The translations under genes were made by a program, and so were the position numbers. Below are positions 1 through 52,461 of a stretch of 52,461 nucleotides of DNA, piece by piece. How positions within the stretch are numbered: position 1 is the first letter of the stretch; every line of letters begins with the position of its first letter. Source of the stretch: Peptostreptococcaceae bacterium (lineage in GTDB: Bacteria; Bacillota; Clostridia; Peptostreptococcales; Filifactoraceae); the NCBI GenBank assembly GCA_030532905.1, contig JAUNKE010000005.1:1-52461 (forward strand). Reading direction: 5' to 3'. The notes beneath the pieces are model-generated. The model saw only the letters and a program-made list of their open reading frames with translations, was not told the DNA's origin and ran no database searches.

Positions 1-22
1 AGAAAGGAGCGTGTGATATTTT

Positions 23-1228
23 ATGTTTCAAGGTACATTAATATCATACAAGAACTTTATGCTTAAAAAAACATGTTTTAAATCCATTTTGCTCATGCAA
101 ATGATATTCATTTTGTTATTGGTCGGATGCAGCCAAAGCGGTAGCGTGGATCAATCACAGCCGACAACGAATCCGCCCGCGGAAAATCAGCAACAAAACG
201 AAACGAAACAAACTCGGATTGTAGTCGATCAGACCGGTGAATCCGTCGAAGTTCCTACCGAAATCAACCGGGTGGTCATTGCGTTCCAACCATTCGGCTC
301 AATATATCCTCTTTTTGTCGGCTCAGCGGACAGCGTAGTCGGTACATTACCGGGTTCTCTTGACGCTGCCGAGTATTCATTGCTCAGCAAAGCTTACCCG
401 AAAATCTTGGAAGTGGATACGAGTTTCTATCAAAATGACGAAATCAATGTGGAATCCGTTTTGAATCTAAAGCCCGATTTAGTGCTTTACATGGCGGGAG
501 ATGAAAAACAAAAACAAGCCTACAAGGATGCCGGCATTCCGGCTCTCGGATTCCGTGTTGACGCCGGCGATTTTAATACCGTAGAAACCTATAACGGCTG
601 GATAAAAATCCTTGGAGAAGCTTTCGGAATGGAAGACAAAGCCAAAGAAATTATCGAATACACCACAAAAGACTACGAAGAAATTCAAAAGCGACTTTCC
701 GCACTGAAACCGGAGGACAAGAAAAAAGTGCTTATTCTTAACGGTTACAGCGCATCCAACATGATTACTTCCGGCGGCAAACAATTCCCGCACTTCTGGG
801 CAATCGGCTCCGGCGGAATCAATGTGGCGGAAGGCGCATTTACCGGCAACAAACCGATTAACATGGAGCAAGTCTACGAGTGGCAACCCGACATCATTTA
901 CCTTTCCACATTCAGCCCTTATGAGCCGCAGGACTTAATCAACAATCAGGCAAAAGAAGGCGATGATTGGAGCAATATCAACGCCGTAAAAAACGGTCGA
1001 GTTTATAAATACCCTCTCGGTATGTTCCGTTGGTATCCGCCGAACTCGGAATCCATTCTTTCATTGTGGTGGATGTCACAGAATAATTATCCCGAGCTTT
1101 TCAGCGATTTCGATTTAAAAGCGAAAGTCAAAGACTATTATTCAAGATTCTATAGCTACGAATTGACGGATGAAGAATACGAACAAATTTTCCGTCCGGA
1201 TTCAAGAGCTTCCGGGCTAAGCAAATAA
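23..1228 (+). CDS. ABC importer substrate-binding lipoprotein (iron-complex/cobalamin type)
   Basis: A binding protein of the periplasmic-binding-protein fold used by siderophore, heme and cobalamin importers (PF01497 type), about 400 residues. The N terminus is a lipoprotein signal with a lipobox LVGC, the lipidated Cys being residue 36 from this start. After it comes a Gln/Asn/Pro-rich linker, then the two-lobed binding domain. The C-terminal motif containing MFRWYPPNSES is typical of the clostridial branch. An AGAAAGGAG Shine-Dalgarno at positions 1-9 supports the ATG at 23, although the spacing is long; an in-frame ATG at 59 would also give a good signal peptide. The permease starts one base after its stop codon, so the three genes form one operon. 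The ligand cannot be read from the sequence; an iron complex is the best guess. The promoter lies outside the window. Confidence 0.88.
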   Translation: MFQGTLISYKNFMLKKTCFKSILLMQMIFILLLVGCSQSGSVDQSQPTTNPPAENQQQNETKQTRIVVDQTGESVEVPTEINRVVIAFQPFGSIYPLFVGSADSVVGTLPGSLDAAEYSLLSKAYPKILEVDTSFYQNDEINVESVLNLKPDLVLYMAGDEKQKQAYKDAGIPALGFRVDAGDFNTVETYNGWIKILGEAFGMEDKAKEIIEYTTKDYEEIQKRLSALKPEDKKKVLILNGYSASNMITSGGKQFPHFWAIGSGGINVAEGAFTGNKPINMEQVYEWQPDIIYLSTFSPYEPQDLINNQAKEGDDWSNINAVKNGRVYKYPLGMFRWYPPNSESILSLWWMSQNNYPELFSDFDLKAKVKDYYSRFYSYELTDEEYEQIFRPDSRASGLSK

Positions 1229-1229
1229 T

Positions 1230-2243
1230 ATGAAAATAAAATACTCAAAAACAATTATTGTCCTGCTGGTGCTGCTTCCGTTGGTCAGTCTCGTTTTCTG
1301 TATCGGCATCGGAAGATACGGCATCAGCATGGCGGATTCGATAAAGATTCTAAGCGCATCCGTCACCGGAAGACAGGGCGTTGTCGATCAACAGGCTTAT
1401 TCGGTTATATGGTCGATGCGTCTTCCGCGATTGATGCTTGATCTACTTTGCGGAATGGGACTCAGCGTTGCCGGAGCTTCTTTGCAGGCGCTGTTCTCAA
1501 ATCCGCTCACTTCTTCCGATACTTTGGGTGTGTCTGCAGGTGCCGCATTCGGTGCGGCGCTTGCCTTACTCTTCAGCGCAAACCTGCTGATAGTACAAAT
1601 CTCTTCGCTGAGTTTCGGAATTTTTGCTGTCGCCGTCGCCATTTATGTCGGTAAGTCCAAAAGCAATTCTTCCATCGTTATGATGATATTGGCGGGCGTG
1701 CTCGTCAGCTATATGTTCCAAGCCTTTGTCTCTTTGGTTAAATATGTTGCGGACACTGACAGCAAATTGCCCGCCATCACCTTTTGGTTGATGGGCAGTA
1801 TGAGCGGAGTTTCCTACAAAACGCTGTCAATCGGTACGCCTTTTATTTTAATCGGCTCACTTTCACTTTATGCGATGCGCTGGAAATTGAATGTCCTGTC
1901 GCTCGGTGATGACGAAGCCAAATCTCTTGGAATCAATCTGAAAAGAACCAAACTTTTTATCATATTCTTTTCATCCATGATTACCGCCGCTTGCGTTTCC
2001 ATGTGCGGAATGGTCGGTTGGGTCGGATTGTTGATTCCCCATCTTTCACGGATGCTGTTCGGCAACAACAATCTATATGTCATTCCCGCCAGCATAAGTT
2101 TGGGAGCAACATTTTTAATATTGATTGACACCATTGCCCGCTCGGCAACTGCGGCGGAGATTCCGATTTCCATTTTAACCGCAATAATAGGCGCTCCGAT
2201 TTTTATCATGTTGTTAAAGCGTACAGGAGGTGCATGGAGATGA
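1230..2243 (+). CDS. ABC importer permease, FecCD/BtuC family
   Basis: An integral membrane permease of 337 residues, the usual length of the FecCD/BtuC family, with many hydrophobic helices. Typical family stretches are visible: RLPRLMLDLLCGMGLSVAGA near residue 56, DTLGVSAGAAFGA near 97, and the GWVGLLIPHLSR coupling segment near 262, which contacts the ATPase. It starts directly after the binding-protein stop codon (TAATATG), and its stop overlaps the ATPase start as ATGA, so translation is probably coupled. With its neighbours it should import a metal chelate or corrinoid across the cytoplasmic membrane. Confidence 0.92.
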   Translation: MKIKYSKTIIVLLVLLPLVSLVFCIGIGRYGISMADSIKILSASVTGRQGVVDQQAYSVIWSMRLPRLMLDLLCGMGLSVAGASLQALFSNPLTSSDTLGVSAGAAFGAALALLFSANLLIVQISSLSFGIFAVAVAIYVGKSKSNSSIVMMILAGVLVSYMFQAFVSLVKYVADTDSKLPAITFWLMGSMSGVSYKTLSIGTPFILIGSLSLYAMRWKLNVLSLGDDEAKSLGINLKRTKLFIIFFSSMITAACVSMCGMVGWVGLLIPHLSRMLFGNNNLYVIPASISLGATFLILIDTIARSATAAEIPISILTAIIGAPIFIMLLKRTGGAWR

Positions 2244-3034
2244 TTCTTAAGGTCGAAAAAGGGAACTTTGCTTATAATAAAGAAAAAACCGTTTTGAAAG
2301 ATATCAATTTTGAACTGAATCAAGGGGATGTTCTTGCGATTTTGGGACCGAACGGTGTCGGAAAAACCACCTTGCTCAAATGTATTATGAATATTCATCC
2401 TTGGACAGACGGTCATTCCATGTTGGACGAAAAATTTATCAGCCGCCTGTCTGAAAAAGAGCTCTGGCAAAATGTCGCCTATGTACCGCAAGCGAAAAAC
2501 CTTGCCTTTTCCTATACGGCTGAAGAAATGGTATTACTCGGGCGAAGTGCTTATCTGGGGCTTTTTTCCCGACCGGGCAAAAAGGATTATCGTATCGCTC
2601 AAGAGGCGATGGAAAGCATCGGCATTGCCCACTTGAGAAAGAAATCTTGTAATCAAATGAGCGGTGGTGAATTGCAAATGGTTTTGATTGCGCGCGCTTT
2701 GGCATCCAAGCCGAAAATTTTAATTTTAGACGAGCCGGAATCAAATTTGGACTTCAAAAACCAATTGGTAATTTTGGACACCATAAAAAATCTATCGGCG
2801 CATTCCAAAATTTCCTGCATTTTCAATACACATTATCCCGACCACGCATTACAGGTTTCGACGCATTCACTGATACTCAATCGAGATTTAAGTAACTTTT
2901 ACGGAAAATCAACGCAGATTATCAACCGAGACACATTAAAAAAATCATTCGGTGTTCATGTTTTTATCAATGATACCGTATTCGAAAACAAAAAATATCA
3001 GCACATTATTCCGCTTTCAATCGTTACGGGATAA
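2240..3034 (+). CDS. ABC importer ATPase, FecE/BtuD type
   Basis: A nucleotide-binding subunit of 264 residues. Walker A is GPNGVGKTT near residue 36, the signature is MSGGE and Walker B is ILILDEPESNLD. An in-frame ATG exists at 2234, but AGGAGG (2225-2230) sits only three bases before it. The ATG at 2240 has a nine-base spacing and overlaps the permease stop as ATGA, so 2240 is preferred. The protein powers the importer encoded by the two genes before it. The C-terminal extension after the ABC core is of ordinary size. A hairpin spans its stop codon. Confidence 0.92.
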   Translation: MILKVEKGNFAYNKEKTVLKDINFELNQGDVLAILGPNGVGKTTLLKCIMNIHPWTDGHSMLDEKFISRLSEKELWQNVAYVPQAKNLAFSYTAEEMVLLGRSAYLGLFSRPGKKDYRIAQEAMESIGIAHLRKKSCNQMSGGELQMVLIARALASKPKILILDEPESNLDFKNQLVILDTIKNLSAHSKISCIFNTHYPDHALQVSTHSLILNRDLSNFYGKSTQIINRDTLKKSFGVHVFINDTVFENKKYQHIIPLSIVTG

Positions 3035-3050
3035 TGTGCTGTCCCTTTTC
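2999..3050 (+). terminator. probable terminator spanning the ABC operon stop codon
   Basis: Perfect 11-bp arms, CAGCACATTAT (2999-3009) and ATAATGTGCTG (3031-3041), enclose the last codons. The TAA stop at 3032-3034 lies in the descending arm. A weak U-rich tail (TCCCTTTTC) follows. It is probably the operon terminator, but the tail is poor and the loop is 21 nt. Confidence 0.5.
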
Positions 3051-3086
3051 AGCTGAAAAATTTGCTCCTGCGCCTGCACAAACTTT

Positions 3087-3899
3087 CTATTTGCTTATCC
3101 TTTGATTCACATTCACAAAAAGATAGCCATCGACCGCATCCGTTTTGAGCTTTAATTTCCCATCGACCTCACGCTTCGACAATTCGGCTGAAACGGTTTC
3201 TTTCTGCTGCTGCGTATGCTCCATGCCGAACAGCCAATGTGTATATCGCAAAAGAACATCTTCTTTATCGACCATCCGCTCGCTGACGGATGACACAAAT
3301 TGCAGATCGGGAAAATATCCCTGCTCAAACAAAATATTGAAAATCGGAACCAACTTTCCGATATGTCTTTCCTCCGATTCCATGCCGAGCGACATTTTCA
3401 GCTCCTCCAAAAGAGAATCCTTTCGGTATATATGCGCCGATATAAAAACGCCTTCTTTAGACGCTCTTATCACCTTTTCCAGTTGAGCATACGAAGAAAT
3501 CGCCGGACTCATGGACAAGAATACCAAGTCAAAAGCTCTTTCCCAGCCCAGTTTTTTCAAATCAATATCTTCCCATGAAGAATTCAACAGATTTTCCTTC
3601 CGATAATCCACCCGCGCATCTTCCAATTTTTGATTTGCAAAGCGAATCATATTCTCCGCCAGCTCCACCCCATGAATTTCCATTCCTTTTTGTGCCAACG
3701 GGAGCAAAAAGCGCCCCGCTCCGAAACCGACATCGATGACCTTTTTGCCGACAAGCGACATCTTTTTCTCGATAAATGCAAGCGTGATATCTTCTTCCGA
3801 GCATTTTATCTTACTGAATTCCTCCGCTCGATTGTTCCACATCGTCCGCATTTGTCGCAAATCGCTGTCATCTTCCAATAAATCCATCCAGTTTTTCAA
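3087..3899 (-). CDS. class I SAM-dependent methyltransferase
   Basis: A Rossmann-fold methyltransferase of about 270 residues. Motif I is VIDVGFGAGRF, followed by the acidic end of strand 2 in MEIHGVELAENMI. The substrate is unknown. The open frame extends upstream to an ATG at 3968, but the only good ribosome-binding site, AAGGAGG, lies five bases before an in-frame TTG at 3899. The next ATG (3887) is about 17 bases from that site. TTG at 3899 is therefore the chosen start and removes 23 residues that look non-conserved. The gene stands alone and is divergent from the serine hydrolase. Confidence 0.8.
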   Translation of the reverse strand: MKNWMDLLEDDSDLRQMRTMWNNRAEEFSKIKCSEEDITLAFIEKKMSLVGKKVIDVGFGAGRFLLPLAQKGMEIHGVELAENMIRFANQKLEDARVDYRKENLLNSSWEDIDLKKLGWERAFDLVFLSMSPAISSYAQLEKVIRASKEGVFISAHIYRKDSLLEELKMSLGMESEERHIGKLVPIFNILFEQGYFPDLQFVSSVSERMVDKEDVLLRYTHWLFGMEHTQQQKETVSAELSKREVDGKLKLKTDAVDGYLFVNVNQRISK

Positions 3900-3990
3900 A
3901 ACAGCCTCCTTTTCTTTTCGTTTGTCAAACCTTACTCCCAGTATAACAAAAGCAACCCCCATACTCAATACTTTATAAAGCTTTCACTAC

Positions 3991-4019
3991 TTGACAAAGG
4001 AAACAAAGATTTCTACAAT
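3991..4019 (+). promoter_or_regulatory. promoter of the serine hydrolase gene
   Basis: TTGACA at 3991-3996, a 17-bp spacer and TACAAT at 4014-4019. It overlaps the first codons of the longest open frame, which excludes the upstream ATG and supports the start at 4057. Confidence 0.7.
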
Positions 4020-4056
4020 AAAAATATCCATTCCACTTCATCGGAAAGAGGTCAAT

Positions 4057-5460
4057 ATGCGAAAATTATTATATAAAATAACTTTATGTTGCGTTTTGAT
4101 TTTACTCTCTTATTTGCTCCCGTCAATTTCCACGGCGATACATAGACATAATTCGTCCAATCCGAATGGCGAGCTTGCAGAGAAATTGGACGCGATTGTT
4201 CTGCAAAACTTAGCGCGGATTCCCGTTCCGAATCTATCTATTGCCGTTCAAACACCATCTGAAAATTTTTCTCTCCACTATGGAGAAAGTCAAAAATCAT
4301 TTGCACTCGGCTCAACATCCAAATCCATTACCGCATCGACTCTGATTCATTTGCTGAATCTAAAAAATATTTCTTTGGATGAAAAAGTATCCGATTTTTT
4401 ACCGTCCTTGACGGATAAACGGATTCGTATTATCGATTTACTCAATCATACAAGCGGTATTTCCACTTACGACAATGATTCTTACCGTGGAAAATACGGA
4501 AGTTTCGAGTATGCCAACGAAAATTACAATCTTATCGGCGATTTGATTGCCGCTTTAAGCGGAAAGTCGTATGAAGAAACCGTTCAAGAAGTTATTTTTT
4601 CGCCGTTGCAGATGAACAGCAGCTTTGCCATCAACAAAGAAAATTCAGAAGAAGTAATAGACGGATACCAAGCCTACTTCGGTTTGCTGCTTCCGCAAAA
4701 AACAACCGTTCCCACCGACAAATCATGGATTACGGCCCCGTCGGGATTGATTGCGTCCACAAGTTCGGACGGCATGAAATATCTCCAATGGGTTTCTCAA
4801 AATAATTTCTCCGAAGAAAACTTACTCTCTTTCGTAAAAAAACAGGGCATATCCGTTAAAAAGAACCCTGCCGTCGAAGGCGTTTTCGGGGACGAAGGAA
4901 TATATTGCTCTGGATGGATACAAAAGAAAATAGGAAAGGTCGATATGCTTTACCATACCGGTAAACTCTCCAATTTTAACAGTATTTTTGTAATCATTCC
5001 GAATTTGAATATCAAAATTGTTGTCTTATCCAATGTCGGAGATTTTCCGGTTGCAACATCCCTCTTGGAACAACTTTACGAACGGATAATTCTCACAACC
5101 GTTTCATCGCAATTAAAAATATCGGAAAGACCAACGGACGCAGAATTCGAAAAAAATATCAATTACATCTATCCGCATTTTGTCATCAATATAGTATTTC
5201 TACTATGGATTTCATTTTGCATCTCGACGAACAAAGTTTTGAAAAAATCGAATTCAAAACCGCTTTACAAAATTGGCGCCGTCGGTATCTACGGATTGAT
5301 TCCAATCCTGCTGATTTCGATTTTTCCTTTGATGCGAATCCCTTATGTTGCGGTGCGGGATTTTTTCCCGGATTTGTTTTGGGGAATCACAATCGGTTAC
5401 CTCCTGTTGATTCTTTCCGTTTTATTTTACAAAAAATCGCCAAAAAAGCCCTCTGCATAA
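4057..5460 (+). CDS. membrane-anchored serine hydrolase, class C beta-lactamase fold
   Basis: A 467-residue protein with an N-terminal signal or anchor helix, a beta-lactamase-like (PF00144) domain and several C-terminal membrane helices (from about residue 370). The SxxK nucleophile motif is S86-T-S-K89, the second motif is Y152-A-N154, and the KTG-like motif is H-T-G in MLYHTGKLSNF. Such proteins are usually peptidases or esterases acting on cell-wall peptides rather than true beta-lactamases. The start at 4057 follows AAAGAGG with a short spacing and lies downstream of a promoter that covers the longer frame. It is convergent with the BlaR1-like gene and shares a terminator with it, so a functional link through the BlaI system is possible but not shown. 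Confidence 0.85.
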   Translation: MRKLLYKITLCCVLILLSYLLPSISTAIHRHNSSNPNGELAEKLDAIVLQNLARIPVPNLSIAVQTPSENFSLHYGESQKSFALGSTSKSITASTLIHLLNLKNISLDEKVSDFLPSLTDKRIRIIDLLNHTSGISTYDNDSYRGKYGSFEYANENYNLIGDLIAALSGKSYEETVQEVIFSPLQMNSSFAINKENSEEVIDGYQAYFGLLLPQKTTVPTDKSWITAPSGLIASTSSDGMKYLQWVSQNNFSEENLLSFVKKQGISVKKNPAVEGVFGDEGIYCSGWIQKKIGKVDMLYHTGKLSNFNSIFVIIPNLNIKIVVLSNVGDFPVATSLLEQLYERIILTTVSSQLKISERPTDAEFEKNINYIYPHFVINIVFLLWISFCISTNKVLKKSNSKPLYKIGAVGIYGLIPILLISIFPLMRIPYVAVRDFFPDLFWGITIGYLLLILSVLFYKKSPKKPSA

Positions 5461-5473
5461 ACAAAGGGCTTCT
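5443..5473. terminator. bidirectional terminator between the hydrolase and blaR1-like genes
   Basis: Arms AAGCCCT (5446-5452) and AGGGCTT (5465-5471). The minus-strand copy ends in a run of six T, and the plus-strand copy has a short TTCTT tail. The hydrolase stop codon lies in the loop. Confidence 0.7.
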
Positions 5474-5487
5474 TGAAATTCTAAATT

Positions 5488-7491
5488 TTAATCATCATCT
5501 CGGTCAGTATCGTCCGAATCATTATCCACATCGTTGTCATTATCATCATCGTCATCATTTTTATCATTTTTGTCATTGTCCGCCTTGCTGCTTGTGTTGG
5601 ATTGCTTCGGAATAGAATAATTTTCAATATCCTTATCCTTTTCGCGAATCGCTCCGGTGGTCGCGTCAATCTCAAAGTCATATTCCACACCATTGCTGTA
5701 GAACTCGACATCGTAAACCTTCACACCATTGTCCGTATCCATTTTGGATTTGACAAAGGTCACCTGACCGGATTTAAGTCCCGCGTTTTTGAGCGCAATA
5801 TCTTTCGCCTGACCAAGTGTAATGGCTCCTTTCGAATTGCTCGAAGAAGCGTTTTTGTTGGATGCGTCATTGTTATTCGCGTTTTGGCTGCTCGTATTAT
5901 TAGCATTGGAATTCTTTTTCGTAATGGAATAATCCTCAATATCCTTATCCTTTTCACGAATCGCCCCGGTTTTTGCATCGATTTCATAATCGTATTCCAC
6001 ACCGTTGCTGTAAAATTCCACATCATAGACCGCCACGCCGTCATCATTATCCAGCTTCGCTTTTACAAAAGCGACTTGGTTGGACTTGAGCCCCGCATCT
6101 CGAAGTGCAATTTCTTTTGCCTTTGCCACGCCGACCGTTCCCGCAACATTCTTGTTGGAATTTTGTCCGGAGCCGGATGGCTGATTATTTTTCTGCGTAT
6201 TGCTTGGATTTGCATTCTGATTCGGAATGGAATAATTTTCAATATCCTTATCCTTCTCAAGAATCGCTCCGGTTTTCGCGTCGATTTCATAATCGTATTC
6301 CACACCGTTGCTGTAGAATTCCACATCATAAACCCCGACACCGTCATCCTTATCCAATTTCACACGAACAAATTTTACATTGTTGGCTTTCAAGCCCGCA
6401 TCCTTGAGCGCGATGGATTTTGCTTTTTCGGCTCCGATGGTATTACTTTTCGCTTTTCGGGCAGGACTTGCAAATACGATGACCGAGCCCGATACCATCG
6501 TCAATGTCAATACGGTCGCGATGGATGCGGCACTCAGATTCTTCATATTTTTATTGGTTTCCATGATATTATACAATCTTCTTTTGATACTCAGTTTTTT
6601 CGCATAGAAACAGGTTGACAGCGCGATCGGTTTCGCCGGACTTGTCTCTATCATACTGATGATTACCTCACCGTAGAAGCGTCGGTAATCCTTATCCTTA
6701 TTTTTCAGAACCGTCTCATCACAATACGATTCACCGTCGCCGTAAATCGCCGGGAAGCAAAGGTACACGATTGGATTGAACCAATGCACGCACAATGCGG
6801 TGATTCCAAGCAGGTTAATCAGCAAATCTTTATGTTTGTAATGCGTAAGTTCATGCTCTAAAATAAGCTCCATCTCCTCATCCCCGATATCCTTATCCGG
6901 CAAAAGAATCGTCGGCTTGAACAATCCCGTCAACATCGGTGTGCTGATGGTATTGCAAGTAATCAGACGAATATTCTTATCTTCAAGACCCATTCTCGCT
7001 TTGGTCCACTCAAAAGTCTCCAAAGTGATTTCATCGGTTACCGGAACACCCCATCGCTTTACGATTCGTTGGAATTTATAATACTCAATCATATATTTTC
7101 CAAACAAAGCAATTGCTCCGATTGCCCAAACCGCAAATACGATTTGCGAAGCGGTCAATCGACTCGTAATCGGTGTATTTTGTTCCGGTGCCGGAGCAGG
7201 TGCAGGAGTTTGCGGCTCAACAACCGGTTGCTCCGCTCCTTCCGCCGTATTATCAATATAAGTGATGGACTCTTCCGTGGTCTTCGGTTGCCAAGGGTCC
7301 GCTACGGTAATCAATCCTTTCCCCAAAATCGGGCGAAACGGAATTACCAAACCGATTAGCAATATGATCCACATGACATATCGTGCTCTGGCTGTAATCG
7401 CGGTTCTCGAAACGAGAGAGAATCCCAGCAAAAGCATCATGATAATTGACATAACTAAACTCGATGTCAAAAGTATTGTCAAAAAAGTCAT
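5488..7491 (-). CDS. BlaR1/MecR1-type M56 metalloprotease receptor with three extracellular PepSY domains
   Basis: A 667-residue receptor. Membrane helices lie near residues 3-25, 37-55, 115-135 and 320-341. The zinc protease motif H213-E-L-T-H217, with the downstream CDET segment at 257-260, marks the M56 (BlaR1/MecR1) peptidase. In classic BlaR1 the outer domain is a penicillin-binding sensor. Here it is replaced by three PepSY domains (about 350-420, 452-525, 560-632) joined by Asn/Ser-rich linkers, and the protein ends in an almost pure Asp/Asn/Lys tail. The start codon follows the blaI-like stop directly (TAAATG). The family works by sensing a ligand outside, activating the protease and inactivating the BlaI repressor. 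Here the ligand is unknown and is probably not a beta-lactam, because the sensor domain is missing. Confidence 0.88.
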   Translation of the reverse strand: MTFLTILLTSSLVMSIIMMLLLGFSLVSRTAITARARYVMWIILLIGLVIPFRPILGKGLITVADPWQPKTTEESITYIDNTAEGAEQPVVEPQTPAPAPAPEQNTPITSRLTASQIVFAVWAIGAIALFGKYMIEYYKFQRIVKRWGVPVTDEITLETFEWTKARMGLEDKNIRLITCNTISTPMLTGLFKPTILLPDKDIGDEEMELILEHELTHYKHKDLLINLLGITALCVHWFNPIVYLCFPAIYGDGESYCDETVLKNKDKDYRRFYGEVIISMIETSPAKPIALSTCFYAKKLSIKRRLYNIMETNKNMKNLSAASIATVLTLTMVSGSVIVFASPARKAKSNTIGAEKAKSIALKDAGLKANNVKFVRVKLDKDDGVGVYDVEFYSNGVEYDYEIDAKTGAILEKDKDIENYSIPNQNANPSNTQKNNQPSGSGQNSNKNVAGTVGVAKAKEIALRDAGLKSNQVAFVKAKLDNDDGVAVYDVEFYSNGVEYDYEIDAKTGAIREKDKDIEDYSITKKNSNANNTSSQNANNNDASNKNASSSNSKGAITLGQAKDIALKNAGLKSGQVTFVKSKMDTDNGVKVYDVEFYSNGVEYDFEIDATTGAIREKDKDIENYSIPKQSNTSSKADNDKNDKNDDDDDNDNDVDNDSDDTDRDDD

Positions 7492-7875
7492 TTACTCACT
7501 CCCTTTCCGCTCAAGCCATTCGCGTAACTCGTCCAAATCCTCAGCTGACATATCGCCTTCCGCATAAAGAGTTTTTACAAGTTTCCCAATGGAATTGCCC
7601 GCATAGCGCTGCAAAAAATTGCCCGTTTCAATGTCCAAATATTCCTTCTCGGTGATAATCGGTGTATAACAACGCTCTCGTCCGACTCGCTGGCTGCTCA
7701 AAAAACCTTTCTCCGTTAAACGAGCAAGCATCGTCAGCAATGTCTGCGGCTTCCATGTAATATCCGAACTCAAATGCTCCATAATCGTATGCGTGGTAAT
7801 CGGCGCTTCCGAGTGCCAAATAGCTTTCATTACAGTAAATTCTGCATCCGGTAATCTTTTTGTATTATTTTTCAT
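7492..7875 (-). CDS. BlaI/MecI/CopY-family transcriptional repressor
   Basis: A winged-helix regulator of 127 residues, the normal family length. It has the recognition segment around ITWKPQTLLTMLARL and the wing around SSQRVGRERCYTPI, followed by the C-terminal dimerisation and cleavage region. ATG at 7875 is preferred over 7881 because AGGAG ends only one or two bases before 7881. Transcription starts from a promoter containing repeated operator-like sites, so the gene is probably autoregulated. Its stop codon abuts the start of the BlaR1-like receptor gene. It should repress its own operon and the two secreted PepSY genes until the receptor protease removes it. Confidence 0.88.
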   Translation of the reverse strand: MKNNTKRLPDAEFTVMKAIWHSEAPITTHTIMEHLSSDITWKPQTLLTMLARLTEKGFLSSQRVGRERCYTPIITEKEYLDIETGNFLQRYAGNSIGKLVKTLYAEGDMSAEDLDELREWLERKGSE

Positions 7876-7889
7876 GTTCATTCTCCTAA

Positions 7890-7968
7890 TTCTACAACCG
7901 TCTCAACTTTATTCTATAAGCGTCGAATCCTTTTGTCAATACTTTTGTGCTTCTATTCCGTCTCAACA
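7890..7968 (-). promoter_or_regulatory. blaI-blaR1 promoter with three operator-like repeats
   Basis: On the minus strand, TTGACA (7934-7939), a 17-bp spacer and TAGAAT (7911-7916). Three copies of a TTCTAYAANNGTCK-like sequence, read on the plus strand, lie at 7890-7903, 7912-7925 and 7951-7964. One overlaps the -10 box, one lies in the leader and one lies upstream. The core resembles the ACAA-NN-TTGT-type dyads bound by BlaI/CopY proteins. Confidence 0.72.
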
Positions 7969-8066
7969 ACACAAAAGATTTTCATGCATTGCGAGAATTA
8001 TACCCCGGATTTCTTACTCTTATTCTCCTACGACCAAAATTTTAAGTATAACGGAAAGGATAAAAA

Positions 8067-8102
8067 AACATCGGATTTTTCGTTTGCAAAAAATCCGATG
8101 TT
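8067..8102 (-). terminator. terminator of the seven-repeat PepSY gene
   Basis: Perfect 14-bp arms (8067-8080 and 8089-8102) are followed on the minus strand by seven T. It is strong and may also act on the plus strand. Confidence 0.85.
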
Positions 8103-8176
8103 CTTGTTTTATACGAAAACCCAAAGGTTTTGCAAATCAAGAGCTAAGCTCTCTATTCAACTCGTTCTCAAACAAA

Positions 8177-9958
8177 TTAGTCGTCGATATCCACTTTAAG
8201 AATTTGACCTGTTGTTGCTTCGATATCATACTCATACTCGTATCCATAGTGTTTGAATTCAATCTCATACACCATCATGCCGTCTTCGCGATCAAGTTTT
8301 ACTTTCTTGAAGAAAACTTCCGATGCGTTCAGTCCTGCATGGTTAAGCGCGATTTGCTTCGCTCTTTCTTCACCGATATATCCTGTCGGTGGCTGTGGCT
8401 TCGGTGCCGGAATTACAAAGTGCTCGATATCTCTATCCATCTCACGAATTGCTCCGGTTACCGCATCGATTTCATAATCGAACTCGTAATTTCCACTGTA
8501 GAATTCAACATCATATACTTGTACGCCGTCATCGTAATCCAATTTTACTTTTACGAAAGTAACTTCATTTTCTCTTAGACCTGCATGGTTCAATGCGATT
8601 GATTTCGCTTTTGCTTCACCGATTAGCGCTGCCGGTGGCTGCGGCTTCGGTGCAGGAACGATAAAATTCTCGATATCCCAGTCCACTTCACGGATTTCTC
8701 CGGTCAATGCATCGATTTCATAATCGTACTCTACATTTCCTTTGTAGAACTCAACATCATATACCTGTACGCCGTCATCGTAACCCAATCTTACTTTTAC
8801 GAAAGTAACTTCATTCTCTCGTAGTCCCGCATGACTCAATGCAATTTGCTTAGCCTTCGCATCACCGATTAGATTTGCAGGCGGTTGTGGCTTCGGTGCC
8901 GGAATTACAAAGTTTTCAATATCTCTGTCCACTTCGCGAATCGCTCCGGTTACCGCGTCGATTTCGTAATCATACTCTACATTTCCTTTGTAGAACTCAA
9001 CATCGTACACCTGTACACCGTCATCATAATCCAGTTTTACTTTTACGAAAGTAACTTCATTCTCTCGTAGTCCCGCATGGTTAAGCGCGATTTGCTTCGC
9101 CTTCGCATCGCCGATTAGCGCTGCCGGTGGCTGTGGCTTCGGTGCCGGAATTACAAAGTGCTCAATATCTCTGTCCACTTCACGAATCGCTCCGGTTACC
9201 GCGTCGATTTCGTAATCATATTCTACATTTCCTTTGTAGAACTCAACATCATAAACCTGTACACCGTCATCATAATCCAGTTTTACTTTTACGAAAGTAA
9301 CTTCATTCTCTCGTAGTCCCGCATGGTTAAGCGCGATTTGCTTCGCCTTCGCTTCGCCGATTAGCGCTGCCGGTGGCTGCGGCTTCGGTGCCGGAATTAC
9401 AAAATCTTCAATATCCCAGTCAACATCAAGTATTCTTCCGCTTCTTGCATCGATTTCGTAGTCATATTCGTAATTGCCATGATAAAACTCTACATCATAA
9501 ACTTGGATTCCATTATCATAATCCAATTGTACTTTTACAAAAGTAACATCTCTTTCTCTAAGTCCCGCATGACGAAGAGCAATCTTCTTCGCTTTTGAAG
9601 CGCTGATAAGCTTCGCAGGCTTTGCAGGCTTTTGAGGAATTGTGAAATTCTCGATATCTTGGTCTTTCTCCAGGATTCTTCCGCTTCTCGCGTCGATTTC
9701 GTAGTCATACTCTACATTTCCTCTGTAGAACTCTACATCATATTCCTGTCTTCCGTCTTCATACTCAAGCTGTACTTTTACAAAAGTAACATCTTTTTCT
9801 TTCAATCCCGCGTCACGAAGTGCAATTTTCTTCGCTCTTGATGCGGAAATGATTTTTGAAGCAGCAAATGCTTCGATTGATCCCGTTGCCAATGTGCTTG
9901 CCAAAATAGTCGCAGCCATCACCATAGGCAACTTTTTAATCTTTCTGTTTAACTTCAT
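8177..9958 (-). CDS. secreted protein of seven tandem PepSY domains
   Basis: A 593-residue exported protein. The signal peptide ends near residue 33 (AFAAS), and seven PepSY repeats of about 82 residues fill the rest. Each has AKxIALxHAGL, then VTFVKVxL, then YDVEFYxGNxEYDYEIDA, and ends in DRDIExFVIP, with a PAPKPQPP linker from repeat 2 onward. Repeats 3, 4, 5 and 6 are nearly identical, and the last is the most divergent. PepSY domains are known as propeptide inhibitors of M4 proteases and as secreted regulators. A chain of seven could bind several partners or serve as a decoy. AGGAGGG lies six bases before the ATG. The gene has its own promoter with the same operator as blaI and is probably a target of that repressor. 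No catalytic residues are visible. Confidence 0.85.
   Translation of the reverse strand: MKLNRKIKKLPMVMAATILASTLATGSIEAFAASKIISASRAKKIALRDAGLKEKDVTFVKVQLEYEDGRQEYDVEFYRGNVEYDYEIDARSGRILEKDQDIENFTIPQKPAKPAKLISASKAKKIALRHAGLRERDVTFVKVQLDYDNGIQVYDVEFYHGNYEYDYEIDARSGRILDVDWDIEDFVIPAPKPQPPAALIGEAKAKQIALNHAGLRENEVTFVKVKLDYDDGVQVYDVEFYKGNVEYDYEIDAVTGAIREVDRDIEHFVIPAPKPQPPAALIGDAKAKQIALNHAGLRENEVTFVKVKLDYDDGVQVYDVEFYKGNVEYDYEIDAVTGAIREVDRDIENFVIPAPKPQPPANLIGDAKAKQIALSHAGLRENEVTFVKVRLGYDDGVQVYDVEFYKGNVEYDYEIDALTGEIREVDWDIENFIVPAPKPQPPAALIGEAKAKSIALNHAGLRENEVTFVKVKLDYDDGVQVYDVEFYSGNYEFDYEIDAVTGAIREMDRDIEHFVIPAPKPQPPTGYIGEERAKQIALNHAGLNASEVFFKKVKLDREDGMMVYEIEFKHYGYEYEYDIEATTGQILKVDIDD
8380..9620. repeat. 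246-bp tandem coding repeats (PepSY units)
   Basis: Five successive units repeat with a period of exactly 246 bp, visible for example at the linker positions near 8391, 8634, 8880, 9126 and 9372. They are almost identical at the DNA level, which points to recent amplification or gene conversion and makes copy number likely to vary between strains or to be collapsed in assemblies. Confidence 0.85.
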
Positions 9959-10070
9959 TGTAAACCCTCCTACACTCTTATAACTTCATTATGCTCAAAT
10001 CTCAATGTCTTTTTATATTGATGCTTTCGGAATTTCCAAAAGCAGTTCAACCATCCATAAAGTTTCTACA

Positions 10071-10113
10071 TTTGTCTTTGTCATATTCTACAAGCGTCTT
10101 GTTGTTTTGTCAA
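10071..10113 (-). promoter_or_regulatory. promoter and BlaI-like operators of the seven-repeat PepSY gene
   Basis: On the minus strand, TTGACA (10108-10113), a 17-bp spacer and TAGAAT (10085-10090). The operator-like TTCTACAAGCGTCTT (10086-10100) overlaps the -10 box, and a second copy, TTCTACATTTGTCTT, lies at about 10073-10087. The arrangement copies that of the blaI promoter. A leader of about 120 nt separates it from the gene. Confidence 0.7.
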
Positions 10114-10276
10114 TACAGTTTTTTGTAAAAAATTTTAGGTTTTGGTTAAACCATTCTCTTCACAAGTTTTGAAGTGAAAAAATTTTTCAAAAAATGTATT
10201 TAACCCTCATTCCTTTGTTTCGATTTCATATTAAAAAGTTGTTTTGTAAAAACCAACAGTCAATTTGAAAGGGGGA

Positions 10277-10314
10277 GGAAAGTTTTTTGTAAGAGCGGCT
10301 ACAAAAAACTTTCC
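10277..10314. other. 15-bp perfect hairpin downstream of the two-repeat PepSY gene
   Basis: Arms GGAAAGTTTTTTGTA (10277-10291) and its exact complement (10300-10314) enclose an 8-nt loop. On the minus strand the tail is CTCCCCCTTT, not a U run, so this is not a standard terminator. It may stabilise the 3' end of the mRNA. The rest of 10115-10276 holds only AT-rich sequence with no gene. Confidence 0.6.
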
Positions 10315-10349
10315 AAATTTATGCAAGGTGCAAAATGCACTTTGACTGC

Positions 10350-11096
10350 TTAGTCGTCATCTCCGTCATCGTCATCATCGTCTCGGTCATCCCAACGATC
10401 ATCGTCCCGGTCGTCCCATCTGTCATCATCATCATCATCATCGTCGTCCCAGCGATTGTTTTTCACATTACGATTTACATAGATGTCATTTTCCAAATCC
10501 GTGTCGAAGCTTCGAATCGCTCCGCTTGTTGCGTCGATTTCAAAATCGTACTCTTTGTTGCCATGGTAGAATTCAACATCGTATTCCAAGCGACCGTCAT
10601 CTCTATCCAATTTTACAGTAGCAAATTTTACTTGGCTCGCATTCAGCCCCGCTTTTTGCAAAGCGATTTGCTTCGCTCTCGCTTCACCGATTACTCCGCC
10701 ATTTGATTTTTGTTTCGGAGCCGCTTTCGGCGCAGCCTTCGGAGCGGTTGTTTTGTTCACTTGTTTTTTCGGGATTTGATAGTTCTCGATATCTCTATCT
10801 TTTTCCATAATCGCTCCCGTTCTTGCATCGATTTCATAATCATATTCCACACCGTTGCTGTAGAACTCGATGTCATACTCATTTCTTCCGTTCTCCCTAT
10901 CCAAACGGATACGAACGAATGCAACTTGATTTTCTTTCAGACCCGCATCTCGAAGTGCAATCGCTCTCGCTTTCGCTTCTCCGATATCCGCCGTCCTTTT
11001 CGGTGTCGCAAATGCCATCAGCGAACCTGCCGCCATAGTGAATGTCATCGCCGTTGCCATTGTAGCAACCATTAGTTTTTTCTTATTCGCTTTCAT
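10350..11096 (-). CDS. secreted two-repeat PepSY protein with Asp-rich tail
   Basis: An exported protein of 248 residues. A signal peptide with a cleavage region near SLMAFA is followed by two PepSY domains (about 36-106 and 135-205) separated by an Ala/Pro/Lys linker, and then a C-terminal tail built from runs of Asp broken by RW and R residues. The PepSY units closely resemble those of the BlaR1-like receptor. The tail could bind cations such as calcium or interact with basic wall components. Tandem ATG codons exist at 11099 and 11096; AAGGAG is better spaced for 11096. The promoter upstream carries the shared BlaI-like operator, so the gene is likely in the same regulon. Confidence 0.83.
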   Translation of the reverse strand: MKANKKKLMVATMATAMTFTMAAGSLMAFATPKRTADIGEAKARAIALRDAGLKENQVAFVRIRLDRENGRNEYDIEFYSNGVEYDYEIDARTGAIMEKDRDIENYQIPKKQVNKTTAPKAAPKAAPKQKSNGGVIGEARAKQIALQKAGLNASQVKFATVKLDRDDGRLEYDVEFYHGNKEYDFEIDATSGAIRSFDTDLENDIYVNRNVKNNRWDDDDDDDDDRWDDRDDDRWDDRDDDDDDGDDD

Positions 11097-11152
11097 CATA
11101 CTCTCCTTAAAATTTTATTTTTCAAAATCGGATTTCAACATTAACATTTTCA

Positions 11153-11218
11153 TTTTCTACAATTGTCTTTGTTTTTCTTCTTGGTCATATTCTACAACTG
11201 TCTAATATATTTTGTCAA
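11153..11218 (-). promoter_or_regulatory. promoter and BlaI-like operators of the two-repeat PepSY gene
   Basis: On the minus strand, TTGACA (11213-11218), an 18-bp spacer and TAGAAT (11189-11194). Operator-like TTCTACAACTGTCTAA lies at 11190-11205 over the -10 box, and TTCTACAATTGTCTTT at 11155-11170 in the leader. The second contains the perfect palindrome ACAATTGT. Confidence 0.7.
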
Positions 11219-11504
11219 CACCTTTTTTCAAAATTTTTTTCATCTATTTTTGTAAGCATTGCAAATTCTTAATTACAAGGCGAAAATTTATTTTACATTT
11301 GTAGAACAAGAATGAAAAATCGAGGTTGAAAATCCAAATTCAAAACAAAATCGGAGAAAAAATTCCAAATCCGAAAGTCAAAAAAAGCATCAAAAACCGA
11401 ATCGAAAATCTATCATGTAGAAACGGAAATAAAAAACTTCCTTGCCCCCGCTTCCATCACAACGGAACAACCATTCAAAAAACAAAAATAAAAACACAAA
11501 CAAA

Positions 11505-11547
11505 AACATCTCTACATTATAATACCGATATTAACCGTAGAGATGTT
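11505..11547. other. long inverted repeat in a gene-free stretch
   Basis: Arms AACATCTCTAC (11505-11515) and GTAGAGATGTT (11537-11547) are perfect complements over 11 bp. The 21-nt loop can itself fold (TAATA with TATTA). No T run follows. The surrounding 11220-11640 has no convincing gene; the Lys-rich open frame at 11326-11553 looks like AT-rich chance. Confidence 0.5.
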
Positions 11548-11640
11548 CTATAAAGTTTTATAATCGCTTCTGTACGCGAAAGTTTTCAGAAGTTCCATTC
11601 CGAGCGTCTCTTCTATTATAAATAGAGATTATAGCGAAAT

Positions 11641-12570
11641 TTATTTATTCGGAATCACGAAACGAAGCGCCTGCGGTCTGACTTCCACTTTCAGATTCTT
11701 CGTATGAATAAGCTCTCCGTCGATGGAAACGCCCAAATCCGTTTCGGATTGAATCTCAATTCTTTGAGCTCTCTTGTAATACACAATATTTTTTGCATTT
11801 TTTTCCCGGATATGCGTTCCTTTTTTATACGAGCCGACCAACTGAAGAAATTGACGGCGATTGATTTTTCGCACGAGACATACATCCAACAATCCGTCAT
11901 CGACCTTCGCCTCCGGAGTCGCTTTGAAGCCTCCTCCATAGGTAGTGCCGTTTCCGATAGCGAGCAGCGTAATCTCCCCGTCAAAAGCAGGTTTTCCATC
12001 CAGCTTTACTTGGACATCATAGCTCGACAGTTGAAAGAATGCGCAGGCGGCGCCGAAAATGTACGCCGATGTACCGCGCAAAATCTTTTTCTGCTTCACC
12101 ATCTCCATATATTTGACCGCTTCGGTATCGACGCCCATATTGATGAGATTGATTCCTCGTTGTGTTTTTCCATCGTCCGTTTGATAAATCATCACATCGA
12201 CGCTCACCGCTTTGCCTTGAATCTGCGCGGCGATATCCTTAAAAGGTTTTTTATCAAAATTTCGTACAAAATCATTTCCCGTTCCGGCGGGAATACAAGC
12301 AATCTCAATATTCGAATAGCCCGTCGCTCCGTCGATTACCTCGCTGAGCGTTCCGTCGCCGCCACAAGCATAAAATCGCAGCGTCTGAGCGGAATCCCTT
12401 CGAAAAGAGCAGAGCCTTTTGACAAATCGTCGGGCGTCGCCGACCTTCGTCGTGATATGCACCTTATGCTCCACATCCGATTTCTCAATCTCCGACAAAA
12501 TGCGCGGCATAAAAAACTCACGCGCCTTGCCCGTCCCCGCAACGGGATTGATAATAAAAATATGCTTCAT
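11641..12570 (-). CDS. diacylglycerol/sphingosine kinase-like lipid kinase (YegS/BmrU family)
   Basis: A soluble lipid kinase of 309 residues. The N-terminal INPVAGTGKA segment and the nucleotide-binding GGDGTLSEV motif near residue 60 define the DAGK catalytic domain, and AGTGNDFVR is also typical. The C-terminal beta-rich lobe is complete (DGELIHTKN). It likely phosphorylates diacylglycerol or a related lipid, recycling it to phosphatidic acid for phospholipid or lipoteichoic acid metabolism. ATG at 12570 has GGAGGAG five bases upstream and overlaps the MATE stop codon as ATGA, so the two are translationally coupled; the frame upstream of it is not used. Confidence 0.88.
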   Translation of the reverse strand: MKHIFIINPVAGTGKAREFFMPRILSEIEKSDVEHKVHITTKVGDARRFVKRLCSFRRDSAQTLRFYACGGDGTLSEVIDGATGYSNIEIACIPAGTGNDFVRNFDKKPFKDIAAQIQGKAVSVDVMIYQTDDGKTQRGINLINMGVDTEAVKYMEMVKQKKILRGTSAYIFGAACAFFQLSSYDVQVKLDGKPAFDGEITLLAIGNGTTYGGGFKATPEAKVDDGLLDVCLVRKINRRQFLQLVGSYKKGTHIREKNAKNIVYYKRAQRIEIQSETDLGVSIDGELIHTKNLKVEVRPQALRFVIPNK

Positions 12571-13940
12571 GCCTTCTCCTCCACCAGCACATTCGCCCAC
12601 TTGTTTCTCAGCGCTCTCGGCACACCGATGATGAATTTCACGAGTTCATCGACAAAGGTTGCCATCACCACCAGATAAATCGGCCAGTCCCAAAGCGTCG
12701 CACCGGCAAGCGCCAACGGAACCCCAATCAGCCACATCGGTCCGACATCAATCAAAAGCGCCCATACCGTATCGCCGCCCGAGCGCAAAATTCCCGTTAC
12801 ATTCGTCCAGTTGAAAGTCACGACGCAGTTTATCATCGCGCGCACTCTCAAAATATTGATTATCAAATTGCCCGACTCATCCGAAACCCCGAATATTTTC
12901 GGCACGATCGGCGTAATGACAAACAAAATAGCCCCCGTCATCAAACCGACGCTGATTGCCAGCTTCATAATCTTTCGGGAATACAAAATCGCCATCTCCC
13001 GATTGCCTTCGCCCAACTTGTTGCCCAAAATCGTACCGACTGAGCTCGCAACACCGAAAGACGCCACCAGCATAATATCATTGACGATTTGCGCTCTTTG
13101 CGTGGCGGCAAAAGCAGTCGTTCCGAGCTTCGAATAAGCCAGCGAATACATCACCGTACCCAAGCCCCACATGCCTTCACTCGCAATAATCGGCCAAGCA
13201 ACCTGAAAATACTTTTTGACAAATACCTTTTCAATCGCAAGAATATCTTTCGGATAAACCTTGAGCAATCCCCGCGAGCCGAAATAAACGGAAAAAACCA
13301 TCATTCCGCACTCTATCAAACGAGCGCAGGTCGTCGCAATCGCCGCGCCGTTGACGCCCATCTTCGGAAAACCGAAATTCCCGAAAATCAGACAGTAGTT
13401 GAGAAAGGTATTGACGCTGATGGCAACGATGCTTGTAAACATCGGAAACTTCGGGTCTTTTACGCTACGAAGCCCGACCACGAAAGTGTAAGCAAAAGCA
13501 CCGGGCACAAAACCGATAGCCAAATAACGCAGATAACCCGTCGCCAAAACAATCACTTCCGGATCCTTGCTGAAAATCCGAACATATTGCTCACCGAAAA
13601 GTATCGCCGCAAACGCAAAAAGCAGCGAACCGACCAAACCGATTGCAATTTGTACCGCCATCGGCATTCGAATTTTGTCAAATTGTCTCGCCCCGTTGAA
13701 CTGCGCAATAAAAATTCCGGCTCCCGAATAAAAACCGTACAAAATCAGTACAAAAATAAACTGCAAACGACCGGCAATCCCGACCGCCGCCACCGATGCA
13801 TCGCCCAAACGCGAAATCATCACCGTATCCACCATCACCAAAGAATTGGATATCAGATTCTGCACGATGATGGGCATCGCCAAAGTAAACAAAAGCCGAT
13901 ACAACTCATGATGCCAGGCATCCTTTTTAAGTTCCGTCAT
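12567..13940 (-). CDS. MATE-family efflux transporter
   Basis: A 457-residue protein with about 12 membrane helices in two similar halves, the normal MATE size. The N-terminal half has the family-like PIIVQNLISNSLVMVDTVMI segment. It should be a cation-coupled exporter of drugs or metabolites; the substrate is unknown. AGAGAGG precedes the ATG. It starts 22 bases after recD2 and overlaps the lipid kinase gene, so recD2, MATE and lipid kinase probably form one operon. Confidence 0.9.
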   Translation of the reverse strand: MTELKKDAWHHELYRLLFTLAMPIIVQNLISNSLVMVDTVMISRLGDASVAAVGIAGRLQFIFVLILYGFYSGAGIFIAQFNGARQFDKIRMPMAVQIAIGLVGSLLFAFAAILFGEQYVRIFSKDPEVIVLATGYLRYLAIGFVPGAFAYTFVVGLRSVKDPKFPMFTSIVAISVNTFLNYCLIFGNFGFPKMGVNGAAIATTCARLIECGMMVFSVYFGSRGLLKVYPKDILAIEKVFVKKYFQVAWPIIASEGMWGLGTVMYSLAYSKLGTTAFAATQRAQIVNDIMLVASFGVASSVGTILGNKLGEGNREMAILYSRKIMKLAISVGLMTGAILFVITPIVPKIFGVSDESGNLIINILRVRAMINCVVTFNWTNVTGILRSGGDTVWALLIDVGPMWLIGVPLALAGATLWDWPIYLVVMATFVDELVKFIIGVPRALRNKWANVLVEEKA

Positions 13941-13962
13941 AAATTCCTCTCTATAATAGAAG

Positions 13963-16182
13963 CTATTCTTCTAAAATCATTTTTTTCATCGCCCGAAGCT
14001 TGTCCGACAAAGACGAATTGCGCTTGTCGGTGCTGATATTGTCAATCATGCGCTGAATCTGATACATCGAGCCCACCAACACCACCGCATGTTTCGCACG
14101 AGTAAGCGCCGTATATAAAATATTTCGGCTCTGCATCATCGGCGGCAAACTCAAAATCGGAATCACCACCACATCAAACTCCGAGCCTTGACTTTTGTGA
14201 ACCGTCATCGCATAAGCATGCTCGATATTGTCCGCTTCCTCATAACCATACTTGCTTCGGCGCTGATCCTCCCAAGTGATAAAAAACTCCTTCGCCTTCG
14301 GGTCGATGGCATCAATCATTCCGATATCGCCGTTGAAAACGCCCTTGCCCGACTCCGCGCCGTAATAGCCGATATATTCTTTTTCATAATTATTTTTAAT
14401 CTGCATGATCTTGTCACCCACCCGCAAAATGCGCTCCTGATGACGAAATTGAATTTTGTTGTCCGCCGGATTGATGGATTCCTGCAAAGCGATATTGAGT
14501 TCAAACACCCCGACTCCCGATTTTTTAATCGGACTGAGTACTTGAATCTCTTTGGGCTCGATTCCGAAATACTTCGGCAGACGCTCCGAGACCAGCTCCA
14601 CAACCAAGTTGCGCACCTCCATCGGATTGCTCCTCGCCATGAAGAAAAAGTCCGAATCACCCTTTTTAATTTCCAAAGCCTCGCCGCGATTGACGCGATG
14701 GGCATTGACAATGATGCTGCTCTCCTTCGATTGACGAAAAATCTCCGTCAGCGTGACCGTCCGAATAATTTCGCTGTCAATCAAATCCCACAACACACGA
14801 CCCACACCGACCGACGGAAGCTGATCCTTATCGCCGACAAAAATCAACACCGTACCGAGCTTGACCGCTTCGAGCAACGCACGCATCAAAAAAATATCGA
14901 CCATCGACACCTCATCCACAATAATCACATCCGCCAAAATCGGATTATCCTCATTGCGATTGTAAAAACTGTCCTCATCCGCGCCGGAATAACCGACCTC
15001 GAGCATACGATGAATCGTCGTCGCTTTTTTCCCCGTCGCCTCACTCATCCGCTTTGCCGCTCGACCCGTCGGCGCACAAAGCCGAACCTTCTTCCCGAGC
15101 CCCTCAAAGCAATCGATAATAAAGCTGATGATGGTCGTCTTTCCGGTACCGGGCCCACCCGTCAACACCATGATTTGATTTTCCAATGCCGAAAGCACCG
15201 CCTCGCGCTGCTTGTCCTCCAGCGACTTGCCGAGGCGCACCTCCGCTTCCTTGACCATCACCTCCGCCTCACGAGGCAAAACATCCTGCGCGCCCGCCTG
15301 ACCGAGCAAACGAAGCAACATATATGCAATATCCGCCTCACAGCGATACATTGATTCCAAATAGATTCTTTTTTCTTCTTCACGATTTTCTAAAATCGCT
15401 TCCTTTTTTATACAAAGCTCATACAAGCCTTCGTCAAAACGCTCCTTACCACAACCCAAAAGCGCCATGCTCCGACTCGCAAGCTCCTCCAACTCACAAT
15501 AAGTATTGCCCTGAAAGCTGAAATCCTCCAGCACATATTTGATGCCCTCGGTGATTCGATGAATCGAATTTCTGTCCGCTCCCAGTTTTTGAGCAATCTC
15601 ATCCGCTTTGAGAAAACCGACTCCCCGCACCTTCGATGCAATCAGATAGGGATTTTCGGTAATCACCGCAATGGTATTTTCGCCGAATGCACGATAAATT
15701 TTCATCGCCATCGAAGTCGAAATGTCATAGCCCGCCAATTTGACGACGATGCCGCGTTGAGCGGATTTTTCCACATAGCTTGTGATGATTCGGTTGAACT
15801 TCTTGCGTCCGATGCCCTCCACCTCGAGCAAACGCTCCGGCTCATTATCCAAAATTTCCAGTGTGCGCGCGCCGAACATGCCGACAATACGCTCCGCCAA
15901 CTTCGGCCCGATTTCCGCAATCGCTCCCGATGCCAAATAATTAAAAATACTCTTGTCCGTATTGAGTGTGGGTAATTCATAAGAAATCACTTCGATTTGC
16001 TGACCGTAAATCGGATGCAACTTCGGACTCCCCTTGATGAGAATATGCTCCCCTTCTTCAAGCGCAATAAAAGTACCCACAAAGGTTATTTCTTCCTCTG
16101 CGGTTTTCAGCACACCGACCGTATAGCCGTTTTCTTCATTTCGAAATATAATTTCTACAACATTACCCTCAAAAATATTCAT
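13963..16182 (-). CDS. recD2: ATP-dependent RecD2-like DNA helicase
   Basis: A 739-residue helicase of superfamily 1B. It has an N-terminal OB-like region, a helix-hairpin-helix region (LLEVEGIGRKKFN), then Walker A GGPGTGKTT, Walker B DEVSMVD, and the late motif TVHKSQGSEFD near the C terminus. This is the RecBC-independent RecD2 type of Bacillota, a 5'-3' helicase in DNA repair and replication-fork maintenance. ATG at 16182 follows GGAGG with a five-base spacing and gives the family N terminus MNIFEGNVVEI; the longer open frame to 16218 is rejected. It is the first gene of the operon with MATE and the lipid kinase. Confidence 0.92.
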   Translation of the reverse strand: MNIFEGNVVEIIFRNEENGYTVGVLKTAEEEITFVGTFIALEEGEHILIKGSPKLHPIYGQQIEVISYELPTLNTDKSIFNYLASGAIAEIGPKLAERIVGMFGARTLEILDNEPERLLEVEGIGRKKFNRIITSYVEKSAQRGIVVKLAGYDISTSMAMKIYRAFGENTIAVITENPYLIASKVRGVGFLKADEIAQKLGADRNSIHRITEGIKYVLEDFSFQGNTYCELEELASRSMALLGCGKERFDEGLYELCIKKEAILENREEEKRIYLESMYRCEADIAYMLLRLLGQAGAQDVLPREAEVMVKEAEVRLGKSLEDKQREAVLSALENQIMVLTGGPGTGKTTIISFIIDCFEGLGKKVRLCAPTGRAAKRMSEATGKKATTIHRMLEVGYSGADEDSFYNRNEDNPILADVIIVDEVSMVDIFLMRALLEAVKLGTVLIFVGDKDQLPSVGVGRVLWDLIDSEIIRTVTLTEIFRQSKESSIIVNAHRVNRGEALEIKKGDSDFFFMARSNPMEVRNLVVELVSERLPKYFGIEPKEIQVLSPIKKSGVGVFELNIALQESINPADNKIQFRHQERILRVGDKIMQIKNNYEKEYIGYYGAESGKGVFNGDIGMIDAIDPKAKEFFITWEDQRRSKYGYEEADNIEHAYAMTVHKSQGSEFDVVVIPILSLPPMMQSRNILYTALTRAKHAVVLVGSMYQIQRMIDNISTDKRNSSLSDKLRAMKKMILEE

Positions 16183-16265
16183 AGATTCCTCCACGCCTAT
16201 TATACCATAGCAAAGCACAAAGCAAGTCGCTAATCGACAAAAATTACAGAGCTCGCGTCATCTTT

Positions 16266-16312
16266 TGTTACAAATCTGTATCTTACGAAAAAAATCCCTA
16301 AATATCTATAAT
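16266..16312 (+). promoter_or_regulatory. weak promoter with near-match WalR box upstream of the Yip1 cluster
   Basis: TTACGA (16283-16288), an 18-bp spacer and TATAAT (16307-16312). Immediately upstream is TGTTAC-N5-TGTATC (16266-16282), one mismatch from the WalR consensus. The leader to the first Yip1 gene is about 180 nt and holds no convincing gene. Confidence 0.4.
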
Positions 16313-16498
16313 TTATCACAATAATGTGGTATGATTGTACTAACTTAATAGTGAAAGGAGAAATAAGACAGAGAATGAGTTGGCGTGTGAAATAAAATTG
16401 AAATGCAAGCAAGTATTGTTTCGCTCATTGAAAAAATTCGCCGCCAAAACGAATGTGCAAATGGAAATTTATAAAAACCAACCCGAAAGGAGACTGTT

Positions 16499-17188
16499 AT
16501 GGAAAATATGGAATATCAAGAAAAAGCAGGTTTTATTGATAATGTTGTCGATTTATTTACAGCGCCGTCCAAATTGGCGGAGCGAATTCGACAAAAACCG
16601 CAATACCTACTGCCAATCGTGTTGATGAGTGTCTTAACGATTATCACTGCGCTGGCAATCAAAGATTTGACTTTTCAAGAGCAACTTCGGGCAACCTCAG
16701 GTTTTCCGAAAGAATTTCAAATGACCGAGGAGAAATTCAACACTTCCTTTATGATTGGTCTGGCAATAAGTCCGATTATGCTGATAGTCGGAAACGCATT
16801 TTCCGCTTTACTTTATTGGGGAATCGGAAAGATGTTCGGCGGAAGTTCTCCATATAAAAATGTTTTTTCCGCCACATTATACAGCGGCGTAATTGCCGCT
16901 TTAGGTGGATTGGTTCAAAGCTTCGCAATGGCATATACCAATAATTTCCGTTTTCAATTCTCGCCAACTTTGTTCCTTGACACGACGGGAATGAATCCAT
17001 GGATTATTAACGCGCTCAACCTTATCAGTCCGATTGTAATCTGGTCGATGGTCTTTATGGTCATTGCGCTCAAAATTATTCACGGATACAAAAAAGGCAG
17101 CGCCATCGGAACCGTAGTTACCGTTATGATAATCGGCTATATCATCTCATCAGTTATGTTGATGTTCTCAGGAACTCCGATTATGTAA
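16499..17188 (+). CDS. Yip1-family membrane protein, copy 1
   Basis: A 229-residue multispanning membrane protein with the N-terminal signature of this cluster: a short amphipathic start, then VVDLFTAPSKLAERIRQKPQ and about five hydrophobic helices. The Yip1 (PF04893) fold is inferred from this layout; bacterial members have no assigned function. AAAGGAG precedes the ATG with good spacing. The next gene is a paralogue 22 bases downstream, so the cluster is co-transcribed. Confidence 0.72.
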   Translation: MENMEYQEKAGFIDNVVDLFTAPSKLAERIRQKPQYLLPIVLMSVLTIITALAIKDLTFQEQLRATSGFPKEFQMTEEKFNTSFMIGLAISPIMLIVGNAFSALLYWGIGKMFGGSSPYKNVFSATLYSGVIAALGGLVQSFAMAYTNNFRFQFSPTLFLDTTGMNPWIINALNLISPIVIWSMVFMVIALKIIHGYKKGSAIGTVVTVMIIGYIISSVMLMFSGTPIM

Positions 17189-17210
17189 ACCGAGTTGAAG
17201 GGAGAGCCGT

Positions 17211-17900
17211 ATGAATTACAATACCGATGTCGGCATCGCGGAAAATATTTTTGATTTATTTTTTGCACCGAGACGATTGGCGGAGCGGATAAAAGAAAAA
17301 CCGCAATTCCTCATTCCTATCGCCATCATTGTATTGATTGCAATTCTCAGCAATTTTGTAATAAAAGAATTGTCTTTTCAGGCACAAATCGACGCAATCA
17401 AAGAAACGACACCCTATGTTTCTGTAGAAAGTCTTCGAGCGCAGTACGAAAGAGGCTTTTGGTTGGCTCTCATTTTCGCACCGCTTACAGTAATCCTCTT
17501 ATGTGCCGTAAGCAGCGGCGTTTATTGGGGCGCGAGCAGAATTTTCGGTGGTGTTGGCGATTTCGCTCCAACCTTCTCCGTTATGTTGTACTCCTTTGTA
17601 ATTACATCCCTCGGCTCTTTGATACAATATTTTATGGCGAATGCGACAAACAATCTGATGTTCTCATTTTCGCCCGCCGTATTGCTCGATATCAAGACCG
17701 CAAATCCGTGGCTGTATAACTTGCTCACACTTGTCAATCCGGTTCATATTTTCGTATTGACTTTTCTGGTCATCACGCTGCAGGTCATCAATGAATACAG
17801 CCGAAAAAATGCCGTGTTGACCGTAGCCGTCGTGACGATAGCAAAATATCTGCTCACTTCGGTAATTACAATGTTGTTCTCACAAAATATGTTATTTTAA
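17211..17900 (+). CDS. Yip1-family membrane protein, copy 2
   Basis: A 229-residue paralogue of the preceding gene with the same architecture (IFDLFFAPRRLAERIKEKPQ, then hydrophobic helices). Both copies keep a conserved NPW motif before the last helices (MNPWIIN, ANPWLYN). The function is unknown; a role in membrane organisation or stress is only a guess. The ribosome-binding site GGGAG is six to eight bases before the ATG. Confidence 0.72.
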   Translation: MNYNTDVGIAENIFDLFFAPRRLAERIKEKPQFLIPIAIIVLIAILSNFVIKELSFQAQIDAIKETTPYVSVESLRAQYERGFWLALIFAPLTVILLCAVSSGVYWGASRIFGGVGDFAPTFSVMLYSFVITSLGSLIQYFMANATNNLMFSFSPAVLLDIKTANPWLYNLLTLVNPVHIFVLTFLVITLQVINEYSRKNAVLTVAVVTIAKYLLTSVITMLFSQNMLF

Positions 17901-17923
17901 GAGCGACTCTTCTCGGGTCGCTC
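17901..17923 (+). other. intergenic hairpin between Yip1 copies 2 and 3
   Basis: GAGCGACTC (17901-17909) pairs with GGGTCGCTC (17915-17923), nine pairs including one G-U, around a 5-nt loop. No U run follows, and a GAAAGGA ribosome-binding site comes directly after. It may be an mRNA processing or stability element, or a partial attenuator. Confidence 0.45.
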
Positions 17924-17937
17924 CGAAAGGAATTTTT

Positions 17938-18636
17938 ATGCAAGAGAAATTATCTTCATTTATAACGGATATATCCGACCTTTTCCTCTCCCCGAGAAAG
18001 TTGGCGGAAAGAATTGATGAAAAACCTCGAGTTGCTGCTCCGATTATTTTTTTGGCAATTCTCTCCATCGTACCCGCGCTCTCCGTCCGAGATGTGACAA
18101 AGGAATTCGTACTTAACGGTTTACAAATGCCACCGAGCTTTGACGGGAATGTTTTCGTAAATATAGCAATAATCATCGGTATAATCTTATCTCCCCTAGG
18201 AGCGATTCTCAATGCGGCGATTGAATCGGTAAAGCTGTTTTTGTTCGGAAAAATATTCAAAGGAAGCGCAAAATTCGAGTCCCTTTTTTCTATGACACTC
18301 TACACCACGATTATCACTCAATGTGGAGCCGTCATAAATGCTCTGCTCGTCAACCTGAGTAGAAATCTTTATGCAAACTTTTCTTTGGCATACTTTTTGC
18401 CCAAAGGAACGAACCGCATGATTTATACTCTCGTTTCTCTGCTCAATCCTTTTTTTATTGCCGTCTTTATTGTCGATATCATCATGATTCAAGTGATTCA
18501 TCGTTATGACAAAAAATCCGCCGTCGCAACCGTTGTATTGACTTTTGTATTCAATATACTTTTAGTAATGCTGCTTACATGGGCAAACTCTTCATTCTCG
18601 ACAACGGGGTACAGCAATCCTTATAGCAAATTTTAA
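17938..18636 (+). CDS. Yip1-family membrane protein, copy 3
   Basis: A 232-residue paralogue. It keeps the N-terminal signature (ISDLFLSPRKLAERIDEKPR) and the same hydrophobic pattern, but the C-terminal half differs more from copies 1 and 2 (NRMIYTLVSLLNPF in place of the NPW motif). It begins after a hairpin and a GAAAGGA site. It is the last intact member before the decayed fourth copy. Confidence 0.7.
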   Translation: MQEKLSSFITDISDLFLSPRKLAERIDEKPRVAAPIIFLAILSIVPALSVRDVTKEFVLNGLQMPPSFDGNVFVNIAIIIGIILSPLGAILNAAIESVKLFLFGKIFKGSAKFESLFSMTLYTTIITQCGAVINALLVNLSRNLYANFSLAYFLPKGTNRMIYTLVSLLNPFFIAVFIVDIIMIQVIHRYDKKSAVATVVLTFVFNILLVMLLTWANSSFSTTGYSNPYSKF

Positions 18637-18696
18637 TTGGAAGTAAAAGGGGAAATCTATAATACAAATCTTATAAGAGTTTTAGAAAGGGGTCTT

Positions 18697-18860
18697 ATGT
18701 TCGAAAAACTTGTTTCTTTTGGCGGCGATTTGCTGCATCTTTTCATCGCACCGCATCGACTTGCGGAAGATATTGATGAAGAACCGCGATTGCAACGACC
18801 GCACCATCTACTGTTCTTGGGATATTGTTTTTAATTGCATTTGGTGGTCAAGCCTTGTAA
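18697..18860 (+). pseudogene. decayed fourth Yip1-family copy
   Basis: GAAAGGGG precedes an ATG at 18697 that opens a clear fourth N terminus: LFIAPHRLAEDIDEEPR matches LFLSPRKLAERIDEKPR of copy 3. After the CCG codon at 18784-18786 the frame changes. A one-base loss there makes the native frame run into a stop, while the shifted frame continues with IATTAPSTVLGILFLIAF, equivalent to the first membrane helix of its neighbours, and ends at TAA 18858-18860. The rest of the gene is missing, so this is a frameshifted and truncated remnant. Confidence 0.8.
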
Positions 18861-18907
18861 CTTCCTATCCCTGAATAAATCCCATTCCAATGTCTAAAGG
18901 AGTATTC

Positions 18908-19888
18908 GTGAAAGAAATCTATAAAAATATTTTTGCAGGCGATGTCATTTTGCCGAAATCGCCGCTCAAATCACTCAATCTCTATGTGATTAAATCACCG
19001 GAGCATGCACTGATAATCGACTCCGGCTTTGATTGTCCCGAAAGCGAAGAATGTTTTTTTCATGCGCTGGATGAGCTCGGAATTCAAAAAGGGCAGGCGG
19101 ATTTGTACCTGACCCATCTGCATGCCGACCACAGCGGGCTGACCTACAAATTCCAACAAAAATACGAAGGCAAGGTCTATTGCAGCCGAATCGATGCCGA
19201 CTATGTCAATGCGATGGCGAAATCCGACTACTTCGACAAACAGCTCTATCGTCCCGAGATGGTCGGATTGTTTGATGACGGGCATTTTTTCGACAAGCAT
19301 CCCGCCGTACTCTACGCACCCAAAAATCCGGTGGACTTTACTATCGTGGAAGCGGGCGAGCAGATAGCAATCGGCGAATATACTTTTGACATCATCGACA
19401 TTCCCGGACACACCCCGGGCATTACAGGTCTGTATGAAAAAAATCATCAGCTGCTTTTCTCCGGTGACCATATTTTAGACAAAATCACGCCCAACATCAG
19501 CTTTTGGCGTTTCGAATACGGCGACATTCTCGGCACTTATTTGAACAGCTTGGATAAAGTGTATGCGATGGATGTCAACATTGTTTTTGCGTCACACCGC
19601 GTATTGATAGACGACCACAGACGACGCATCGACGAGCTGAAAGCGCATCATCAGGAGCGACTGAATGATATTCTGCATATTTTAAGCGACGGAGAATACC
19701 AGAGTGTTGCCGAAATCGCCGCCAAAATGCATTGGGATTTTCGTGCCAAAGACTTCGAGGATTTTCCACCCGCGCAAAAGTGGTTTGCCACCGGTGAAGC
19801 GATGGCGCATCTGGAACATCTTCGTGCCAAAGGACTTGTCGAAATAAATCGGGATTTGCCGGCGATACGATATACCAAAATCAAATAA
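18908..19888 (+). CDS. MBL-fold metallo-hydrolase
   Basis: A 326-residue metallo-beta-lactamase-fold enzyme. The metal site THLHADHSGL lies near residue 75, further ligands are in IPGHTPG, SGDHILD and the late ASHR histidine, so the dinuclear site looks complete. The last 70 residues look like a winged-helix-type tail (QSVAEIAAKMHWDF). This MBL-plus-helix layout is common among uncharacterised hydrolases related to LACTB2 and glyoxalase II types; the substrate is unknown. GTG at 18908 is preferred: AAAGGAG (18896-18902) is five bases before it, while the upstream ATG at 18890 has no site. Confidence 0.85.
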   Translation: MKEIYKNIFAGDVILPKSPLKSLNLYVIKSPEHALIIDSGFDCPESEECFFHALDELGIQKGQADLYLTHLHADHSGLTYKFQQKYEGKVYCSRIDADYVNAMAKSDYFDKQLYRPEMVGLFDDGHFFDKHPAVLYAPKNPVDFTIVEAGEQIAIGEYTFDIIDIPGHTPGITGLYEKNHQLLFSGDHILDKITPNISFWRFEYGDILGTYLNSLDKVYAMDVNIVFASHRVLIDDHRRRIDELKAHHQERLNDILHILSDGEYQSVAEIAAKMHWDFRAKDFEDFPPAQKWFATGEAMAHLEHLRAKGLVEINRDLPAIRYTKIK

Positions 19889-19918
19889 TTGTCAATTGAA
19901 ATTGATGAGAACATTGAG

Positions 19919-19945
19919 ATTGGACTTTCAGGAGTCCAATTTTTG
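19919..19945 (+). terminator. terminator of the MBL gene
   Basis: ATTGGACT (19919-19926) and AGTCCAAT (19933-19940) form a perfect 8-bp stem followed by TTTTTG. Confidence 0.85.
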
Positions 19946-20076
19946 TTCAAACTTAGCCAGACGAAACCATTTCGGATTTGCAAACTCAAATCGAACTGCA
20001 AAATGTCCAAGCTTTTCTATGAAATGGAAACTTTTGTCAAAGGTGGTTCGTAACAATCCTAAATAAATTGAATAAC

Positions 20077-20135
20077 TGTAACCTTTTTGTAACGCATTAC
20101 TTATTGTTTTACGATATAATGACCTTGTTACAAAA
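20077..20135 (+). promoter_or_regulatory. ABC exporter promoter with exact WalR box and flanking inverted repeat
   Basis: TGTAAC-CTTTT-TGTAAC at 20077-20093 matches the WalR consensus TGTWAH-N5-TGTWAH exactly. TATAAT lies at 20115-20120 with no good -35 sequence, as expected of an activator-dependent promoter. A 9-bp inverted repeat, TTTTGTAAC (20085-20093) and GTTACAAAA (20127-20135), brackets the -10 box. The remaining 19946-20076 has no gene. Confidence 0.6.
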
Positions 20136-20183
20136 GCATTGAAGAAACAAGTACGATAGAGAAGCAACAGCGAAGGAGGATTT

Positions 20184-21101
20184 ATGATAGAAATTAGAGA
20201 TGTTTCAAAGCGCTTCGGAAACATTCAGGCACTGAGCGACATCAATCTCAATATTCGCAGCAACGAAATCTTTGGGATGGTCGGCTCAAACGGAGCCGGC
20301 AAATCCACATTGATGCGCATCATCAGCGGTGTGCTTAAAGCGGACAAAGGCATGGCATGTTTGGAAGAAAAAAATATTTACGAAAATCCGAATGTCAAGT
20401 CCAAATTCTTTTATATCTCGGACAACCAGCATTTTTTACCCAATGCCACGCCCGAAGAAATGTTTTATTTTTATGCGCAGCTTTATGAGCAAATGGACAA
20501 AGAGTGCTTTTTCCGATTGCTCGACAATTTTCATTTGGAAAGAAATCGCAAAATCCGCACCTTTTCCAAAGGGATGAAAAAGCAATTATCCACCGTACTC
20601 GGACTCAGCTCCGGCGCGGAATATTTGCTTTGTGACGAAAGCTTTGACGGGCTCGACCCGATTGCAAAACAGGTGGTCAAATCGCTTTTTGCCGAAGCCA
20701 TTCGCAGCCGAGGCTTGACCCCGATTATCGCATCGCACAACCTGCGCGAGCTCGAAGATATATGCGACCATGTCGGCTTACTCCACAAGGGCGGCGTCAT
20801 CATGTCCAAAGACATCGGCGATATGAAACTCAACGCCAAAAAAATTCAGGCGGTCTTCACTTCACCTGTTGAAAAAGAAGATTTTGCTCCTTTTGATGTC
20901 ATCAATCTCGACAAAAAAGGCTCCGTCTATTCCATCGTGCTTTCGAGCAAAGAAAAAGACAATATGATGATTGAAACATTGGATGCCAAAATAAAAAGCA
21001 TGAATCCGGTGTTCTACGAAATGCTTCCATTGAGCTTGGAAGAAATATTTATTACCGAATCGGAGGTGGCAGGTTATGATATTCGCTCCATCATCTCGTA
21101 A
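20184..21101 (+). CDS. ABC transporter ATPase (ABC-2 exporter type)
   Basis: A 305-residue ATPase. Walker A is GSNGAGKST near residue 34, the signature is degenerate (FSKGMKKQLS), and Walker B is YLLCDESFDGLD. The form resembles YtrB/EcsA-like ATPases in Bacillota. A C-terminal extension of about 90 residues follows the core. AAGGAGG lies before the ATG. It overlaps the permease gene by 26 bases, so the two form one exporter. The upstream WalR-like box suggests a cell-wall stress link, but the cargo is unknown. Confidence 0.88.
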   Translation: MIEIRDVSKRFGNIQALSDINLNIRSNEIFGMVGSNGAGKSTLMRIISGVLKADKGMACLEEKNIYENPNVKSKFFYISDNQHFLPNATPEEMFYFYAQLYEQMDKECFFRLLDNFHLERNRKIRTFSKGMKKQLSTVLGLSSGAEYLLCDESFDGLDPIAKQVVKSLFAEAIRSRGLTPIIASHNLRELEDICDHVGLLHKGGVIMSKDIGDMKLNAKKIQAVFTSPVEKEDFAPFDVINLDKKGSVYSIVLSSKEKDNMMIETLDAKIKSMNPVFYEMLPLSLEEIFITESEVAGYDIRSIIS

Positions 21102-23139
21102 AAAAGTTGGAAAAACGGATTCCATGCTGATAAAAAGTCGTCTGTCCGCTACCATGTGGGCATCCGCGATACTGTTCGTATTGCTCCTGTTTGCATTGCC
21201 GATTCTCACAATGACTCAGTTGCAACGAATCCCGGTAGAAGATTTCTTTGTGCCGGACGAAAGAAATATGATGTATTTCTCTCGAATCTTCAGTAGCGGC
21301 AATATAGGCGTCAAATTCTTCACCTTCGCTTTCGGCGTGTTCATTCCGTGGAATCTGTTTTCCTATATGCACAGCACATCGAAGGTGGATTTATACCATT
21401 CCCTTCCGATTTCGAGAAGAAAACTCTTCTTCTCCAACTTCATTGCGGGGAATCTCGCTTATATCGTGCCTTACTTGGCAACTGCAATTTTAGCGGCGAT
21501 TTTATATGCGGTCGGCACCGGCTATTTCGACTTCCAAACCTTTATATATACGATTGGGCTCAATCTGTTCTTCTATAATCTGTTCTTTTTGAGCTCAACC
21601 TTTGCGACCATCGTCACCGGCTCGCGAATTACGACGGTTTTGATGACGCTGGTCATCTACGAAACCATCCAGATCATTCAGCTCGGTGCACAAGAAATCG
21701 CGGCTCGATTCTGGGTAACCTATATTCGACCCGATGAGCAAATAACGCTGATGCTTTCGCCAATCACCTTGTTCTTCGCCGATATATTGAAGCATCGAAT
21801 GGTGATTTCCATCGTCTTGCTGATTATTTTCTTCCTATTGGACTTGGTTCTGTTTGAAAAAAGACCGTCCGAGACGGCAGGAAAAGCGGTATGGGGAAAT
21901 ATTTTCGCACAAGTGGTAAAATACATCGTTCTGATTGCCGTTGCCATTGTCGGCGGACTCATTTTCGATTCCATCAACCGCAGCTACAATCAATTAAGCT
22001 GGATGTACTTCGGATTTATTTTTACCGCCGTCATCGGTCACATGATTATCGAAGGCATTTACAACTTCGACATCAAGCAGATATTCCGTAATTGGCCGGG
22101 AATGATTGCCTTCGTCGCCGTTTTCTGCATTTCGGTACTGCTGATATCCAAAGATTCTCTCGGATACGACACCAAATATACTCCGGCGGATGAAGTCGCG
22201 AATTATGAAATTGATTTAGGCAATATGATTGAGGGAAATTACTCATACTCTTTTAGAAATAAAGTCTTGAAAATTTCAAGCGATGAGAGTAAAATAGTTG
22301 CAGATGAATTTTTGAAGAAAGTAATTGAACAAACCAAAATTCATCGTCAAATAACCAAAGAGTATGAGTACGACGGTTCTAATGAAATTCCGTATGACTT
22401 GAGAACCGAGTCCAAAATTACGGTACAGACAAAAAACGGAGCTTCTTACAAAAGACAATATCCGCGAGTATTAAAAAAAGATTTTCTCGACTTCTTGTAC
22501 CAAGTATATGATTCTCCGGATTTCAAATCATCCGACATCGTCATTCCGTCATTGGAAAACAAAGAGCTCAAAAAAACCCTTATCTATTTTGGACCGAATT
22601 ATACCAGCACGAGCGAGGTTTTCTCCACAGAATTTATGAAGGAGCTTTACCAAGCAGCGCTCAAAGATTTCCAAAACAGTACGGCAGAGCAACTGAAAAC
22701 CGAACCGGCAATCGGCTCGATAGAGTTTTGGGTGAACAATACAAATCCTAACATCGGATTGGATGATATGTATGAACTATCGTACATCGAAACCGATTTT
22801 TCCGTTCCGATTTACGAATTCAGCACCGAAACCATCGCCTTACTCAAATCGAAAAATCTTTATGCGTACAAACCAATTGAAGTTGACGATATTTTAAGTA
22901 TTGAACTATATGACTATGAAGAGGAAAAATTTGCCGCCACATACGAAACCAAAGACGAGGACATTCACAGAAAAGCTATCACAGATCGCTCGCAATATAA
23001 ACAATTGCTGGAAACTTTTTCGACCGAAGAGATGGCTGGACTCAACCCTCTTTTGTATATTGATAGGGATGTTTATATTAATGTTCATCTCAAAGATGGT
23101 GTCGTTCTTACAATGTACAAAATCCAAGACTTCAAATAA
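21076..23139 (+). CDS. ABC-2 type permease with large extracellular domain
   Basis: A 687-residue membrane protein. The first 350 residues carry about eight membrane helices, including the FSYMHSTSKVDLYHSLPISRRK segment usual in ABC-2 permeases of this group. The remaining 330 residues form a soluble, charged domain outside the membrane, as in DUF6449-type permeases. GGAGG sits nine bases before the ATG and inside the ATPase gene, so the proteins are co-translated. With the ATPase it should export or detach an envelope substrate. A strong terminator follows. Confidence 0.78.
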   Translation: MIFAPSSRKKVGKTDSMLIKSRLSATMWASAILFVLLLFALPILTMTQLQRIPVEDFFVPDERNMMYFSRIFSSGNIGVKFFTFAFGVFIPWNLFSYMHSTSKVDLYHSLPISRRKLFFSNFIAGNLAYIVPYLATAILAAILYAVGTGYFDFQTFIYTIGLNLFFYNLFFLSSTFATIVTGSRITTVLMTLVIYETIQIIQLGAQEIAARFWVTYIRPDEQITLMLSPITLFFADILKHRMVISIVLLIIFFLLDLVLFEKRPSETAGKAVWGNIFAQVVKYIVLIAVAIVGGLIFDSINRSYNQLSWMYFGFIFTAVIGHMIIEGIYNFDIKQIFRNWPGMIAFVAVFCISVLLISKDSLGYDTKYTPADEVANYEIDLGNMIEGNYSYSFRNKVLKISSDESKIVADEFLKKVIEQTKIHRQITKEYEYDGSNEIPYDLRTESKITVQTKNGASYKRQYPRVLKKDFLDFLYQVYDSPDFKSSDIVIPSLENKELKKTLIYFGPNYTSTSEVFSTEFMKELYQAALKDFQNSTAEQLKTEPAIGSIEFWVNNTNPNIGLDDMYELSYIETDFSVPIYEFSTETIALLKSKNLYAYKPIEVDDILSIELYDYEEEKFAATYETKDEDIHRKAITDRSQYKQLLETFSTEEMAGLNPLLYIDRDVYINVHLKDGVVLTMYKIQDFK

Positions 23140-23168
23140 GTGTGAAAAAGGCAAAGCTCGAAAATTTT

Positions 23169-23258
23169 TCAACTGACAACTTGATATAGAAAAAGGGCGC
23201 AAAAGCGCCCTCTATTTTTCCTATTATAAAGATTTTCTATAGTAATTGGAATTGCCAT
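23169..23258 (-). pseudogene. 29-codon remnant of an AlbA/Schlafen-type DNA-binding gene
   Basis: GGAGGTGGGTC precedes an ATG at 23258. The peptide starts MAIPITIENLYN, which resembles the N terminus of AlbA_2/Schlafen-like ATP-binding proteins (typically IPI-x-x-E-x-L followed by a VES-x-R-IE-x-K motif, from memory). That second motif is absent. After 15-16 codons the frame runs through the terminator arms and stops at 23169-23171. The promoter, operator-like repeats and ribosome-binding site are all intact, so an internal deletion probably removed the gene body. A real small peptide cannot be excluded. Confidence 0.45.
23191..23220. terminator. bidirectional terminator
   Basis: GGGCGC (23195-23200), loop AAAA, GCGCCC (23205-23210), with a U-rich tail on both strands (TCTATTTTTC on plus, TTTTTCTAT on minus). 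On the minus strand it lies inside the small open frame of the remnant described next. Confidence 0.8.
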
Positions 23259-23267
23259 GACCCACCT

Positions 23268-23338
23268 CCATATTTCCTACGATTTTCTTACGACTTAGCT
23301 TACGATTAAATTATAAAGTCGTAAGCCGTCGGCGTCAA
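23268..23338 (-). promoter_or_regulatory. promoter with TTACGA-type operator repeats
   Basis: On the minus strand, TTGACG (23333-23338), a 17-bp spacer and TATAAT (23310-23315). On the plus strand, CTTACGACTT (23287-23296) and AAGTCGTAAG (23316-23325) form a perfect 10-bp inverted repeat around the -10 box, and further TTACGA/CTACGA copies lie at 23277-23305. The layout suggests a tightly regulated promoter that drives only the remnant open frame. Confidence 0.65.
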
Positions 23339-23391
23339 CTATATTATAATAAGGATGATATTTTAAGGATTTTTACATCGTTTCAATTCAT

Positions 23392-24603
23392 TTACCAATC
23401 TTCTCTCAACAAAAAATCTCGGATATTCAAATGCACGATTCCATCCCGACTCATGTCAAATTCATCCATCGACAAAACGAATTTCGGAAAATTATCCGTA
23501 ATTTGCCTATATACTCCAAACTCACGCTCCATCACATCATCCGACGAGAGCAAATAACACACTTGAACATAAATCTTCCGACCTCTTTTCTCACAAACAA
23601 AATCAATTTCTTTCTCATCCGATTTCCCCACACGAATCTGATACCCTCTTCGAGCAAGCTCCATATACACGATATTTTCCAAAATCAGATTGATATCCTT
23701 GGTATTCCCGCCAAAAATTGATTCCCGAATACCATGGTCAACCATGTAATACTTTTCACTCGATGACAAAATTTTCTTCCCCTGCAAATCTTCCCGTCGC
23801 ACTTTGTAAAACAAAAAAGCTTCTTCACAAAACCGAATATAATTGGCAATCGTCTCCGGAGCCACCTTTCGCCCCTCGTTTTTCATATATTTGGATAAAG
23901 AATTTGCCGAAAAAGTCGTTCCCACATTCGCCATCACAAAAAGAATAATCCGCTCCAACAATGCCACATCACGAATATTATTTCTCTTGACGATGTCCTT
24001 GAGCACAACGGAATTATAAATATCCTGCAAATATTGTCTGCTCGGCTCTTCCTCATAACGCAGATGGAATAAATACGGCATGCCGCCCATCAACAGATAC
24101 TCCTTAAAAATCGACGCATCATCCTTTATGTCAAAAAAACTTCTTTGCAAACTGACAAATTCCGAAAAAGAAAATGGATAAATCACAAATTCCACATGAC
24201 GACCGGCGATACGACTCGCCAACTCGCCGGACAAAAGTTTTGCATTCGAGCCGGTAATATAAATATCGCAATCAAATTTTACCCGCAAGGAATTGATGCA
24301 GCGCTCCCAATCCGAAACCTCCTGAATCTCATCAAAAAATAAATACGCCTTCCCCGGTATGTCGGAAATTCTGCGCTCCATCTCTTCATGAAGCTTTTCC
24401 GCATGACAAAGATGAGCAAAACTCATGTCCTCAAAATTGATCGTTACCATCTGCTTCTCAGATACTCCTCTGAGCAACAATTCCTTCTGTATCAATCGAA
24501 ACATAACGGATTTTCCGCTACGGCGAATCCCCGTCAACACCTTTATCACTTCTTGGTCGATGAAAGGTCGAATTTTTTTCATGTACCATTCACGCTGAAT
24601 CAT
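23392..24603 (-). CDS. AAA_14/DUF4143 ATPase
   Basis: A 403-residue protein with an N-terminal ATPase domain (Walker A GIRRSGKS at residues 25-32, Walker B AYLFFDEIQEV) and a C-terminal DUF4143 domain of the restriction-endonuclease-like type (KEIDFVCEKRGRKIYVQVCY has the D, E and K-like residues). Such genes are common in anaerobes, vary in number and have no firm function; roles in defence or mobile-element maintenance have been proposed. ATG at 24603 follows GGAGGGAGGG. The longer frame to 24729 only translates the upstream repeat region. It appears monocistronic. Confidence 0.85.
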   Translation of the reverse strand: MIQREWYMKKIRPFIDQEVIKVLTGIRRSGKSVMFRLIQKELLLRGVSEKQMVTINFEDMSFAHLCHAEKLHEEMERRISDIPGKAYLFFDEIQEVSDWERCINSLRVKFDCDIYITGSNAKLLSGELASRIAGRHVEFVIYPFSFSEFVSLQRSFFDIKDDASIFKEYLLMGGMPYLFHLRYEEEPSRQYLQDIYNSVVLKDIVKRNNIRDVALLERIILFVMANVGTTFSANSLSKYMKNEGRKVAPETIANYIRFCEEAFLFYKVRREDLQGKKILSSSEKYYMVDHGIRESIFGGNTKDINLILENIVYMELARRGYQIRVGKSDEKEIDFVCEKRGRKIYVQVCYLLSSDDVMEREFGVYRQITDNFPKFVLSMDEFDMSRDGIVHLNIRDFLLREDW

Positions 24604-24657
24604 AATTCCCTCCCTCCAAAATCTTTTGAATATCATTCTAAAATTCATTTTATCAAA

Positions 24658-24755
24658 GTTATATCTGAAATTCAATTCAAAATACATATTTTTTACGGTT
24701 ATAACTGAAACTTTTGTCCAATAATCCATTTTCTACAGATACAACTGAAACTTTT
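24658..24755. repeat. three direct repeats with exact 40-bp period upstream of the DUF4143 ATPase
   Basis: The motif GTTATAWCTGAAA recurs with its CTGAAA at 24665-24670, 24705-24710 and 24745-24750, a spacing of exactly 40 bp (about four helical turns). The second and third copies share ACTGAAACTTTT. On the minus strand a TTGAAT-N16-TAAAAT promoter candidate overlaps the copy nearest the gene, so these look like operator or iteron-like sites. Confidence 0.7.
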
Positions 24756-24776
24756 TACAAAAAAAAGAGCTTTTCC

Positions 24777-24996
24777 GCTCTCATTTTATATCCAAATCTT
24801 AAACCTTAAACTAAATCCTTTAGAAAAAATAGTTATCAACAAATTGTATTTTGAATAACCGTTCTTTGCTTCTCACCTTGTAGGGAACGGTGACCCCACC
24901 GTTCCGCCGTTCCATCGGAACGGAGGAATTATGATTTCATCTACGGTTTATTGGGTTTTAGTATCAGCTCTCATTTTATATCCAAATCTTAAACCT
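24777..24996. repeat. 30-bp direct repeat flanking the dispersed element
   Basis: Identical 30-bp sequences at 24777-24806 and 24967-24996, 190 bp apart. The second lies directly downstream of the MATE gene and contains part of its stop codon (24995-24997, TAG on minus). The first could be a duplicated copy of that 3' region on the other side of the dispersed repeat. Confidence 0.75.
24831..24957. repeat. dispersed intergenic repeat, copy 1
   Basis: A 93-bp core (24832-24924) matches 27174-27266 with about six differences and no gaps, and weaker similarity continues to about 24957. The core contains self-complementary stretches (GGAACGGTG with CACCGTTCC-like arms, and CCGTTCC with GGAACGG). 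No transposase or coding potential is seen. Confidence 0.85.
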
Positions 24997-26350
24997 AAGA
25001 CTCTTTTTCTTTTACAAAACCGTTGCGTCGGATTCGTCGATAGCAAATATAAAAAACGGTGGCGGTCAGTGCCCATGACAGCGGATAGACCACATACATC
25101 ACCGTCGTCGTTTTGCTCGCCATCAGTCCGAAAGTTACCCACAAAATTCGAAATCCGCAGGTAAACACCAGCACGACCACCATCGACAATTTCGTTTTGC
25201 CGAGTCCTTTTGCCAAATTGCTCAGCGTTTGGCTGAATCCGTAAATCAGATAAAAAGGCACGATGACTTTGAGCATCCGAACCCCCTCGGCAACAGCGAC
25301 CGGGTCTTTGACCAAAATACGAATCAGCGGTTCCGCCGCCAAATAATAAGCAAGCGACAGCGGAATAATAATCAGCGCGCACAAAATCATCGACGCTTTG
25401 AGATAACGCGGAATTTCATCCGTTTGCTTCCGTCCGACAAGCTGCCCGACGACAACCGAAAACGCGACCGCCACACCCTCAATCGCCATGTAAAAAAATC
25501 CTTCGATTCGCGTATAAGCCGTCACACCCGACAAAATCACCGCCCCGAAAAGATAAATTCGTGACTGCACATAAATATTCGAGAGCGTCTGCACGATAGC
25601 TTGTGCACCCGACGGCAGACCCAATCCCAAAATTTCCTTCGCTTCCGCCGGATAAATTTTCAGCCTGTCCAATTGCAATTCGCAAGCATCCCCGCGAGAA
25701 ATCAGTACGGACAAAATAATGCCCGCCGAAACAATCTGCGATGCAATCGTCGCAATCGCAACACTTCGTATTCCCCAGCCCATGCCGAACACAAATACGA
25801 TGTCCAGCACAAGATTCGTGAAGGTCGAAGCAATCAGACAGTACATCGAAATTTTCGTATTGCCGACCGCCCGAAGAATCGCACTGCTCATATTATAAAG
25901 CATCGTCGGCGTCATTCCCCAAAAATACAATTGCAAATACGACACCGCGTAGGGATAAATTTCTTTCGGCACCCCGACAAAACGAAGCATATAGGGCGAC
26001 GCAAACAATCCGAGAATCGTCAGCAATACGCCCGAAATTATCGCCACCGAAATACCCGTATGCACCAAACGATGAATCTTCTTATAATCTTTGGCGCCAT
26101 AAGCCTGCGAGATGCTGATACTCGCACCGACCGTAAGCCCCATAAAAATAAATATCAAAATAATGATAATGTAGCTCGACGCCCCGATGGCAGCGAGCGC
26201 AAAATCGCCAATTCCCCTCCCGACCACAATCGCATCGGAAGTGCTGTACAGCTGCTGAAAAACATTCGTCATGACCAAAGGCAATCCGATTGCCAAAATC
26301 TCATGGAACATTTGACGCAATGATTTTTGTTCTTTAATTTCCGTCGGCAT
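24995..26350 (-). CDS. MATE-family efflux transporter
   Basis: A 451-residue protein with about 12 membrane helices, similar in plan to the MATE gene at 12.6 kb but not a close copy. The N-terminal helix region (IGLPLVMTNVFQQLYSTSDA) is typical of the NorM/DinF-like branch of Bacillota. It should export a cationic drug or metabolite; the substrate is unknown. GAGGA lies close before the ATG. A terminator-like hairpin separates it from the gene upstream. The dispersed repeat and the 30-bp duplication lie just behind its stop codon. Confidence 0.9.
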   Translation of the reverse strand: MPTEIKEQKSLRQMFHEILAIGLPLVMTNVFQQLYSTSDAIVVGRGIGDFALAAIGASSYIIIILIFIFMGLTVGASISISQAYGAKDYKKIHRLVHTGISVAIISGVLLTILGLFASPYMLRFVGVPKEIYPYAVSYLQLYFWGMTPTMLYNMSSAILRAVGNTKISMYCLIASTFTNLVLDIVFVFGMGWGIRSVAIATIASQIVSAGIILSVLISRGDACELQLDRLKIYPAEAKEILGLGLPSGAQAIVQTLSNIYVQSRIYLFGAVILSGVTAYTRIEGFFYMAIEGVAVAFSVVVGQLVGRKQTDEIPRYLKASMILCALIIIPLSLAYYLAAEPLIRILVKDPVAVAEGVRMLKVIVPFYLIYGFSQTLSNLAKGLGKTKLSMVVVLVFTCGFRILWVTFGLMASKTTTVMYVVYPLSWALTATVFYICYRRIRRNGFVKEKES

Positions 26351-26366
26351 AAATCCTCACTTGTTA

Positions 26367-26393
26367 TAAAAAACGCGGCAACGCCACGCTTTT
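26367..26393 (-). terminator. terminator of the DUF896 gene
   Basis: On the minus strand AAAGCGTGGC, loop GTT and GCCGCGTTTT form a 10-pair stem (with two G-U pairs) followed by TT. Confidence 0.7.
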
Positions 26394-26419
26394 GTTCAAA
26401 TAACGCAAAACTCCACTTC

Positions 26420-26656
26420 CTAGCTGCGAGCTTTTCTCAATTTCTCCTGCGCATCCTTCAATTTTTGCGGCGTCACATCATTGCCTTCCGGATCCTTCAC
26501 CGTCGAGTTGAGCAACATCTCCTTGGTTGCTCCGCGCACCGCTTCCAAATATCTTTTTCGAAGTTCCGCCTGCTCCGCCTTTTCCGCATCCGTCAACTCA
26601 CGCTCCTTCGAAATTCTTGCCAATTCATTGATTCTCGGAATCTCTTTTATAATCAT
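26420..26656 (-). CDS. DUF896 family protein (YnzC-like)
   Basis: A small cytosolic protein of 78 residues. It has the YnzC-type pattern INELARISKERELTDAEKAEQ followed by LRKRYLEAVRG, a two-helix hairpin. Members are found across Bacillota, some in SOS-linked loci, without a defined function. ATG at 26656 has GGAAGGAG five bases upstream; the frame to 26680 is not used. Confidence 0.85.
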   Translation of the reverse strand: MIIKEIPRINELARISKERELTDAEKAEQAELRKRYLEAVRGATKEMLLNSTVKDPEGNDVTPQKLKDAQEKLRKARS

Positions 26657-26735
26657 AAATACTCCTTCCATTGTAAACATCCGTTATCCACCTAGTATAT
26701 CATACCCCGCAGATGTCACGCAACGCACATTTACA

Positions 26736-26759
26736 ACAAAAAAACGCTCAAAGAGCGTT
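26736..26759 (-). terminator. terminator of the small gene at 26774
   Basis: AACGCTC (26743-26749) and GAGCGTT (26753-26759) form a perfect stem; the minus-strand tail is a run of T. Confidence 0.85.
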
Positions 26760-26773
26760 AAACTTCAGGCGAT

Positions 26774-26983
26774 TTATTTTCTCGGTTCTTCTTGGACATA
26801 TTCTCCAATACCTTTCCTTATATCATTTCCAACTACAATCCAGTCGCTTCGTAGCGCATCAATATCTTTTTCAATAAATCCTTCAATCGAAGTAGGTTTC
26901 GTTCGCATCGAGCCAAAAATATCAAAAGCTCTTGACATCCCATCAAAAAAACTACCGACAAAACTTTTTACAATGTACTCCAT
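26774..26983 (-). CDS. small conserved-looking protein of unknown function
   Basis: A 69-residue protein with no signal peptide or clear membrane helix. It contains SRAFDIFGSM followed by EKDIDALRSDWIVVGNDIRK, a pattern I have seen in small uncharacterised Bacillota proteins but cannot name. It is a real gene by its own signals: AAGGAGG before the ATG, a TTGACA-N17-TAGATT promoter and a clean terminator. It is monocistronic. Confidence 0.72.
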   Translation of the reverse strand: MEYIVKSFVGSFFDGMSRAFDIFGSMRTKPTSIEGFIEKDIDALRSDWIVVGNDIRKGIGEYVQEEPRK

Positions 26984-27023
26984 ACCAACAACCTCCTTAT
27001 CTTTAGTTATAATCTATACATTA

Positions 27024-27052
27024 AATCTAACATTTTTTTATAATATTGTCAA
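27024..27052 (-). promoter_or_regulatory. promoter of the small gene at 26774
   Basis: On the minus strand, TTGACA (27047-27052), a 17-bp spacer and TAGATT (27024-27029). Confidence 0.6.
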
Positions 27053-27172
27053 ATAATTTTTGTGTCCCATACATAGCAAAGCAACTCCAACAACATATCT
27101 TCAAGCTGATATTAAAACAAAAAAGAATAAATCAAACAAATGAATCTAATACTAATACCCATTAAAAAACAG

Positions 27173-27297
27173 AGTTATCAATAATTTGTATTTTGAATAA
27201 CCGTTTTTTGCTTCCCGCCTTGTAGGGAACGGTGACCCCACCGTTCCGCCGTTCCATAGGAACGGAAAAAGAATATTTTTTCTATGGCGTATTAGGT
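27173..27297. repeat. dispersed intergenic repeat, copy 2
   Basis: The core 27174-27266 matches 24832-24924 over 93 bp with about six substitutions; weaker similarity continues to about 27297. It has the same orientation as copy 1 and is not flanked by an obvious duplication here. Confidence 0.85.
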
Positions 27298-27320
27298 ATT
27301 ACAACAAAAAAACGCGAAGC

Positions 27321-27347
27321 AAAAAAGACGGAGAGTCCGTCTTTTTT
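27321..27347. terminator. strong bidirectional terminator downstream of the feo operon
   Basis: AAAAAAGACGGA (27321-27332), loop GAG, TCCGTCTTTTTT (27336-27347): a 12-bp perfect stem with T runs on both strands. Between it and the Cys-rich gene lie further small hairpins (AAATGC/GCATTT at 27388-27403) and no gene. Confidence 0.85.
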
Positions 27348-27461
27348 ACGAAAGGTTATGTTTTTGGCGTATGTCCTGTGGACTTTGAAATGCCGCAGCA
27401 TTTCGTTTTGCCTTAATAGGCAATGAAGTTTATAAAATGCATTGCTGCAAAACTTCCGACA

Positions 27462-27611
27462 TTACTTGTTGGCTTTGTCTTCTTCGGGGTTGACTCCACA
27501 ACCGCAATTACAACTGCCTCAAGTTTTTCCCTGTTTCTTATCCTTAACCATCATATAGATTGCGCCTGCAACAAGGAGCAAGACAAGCAATCCGACAACT
27601 GCTGTTCCCAT
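27462..27611 (-). CDS. FeoB-associated Cys-rich membrane protein with in-frame UGA (candidate selenoprotein)
   Basis: A 49-codon gene, 22 bases after feoB. Residues 1-22 form one membrane helix (MGTAVVGLLVLLLVAGAIYM), then a basic segment KDKKQGKT. Next is TGA at codon 31 (27519-27521), followed in the same frame by GSCNCGCGVNPEEDKANK and a TAA stop. Length, helix, basic stretch and Cys cluster match the FeoB-associated Cys-rich family (PF12669 type), where a Cys usually opens the cluster. UGA at this place gives U-G-S-C, the U-x-x-C motif common in selenoproteins. A hairpin with a SECIS-like loop starts 16 nt after the UGA. Other genes in the window end at TGA (for example 2241-2243), so it is not reassigned generally. 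The alternative is a nonsense mutation leaving a 30-residue anchor. The family is thought to support ferrous iron uptake. Confidence 0.7.
27485..27507 (-). promoter_or_regulatory. candidate bacterial SECIS hairpin
   Basis: On the minus strand GGTTG (27499-27503) pairs with CAACC (27488-27492) around the 6-nt loop TGGAGT. Beyond a C-C mismatch three further pairs can form. The loop lies about 21 nt after the UGA and has G among its first two bases, in line with the described bacterial SECIS features. Confidence 0.5.
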
Positions 27612-27632
27612 TTTCTCTTTTCTTTCTTTTAC

Positions 27633-29762
27633 TTACTGTTTATGATTATCAATTTTCGGCTCCGGTCGGAACAACAAATAGAGCATCACGACGAGCAATG
27701 CCACCGCGATAATCGTCCAAATTCCGAAACCGCCGCCTGCAAACAACATTCCCAATTGGTAGAAAATCAATGCCAACACATAAGCCAATACGGTTTGGAA
27801 AACAAGCGCAATGCCTGTCCATTTCACATTTCCCATCTCTCGCTTGATGGCTCCGATTGCTGCAAAACATGGCGCACAAATCAAGTTGAAAATCAAGAAC
27901 GAATACGCGCTGAGCTGAGTATAATCCTGAGCCACCAGACTCCAAATTCCCTCTCCGCTTTCGCCGACCTGATCTTCCGCCACACGATACAAAATACCGA
28001 AAGTCGATACGACATTCTCTTTCGCTACCAATCCGTTGATTGCCGCAACAGCCGCTTTCCAGTTACCCCAACCGAGCGGAATAAACAACGGTGCAAAAAT
28101 ATTACCAATGGATGCCAAAATCGATTCTTCGACATCCTCAATCATTTGGAATCCCCAGTTCAGATTACTCATGACCCAAACTACGATGGACGCCAACAAA
28201 ATGATGGTTCCCGCTTTTTTCACGAAAGATTTCGCGCGATCCCACATGTGAATCAAAACACCTTTCAGACTCGGCACATGGTAAGGCGGCAACTCCATGA
28301 TAAACGGCGCCGGATCTCCCGCAAAAGCCTTCATCTTCTTGAGCATAATACCCGATACGATAATCGTACCCATACCGACAAGATATGCCGAATATCCAAT
28401 CAGCGCCGACTCGTTGAACAAAGCACCCGCAATCAATGCAATAATCGGCAACTTTGCGGAACAAGGCACGAAAGAAGTCGTCATAATCGTAATCTTACGG
28501 TCACGCTCATTCTCAATCGTTCGCGACGCCATAATCCCCGGAACGGAACATCCCGTACCGATAAGCATCGGGATAAAAGATTTTCCCGACAAACCGAACT
28601 TTCTAAAGATACGGTCCATCACGAAAGCAACCCGCGCCATATAGCCGGTATCTTCCAAAAGCGCAAGCATAAAGAACAATACCATCATCTGCGGTAAGAA
28701 ACCGAGCACCGCACCGACCCCGGCAACGATACCGTCCAAAATGAGGGACGATAGCCAATCGGCAACCTGCATACTCTCAAGCAACCCGCCCAATTTTTCC
28801 GGCACGATTTCGCCAAAGAGAACATCATTCACCCAATCCGTTCCCCAAGTACCGACCGTCGCAATCGACACATAATATACCAGAAACATTACGAAAGCGA
28901 AAATCGGCAAACCAAGCACACGATTTGTCACGATACGGTCGATTTTATCCGAAACCGTATCACGATGCTTGCTCAACTTTTTCACCGAGCCTGCAATGAC
29001 CTTGTTGATAAACTCATATCGTTGAAAAGTGATGATACTTTCCATATCATCTTCCATCTGCTCTTCAATCTCTTTACGAATCTCTTCAAACTTCGTACGC
29101 TGATTCGGTAACAGTGTCAACGATTCAAAAGCCTTCTCGTCATTCTCCAGAATTTTGATGGCATACCAACGCTGATTCTTCGGCGTTACCTGCGATTGAA
29201 TCTCCTGCTCCACAAGCTTGATGGAATCTTCAATCTCATCTTCAAAACGCACCACATCATCCGGTGCCTGATTCTTCTGTGCCAATTCGATTGCCTTTTC
29301 CGCAACCTCCTTCGCACCCTTCCCTTTGAGTGCGGTCGTTTCAATCACCGGACAGCCCAGCATCTTACTCAGCTTCTCCTTGTCAATCGTATCGCCCGAC
29401 TTCTCCAAAAGATCCATCATATTCAGCGCGATGACCGTCGGTATTCCCATCTCCAAAAATTGTGTTGTTAAGTACAAATTTCGCTCAATATTGGTACTGT
29501 CCACAATATTGATGATGGCATCCGGTTTTTCATTCATGATAAAATTACGCGCAACCACCTCTTCCAAAGTATAAGGTGAAAGCGAATAAATTCCCGGCAA
29601 ATCCACAATCAAAATATCGCGATGCCCCTTGAGCTTTCCTTCTTTCTTCTCGACAGTTACCCCCGGCCAGTTACCGACATATTGCGAGCTGCCTGTCAAT
29701 TCATTAAACATCGTGGTCTTACCACTGTTCGGGTTTCCTGCCAATGCAATTCTAATTCCCAT
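27633..29762 (-). CDS. feoB: ferrous iron transporter FeoB
   Basis: A 709-residue protein of full length. The N-terminal G domain has GNPNSGKTT (residues 8-16), the Thr-containing GNWPGVTVEKKEG, DLPGIYSLSP and NMMD; a helical GDI-like region follows. The membrane part carries the Gate-like segments (GTGCSVPGIMASR, PCSAKLPIIAL) with the conserved Cys residues. It moves Fe2+ into the cell with the G domain controlling transport. The start overlaps the feoA stop as TAATG. The next gene is the Cys-rich partner, so the order is feoA, feoA, feoB, Cys-rich protein. Expression should fall when iron is plentiful, given the DtxR-type box upstream. Confidence 0.96.
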   Translation of the reverse strand: MGIRIALAGNPNSGKTTMFNELTGSSQYVGNWPGVTVEKKEGKLKGHRDILIVDLPGIYSLSPYTLEEVVARNFIMNEKPDAIINIVDSTNIERNLYLTTQFLEMGIPTVIALNMMDLLEKSGDTIDKEKLSKMLGCPVIETTALKGKGAKEVAEKAIELAQKNQAPDDVVRFEDEIEDSIKLVEQEIQSQVTPKNQRWYAIKILENDEKAFESLTLLPNQRTKFEEIRKEIEEQMEDDMESIITFQRYEFINKVIAGSVKKLSKHRDTVSDKIDRIVTNRVLGLPIFAFVMFLVYYVSIATVGTWGTDWVNDVLFGEIVPEKLGGLLESMQVADWLSSLILDGIVAGVGAVLGFLPQMMVLFFMLALLEDTGYMARVAFVMDRIFRKFGLSGKSFIPMLIGTGCSVPGIMASRTIENERDRKITIMTTSFVPCSAKLPIIALIAGALFNESALIGYSAYLVGMGTIIVSGIMLKKMKAFAGDPAPFIMELPPYHVPSLKGVLIHMWDRAKSFVKKAGTIILLASIVVWVMSNLNWGFQMIEDVEESILASIGNIFAPLFIPLGWGNWKAAVAAINGLVAKENVVSTFGILYRVAEDQVGESGEGIWSLVAQDYTQLSAYSFLIFNLICAPCFAAIGAIKREMGNVKWTGIALVFQTVLAYVLALIFYQLGMLFAGGGFGIWTIIAVALLVVMLYLLFRPEPKIDNHKQ

Positions 29763-29998
29763 TAATTCCCTCCGATTATTTCAACCTCAACCATTTCCGC
29801 ATCCGCTTTTCGCAAGCTCAGCTCAAAACTTCTTACCTTGACTTCAATCGGGTCACCCAACGGCGCAACCTTGCGCACAAAAATCTCAACCCCTTTGGTA
29901 ATCCCCATGTCCATAATCCGTCTCTTGATTGCCCCTTCACCATGAAGCTTGACAACCTTCACCGTCATACCCGGTTTGATTTTGTTTAATCTCTCCAT
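29762..29998 (-). CDS. feoA: FeoA-type SH3-like protein, second of two
   Basis: A 78-residue SH3-like protein with the typical LNKIKPGMTVKVVKLHGEGAI start, RRIMDMGITKGVEI and a final beta strand (VEVEIIG). FeoA proteins bind FeoB and tune transport. ATG at 29998 follows GGGAGGAG; the open frame upstream overlaps the other feoA. Its stop overlaps the feoB start (TAATG), which couples the two. The two FeoA proteins differ strongly and are not a recent duplication. Confidence 0.9.
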   Translation of the reverse strand: MERLNKIKPGMTVKVVKLHGEGAIKRRIMDMGITKGVEIFVRKVAPLGDPIEVKVRSFELSLRKADAEMVEVEIIGGN

Positions 29999-30008
29999 TA
30001 CTCCTCCC

Positions 30009-30221
30009 TTATACCATAATTCGGTTAGCCATTTTTTTATCCAGCGCAACGCGTGCCCCCTTGATGTCAACGATAACATTTCCCTCAAGCTCCGACACGA
30101 CCGACACACTCTCTCCAACAACAAAACCAAGATTGCCCAGATGCTTTTGCACATCATCCTTGCCGTTTATCTTGACAATTTTGCCAACCTCGCCCACCTT
30201 CAAAAAACATAGTGGCATCAT
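30009..30221 (-). CDS. feoA: FeoA-type SH3-like protein, first of two
   Basis: A 70-residue FeoA-like protein (VGEVGKIVKINGKDDVQKHLGNLGF, then GESVSVVSELEGNVIVDIKGARVALDK). It is the first gene of the feo operon, 201 nt after the DtxR-type box. Tandem ATG codons lie at 30221 and 30218; GGAGGAAGT suits either. The gene downstream starts 10 bases after its stop. Two FeoA domains before FeoB are common in Clostridia. Confidence 0.88.
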   Translation of the reverse strand: MMPLCFLKVGEVGKIVKINGKDDVQKHLGNLGFVVGESVSVVSELEGNVIVDIKGARVALDKKMANRIMV

Positions 30222-30421
30222 ACTTCCTCCAAACTCAAATGAGAAAACTGCTTGAATAAAAAACGAATATCAAAATCCGACCACGCCATTCAACAATGCA
30301 GAACCGAAAAATCCATTTCAAAATCGAATTTGCCTTTGCAAACAGCAACTGCCCTTCGGTTTTCATCTTTGATTTTTGCCGAACTTCACAACTTCATTTT
30401 CTATAAATAAGCATATCAAAA

Positions 30422-30476
30422 AGGTTAGGTCATCCTAACCTATGAATATTATATATTAGTCGATGATAACTGTCAA
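30422..30476 (-). promoter_or_regulatory. feo promoter with DtxR/IdeR-type iron box
   Basis: On the minus strand, TTGACA (30471-30476), a 17-bp spacer and TATAAT (30448-30453). Directly downstream of the -10 box is AGGTTAGG-N4-CCTAACCT (30422-30441), an exact 8-bp dyad resembling the DtxR/IdeR consensus TTAGGTTAGCCTAACCTAA. A bound repressor would block initiation. The leader (30222-30421) shows no other element. Confidence 0.85.
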
Positions 30477-30773
30477 CACTTTGAATTTACAAAACCGACA
30501 CAAAAAGTTTGAATTTGTTGATGATTACAACGAAAATCAGCGTCCATTTCAATAATCGCTAATGTGAGAAGAAAACGAAAAAAAAGAAGCATGAAAAAAG
30601 AAAAACAGTCAAAAAAAGAAAAAGGCAAATCGCAATCACGAATGTAGAACCAAAAAGGAAGCGGAACTAGGGAGAATAAAACGAAAATACAAATCATAAT
30701 TTCAACACCTAAATGACAAATTTACTCGTAATTCTCAGAGTCTGAAATCAAAGAACGAAAATTTTTCACATGC

Positions 30774-30802
30774 AAAAACCGCCGACATTCACCGACGGTT
30801 TT
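30774..30802 (-). terminator. terminator of the stalk-domain gene at 30888
   Basis: AAAACCG pairs with CGGTTTT (ends at 30775-30802) with one inner mismatch and two further pairs; the minus-strand tail is a run of T. The stretch 30477-30773 has no convincing gene; a hydrophobic minus-strand frame at 30473-30697 lacks a ribosome-binding site and looks accidental. Confidence 0.7.
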
Positions 30803-30887
30803 ATAAACTTTAAGCTAACAGTTCCACACATTGAAATAAACGACACAATTTCAAAGAAGCGACATCTTCTTCGAAACGGATATCATC

Positions 30888-31796
30888 CTATCTCAATTCC
30901 AAAGTATTGGTGCTTGCATTATAACGATAAGGCATTTCCAATCCGTCAAGCAAATCGTTCAACGAAACGAACAACTCGCCATTTACACCGACAGGTATCA
31001 TACGAGTTTGCTCTGTCGATTCCGCTTTGCCTACCGTTTTTTGATATTCCTTAACACCTTCTGTGAAAACAGCAACCACATGCTTGTTGGTATCAATATT
31101 TTTGATAGTTACCTTCGCAATGCCGTATTTTGGAGACTCAGCAGAATAAATATGGCCGAAAGCATCTCCAAATTGCGCTACATCCACATACATAATCGAT
31201 CCGTCACCGGAAGGAATGGCACGAAGTGTAATCTTTTGCTTTTCTTCCCATTTCTTCGCGCCTGAACGCTCGATAAATACATCAATCAACTTCGTATCAT
31301 TTTCCGTATATGGTCGGTTGATTTTCGTGTTTTTATCCGATTGATTCGTCATCTGAACCGCATCTTTGTCCGCAACAAAATATTCATCCCCTTTAAGCTC
31401 AATATTATAGCCCAAGGTTTCTACCAAAAATCTTGCCGGTACATAAGTTCTACCTTCAATTAAAATGGTCTTATGATTTGAAGTTTTATTCGACTTGGAG
31501 CCGTTCTCCTCGACAATTGCCCGCTTAGTATCCACAACAAAAGCCACCGATTTTGCAGATGTTTTATCCGTCATACGAATCGCTTTCGTGTTTTTCGCAT
31601 AATCCAAACCAAATCCCATCGCATCCGCAAAAGAGCGTACCTCCATCAAAGAAATGCCGTTCTTCACAACCACATTTACTTCACGAGATTGCCCGTCGAA
31701 ATGCAACACTTTTGAATCTTTGGATGTATGTGCAAACCCCGCTTGCATCGAAAGCGCAACTGCAAGAGCACCCGCCACCAATTTTTTCAATTTCAT
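30888..31796 (-). CDS. secreted stalk-domain (copper amine oxidase N-like) protein, 302 residues
   Basis: An exported protein with a signal peptide ending near residue 23 (GFAHT). Two copper-amine-oxidase N-terminal-like (PF07833) units follow: VVKNGISLMEVRSFADAMGFGLD near 44-67 and ILIEGRTYVPARFLVETLGYNIE near 110-133. The C-terminal third holds another similar half unit (VNGELFVSLNDLLDGLEMPYRYN). No copper-oxidase catalytic domain is present; in Bacillota this unit is a surface or wall-facing module. GAGGAGG precedes the ATG. It has its own promoter candidate (TTGATA-N18-TATAGT) and terminator. Confidence 0.82.
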   Translation of the reverse strand: MKLKKLVAGALAVALSMQAGFAHTSKDSKVLHFDGQSREVNVVVKNGISLMEVRSFADAMGFGLDYAKNTKAIRMTDKTSAKSVAFVVDTKRAIVEENGSKSNKTSNHKTILIEGRTYVPARFLVETLGYNIELKGDEYFVADKDAVQMTNQSDKNTKINRPYTENDTKLIDVFIERSGAKKWEEKQKITLRAIPSGDGSIMYVDVAQFGDAFGHIYSAESPKYGIAKVTIKNIDTNKHVVAVFTEGVKEYQKTVGKAESTEQTRMIPVGVNGELFVSLNDLLDGLEMPYRYNASTNTLELR

Positions 31797-31871
31797 ACTA
31801 CTACCTCCTCAATTTGATTGTACTCCTATACTATACCACATTTTTCCTTGATTTATCAAATATTTTTACAA

Positions 31872-31894
31872 AACCCTGACGAAACAGCAGGGTT
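31872..31894 (-). terminator. terminator of the stalk-domain gene at 31903
   Basis: AACCCTG (31872-31878) and CAGGGTT (31888-31894) form a 7-bp stem, followed on the minus strand by TTGTAAAAAT, a weak tail. Confidence 0.6.
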
Positions 31895-31902
31895 GTAATA
31901 AG

Positions 31903-32703
31903 TTATTTGCTTGCATCAAAATACAATGTCATGCTGCGTTCATCCGCTCCATTATTCACACGATAATAGAAAGTCAACGCCCCTTTCAGATTTCTGTCAT
32001 ACGCACCGTCATACGAAATATCGCCGGTAATGGAAGATAATCCGATGTTGCTGGTGTACGGAACAAGCGAAGAACTGAATTTCGCCGTATAATCTATAGG
32101 TGCATCATAGACTTTGGAGCCTACCGTCAACTTGGTTTTTTCCGGAATCAAATTAAAGGAATTATCCTTGTTGTTATTCGTAATCGTTACATTAAATACC
32201 GCTTTTCCATTTCCGGATTCGGTAACATCATCGACACGAATTTTGAGACCGAAAGTATCCTCCGAGCCGACCGGTAATTTCTTATACGCACTGACATTTG
32301 TATATTGTTTTTCCATTTCGGTCAAACGATTTTGCAAACGCGCATTTTCTTTTTTTATCAACTCCAGCTCTCTCAAGGCACTTTCGAGTTTTTGTTTCTC
32401 CGTTTGTGTAATCGGCTCTTGCTTACTTGGTGCAGATCCGCCACCTGCAATACGAATCGTACCCTGACTGTAATCCACCTTCGCACCCAGAGTCTCCGAA
32501 ATAAAACGAAGCGGTACATAGGTTGTTCCGTTCTTGCTCATTACCAAATAGTTGTTCGGTAGCGTAATCTTATTCTCATTGATAACAAAGTTGTAGTTCA
32601 CTTTGGATACACCGCCGACCGCCATCGTTGCCGCTCCCGCGATTCCCGTTGCAATCGTAAGTGCCGCCATCGTCGTTGCGATAAATTTAGAATATCTTTT
32701 CAT
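31903..32703 (-). CDS. secreted stalk-domain protein with coiled coil, 266 residues
   Basis: An exported protein. A signal peptide (to about residue 24) leads into one PF07833-like unit (SKNGTTYVPLRFISETLGAKVDY, about 58-80), then a predicted coiled coil (LESALRELELIKKENARLQN and following, about 105-135), then a beta-rich C-terminal domain of about 120 residues with no family I recognise. The layout, unit plus coiled coil plus C domain, is repeated in the gene at 38793. Its promoter region has an exact WalR-type box, so it may be part of a cell-wall regulon. Confidence 0.8.
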   Translation of the reverse strand: MKRYSKFIATTMAALTIATGIAGAATMAVGGVSKVNYNFVINENKITLPNNYLVMSKNGTTYVPLRFISETLGAKVDYSQGTIRIAGGGSAPSKQEPITQTEKQKLESALRELELIKKENARLQNRLTEMEKQYTNVSAYKKLPVGSEDTFGLKIRVDDVTESGNGKAVFNVTITNNNKDNSFNLIPEKTKLTVGSKVYDAPIDYTAKFSSSLVPYTSNIGLSSITGDISYDGAYDRNLKGALTFYYRVNNGADERSMTLYFDASK

Positions 32704-32735
32704 TTTTTCTCCTCCTAACGATATTACTTATCTTC

Positions 32736-32796
32736 ATTATATTGGACTGTTTGTGATTTGTATAGTCCAAGCAGCGATTTGTTATCTTATTGTAAT
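32736..32796 (-). promoter_or_regulatory. promoter of the 31903 gene with exact WalR box and inverted repeat
   Basis: TATAAT on the minus strand (32736-32741) has no good -35 sequence. A 7-bp inverted repeat, TTGGACT (32742-32748) and AGTCCAA (32764-32770), flanks the -35 region. TGTTAT-CTTAT-TGTAAT at 32780-32796 matches TGTWAH-N5-TGTWAH exactly on the plus strand. Confidence 0.55.
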
Positions 32797-32940
32797 AATC
32801 GTCTAAGGAATTTTCGTATAGATTTATAAAATCTATAAAGCAGTGCGCCGGTATATTTCTCTCAATTTGACTTTCCTTCTAATTATAATTTTTGCATTTT
32901 GTTGTTATAATCCAACAACCATATCTTTTAAGAGGCATCA

Positions 32941-32969
32941 AAAAAGGAAGCCTTGCGACTTCCTTTTTA
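32941..32969 (-). terminator. terminator of the large stalk-domain gene at 32985
   Basis: AAAAAGGAAG (32942-32951) and CTTCCTTTTT (32960-32969) form a perfect stem; the minus-strand tail is TTTTTT. Confidence 0.85.
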
Positions 32970-32984
32970 ATCATCCAGTTTTAA

Positions 32985-35117
32985 TTATTTAGAAACTGTA
33001 GCTGTCTTAGCAGCAGCATCCCAGTCGATTTGTACACCGAATGCAGTTGCAAGAGATCTAAGCTCGATGAAAGTAGTTCCGTTAACTAGCTCTGCTTTAG
33101 CAGCAAGTTTAACAGGAGTACCGTTAATGTGCATAGTTTCTGCTCCGATTACTACAGCAGCAACCTTAGTTGAGTCTGTGAATGTAGCAGTCTTAGTTTG
33201 TCCGTTCCACTGAACATGTAGTCCTAGTGACTCAGCAAGTGCTCTTACAGGAAGCATAGTTCTACCATTCTTCACATAAGGTGCAGAAGCAGCAGTTTTA
33301 GCTTGTCCGTTTACAGTGTACTGAGTTTGTCCGATTGTGAATACAGTTAGGATTGACTCAAGAGCGTACTCTTTAACAACCTTAATATATTCTGTGTTCA
33401 CTACATTCGCTCCATTAAGAGCCGCATATACTTTGATTACATCATCCGTAGATGAACCGTCTACAAGAACTTTTACTCCGGAAATAGTGATTACCGCAGC
33501 TTCTCCGGAAGATTGCTTAGTTATAGGGAACTCGATTGCAGCAAACTTCTCTTGATCTCCAATTTTCTTATATGATGGATCTCCAAACTTCATTCCGTTT
33601 GTGGCTTCAATTTTTACTGCACTTGTAGCAAACTGAGTGTAGCTTCTTCTTGTGTTGAATCGGATTTGTAGTTTGTCTTGTCTAGTAAGAAGACCAGCTT
33701 TTGCTTCTGTAATTACAATGTTAGCTGTTTCTCTAGCTTCACCTTTTTTCACAGGCATTTCTTCAGATTTGATAGCAAGTTTAGGAGTAATTTTTACAGC
33801 ATCCGCTTTTACTTCCCATCCTCTTTGAGCAGCTGTCAAAGTAGCAACTCCATCTTTTGAAGCAGCAGTTCTAAGCTCAATATCAAACTTAACTTCTTCA
33901 AGATCACGAGCAATTGGAGCTAGACTGAATTCAGCATCCTTAAATACGCCCTCATCATCTCTACCTTCAAAGAAAGCTGTATTTGGCTTTGTAGCCTTTT
34001 CTGTATTATTTTTGAAAGTTACATCTGCACCATCAGCAGTAAAGTCGATAGGTCTGTCAGAAATTGAACCTTTTGGCCCTTTCAAAGTAACAGTTACCAT
34101 TACTTTTTCTCCACCCCATACAGATGGTATTTCTCTTTTACCTTTTTCAACAATTGTCATTGTAACTTTGTAGTCAACAATCTTACCGATTACTGCACTA
34201 GCAGATGCTACATTGATGTCCGGTTCTCCCGCTTTTTTGTCAAAAATTCTAACATTTACTCTTACTGATCCTTCAGATGCATGTCTTCCCATTCTATCCA
34301 CTACAGGAAGCACTAGAACAGATTTACTTGTAAGCGCAACATCACCAGGTACCACAGTAAGTTTGTTAGCAGCAACTGTTCCTGCTGCCACACCATCAAC
34401 AAACATTTGTGTGATTGGAGCTGGAGCAGCTGCATCAAACTTCACTGCGTCATCATCAATAGTTATTTCCATTTCACGAGTGTATCCTGCTGGTGCTACA
34501 GCTTTCAAAGTCTTTGCAAAATCTTTAATTTCAAATTGAGAAAGCTCGCCACCATCAAAGCTTACCGCTTTTTCCGGGTCTTTAGCAGTTACACTTAATC
34601 CTGCAGTAGTATCTCTAACTACAGCAACTTTCATAGGAGCAAGCGTTCCAACTCCGGTATTGTCCTCATCTGTTAGCTTAAGCATTACATCACCAGTATT
34701 TGGGAAATAAACCGGGATGTTCAATGTAATTGTAGCATCAGCCCCAAGATTTACATCTGGTGCACCACCCAATTTAATAAAAATAAGATTGTCCGCCGGT
34801 TGAGTTGCACCAGTAGCTGCAAGAGTTACATTTGTAAAGCCGTCAATTTTTACTTCAGCTCCACCTAATTGAGCTGTATTAGCAGCTCTAAATGCTGCTC
34901 CGTTATCAATTTCCAGTCTCAATGTTCCTGGATTAATAGTAGAACCTTTTGGCACTTTAAAAGTAACTGTCACATTTTTGCGCTCTCCTGCAACATCATC
35001 TAAACTCGCAGGGATGTCCAGCGTTGTATATACTGCTGTTGCTGCTGCAAATGCTGACATTGGTAGCATTGTAATAATCATCAATGCCGCCATTAAAAGA
35101 GATAATCTCTTCTTCAT
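32985..35117 (-). CDS. large secreted surface protein with C-terminal stalk domain, 710 residues
   Basis: An exported protein. The signal peptide ends near residue 24 (AFA/AA). A long beta-rich body follows with no family I can name, repetitive in style (VKVxLK, EVKFDIELRT). The last 120 residues carry two PF07833-like units (KNGRTMLPVRALAESLGLHV and NGTTFIELRSLATAFGVQID). The composition is rich in Ala, Thr, Val and Lys with almost no Cys. Codon use differs from neighbours (GCA/GCT, AGA and ACA frequent, few GCC/TCC), which suggests very high expression, like an S-layer or major surface protein. AAGGAGG precedes ATG 35117; the longer frame to 35237 covers the promoter. A close paralogue is at 36450. 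Confidence 0.82.
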   Translation of the reverse strand: MKKRLSLLMAALMIITMLPMSAFAAATAVYTTLDIPASLDDVAGERKNVTVTFKVPKGSTINPGTLRLEIDNGAAFRAANTAQLGGAEVKIDGFTNVTLAATGATQPADNLIFIKLGGAPDVNLGADATITLNIPVYFPNTGDVMLKLTDEDNTGVGTLAPMKVAVVRDTTAGLSVTAKDPEKAVSFDGGELSQFEIKDFAKTLKAVAPAGYTREMEITIDDDAVKFDAAAPAPITQMFVDGVAAGTVAANKLTVVPGDVALTSKSVLVLPVVDRMGRHASEGSVRVNVRIFDKKAGEPDINVASASAVIGKIVDYKVTMTIVEKGKREIPSVWGGEKVMVTVTLKGPKGSISDRPIDFTADGADVTFKNNTEKATKPNTAFFEGRDDEGVFKDAEFSLAPIARDLEEVKFDIELRTAASKDGVATLTAAQRGWEVKADAVKITPKLAIKSEEMPVKKGEARETANIVITEAKAGLLTRQDKLQIRFNTRRSYTQFATSAVKIEATNGMKFGDPSYKKIGDQEKFAAIEFPITKQSSGEAAVITISGVKVLVDGSSTDDVIKVYAALNGANVVNTEYIKVVKEYALESILTVFTIGQTQYTVNGQAKTAASAPYVKNGRTMLPVRALAESLGLHVQWNGQTKTATFTDSTKVAAVVIGAETMHINGTPVKLAAKAELVNGTTFIELRSLATAFGVQIDWDAAAKTATVSK

Positions 35118-35208
35118 TTTGTTTTCCTCCTTTTGATATAGAAAAAATAATTTTTCTGAGAGTATGGGCTCTCTTCCCTTTTCAGTAAAATACCGATTTA
35201 CAAATGCC

Positions 35209-35269
35209 ATTATATCAACGGACTGATGGTGTGTCAATCAATATTGGGAATTTGTAACATAACTGTAAT
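35209..35269 (-). promoter_or_regulatory. strong promoter of the 32985 gene with exact WalR box
   Basis: On the minus strand, TTGACA (35232-35237), a 17-bp spacer and TATAAT (35209-35214): a full consensus promoter. TGTAAC-ATAAC-TGTAAT at 35253-35269 (plus strand) matches TGTWAH-N5-TGTWAH exactly and lies just upstream of the -35 box. The remaining 35270-35583 has no gene; it holds another possible minus-strand promoter (TTGACC near 35335) and AT-rich sequence. Confidence 0.7.
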
Positions 35270-35583
35270 TTTACCGTCGAAGCAAGTATCAACTTGTCCC
35301 CTATTGTTTATAATACTATAAGTAGAGTGTAGAGGTCAACATTTTTCGCCCAATCTCCACCGTATTATTGCCTTGTAGATATGATAACACAATTTTTACG
35401 CTTTGTGTGTTACAATTCGGTTTAATTTTGTTACAAAATAATGACTTTCAATCGCCGTATTCAGCCCAAAAATATTTTTTGGTTTTGAAATTTGAATGTT
35501 AAATTCGTGACCCTTCCTTATTATATAGTGCTCATCATTTTATTTTGTTCCGTTTCTTTTTGATTCGGATTTTTAGATGACCT

Positions 35584-36366
35584 CTATAAGACAAATTTTT
35601 TGACCGCTTCCAGAACTCCTTTGGAGTTTTCCGCTTGAGTGATATACTGCGCTTTTTCTTTCAGTTTGGGGACAGCATTTGCCACCGCTACACCCAGTCC
35701 TGACCAGTCCACCATTTCCGTATCGTTGTGGTTATCTCCGCAAGCCATAACCTCCTGCTGTTTGATGCCAAGCGATTCGGCGAGCCGCTTCAGCGCATTT
35801 CTTTTTCCGGCATTTAGCGGCAGTATTTCAATCAGACAATCTTCGGATTGAGTAATAATCAATTCTTTTCCGAATTTGTTTTTGATTTCTTTTATCAGCA
35901 TTTTGATTTTTTTCGGGTCATCGACTATCATCGCTTTTGCGGAGCGGATGTCTCTGACTTGTCTAAGGTCTTTTACTATTTCGTATGTCGTGTGTTTCAA
36001 GTCCGGGTCTCGAAACAATTTATCATTTTCTTCTCCGACAATTACTTTGCTTTGGTCGTAGAATTGTAAAAACAGTTCATGTTCATGACAATAGTCGGCT
36101 AAGCGACGAATCATCTCCATGGATAATAGTTTTTCTTCACGCATTTGTGTGTCGTAAGTTACGGAGCCGTTAAAGGATACGCAGATGGTTCCTTCGCCTA
36201 TTTGATTGGCATAATATTTTGTCGTTGCCAATATTCTTCCCGTAACCAATGCGATAAACACCCCTTTTGCTTTGGCTGTCCGTAATGCTTCTAAAGTTTC
36301 CGGCTCGATTTCTTTTTTAGAGTTAAGCAAAGTATTGTCCAAATCGAGCGCAATCAGTTTGATCAT
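35584..36366 (-). CDS. Cof-type HAD-IIB phosphatase
   Basis: A cytosolic phosphatase of 260 residues. Motif I is LDLDNTLLNS at the N terminus (nucleophile Asp), motif II is in ALVTGR, and the late motif is ACGDNHNDTEM. The family (Cof/YkrA/YwpJ) hydrolyses sugar or nucleotide phosphates such as FMN or PLP precursors; the substrate cannot be read from the sequence. AGAAAGGGG precedes the ATG. It sits between two surface-protein genes without operon links. Confidence 0.9.
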   Translation of the reverse strand: MIKLIALDLDNTLLNSKKEIEPETLEALRTAKAKGVFIALVTGRILATTKYYANQIGEGTICVSFNGSVTYDTQMREEKLLSMEMIRRLADYCHEHELFLQFYDQSKVIVGEENDKLFRDPDLKHTTYEIVKDLRQVRDIRSAKAMIVDDPKKIKMLIKEIKNKFGKELIITQSEDCLIEILPLNAGKRNALKRLAESLGIKQQEVMACGDNHNDTEMVDWSGLGVAVANAVPKLKEKAQYITQAENSKGVLEAVKKFVL

Positions 36367-36408
36367 AATTTCCCCTTTCTACCTAAAAATGTTGAAACAG
36401 ACCTTTTC

Positions 36409-36441
36409 AAACAAAAAGAGCGACGAGCGCCCTTTTTGTTT
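36409..36441 (-). terminator. terminator of the stalk-domain gene at 36450
   Basis: AAACAAAAAG (36409-36418) and CTTTTTGTTT (36432-36441) form a 10-bp stem extended by GC pairs inside. It lies between the HAD gene start and the end of the surface-protein gene. Confidence 0.75.
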
Positions 36442-36449
36442 GACTATTA

Positions 36450-38600
36450 TTATCCGTTGACAACAACGGTTTTTGTTGCTGCTTGCCACTCAATATTTAC
36501 ACCGAATGCAGTTGCCAATGAGCGAAGCTCGATCATTGTGGAGCCGTCTTTGATTTCTGCCGGTGCAGACAATGGTACCGGTGTATTGTTTACCGTCATT
36601 GTGCTTTGACCGATTTTTACCACTGCTACTTTTTCAGCATTTTGGAATGTTGCGGTCTTGGTGGTATTATCCCAGCTTGCAGTCAATCCTAACGATTCTC
36701 CTACCGCTCTTACCGGAAGCATGGTTCTTCCGTTGTTGATATAAGGTGCTGTATGAAGAGTTTTTTGTTGTCCTGCCGCTGTATAGCTTTTGTTTCCGAT
36801 TGTAAAAATAGTTTTGATGGATACCGGTTTACCGATGGTAAAGAATGGAGTTACACTTTCAACGCTGTTGTTCAATGTTGTTTGTAGATTTACTCTATCC
36901 ATTACCGCTTTTTCTGTAAGGTATCCTTTGATTCCTGTTAGCGTAATCATTCCCGCTTTCTCATAAGAGCGTGAGCCGATTGTAAGCACGAGGATGTTTT
37001 CCTGTTTTCCAAGCTCGATGGACTCCACGGTCAGATTGTTTGTAGTTTCCGCTTTTATATCTTTTGCATTGTTGAATGCGATATGCTGTCCTTTATCTCT
37101 GTCGCTTCCTGCGTAAACCAACTCAAGGTACAATTTGTCCCCTTTTTGAAGCATATTTTTCTCAACTTCTTTGATAACTACTTTCGGAAGTTCCGCAATA
37201 ACTCCTTTGTCAACGCTTGTCGGTACGATTTCGACTTCAATTGTTTTGGATGTTTTTGCAATATCGATTTTTTGCTCATCCACTTTTGCGGAATTTGCTT
37301 TGATTGTTACCGGTCCGCTGGAATTCGGATCTGCAACGATGTCAAATGTCATTTTGATCATTTGAATATCATTTTTGTTGGTTCGGATAGAGAAGTCATT
37401 GCTCTTGTAAACTTCGTATCCTGCAATTTTATTGGAAGATCCTGCTGATTTGGATGCGGTGAGTACGATTCCCGCCGGCTCGTTGACTGCTAATTTTCCA
37501 AATACGATTTCCGCTCCTTCGATATCAAAATCGATGAGTGCTCCGTTGCCCAATGTTCCTTCTACCGCTTTTACGGTAAGTTCTACTGTTTTTGACATTC
37601 CTTTTGAAAGGTTCGGAATTTGTTTTGTTCCTTTTTCAACCGCTGTCAATGTCAATCCGTAGCTTGCATATTCTCCGATTACAACATCTTGTGAAGATAC
37701 TTTCTTATCGTTTACACGAAGCTCCACTTCCGCCATAATCTTTCCTTTTTCCATATCTTTCGCTTTGAGTCTTACATCCGGGAAGATATTTACATAAGCT
37801 GTATCTTTTGTAATATTCGTGATGATAAGCTCCGAGCGGTCAGATGAAAGTCTTACCATCGGTTGAGCTCCGTCGGTTTTTGCTTTTGAATCCGGTGTAA
37901 AGAGGTATCCGGATGGCAATGTTACAACCAATTTGTTCTCATCTTTTTTGTCGGATAGTTTTCCAAGTTGATATACCAAGATGCTTGAAAGCATTCCGCC
38001 TCCCGGTCCGATTTTTGTTCCGGGCTTCTCCACTTTTACATCGATATCTTTTGCTTCCGGTTTTTGGTCGGTTGCCGTCTTTGTCTTATGGTCGCCGATT
38101 CCGGTAGCTACGCCGTTTTTACCGATATCTCTTAGTGTAAGATTTACATCTCCTTCAGAAGATGCTGTAAAATCCAACTTGAGCGTAACAATTACTTCAA
38201 TATTATCCGTATTGTTTGCCGCTGTTGCCGAATTGATGTCCAAATTAAATATTTTTTCTCCACCCGCAACATTGTTTCCTGTTGTTGATGTAAATACGAT
38301 GTCCGGTGATTTTTTTGTTGTCTTTCCCTGATAAATTTCTGCTGAAGCTGCATTTACCGCTGTTGCGAGTTTTGCATTTTCCAGCTCAAAAATAACTCGT
38401 CCTTCTTTTAGGTCAAGATTCTTTCCTAAATCAATTTTTAATTTTACCTCTTTCTCTTTATCTGCTGTAGTAAATGTCGGTATTGAGCCGATTACACTCA
38501 GCTCCGGCACTACTTGGTCCGCAGATGCTGAAATTGGCACGAGTGAAATAATCATCAGCATTGCCAATAGAAGTGAAAATTGTTTTTTAATAATTTTCAT
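36450..38600 (-). CDS. large secreted surface protein with C-terminal stalk domain, 716 residues
   Basis: A paralogue of the gene at 32985. The signal peptide ends near residue 27 (SASA/DQ). A beta-rich body of about 570 residues follows, then two PF07833-like units (NNGRTMLPVRAVGESLGLTA and DGSTMIELRSLATAFGVNI), which are the most conserved part between the two. In the body the two proteins share short segments such as EKGTKQIP/EKGKREIP. Codon use is closer to that of the surrounding genes than in the 32985 gene. AAGGAGG lies before the ATG; the frame to 38663 is not used. Both proteins could form a surface layer or wall-associated fibres; no LPXTG or SLH motif was seen. Confidence 0.8.
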   Translation of the reverse strand: MKIIKKQFSLLLAMLMIISLVPISASADQVVPELSVIGSIPTFTTADKEKEVKLKIDLGKNLDLKEGRVIFELENAKLATAVNAASAEIYQGKTTKKSPDIVFTSTTGNNVAGGEKIFNLDINSATAANNTDNIEVIVTLKLDFTASSEGDVNLTLRDIGKNGVATGIGDHKTKTATDQKPEAKDIDVKVEKPGTKIGPGGGMLSSILVYQLGKLSDKKDENKLVVTLPSGYLFTPDSKAKTDGAQPMVRLSSDRSELIITNITKDTAYVNIFPDVRLKAKDMEKGKIMAEVELRVNDKKVSSQDVVIGEYASYGLTLTAVEKGTKQIPNLSKGMSKTVELTVKAVEGTLGNGALIDFDIEGAEIVFGKLAVNEPAGIVLTASKSAGSSNKIAGYEVYKSNDFSIRTNKNDIQMIKMTFDIVADPNSSGPVTIKANSAKVDEQKIDIAKTSKTIEVEIVPTSVDKGVIAELPKVVIKEVEKNMLQKGDKLYLELVYAGSDRDKGQHIAFNNAKDIKAETTNNLTVESIELGKQENILVLTIGSRSYEKAGMITLTGIKGYLTEKAVMDRVNLQTTLNNSVESVTPFFTIGKPVSIKTIFTIGNKSYTAAGQQKTLHTAPYINNGRTMLPVRAVGESLGLTASWDNTTKTATFQNAEKVAVVKIGQSTMTVNNTPVPLSAPAEIKDGSTMIELRSLATAFGVNIEWQAATKTVVVNG

Positions 38601-38651
38601 TTGTTTTCCTCCTTCAAAATTTAACCTATGAAAATAGATTTGTTCTCTACC

Positions 38652-38711
38652 ATTATATCGCATATTGCGTTTTTGTGTAGCTTTTTCTATAAGATGTTAC
38701 CTTTTTTTAAT
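38652..38711 (-). promoter_or_regulatory. promoter elements between two stalk-domain genes
   Basis: TATAAT on the minus strand at 38652-38657 serves the 36450 gene, with a poor -35. TGTTAC-N5-TTTAAT (38695-38711, plus strand) is one mismatch from the WalR box. The region to 38780 also contains TGTGTTACAATG, a possible -10 area for the divergent 38793 gene. Confidence 0.45.
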
Positions 38712-38792
38712 CTTTTTGTAATAATTATTTGCATTTTTTGTGTTACAATGTTCCTAGAATAAAGGTTTTTACCTTAAATATTAGGAGGTTTT

Positions 38793-39716
38793 ATGAAATT
38801 TAATAAGAAATTAATGGCAGGAGCATTGGCTTCGTTGATGGTGGTTTCATCTTTCGCCGTAGCTGCTCCGAATAAGAAAAACTTGGTTGCGTCTTATGGC
38901 GTAACATTGCGTGTGAACGGTTCAAACTTTACCGTATCGGATGCTTCGATGAGACCTTTCATCACTCAGGACGGCAGAACTTATGTTTCAATTGCGGCTC
39001 TTAACCAAATGGGTATCGCAACGGCTGCTTATGACAAAGCAACTAAGACGGTAAGTGTAAATTCTTCCGGTGGCGGTGCAATCGGTGGAAATCTTGCTCA
39101 ATTGCAAGCGCAAGTTCAATCGCAAACTTCTGAAATTTCCCGTTTGCAATATGAAAACAATCAATTGAAAGCGGAGATTGAAAGATTGAAAGGTTCTTCC
39201 GACAAGAAAGATGATAAGAAGAACGATAAAAAGAATGACGGCTCCAAGTCGCTAAGTAATTTGACTTCCTCTGAGAAGCGTGACTATGAAAAAGAAATCG
39301 AAAAAGAAATTCGATTTATCCGAGCAGAATCAAGATTCAGCAGAAACCAGCGTTTTGATGGTACTGCCAATGTAGGTTCTCGTTCCATCTCTTTGACTCT
39401 TTATCCTTATGACAAATTGTCTCAGGAAGAAATTACAGATTGGAATGATCGCGTAAAAGACAGAAGACTCAGCGAGCAACTTGAAGAGGATTATGCTGAT
39501 TTCGTTTCAGGTGCTGTAAAAGATATGCTCAAAGGTATCTTGAAAGATCACTCCGGATACAATATTGAGGTTACCATCTACACGGATTCCGGAATGAAGA
39601 AAACAATGGTGGAAGGCGAGTATAACGCAAGCCGTGACAGAAGCAGCGCTTCCGTTTTTGAAGTAAAAAATTTGAAAGCTCCGATTGCTAATGCAGCCGG
39701 AGCTTTTTTGTTTTAG
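38793..39716 (+). CDS. secreted stalk-domain protein with coiled coil, 307 residues
   Basis: An exported protein. The signal peptide (to about residue 24) leads into one PF07833-like unit (QDGRTYVSIAALNQMGIATA, about 58-78), a Gly linker, then a coiled coil (QAQVQSQTSEISRLQYENNQ, about 105-135), a Lys/Asp-rich linker and a C-terminal domain of about 140 residues. TTAGGAGG lies before the ATG. The last 14 codons are encoded by a terminator-type hairpin and its T run, so the stop codon falls a few bases after the place where transcription should end. It is divergent from the 36450 gene. Confidence 0.8.
   Translation: MKFNKKLMAGALASLMVVSSFAVAAPNKKNLVASYGVTLRVNGSNFTVSDASMRPFITQDGRTYVSIAALNQMGIATAAYDKATKTVSVNSSGGGAIGGNLAQLQAQVQSQTSEISRLQYENNQLKAEIERLKGSSDKKDDKKNDKKNDGSKSLSNLTSSEKRDYEKEIEKEIRFIRAESRFSRNQRFDGTANVGSRSISLTLYPYDKLSQEEITDWNDRVKDRRLSEQLEEDYADFVSGAVKDMLKGILKDHSGYNIEVTIYTDSGMKKTMVEGEYNASRDRSSASVFEVKNLKAPIANAAGAFLF
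39675..39709 (+). terminator. intrinsic terminator inside the 3' end of the 38793 gene
   Basis: AAAGCTCCG (39675-39683) and CGGAGCTTT (39698-39706) form a perfect 9-bp stem followed by a T run (to 39709, then G and four more T). The gene's stop codon is at 39714-39716, beyond the usual release site. Confidence 0.75.
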
Positions 39717-39727
39717 TCTTTCGTATT

Positions 39728-40774
39728 TTATTCGTCTGTGGTATTCACCGTTTCATTTATCACATTCTCCGGTTCGTTTTGTGTTCCCGCAAGGGAATGT
39801 ATTTCTTCCGTATTACTGATATTGATTTGCATCTCGTTCATCAGGGATTCGCGATACGCTTTTTGCATCAATTCGAATTCTTTTTTGCGAATTTCTTTTT
39901 CTTTTCGGTTATCCGAAATCGCCATTCTTACCAGCAAATAAATTGTCGGCAGAATCATTATCAGGCAAATCGTATCGTAGGCATGATAGACGATGTCCAA
40001 ATCAAGTGCGGGCGGGAGCGCCGCCATAAAATTGTTGATGATGTGCATGAGAAGCGGAATGAGGATGCTTCTCGTATGTCGATATACGATGGCGATGGCA
40101 ATTCCCATCAGTGCGGTATAGACGCCTTGCACAAAGTTGCCATGCCAAATCCCGAAACTGATGGCGGTTACAAGAACGGCGAACCAGCCTCGTCGTATTC
40201 TTTCGGCATAGTAGTATTGGATGCCGCGAAATATCAGTTCTTCCACCAAAGGCCCCAGAAAGACGACGGACAGGAATACCCAAATATATGCTTCGGAGTC
40301 CACGGGGGCAAAGGCGGTCGCAAATTCTTCCAAACTTTCGCCCAGTCCAATCACATCTTCGCCACCGGTCGTTTCCAATATGGCGGTCACAAAATCGACA
40401 GCCGACAGCCAAATATAAGAAATTCCTCCGATTCCGAATGTGATGATGACCGTTTTGATGATGGTTTTGATGTCGCATTTCTTTTGGTGCGGCTCTATCA
40501 TCAACAATCTTTCTTTGTGTCGAACGCGGATGTACCATGGCAGATAGATGATGCTCGCAAAAATACAGAACATCGCATCGGCGAAGTAGGTATTGTTGCC
40601 GTACAGCGTGTCCATGGTTTCGTAATCGTAACCCAAAACCTGCTCTCCGAAAAGGTACGCGGTCGAGTAAAAAAATTGTTGTAACCAATTATAAGTCAGC
40701 GGCAGGACAACAATGAGTACGAGGATGCGCAGTATTTGTGGCAGGTTCCATCGGTTTTTTGTGATGTCAGTCAT
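39728..40774 (-). CDS. CPBP family intramembrane metalloprotease
   Basis: A 348-residue membrane protein with about eight helices. The CPBP/Abi motifs are present: EELIFRG (motif 1, EExxxR-like), FGIWHGNF (motif 2) and a final HIINN (motif 3). CAAX-type family members cleave prenylated or other membrane peptides; in Bacillota they are often linked to bacteriocin immunity or protein secretion. The C-terminal 60 residues are charged and cytosolic. GGAG precedes the ATG. It appears to be a single gene. Confidence 0.87.
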   Translation of the reverse strand: MTDITKNRWNLPQILRILVLIVVLPLTYNWLQQFFYSTAYLFGEQVLGYDYETMDTLYGNNTYFADAMFCIFASIIYLPWYIRVRHKERLLMIEPHQKKCDIKTIIKTVIITFGIGGISYIWLSAVDFVTAILETTGGEDVIGLGESLEEFATAFAPVDSEAYIWVFLSVVFLGPLVEELIFRGIQYYYAERIRRGWFAVLVTAISFGIWHGNFVQGVYTALMGIAIAIVYRHTRSILIPLLMHIINNFMAALPPALDLDIVYHAYDTICLIMILPTIYLLVRMAISDNRKEKEIRKKEFELMQKAYRESLMNEMQINISNTEEIHSLAGTQNEPENVINETVNTTDE

Positions 40775-40833
40775 TGTTTCTCCATTCTGTTTTCGTTCTT
40801 CTTTTCAATTCTCTTTGCAAATTAAATCACTTG

Positions 40834-42336
40834 CTACTTGATGTAGTAGTAAGTCCAAATGCCGACTTCGGACAATGCCGGATGCGGTACCATCGTTTCG
40901 CGAATGGTCGTAAGCAGATTCGGATCCATCGCTCGAACCAATCCTTGTGCACGAAGTTCTTTGGTAGTTGGCGATGCGATTTCTTCATTGATTGGCTTTA
41001 ACTGCGTTTCGCCGGCGTTCATCAGATTGAGATATGGCTGAATCAGCATCGCGGATTCATGTCCGATGGCGTGGAATCCGAGCAGTTTTTTTGTTTTTTT
41101 ATCGATGATGACTTTGGCAAATTCGTTGTCATCTCCACCGTAGCCAAGAGCGAATCCTTTGGCGGTTTGGTTATAGAAATGCTTGCCGACTTCGATTTCG
41201 TATCCTTTTTCCAAAGCGGCTTGCTCGCTCATGCCGACATGTGCCACTTGCGGAAAGCTGAAAGTCACCGCCGGCACCAAATCGTATCTCGCCCAGCGGT
41301 ATTCCTGCGGCTTTTTGTTCATAAAACAATTGTGGGCGATGATGTCGGCTTCATAGTTGGCTTTGTGTCGGAATTGCTGTCTGCCGTTGACATCGCCGAA
41401 TGCCCATACCCCATCGACGGAGGTTTCCAAAAACTCGTTGGTCTTTATCCAACCTCTTTCATCGATGAGAATATTTGTATTTTCGATTATGAGTAAATCG
41501 GTGTTGCTGACGATTCCCGGTGCAACCAAAATTTCGTCGGCGACGATGTTTTTTTCTTCGCCGGTCGCTTTGTTGCGTACCTTGAGCATTTTTTTGTTGC
41601 CATGTTTTTTGACTAATATCGTATCGGTGTTCAAATACAAATCGATGCCTCGCTCTTTGTATCTGTCCATAATGACAGCGGAAATTTCTTCATCTTCTTT
41701 CGGCAACAATCGCACATTGCGTTGCACCATGCTGACTTTTGTGCCGACGGCATTGAATACATGGGCAAATTCGGTGCCGATGGCGCCGCCGCCTATGATA
41801 ATCAGGCTTTGGTACGGCTGCTGCGGGAAGCTGTCGCCGAACAAGCTTTCGGATGTGATATAGCCGACTTCTTCCAATCCTTCGATGTGAGGTACATTGG
41901 TTCTTCCTCCGACGCCGATGAAAATTTTGTCGGCGGTGATTTGCTCGCTGATTTCTCCATTGTTCAGCGCGACTTCGATAACTTTGTCACTGACGAAATA
42001 TCCTGTTCCCTGATAGACATCAAGGTTTTTCTGCTCTTTGTAAAAGCTTTCGAGTTCTTTGCTCTCGTCGATTTTTTCCCACACGCGTCGGGACATTTTG
42101 CTCCAATCGGTCGTGATGTTTTCACAATGGATGCCGAGCTCGGAGGCTTCTTTGATTTCTAAAATTTTGTCGGCAAAGGTCGCCATGACTTTGGTCGGAA
42201 TACATCCTCTCGTCAGGCAGGTTCCGCCGAATTTTCCTCGCTCGATTTGGGCGCAGGACAATCCTTGCTCCAAAGCGGCTTCCAAAATAATATTTCCGGC
42301 TCCGGTGCCGATTACAATCATATCATATTTTTTCAT
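40834..42336 (-). CDS. flavin-dependent disulfide oxidoreductase (dihydrolipoamide/mycothione reductase type)
   Basis: A 500-residue pyridine nucleotide-disulfide oxidoreductase. The FAD site is IGTGAGNI near residue 9, the redox-active Cys pair is in GGTCLTRGCIPTK, the NAD(P)-binding GGGAIGTEFAHVF is near 186, and the C-terminal H-P-A-L-S-E supplies the catalytic His/Glu pair. It reduces a disulfide with NAD(P)H, as in lipoamide or mycothione reductases. No pyruvate dehydrogenase genes lie nearby, so the partner disulfide is unknown. AGGAG-like sequence precedes the ATG. The gene stands between the CPBP gene and the broken lipoprotein gene. Confidence 0.9.
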   Translation of the reverse strand: MKKYDMIVIGTGAGNIILEAALEQGLSCAQIERGKFGGTCLTRGCIPTKVMATFADKILEIKEASELGIHCENITTDWSKMSRRVWEKIDESKELESFYKEQKNLDVYQGTGYFVSDKVIEVALNNGEISEQITADKIFIGVGGRTNVPHIEGLEEVGYITSESLFGDSFPQQPYQSLIIIGGGAIGTEFAHVFNAVGTKVSMVQRNVRLLPKEDEEISAVIMDRYKERGIDLYLNTDTILVKKHGNKKMLKVRNKATGEEKNIVADEILVAPGIVSNTDLLIIENTNILIDERGWIKTNEFLETSVDGVWAFGDVNGRQQFRHKANYEADIIAHNCFMNKKPQEYRWARYDLVPAVTFSFPQVAHVGMSEQAALEKGYEIEVGKHFYNQTAKGFALGYGGDDNEFAKVIIDKKTKKLLGFHAIGHESAMLIQPYLNLMNAGETQLKPINEEIASPTTKELRAQGLVRAMDPNLLTTIRETMVPHPALSEVGIWTYYYIK

Positions 42337-42349
42337 ATTTTCTCCTGTC

Positions 42350-43720
42350 TTAGCCTAATTCCTCCGGATAATTGTAGTTGATTTTACTCAATCCGTCGAT
42401 GTCGCTGTTCGCATCAAATGTCGGCTTAAAGCTTATTTTTTTATCTTGATATTGTATGGTGACGGTGTCAAATTCATCACTTTTACCAATCAATACGCTA
42501 TCATCTCTCACTTGGTAAGATATTTTTCCGTTCTTGCTCAATGTGACGGTGGTGCCATAGTATTTCGGTAGGATGATCATCGCTCCTTTTCGACTCGGAA
42601 AAATGGTGTATAGTTGTCAGTCTCGTGTCGAAGTTTCCCAAAAATTACTTTGCAGATTGTAATACATTTGCTCGTCCATAGCTCCATAGGTCACATGGCC
42701 GGCAATGGTATCTTCTTTTTCTTCCTTCTCCACCTGTGCATAGTTTAGCTGCAATATCCCGTTTTTGTCCGATAAAGGAAGTACCGTCGTATTTGTTTTT
42801 TCTCCTTCCTTTGGGAGAAACATCTTGTCTTGCAGTTTGAGTGTATGATTTTCCAAAGAATAGATATTTATCCCATAGTATTGATGAAAATTTAAATTGA
42901 AATCTCGTATGAAATATGGATATTCGTCTATTTCCGTTACATATTCGCTAATCGGTTTTGGGAGTCGGTAGCCGTTCTTCTCCTGACCGGCATAGTCCAC
43001 CAATGTTTTTCTAAAATCTTTCGGTTCTTCAACATAATCCGACTCTTCCAATTCATAGGTTGCATCAAAAGGAATGCCGGATTCCAAGTAAGAATCGGTA
43101 TCGAGCAGCCATTGTCCGTTCTCATAATGAAGCACGATTTTCCCTTCCTGTGTAAAAGAAGCGCTGGTGGCTTTTGCATAAACAACGATTCGATCTTCAC
43201 TTTGATAGCCGACCTCTAAATTTTCCATATCCCATTTCAAATAAAATGCTCGCGGTGGATCTAAGCCCTCTAAAATATGAGTGTATAACTTTCCATCTTT
43301 TTCTGCAAATCTTGCGAAGTTACCGGCGACGGTCGCTCTGTAGTTTTGGGAAATCATTCGTTGTGTGAAAGTTTCCTCCAACATTTTCTCTATGTCCGAA
43401 ACGGTTTTTACTTCTTCGTCTTTTACAAGATGATAAGTCTGCGGATACTCTCCTATTTTTAAATCGATTGATTGGCTCTTATCGATTCCAAGTCCGTCCG
43501 CCCAAAAAATTTTTGTCACTCGTTCCGCTTTCAAAAGCCTATCTTGAATCAATGTTTTGATTTCCCGCTCGTCCATCGGCTTGAATTCTTTTTGCACCGA
43601 GTCGGTTGTTTCTTGTTCCGGTGGATTGGTTGTTGATTTTTCATCGGGAGTATTCGGCTTGCAACCGGTGATGAGCAAAATTCCGATTAGAAACAATATC
43701 CATTTTGTATATTTTTTCAT
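42350..43720 (-). pseudogene. lipoprotein gene interrupted by in-frame UGA
   Basis: Two pieces in the same frame. The first, 43720 to 42617, is a 367-residue lipoprotein (lipobox ITGC at about 17-20). It ends in TGA (42617-42619). The frame stays open on the other side and continues to 42350. The second piece contains ILPKYYGTTVTL, which matches ILIPKYYGSKVNL in the intact paralogue at 43914. The paralogue shows that the region around the TGA is ordinary coding sequence with no Cys. So this is most simply a nonsense mutation in an otherwise intact gene. A selenocysteine here is unlikely. The truncated product lacks about the last 90 residues. The function is unknown. Confidence 0.75.
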
Positions 43721-43913
43721 ATTCTCCTCCTACCAAACGATGATTATCCTTTTTATCATACCACATTTTTGAAATAAGTAAACGACTTCAAAAGTATTGT
43801 AACCGTTTTGTCCTTTCTTTGATTGCGGATTTGTGTTACTATAAAATTATAGATAATTTTACTTTTTTCATCTTTGTTTTGTTATGATGGGTTTAAGGCA
43901 AAAGGAGGTTTTT

Positions 43914-45305
43914 ATGAAGAAGAAATGTCTTTTAATTTTATTGATTTTGTCAGCAATCCTGCTTATCGGATGCACGCCGAGCGAAGAACCGCAGAAGCCG
44001 GATCCACAGGGTGACAATCAAAAGCCTGTGACAAAAATGAGTGATGAGGATGCAAAAAATTTGGCGAAGGATCTCGTTGCGCAGGCTGAAAAAGTGTATG
44101 GGATTATGTATCTGGGTAATTTTGAAGTGGATGAAACGAGCGAGGCTTTTATTCCGGATGAGGATGATTCGGACACTTATTATTTGGCGTCCATCGACGG
44201 AATGAAGAATATTCAGGATTTGGATTCATACATTCATTCGGTTTTCAGCCAAGAGGTCGCAAGCGAATACACTTCTTTGATTTATACGGACAAGCCGATT
44301 TTTATTGAAGCGAGAGAAAATCTTTATTATATCAACAAGAGTGTGCAAAATCCGATGAAACCGGTTTGGGATACTTCGACGGCGAAGGTGGATTTTGAGT
44401 CGAAGGACAGATTGGTCATGACGATGGATGTCGCAACGGAGGACAAGCCGGATGAAAAGTTGCCGGGCAAGGTGGCTTTTGAGCGAGCGGGCGATTCCTG
44501 GAAGCTTGATACGGATGTGATGACGAGTACGGGACTGCCGTATTCGGATTTGAAAATGGCGCGCGGTTTGGATTCTTTGGACAAAAATGCGATGATTGAA
44601 TTTGCGGGCAAGAAGGAGAACGGCTATCGTTTGGACAAGTCGATTGACCAATATATCAGCGAGGTGGATTCCGAGTTTTACAATATTCTCGGTGAGGACG
44701 GCAAAAGAGATATGTATTTTGCACTGAACCTTTATTCCGTTAAGGACGGGGATTTGGTTTTGGAGGACAAGCTTTTCGTTCATCACAAAGGAGAGCGCCC
44801 GATGATTGTTCCGGCGAAGGATGAGAAGGGGATTCTTACTTTGGATTTCAGCGCCAATGCAACGGATCCGAATGCGGATGTGCTTGCCGCGTATGCTCAT
44901 TTCGGTGATTTGGATGATGATGACGATTTGGACAATGATGATTTGCATACCGCAGCGGTTCGTTTCTTGAAAAAGAAAATGATAACGGAGGATTACCGAT
45001 ACAAGATGCTTGATGACGGCGAGGAGCTTTATATTCTCATTCCGAAATATTACGGCAGCAAGGTCAATCTGTATGAATTGGATACTTCGGGTGCGGAGAA
45101 TGTGATTAAGCATCAGCTTGTCGCCGGTGAAAAATCGTTGATTGTAAAAGCGAATCGCAGCGATATTCGTCCGGATACAAAGGTCGTGTTGGAATATGGC
45201 GGAGAGAGTTTGGAATTTTCACCAAGCCTCAGTTTGAAGGATGGAAAACCGATGCCGGTGGAGAAGACGACGATGATAAATTATGACCCTGAAAAAGTGG
45301 AGTAG
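43914..45305 (+). CDS. lipoprotein of unknown function, intact paralogue
   Basis: A 463-residue lipoprotein with a lipobox LIGC (Cys near residue 20) and an acidic Pro-rich linker. The large soluble domain has no family I recognise; it carries an acidic loop (GDLDDDDDLDNDDL). It is about 30 percent identical by eye to the divergent broken gene at 42350, and the pair looks like an old inverted duplication. ATG at 43914 is preferred: AAAGGAGG is five bases upstream, and the frame to 43884 has no site. The two lipoproteins share the 43721-43913 intergenic region. Confidence 0.78.
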   Translation: MKKKCLLILLILSAILLIGCTPSEEPQKPDPQGDNQKPVTKMSDEDAKNLAKDLVAQAEKVYGIMYLGNFEVDETSEAFIPDEDDSDTYYLASIDGMKNIQDLDSYIHSVFSQEVASEYTSLIYTDKPIFIEARENLYYINKSVQNPMKPVWDTSTAKVDFESKDRLVMTMDVATEDKPDEKLPGKVAFERAGDSWKLDTDVMTSTGLPYSDLKMARGLDSLDKNAMIEFAGKKENGYRLDKSIDQYISEVDSEFYNILGEDGKRDMYFALNLYSVKDGDLVLEDKLFVHHKGERPMIVPAKDEKGILTLDFSANATDPNADVLAAYAHFGDLDDDDDLDNDDLHTAAVRFLKKKMITEDYRYKMLDDGEELYILIPKYYGSKVNLYELDTSGAENVIKHQLVAGEKSLIVKANRSDIRPDTKVVLEYGGESLEFSPSLSLKDGKPMPVEKTTMINYDPEKVE

Positions 45306-45326
45306 GGGAATTTGAATTTTGACAGT

Positions 45327-45407
45327 AAAAAGGGCTGTTGCAGAATGGGTTTTGTTCTGCATCAGCCCTTAAAAAATGGCATATTCGTAAGAGTAGCCAT
45401 TTTTTGT
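45327..45407. terminator. two nested terminators between convergent genes
   Basis: AAGGGCTG (about 45330-45337) pairs with CAGCCCTT (45363-45370), with inner GCAGAA/TTCTGC pairs; its minus-strand tail (TTTTT) suits the pdxK-side transcript. AAAAAATGGC (45371-45380) pairs with GCCATTTTTT (45396-45405) and terminates the plus-strand lipoprotein transcript. Confidence 0.75.
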
Positions 45408-45509
45408 TTATGAGTTTGATTTGAAAACGAAAAAGCGATTTGGATTTCGAATTTGCAAAATCGGATTGGATTTTTTGACATCCATTTGCTTTTTGTGATT
45501 TGTTTTTTG

Positions 45510-46373
45510 TTATTTGATTTCGTCAAATTTGCCCAATCTTTGAATGAGCCATGGAATATTTTTCTCAAAGCAGGTGCCGAATCGTCGCGGCAGATTGAGC
45601 TCTTTGGTCATCTGAATCGTCTTTTGTGTAAATTCGGTCGCAATGTCGGTGCTGTGTTGCAAATTTTTTCCGCTGAGCAGGCTTCCCGTCAACACGCTTG
45701 TAAAAATATCGCCGGTTCCGTAGTAATGGTCGTCAATTTTTTCCCGCTCAAAGTAGTCCAAATTTTTTCCGTCAAAACTCGCGGCTCCGTAATAGCCCGC
45801 TTTGCTGCTGACTCCGGTGAGCACGATGGATTTTTTGCCGATTTTTTCATAGAGACGATGAATGATGTCGGCGATGTATTCTTTGTCATCGTATCGATTC
45901 CGATATTCTTCGCCCAAGAGCAGAACCGCTTCGGTCAGATTGGGCAGGATGACACCGGCTCGATTGCACAATCGGCGCATAGCTTCGACCATCGTCTCGC
46001 CGAATCCGGAGTACAGTTTGCCATGATCCGCCATCGCGGGATCGACGATGATGAGTGCTTCTTCTTTTGCCAATTCGAGTGCGGACAAAATAATTTGTAT
46101 TTGCTCGGGCGATCCGAGATAGCCGGTCTGAATCGCGTCGAATCGGACGGGCAGACTTTGCCAATGCTCGATGGTGCCGTGCATCTGCTCGCTCAAATCC
46201 CAAAATCGAAAGCCTTCAAATTCGGCGGGGTGCGTCGAGAGTAGGGCGGTCGGCAGGCAAGATACATTGATGCCGACGCTTGCCAAAATCGGCAACGCGA
46301 CGGTCATGGAAATTCGTCCAATCGATGAGATATCCTGAATCACTAGGGTATGTTTCTGCAAATTGTTTTTCAT
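45510..46373 (-). CDS. pdxK: pyridoxal/pyridoxamine kinase
   Basis: A ribokinase-fold enzyme of 287 residues. The N-terminal IQDISSIGRIS and the C-terminal catalytic segment YGTGDIFTSVL (base Asp) fit the PdxK/PdxY family, which makes pyridoxal 5'-phosphate from pyridoxal or related vitamers in the salvage path. The symbol pdxK is a family-level call; PdxY is also possible. ATG at 46373 has AAGGAG four bases upstream, and that site overlaps the yycI stop codon. The tight spacing puts it in the yycHI operon. Confidence 0.83.
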   Translation of the reverse strand: MKNNLQKHTLVIQDISSIGRISMTVALPILASVGINVSCLPTALLSTHPAEFEGFRFWDLSEQMHGTIEHWQSLPVRFDAIQTGYLGSPEQIQIILSALELAKEEALIIVDPAMADHGKLYSGFGETMVEAMRRLCNRAGVILPNLTEAVLLLGEEYRNRYDDKEYIADIIHRLYEKIGKKSIVLTGVSSKAGYYGAASFDGKNLDYFEREKIDDHYYGTGDIFTSVLTGSLLSGKNLQHSTDIATEFTQKTIQMTKELNLPRRFGTCFEKNIPWLIQRLGKFDEIK

Positions 46374-46381
46374 ACAACTCC

Positions 46382-47179
46382 TTAATATTTGAAAGCGGAT
46401 ACATAAACCACTTTGCCGGTGTCGGTGATGATGCGCCAATGCGGAAAGGCTCGCGCGTTTTTTACTTTGTATAATTCTTCATCGGACAAATCGAAATAGT
46501 AAATGAAGTCGATGGCGATGATTTTGTCTCCTTCGCTGAGGCTTGGTAGGGCGTTGAGCACTCCTTCGACGGATGTGGTGCTTCTTTTTCCGTTTTCGAC
46601 ATTTTGGCGCGGATGTATCGCGATTGCGGAGATAGTCACCGAGCCTTCGTCAAATACGAATTCCACATAGCTGTCCTCGAAGATTCGATTGTCGATTACC
46701 GGATTATAAATCAATAGGCTGTCTTGATTTTTGAATTTAAGATTGTAGCCATGGCCGGCAAAGTAGATTGCCAAAAATTCTTCGGCGAATTTTTTTCGAT
46801 TGTCGGCATCGCTGATATTAAATTTTTTTCCGTTGAGCATCGGTATTTTTTGCTGCTTGATTTGCAGTTCAATTTTTTTGTTGTTTTCAAGTATTTTGGT
46901 TTCGGGAAAATCCTCAAAAAGCTTGGGATGTGATTCCTGATTGATGTCTTCATACTCGACATTGATAACGCCTACATTGTATATGTTGCGCGGCAATTCG
47001 GTCGCCAATTCGATGCCTTCTTTTTGTAAAATATTATCAAAATCTCGGAGCGAATCTCTCGAAAAATACGGATTATCGATGGATACATTGTTGTTGTGCG
47101 CAAAGATGCTGATTAACAAAATGATGTTCATCGCGGCGAGCATGATGATAATATATTTTTTTGCTTTGTACCAATCCAT
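46382..47179 (-). CDS. yycI: YycI, regulator of the WalK sensor kinase
   Basis: A 265-residue protein. Residues 1-25 (MDWYKAKKYIIIMLAAMNII) form the conserved N-terminal start and membrane anchor of YycI; the rest is extracytoplasmic with two similar halves. YycI works with YycH to hold the WalK sensor kinase in check. ATG at 47179 overlaps the yycH stop codon as TAATG. No walR or walK gene is in the window. Confidence 0.83.
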   Translation of the reverse strand: MDWYKAKKYIIIMLAAMNIILLISIFAHNNNVSIDNPYFSRDSLRDFDNILQKEGIELATELPRNIYNVGVINVEYEDINQESHPKLFEDFPETKILENNKKIELQIKQQKIPMLNGKKFNISDADNRKKFAEEFLAIYFAGHGYNLKFKNQDSLLIYNPVIDNRIFEDSYVEFVFDEGSVTISAIAIHPRQNVENGKRSTTSVEGVLNALPSLSEGDKIIAIDFIYYFDLSDEELYKVKNARAFPHWRIITDTGKVVYVSAFKY

Positions 47180-48507
47180 TAGAGAATCACCTCCGCATCT
47201 TCGATTTTGAAGAAGAATGTCGTTTTGCCGATAACCATTCGATAGCAAGCGATGTAGTTATAATCTTTTGAGTAGGTGTAGGCATATTCAACGGAATGGA
47301 TTTTGTCAAACAGCTCGGAAGTGCTTTTGAACGGCTCTTTTTGTTTGATGTAGTCCAAATTATTTTCCAAAATCAACACGATGGCATTCTCGCCGAAGGA
47401 CAGACTGTTATCCACCGGAATGGTCGGGGTGCGGAAGATTCCTTCGAGCGAATAGACTCGATTATTGATGACGACGACTTTTATGAAAGCTTTGTCATCT
47501 TTGAGTGAAACGCGTATCCCGTCGATTCGTCTGGTGACGCTGACTTCGTATCCGGTATGGTGGTCGGATTTGTATTCGCTGACCTTTTCGACAACATAGC
47601 TGGCTTCATCGACCGAAAGTGCATCGACAAATTGCATCGCAATGCTCATGGCATCGGATTTGGATGTTCGTTTTTTTCCGGATTCCGCATCTTTGTTGTA
47701 ATAAAAGACTTTTCCCTCGGGTGAGATTTTGATGATTTCGCGTCCGAAGTCGTAGGTGACGATGGTGGAGCCGTCTATCTCGGAAATTTTGTTGGCGACA
47801 TCATATTTGGAACCGAGCACCGCGCGGATGGCGTTGTCGGTATTGTTTTCGTTGAACATACTTGTCGTCACATACGAAGGCAGATGGGCTTCGTCCGAAA
47901 TCGGCACATCGCTTATCGTCAGCTCCGGAAATCTATCACTGAGTGAATAATATTTTGTGTAACCTAAATTAACCAAACTGTCGAAGTTGGGTAAAGTATT
48001 GATTTGCGGATTTTCAATTCGATAATTTCGATTGTCATTGGTCTTAATGTAGATGGATGTATCGTAGGTTTGCGGTATGAGTATCTCATAGATATCCTTA
48101 AACTCTCCGATGCTGCCGTCCTCCAAAAAAAGACTCCCGTACAGGAGTCTTTGGTCAATTGCAGGTTCAAAATTAAGCTGTATGCTTCGGGACTTCTTTT
48201 GCTCCCGATATTCCGCTTCATGCAGCGGAACAATCGCGGTCTTTTGTTGAATCGCCTCTTCCAAAACTCGTGCGACATCGGCATAGTAAAATCCGCCTTT
48301 GTCCAAAATCTTGGTCGAGTTGCCGGTGCCCAATCGCAATATAATGGAGTTGGGTCTTACGGAATATCGAAGTACCGATTTATTATCCAGGGTTGTGACC
48401 GTGGATGTATCCGTTGATACGAACAGCTCAAATCGAATGGATAGCAGTATGAGAGAACTGGATACCAATAAAAATATCAAGATATTTTGAATCCGTCCCT
48501 TATTCAT
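47179..48507 (-). CDS. yycH: YycH, regulator of the WalK sensor kinase
   Basis: A 442-residue protein with a short N-terminal anchor (residues 7-24) and a long extracytoplasmic part, the YycH plan. It contains the segments SVVSDR-like YSLSDRFPELTISDVPIS and VVINNRVYSLEG. It pairs with YycI to repress WalK signalling and so cell-wall hydrolase genes. GCAAGGAG-type sequence precedes the ATG. It sits 12 bases after the small secreted protein gene. Confidence 0.83.
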   Translation of the reverse strand: MNKGRIQNILIFLLVSSSLILLSIRFELFVSTDTSTVTTLDNKSVLRYSVRPNSIILRLGTGNSTKILDKGGFYYADVARVLEEAIQQKTAIVPLHEAEYREQKKSRSIQLNFEPAIDQRLLYGSLFLEDGSIGEFKDIYEILIPQTYDTSIYIKTNDNRNYRIENPQINTLPNFDSLVNLGYTKYYSLSDRFPELTISDVPISDEAHLPSYVTTSMFNENNTDNAIRAVLGSKYDVANKISEIDGSTIVTYDFGREIIKISPEGKVFYYNKDAESGKKRTSKSDAMSIAMQFVDALSVDEASYVVEKVSEYKSDHHTGYEVSVTRRIDGIRVSLKDDKAFIKVVVINNRVYSLEGIFRTPTIPVDNSLSFGENAIVLILENNLDYIKQKEPFKSTSELFDKIHSVEYAYTYSKDYNYIACYRMVIGKTTFFFKIEDAEVIL

Positions 48508-48519
48508 AATTGCTCCTTG

Positions 48520-49059
48520 CTATTTTGTTTTTGCCGGAGTCAGTTTGCTTGCTTCTAAAGATTTTTTGACCTCCTTGTCATCTGAAAAGCGAACCAACCG
48601 ATAATCCCAAGTGGTCGATTCTCCACGCTTCAGCTCCAAAACAATAAAAGTATCTTTTGAAACAACTGCTTCTTTCGGCGATTTTTGTGAAGTGTCTTTG
48701 AGCGACAATTCTTTTGTAAATACGCCCAAAGGTCCAATCTTCAGCTCCACGCTCTTGCCCATTTGAACATAGGAATCGCCGTCTCTTTTATACAAAGTGA
48801 TGGTGACTCGGTCATTTTCTCTTCCTTTGCCCGATACTACAAGAGCATCATTTACGGTATTTAATGTAAAGTCTTTCGGTTTATTGATAAATCCTTTTTC
48901 AACATTGATGGTTTCCGCGATGTCTTCAACATCTTTAACGGAAATAGACTTCGCTTCATCCTTTTTTGAATCTTCCTTTTTCGGATTCGCAAAGCCGTTC
49001 ATTGTTGTAGATATTATGATTGCAATTAAAAATACAAATAAAACGCTACGCTTTTTCAT
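48520..49059 (-). CDS. secreted protein of unknown function, first gene of the yycHI operon
   Basis: A 179-residue exported protein. The signal peptide ends near residue 24 (GFANP), followed by a Lys/Asp/Glu-rich linker and one beta-rich domain (RVTITLYKRDGDSYVQMGKS). No family I recognise. It replaces walRK in the usual order walR-walK-yycH-yycI. A GGAGG-rich site lies before the ATG. Its promoter has an exact WalR box in place of a -35 sequence. Confidence 0.75.
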   Translation of the reverse strand: MKKRSVLFVFLIAIIISTTMNGFANPKKEDSKKDEAKSISVKDVEDIAETINVEKGFINKPKDFTLNTVNDALVVSGKGRENDRVTITLYKRDGDSYVQMGKSVELKIGPLGVFTKELSLKDTSQKSPKEAVVSKDTFIVLELKRGESTTWDYRLVRFSDDKEVKKSLEASKLTPAKTK

Positions 49060-49097
49060 TTTCTCCTCCTTTCCCAGATTTCCCTTTTGATAAACTC

Positions 49098-49130
49098 ATT
49101 ATATCGACCCAATATTACAGTTTTGTTACA
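49098..49130 (-). promoter_or_regulatory. yycHI operon promoter with exact WalR box
   Basis: On the minus strand, TGTAAC-AAAAC-TGTAAT (49114-49130) matches TGTWAH-N5-TGTWAH exactly, 10 bases before TATAAT (49098-49103). There is no -35 hexamer, which suits activator-dependent use. Positive control of yycHI by WalR would make a feedback loop. Confidence 0.68.
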
Positions 49131-49228
49131 TTAAAATTAAAACTGTTTAACATTTTGTTACCTTTTTTCTACACATTATTATATCATATTCGAGATGAAT
49201 TTGAAGTCATTTTTCGTATTTTTTCTCT

Positions 49229-50773
<1,545 letters not shown>

Positions 50774-50860
50774 TTACCGGTTCATAGCTCGAATTTTGTT
50801 ATCGTTTTTATTTCGCTTCTTTTGCTCAAAATTTTTTCTCTAAATTCGTCCGCGTGTCCG

Positions 50861-50904
50861 AATGTTCTTTTGAACATTATATATTTCTGAAAATCTCATG
50901 TCAA
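50861..50904 (-). promoter_or_regulatory. glpK promoter with inverted repeat
   Basis: On the minus strand, TTGACA (50899-50904), a 17-bp spacer and TATAAT (50876-50881). AATGTTC (50861-50867) and GAACATT (50872-50878) form a perfect 7-bp dyad over the start of transcription, a candidate operator. Confidence 0.6.
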
Positions 50905-50959
50905 TTAACGAGCAATTCGGATTTCGGATGGAATTTTTATCAAAATTTCGTAAAAACTC

Positions 50960-50988
50960 TTGACATTTTTCGGTTTCGGGTTTATGAT
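50960..50988 (+). promoter_or_regulatory. promoter of the T-box leader
   Basis: TTGACA (50960-50965), a 17-bp spacer and TATGAT (50983-50988), divergent from the glpK promoter. Confidence 0.75.
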
Positions 50989-50994
50989 TGTAAA

Positions 50995-51275
50995 AAATAT
51001 TTGTCGTAGAGCGAAAGCAAGTAGGGTAAATGAAGCTTTCAGAGAGTCAACGGTTGGTGTAAGTTGGCAGTGGAGTTTATGTGAATGGGTTCGTGAGATT
51101 GTTTGGTGAAGTAAGTAGCCGAGCAGGTGTTCCTCACCTTATAGGGGTAGGGTATGTTAGTACCTGAAGAGAGAATCTTTCAGATATTAACTGCTTTTGC
51201 AGTTATTTTTGTTTCGATTGAATTAGGATGGCACCGCGAGTAATCGTTCCTGAACGGGATGATGCTCGCTTTTTT
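50995..51275 (+). promoter_or_regulatory. T-box riboswitch, tryptophan-specific
   Basis: A leader of about 280 nt. The T-box core AGGATGGCACCGCG (51226-51239) is followed by a terminator, GCGAG ... CTCGC (51236-51269) with a T run. A stem III-like hairpin, AACTGC with GCAGTT (51189-51204), lies before it. In stem I, the segment GTGAATGGGTTCG at 51081-51093 puts TGG (51086-51088) in the specifier position, the Trp codon. Uncharged tRNA-Trp should therefore switch on the transporter behind it. The region 51276-51455 holds only the leader end and the ribosome-binding site. Confidence 0.9.
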
Positions 51276-51455
51276 ATTTTATAAACTTTTTTGTTCTGTT
51301 TTGAGTTAAAAGGTTTTGCTGCTCGCTGCGTACTCGACTCGGTGTGGAAAATCGAACTTTCCTGTCGCTCTGCAATTTTGTCGGAAAAAAATTTTATTTT
51401 GTTATCGGCGTATGGAAGGAAAGTTTTGTTTATCGTTACGATTAAGGAGGTTGTT

Positions 51456-52013
51456 ATGAAAAATTTAGTTGGTTCGGAAAATGTTTATAAGGTTTCCAAA
51501 AGTAATTCCGATTTCAGCACGAAGTCGCTGGCTCTTTCGGGTGTGTTGATTGCAATCGGTTTTGTGCTCCATTCGATTGTGCCGCCGCTTTTCTTCGGAA
51601 TCAAGCCGGATTTTCTGCTCGCCTGTCTGTTTGTCGCCGTCGCATCGAGCGGTAATTTTAAGAATGTACTGACCGCAGGTATCGTTGCGGGCATCATTTC
51701 GGCTTTGACGACTAATTTCCCCGCCGGTCAAATTCCGTCACTTTTTGACAAGACGATTTCGGCAGTTGCGGTTTATTTTCTGTTGATGTTGATGCCGAAA
51801 TTTTCATCTTTACAGCAGATTTTTGTTTTTGGAGCCATCACCTTTGTCGGTACGATTATAAGCGGCATGGTTTTTCTCGGCAGCGCCTTTGCCATCGCCG
51901 GTCTGCCCGCTCCGTTTTTGAGCTTGGTCGTCGGAATTGTATTACCGACCGCTTTAGTTAATGTATTCTTCGGCATGCTGATGTTCAAAATCCAAAGATG
52001 CTTCGTTCGATAG
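51456..52013 (+). CDS. trpP: tryptophan transporter TrpP family
   Basis: A 185-residue protein with about five or six membrane helices, matching the TrpP (YhaG) family size and pattern: STKSLALSGVLIAIGFVLHS at the N terminus, then FFGIKPDFLLACLFVAVAS. It should import tryptophan. The frame is open from 51291 but AAGGAGG lies six bases before ATG 51456. The T-box leader with a Trp specifier supports the assignment. Confidence 0.87.
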   Translation: MKNLVGSENVYKVSKSNSDFSTKSLALSGVLIAIGFVLHSIVPPLFFGIKPDFLLACLFVAVASSGNFKNVLTAGIVAGIISALTTNFPAGQIPSLFDKTISAVAVYFLLMLMPKFSSLQQIFVFGAITFVGTIISGMVFLGSAFAIAGLPAPFLSLVVGIVLPTALVNVFFGMLMFKIQRCFVR

Positions 52014-52368
52014 CAATCGAGAACGGAAAGAAAATCAGGTTTGAAGCCGGAATAAAGATGCAGAAATTAACATGGATTTCAAATCAGGAATGCAATATTT
52101 GGAATCGCAATGCTGATTAAAAAACAAAAATTCAAAAATAGAAATCCCAACACCGATTAAAAATCAGAATTTGAAATCCTAAGTTCTAAAACAAATGAAG
52201 TCGCAATGTAATATTCAAAATGAATATTTGAATTCCAAAATTCAACGAACAAAATCATATCATTAACATTGAAAGTGGTGAAGAATATAATAATAAGTTA
52301 GAAAAACAGAATATGATGCGGATTTGCTTTGCATTAAGCAAATTATAGGTTATCTGAGAGTGATATAA
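52014..52368. other. AT-rich gene-free stretch
   Basis: The 52014-52250 part shows degenerate internal repeats of GATTAAAAA-CARAATT type and no ribosome-binding site or codon pattern. The 52323-52345 part has TTTGCTT and AAGCAAA (inverted 7-bp arms) that may lie near a promoter. No gene is supported. Confidence 0.5.
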
Positions 52369-52461
52369 ATGATAACAACTAAAGTTTATGAGAATAGAGG
52401 AGAAAAAAGAGTGAAAAATAAAGTGGATTTTGAGACGCACTTAAATAAGGGTTCGTCCCCC
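52369..52461 (+). CDS. possible 5' end of a gene running off the window
   Basis: An open frame with no stop to the window end. An ATG at 52369 has no clear site; a GTG at 52411 has GAGGAG nine or so bases upstream and reads VKNKVDFETHLNKGSSP from there. The 17 residues are not enough to name a family. Low confidence. Confidence 0.3.
   Translation, partial: MITTKVYENRGEKRVKNKVDFETHLNKGSSP

Follow-up and report, generated by a model that had tools for sequence, protein, structure and literature searches.

Whether the single UGA that interrupts a small gene downstream of feoB is translated as selenocysteine (Sec) or ends the protein is the question raised by this locus of Peptostreptococcaceae bacterium (GCA_030532905.1, hereafter G000). 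The window, that is, the whole stretch of 52,461 nucleotides that was analysed, carries the gene within a ferrous iron uptake (feo) gene cluster, and the features of the cluster are collected in the table. An initial annotation had proposed Sec at this codon, and each of the checks named there that was run supported the proposal. Judged from the sequence, UGA31 is very probably read as Sec in a FeoB-associated protein, in which it would open a UxxC motif within a four-ligand cluster.

Table. Features of the feo region, in window coordinates
Feature	Position	Strand	Basis or remark
FeoB-associated small gene	27462..27611	-	Translation with TGA as U; PF12669, 43.6 bits
In-frame UGA, codon 31; putative Sec, first residue of UxxC	27519..27521	-	
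SECIS-like hairpin GGUUG[UGGAGU]CAACC	27488..27503	-	Loop 20 nt after the UGA
feoB, ferrous iron transporter, 709 aa	27633..29762	-	TIGR00437, 603 bits; Pfam FeoB_N, Gate and FeoB_C
feoA, second copy	29762..29998	-	PF04023, 70.6 bits; start MERLNK picked by eye, listed ORF from 30157
feoA, first copy	30009..30221	-	PF04023, 61.5 bits
Probable intrinsic terminator, GACGGACTCTCCGTC then TTTTTT, 3' of the small gene	27321..27341	-	Sequence reading

The ATG of the small gene lies 21 bases 3' of the feoB stop on the same strand, and the frame runs for 49 codons to a TAA, with the TGA at codon 31 as its sole interruption, as the initial annotation had stated. Translation with TGA as U gives MGTAVVGLLVLLLVAGAIYMMVKDKKQGKT-U-GSCNCGCGVNPEEDKANK, which reads U-G-S-C-N-C-G-C from the TGA onwards, in agreement with the initial annotation. 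A plus-strand reading of 27462-27611 was rejected because the frame there is unrelated. Ordinary gene callers would likely miss the gene or end its frame at the TGA.

Membership in the FeoB-associated family across the TGA, which had also been claimed, was confirmed with the Pfam model FeoB_associated (PF12669; curated cut-off, 27 bits), which matched the product with 43.6 bits when C was placed at the TGA and with 41.7 bits when X was placed there, while none of the NCBIfam models scored above its own cut-off. The N-terminal membrane helix typical of the family was recognized as a hydrophobic stretch and, in a single-sequence AlphaFold prediction, as a helix over residues 3-26 (pLDDT 83-86 over the first 20 residues) followed only by a loose tail. 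The cluster U31 C34 C36 C38 has the Cys-rich character of the family only if the UGA is Sec, giving three Cys plus Sec; the family usually has four or more Cys, and the relatives of the small protein mostly have four or five.

The part preceding the TGA passes the Pfam cut-off by itself with 30.4 bits, and translation of such ORFs was noted as unproven in a 2022 study of Feo (PMC8749426), both of which would suit a true stop at TGA31, leaving either a decaying gene or a membrane peptide of 30 residues devoid of the Cys cluster. Since that part alone reaches only 30.4 bits, the part following the TGA adds about 11 bits of family signal, and its frame is intact to the TAA. Furthermore, the TGA coincides precisely with a conserved Cys column and is found again in a congener, and termination there would remove the entire cluster that defines the family, all of which make a true stop improbable. 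Chance does not account for the frame, the match to the family or the conservation.

Presence of the Sec machinery had been named as a check on the Sec reading, and selA (581.6 bits), selB (406.1 bits), selD (383.9 bits) and selC, the gene for tRNA-Sec (73.1 bits, UCA anticodon), were all found in the G000 assembly (2.48 Mb, 96% complete, 132 contigs), with selD, selA and selB clustered on one contig (C58, loci L013 and L015). The selD gene itself has an in-frame TGA in the motif AAG-U-AGK, with the hairpin loop UGGAU, and GrdB-family genes have UGTC motifs with an in-frame TGA directly 3' of the open frame. There are three such genes, two of full length and one short and PrdB-like (C85/L122, C5/L126 and C104/L130). 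The TGA-containing selD and GrdB genes, together with the machinery, indicate that decoding of UGA as Sec is in use in this organism. Decoding of TGA31 as another amino acid, either Trp or, by suppression, Cys, is highly improbable; nothing specific speaks for it except that UGA is an uncommon stop in the window (3 of 36 long ORFs), and against it are the long ORFs that do end in UGA, the Cys found at the aligned residue in relatives and the completeness of the Sec system.

The exchange between Cys and UGA that had been proposed as a further check was seen in a comparison of 11 genomes of the taxonomic family, three belonging to the genus and eight to four other genera. A TGA was present inside the PF12669 match in all three genomes of the genus and inside no match in the other four genera. 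Codon 31 is likewise TGA in the small gene of one congener, G004 (KSGKT-U-GGGCGCGC). The other genera have Cys in this column, for example KNGKG-C-AGCSGGCSSC. Within the genus, which is represented by three genomes only, codon 31 is Cys in one, G005 (loci L018 and L067), where it reads TGT and codon 40 is TGA. FeoB of G004 and that of G005 are 90% identical, and FeoB of G000 is 80-81% identical to either; 45-47% of fourfold sites are identical between G000 and its congeners (47% for G004). These values indicate that the TGA shared by G000 and G004 is old, and the FeoB identities suggest that UGA31 is most simply ancestral in the genus, with a change from Sec to Cys in G005. Since six of the eight genomes from the other genera also have a tRNA-Sec above the cut-off, the Cys form is found in relatives that decode Sec as well.

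The comparison with G004 also bears on the possibility that TGA31 is in truth a TGC or TGT that was misread in sequencing or assembly, a possibility for which the fragmentation of the G000 assembly into 132 contigs might speak. The same codon is TGA in G004, which was assembled separately, so such an error is very unlikely, to the point of being hardly credible.

Beyond the genus, profile searches covering 297 and 394 genomes from the order identified no internal TGA among the matches listed, with the exception of G359, which was rejected as a further Sec form because its TGA lies 3' of the cluster and is the ordinary end of the gene. A DNA pattern for KxKKxGxxU[G/A] was searched across 391 genomes from the class and 394 from the order; among the matches that have both a membrane helix and a Cys cluster, only G000 and G004 were returned. 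Among FeoB relatives picked by name, the small gene was of the Cys type or none was recognized, and no Sec form was found.

In G005, codon 40 aligns without gaps to the last cluster Cys codon of G000 and G004, and the putative chalcogen ligands are U31 C34 C36 C38 in G000, U31 C35 C37 C39 in G004 and C31 C34 C38 U40 in G005. A stop at codon 40 would leave G005 with three ligands, compared with the four or five Cys of most relatives, and an in-frame tail of 16 codons lies 3' of TGA40. The form ending at codon 40 scored higher against the Pfam model than the longer form (54.7 versus 49.7 bits), which speaks against the Sec reading, and no hairpin was found at the standard spacing after TGA40. 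Codon 40 of G005 may thus encode a Sec that occupies another ligand position, or it may mark a truncated protein. It is possible, if rather doubtful, that Sec shifted between the ligand positions of the cluster within the genus, standing at codon 31 in two species and at codon 40 in the third, with four chalcogens kept in every case. If so, Sec would serve as a metal or redox ligand that can be interchanged, not as a fixed catalytic residue, and the uptake of ferrous iron would hinge on the supply of selenium.

The hairpin described in the initial annotation was also recovered downstream of UGA31, with a 5-bp stem starting at nucleotide 16 after the UGA and a 6-nt loop with G at loop position 2, and at position 3 as well. 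The published bacterial SECIS (bSECIS) model has a loop of 3-9 nt, a stem of 4-16 bp, G in the first two loop positions, a spacing of 16-37 nt and a minimum free energy of at most -7.5 kcal/mol (PMC13188914). The G000 hairpin agrees with this model, with a spacing of 20 and a 45-nt fold of -9.5 kcal/mol, and it resembles the two hairpins of the same genome that served as positive controls, those of selD (GCCAA[UGGAU]UUGGC, spacing 19) and grdB (CGUUG[CGGUG]CAACG, spacing 17). The corresponding hairpin of G004, GCUGC[GGAU]GCAGC, has a spacing of 18 and a fold of -17.4 kcal/mol that beats 200 of 200 shuffles. GG in the loop is common to all four, the small-gene hairpins of G000 and G004 and those of selD and grdB.

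Dinucleotide shuffling produced a hairpin as good as that of G000 in 4.9% of cases and synonymous recoding in 8%, and 32 of 200 shuffles folded equally well. Of 36 ordinary stops in the window, 16 were followed by a hairpin of at least 5 bp under the same spacing and loop rules. When the three species are aligned without gaps, 83% of the pairs of the helix are retained and two changes are two-sided; no slid register retains as many. Three sequences are too small a set for this to be significant, however, and 116 of 500 shuffles did equally well. Because the hairpin rule is of low specificity, the main evidence for Sec is taken to be the machinery, the frame, the match to the family and the Cys/UGA exchange, and the hairpin is regarded as additional support that is consistent with them.

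If UGA31 is read as Sec, SelB and Sec-tRNA would insert Sec at this codon when selenium is present, and the product would be a protein with a single membrane helix at about residues 3-26. The basic stretch KDKK after the helix and the positive-inside rule suggest that the cluster U31xxC34xC36xC38 lies on the cytoplasmic side, beside FeoB. There, the four chalcogen ligands might receive, sense or pass on incoming Fe2+, or might hold an Fe-S centre, and Sec would be a ligand of lower pKa that is easily re-reduced; that the low pKa of this putative Sec suits redox chemistry or iron handling, as had been suggested earlier, is plausible. In the absence of selenium, translation would end with residue 30, yielding a helix that lacks the cluster. 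A role in iron handling is inferred from the operon and the family, by analogy with the Cys motif of FeoC.

FeoC is, like the protein described here, a small Feo accessory protein with a four-Cys motif, which in E. coli forms a [4Fe-4S] cluster and whose Cys are needed for full function (PMC8749426). It differs in that it is described as cytoplasmic and has no Sec, and its homology to PF12669 proteins was considered unclear in the 2022 study (PMC8749426). Known FeoB-associated Cys-rich proteins have the same position after feoB, one helix, a basic stretch and about four C-terminal Cys (PMC8749426), and differ from the G000 protein in that its first cluster Cys is replaced by UGA, putatively Sec. 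GrdB and SelD of G000 share with the small gene an in-frame UGA and the same hairpin geometry with the loop GG, but are soluble enzymes of unrelated families. SaoB, SaoC and SaoP, a putative mercuric transport protein and the SO_0444 Cu/Zn efflux protein are predicted Sec-containing transport proteins in which Sec is likewise proposed as a metal ligand or redox group (PMC13188914); they belong to other families, mostly concerned with the handling of heavy metals or metalloids and not with ferrous iron uptake.

The statement in the initial annotation that no Sec member of this family was known agrees with the searchable literature. A full-text search for selenoproteins among FeoB-associated proteins returned no paper and a broader search nothing relevant, with subscription papers and current database annotation outside their scope. 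The 2026 review that catalogues 119 prokaryotic selenoprotein families and subfamilies does not use the term Feo, and its table has no such family (PMC13188914); the term is also absent from both the deep-Sep paper and a 2022 review. On its sequence, the small protein is thus a Sec form of the known family PF12669, previously undescribed in the searchable literature, and no new kind of system. If the Sec reading is true, the Feo system would gain its first described selenoprotein, linking selenium to the uptake of ferrous iron. Moreover, conservation of a recoding codon is meaningful only in an ORF that is translated, and its presence here therefore bears on whether FeoB-associated Cys-rich ORFs yield functional peptides at all (PMC8749426).

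Two feoA genes lie in tandem 5' of feoB (29762-30221, minus strand). At the other end of the cluster, the G+C-rich stem and T run of the probable terminator suggest that the small gene is probably within the feo transcript; this terminator was absent from the list of a consensus terminator scan. A scan of the window that allowed up to three mismatches recovered no canonical Fur box. Elsewhere in the window, a T-box leader (RF00230, 98.6 bits) was identified at 50998-51254 on the plus strand. Three adjacent genes at 30888-35237 on the minus strand encode secreted-looking proteins of 302, 266 and 750 aa, which by eye have in common a segment resembling VPxRxLxExLGxxxxY, comparable to that of copper amine oxidase N-terminal-like domains.
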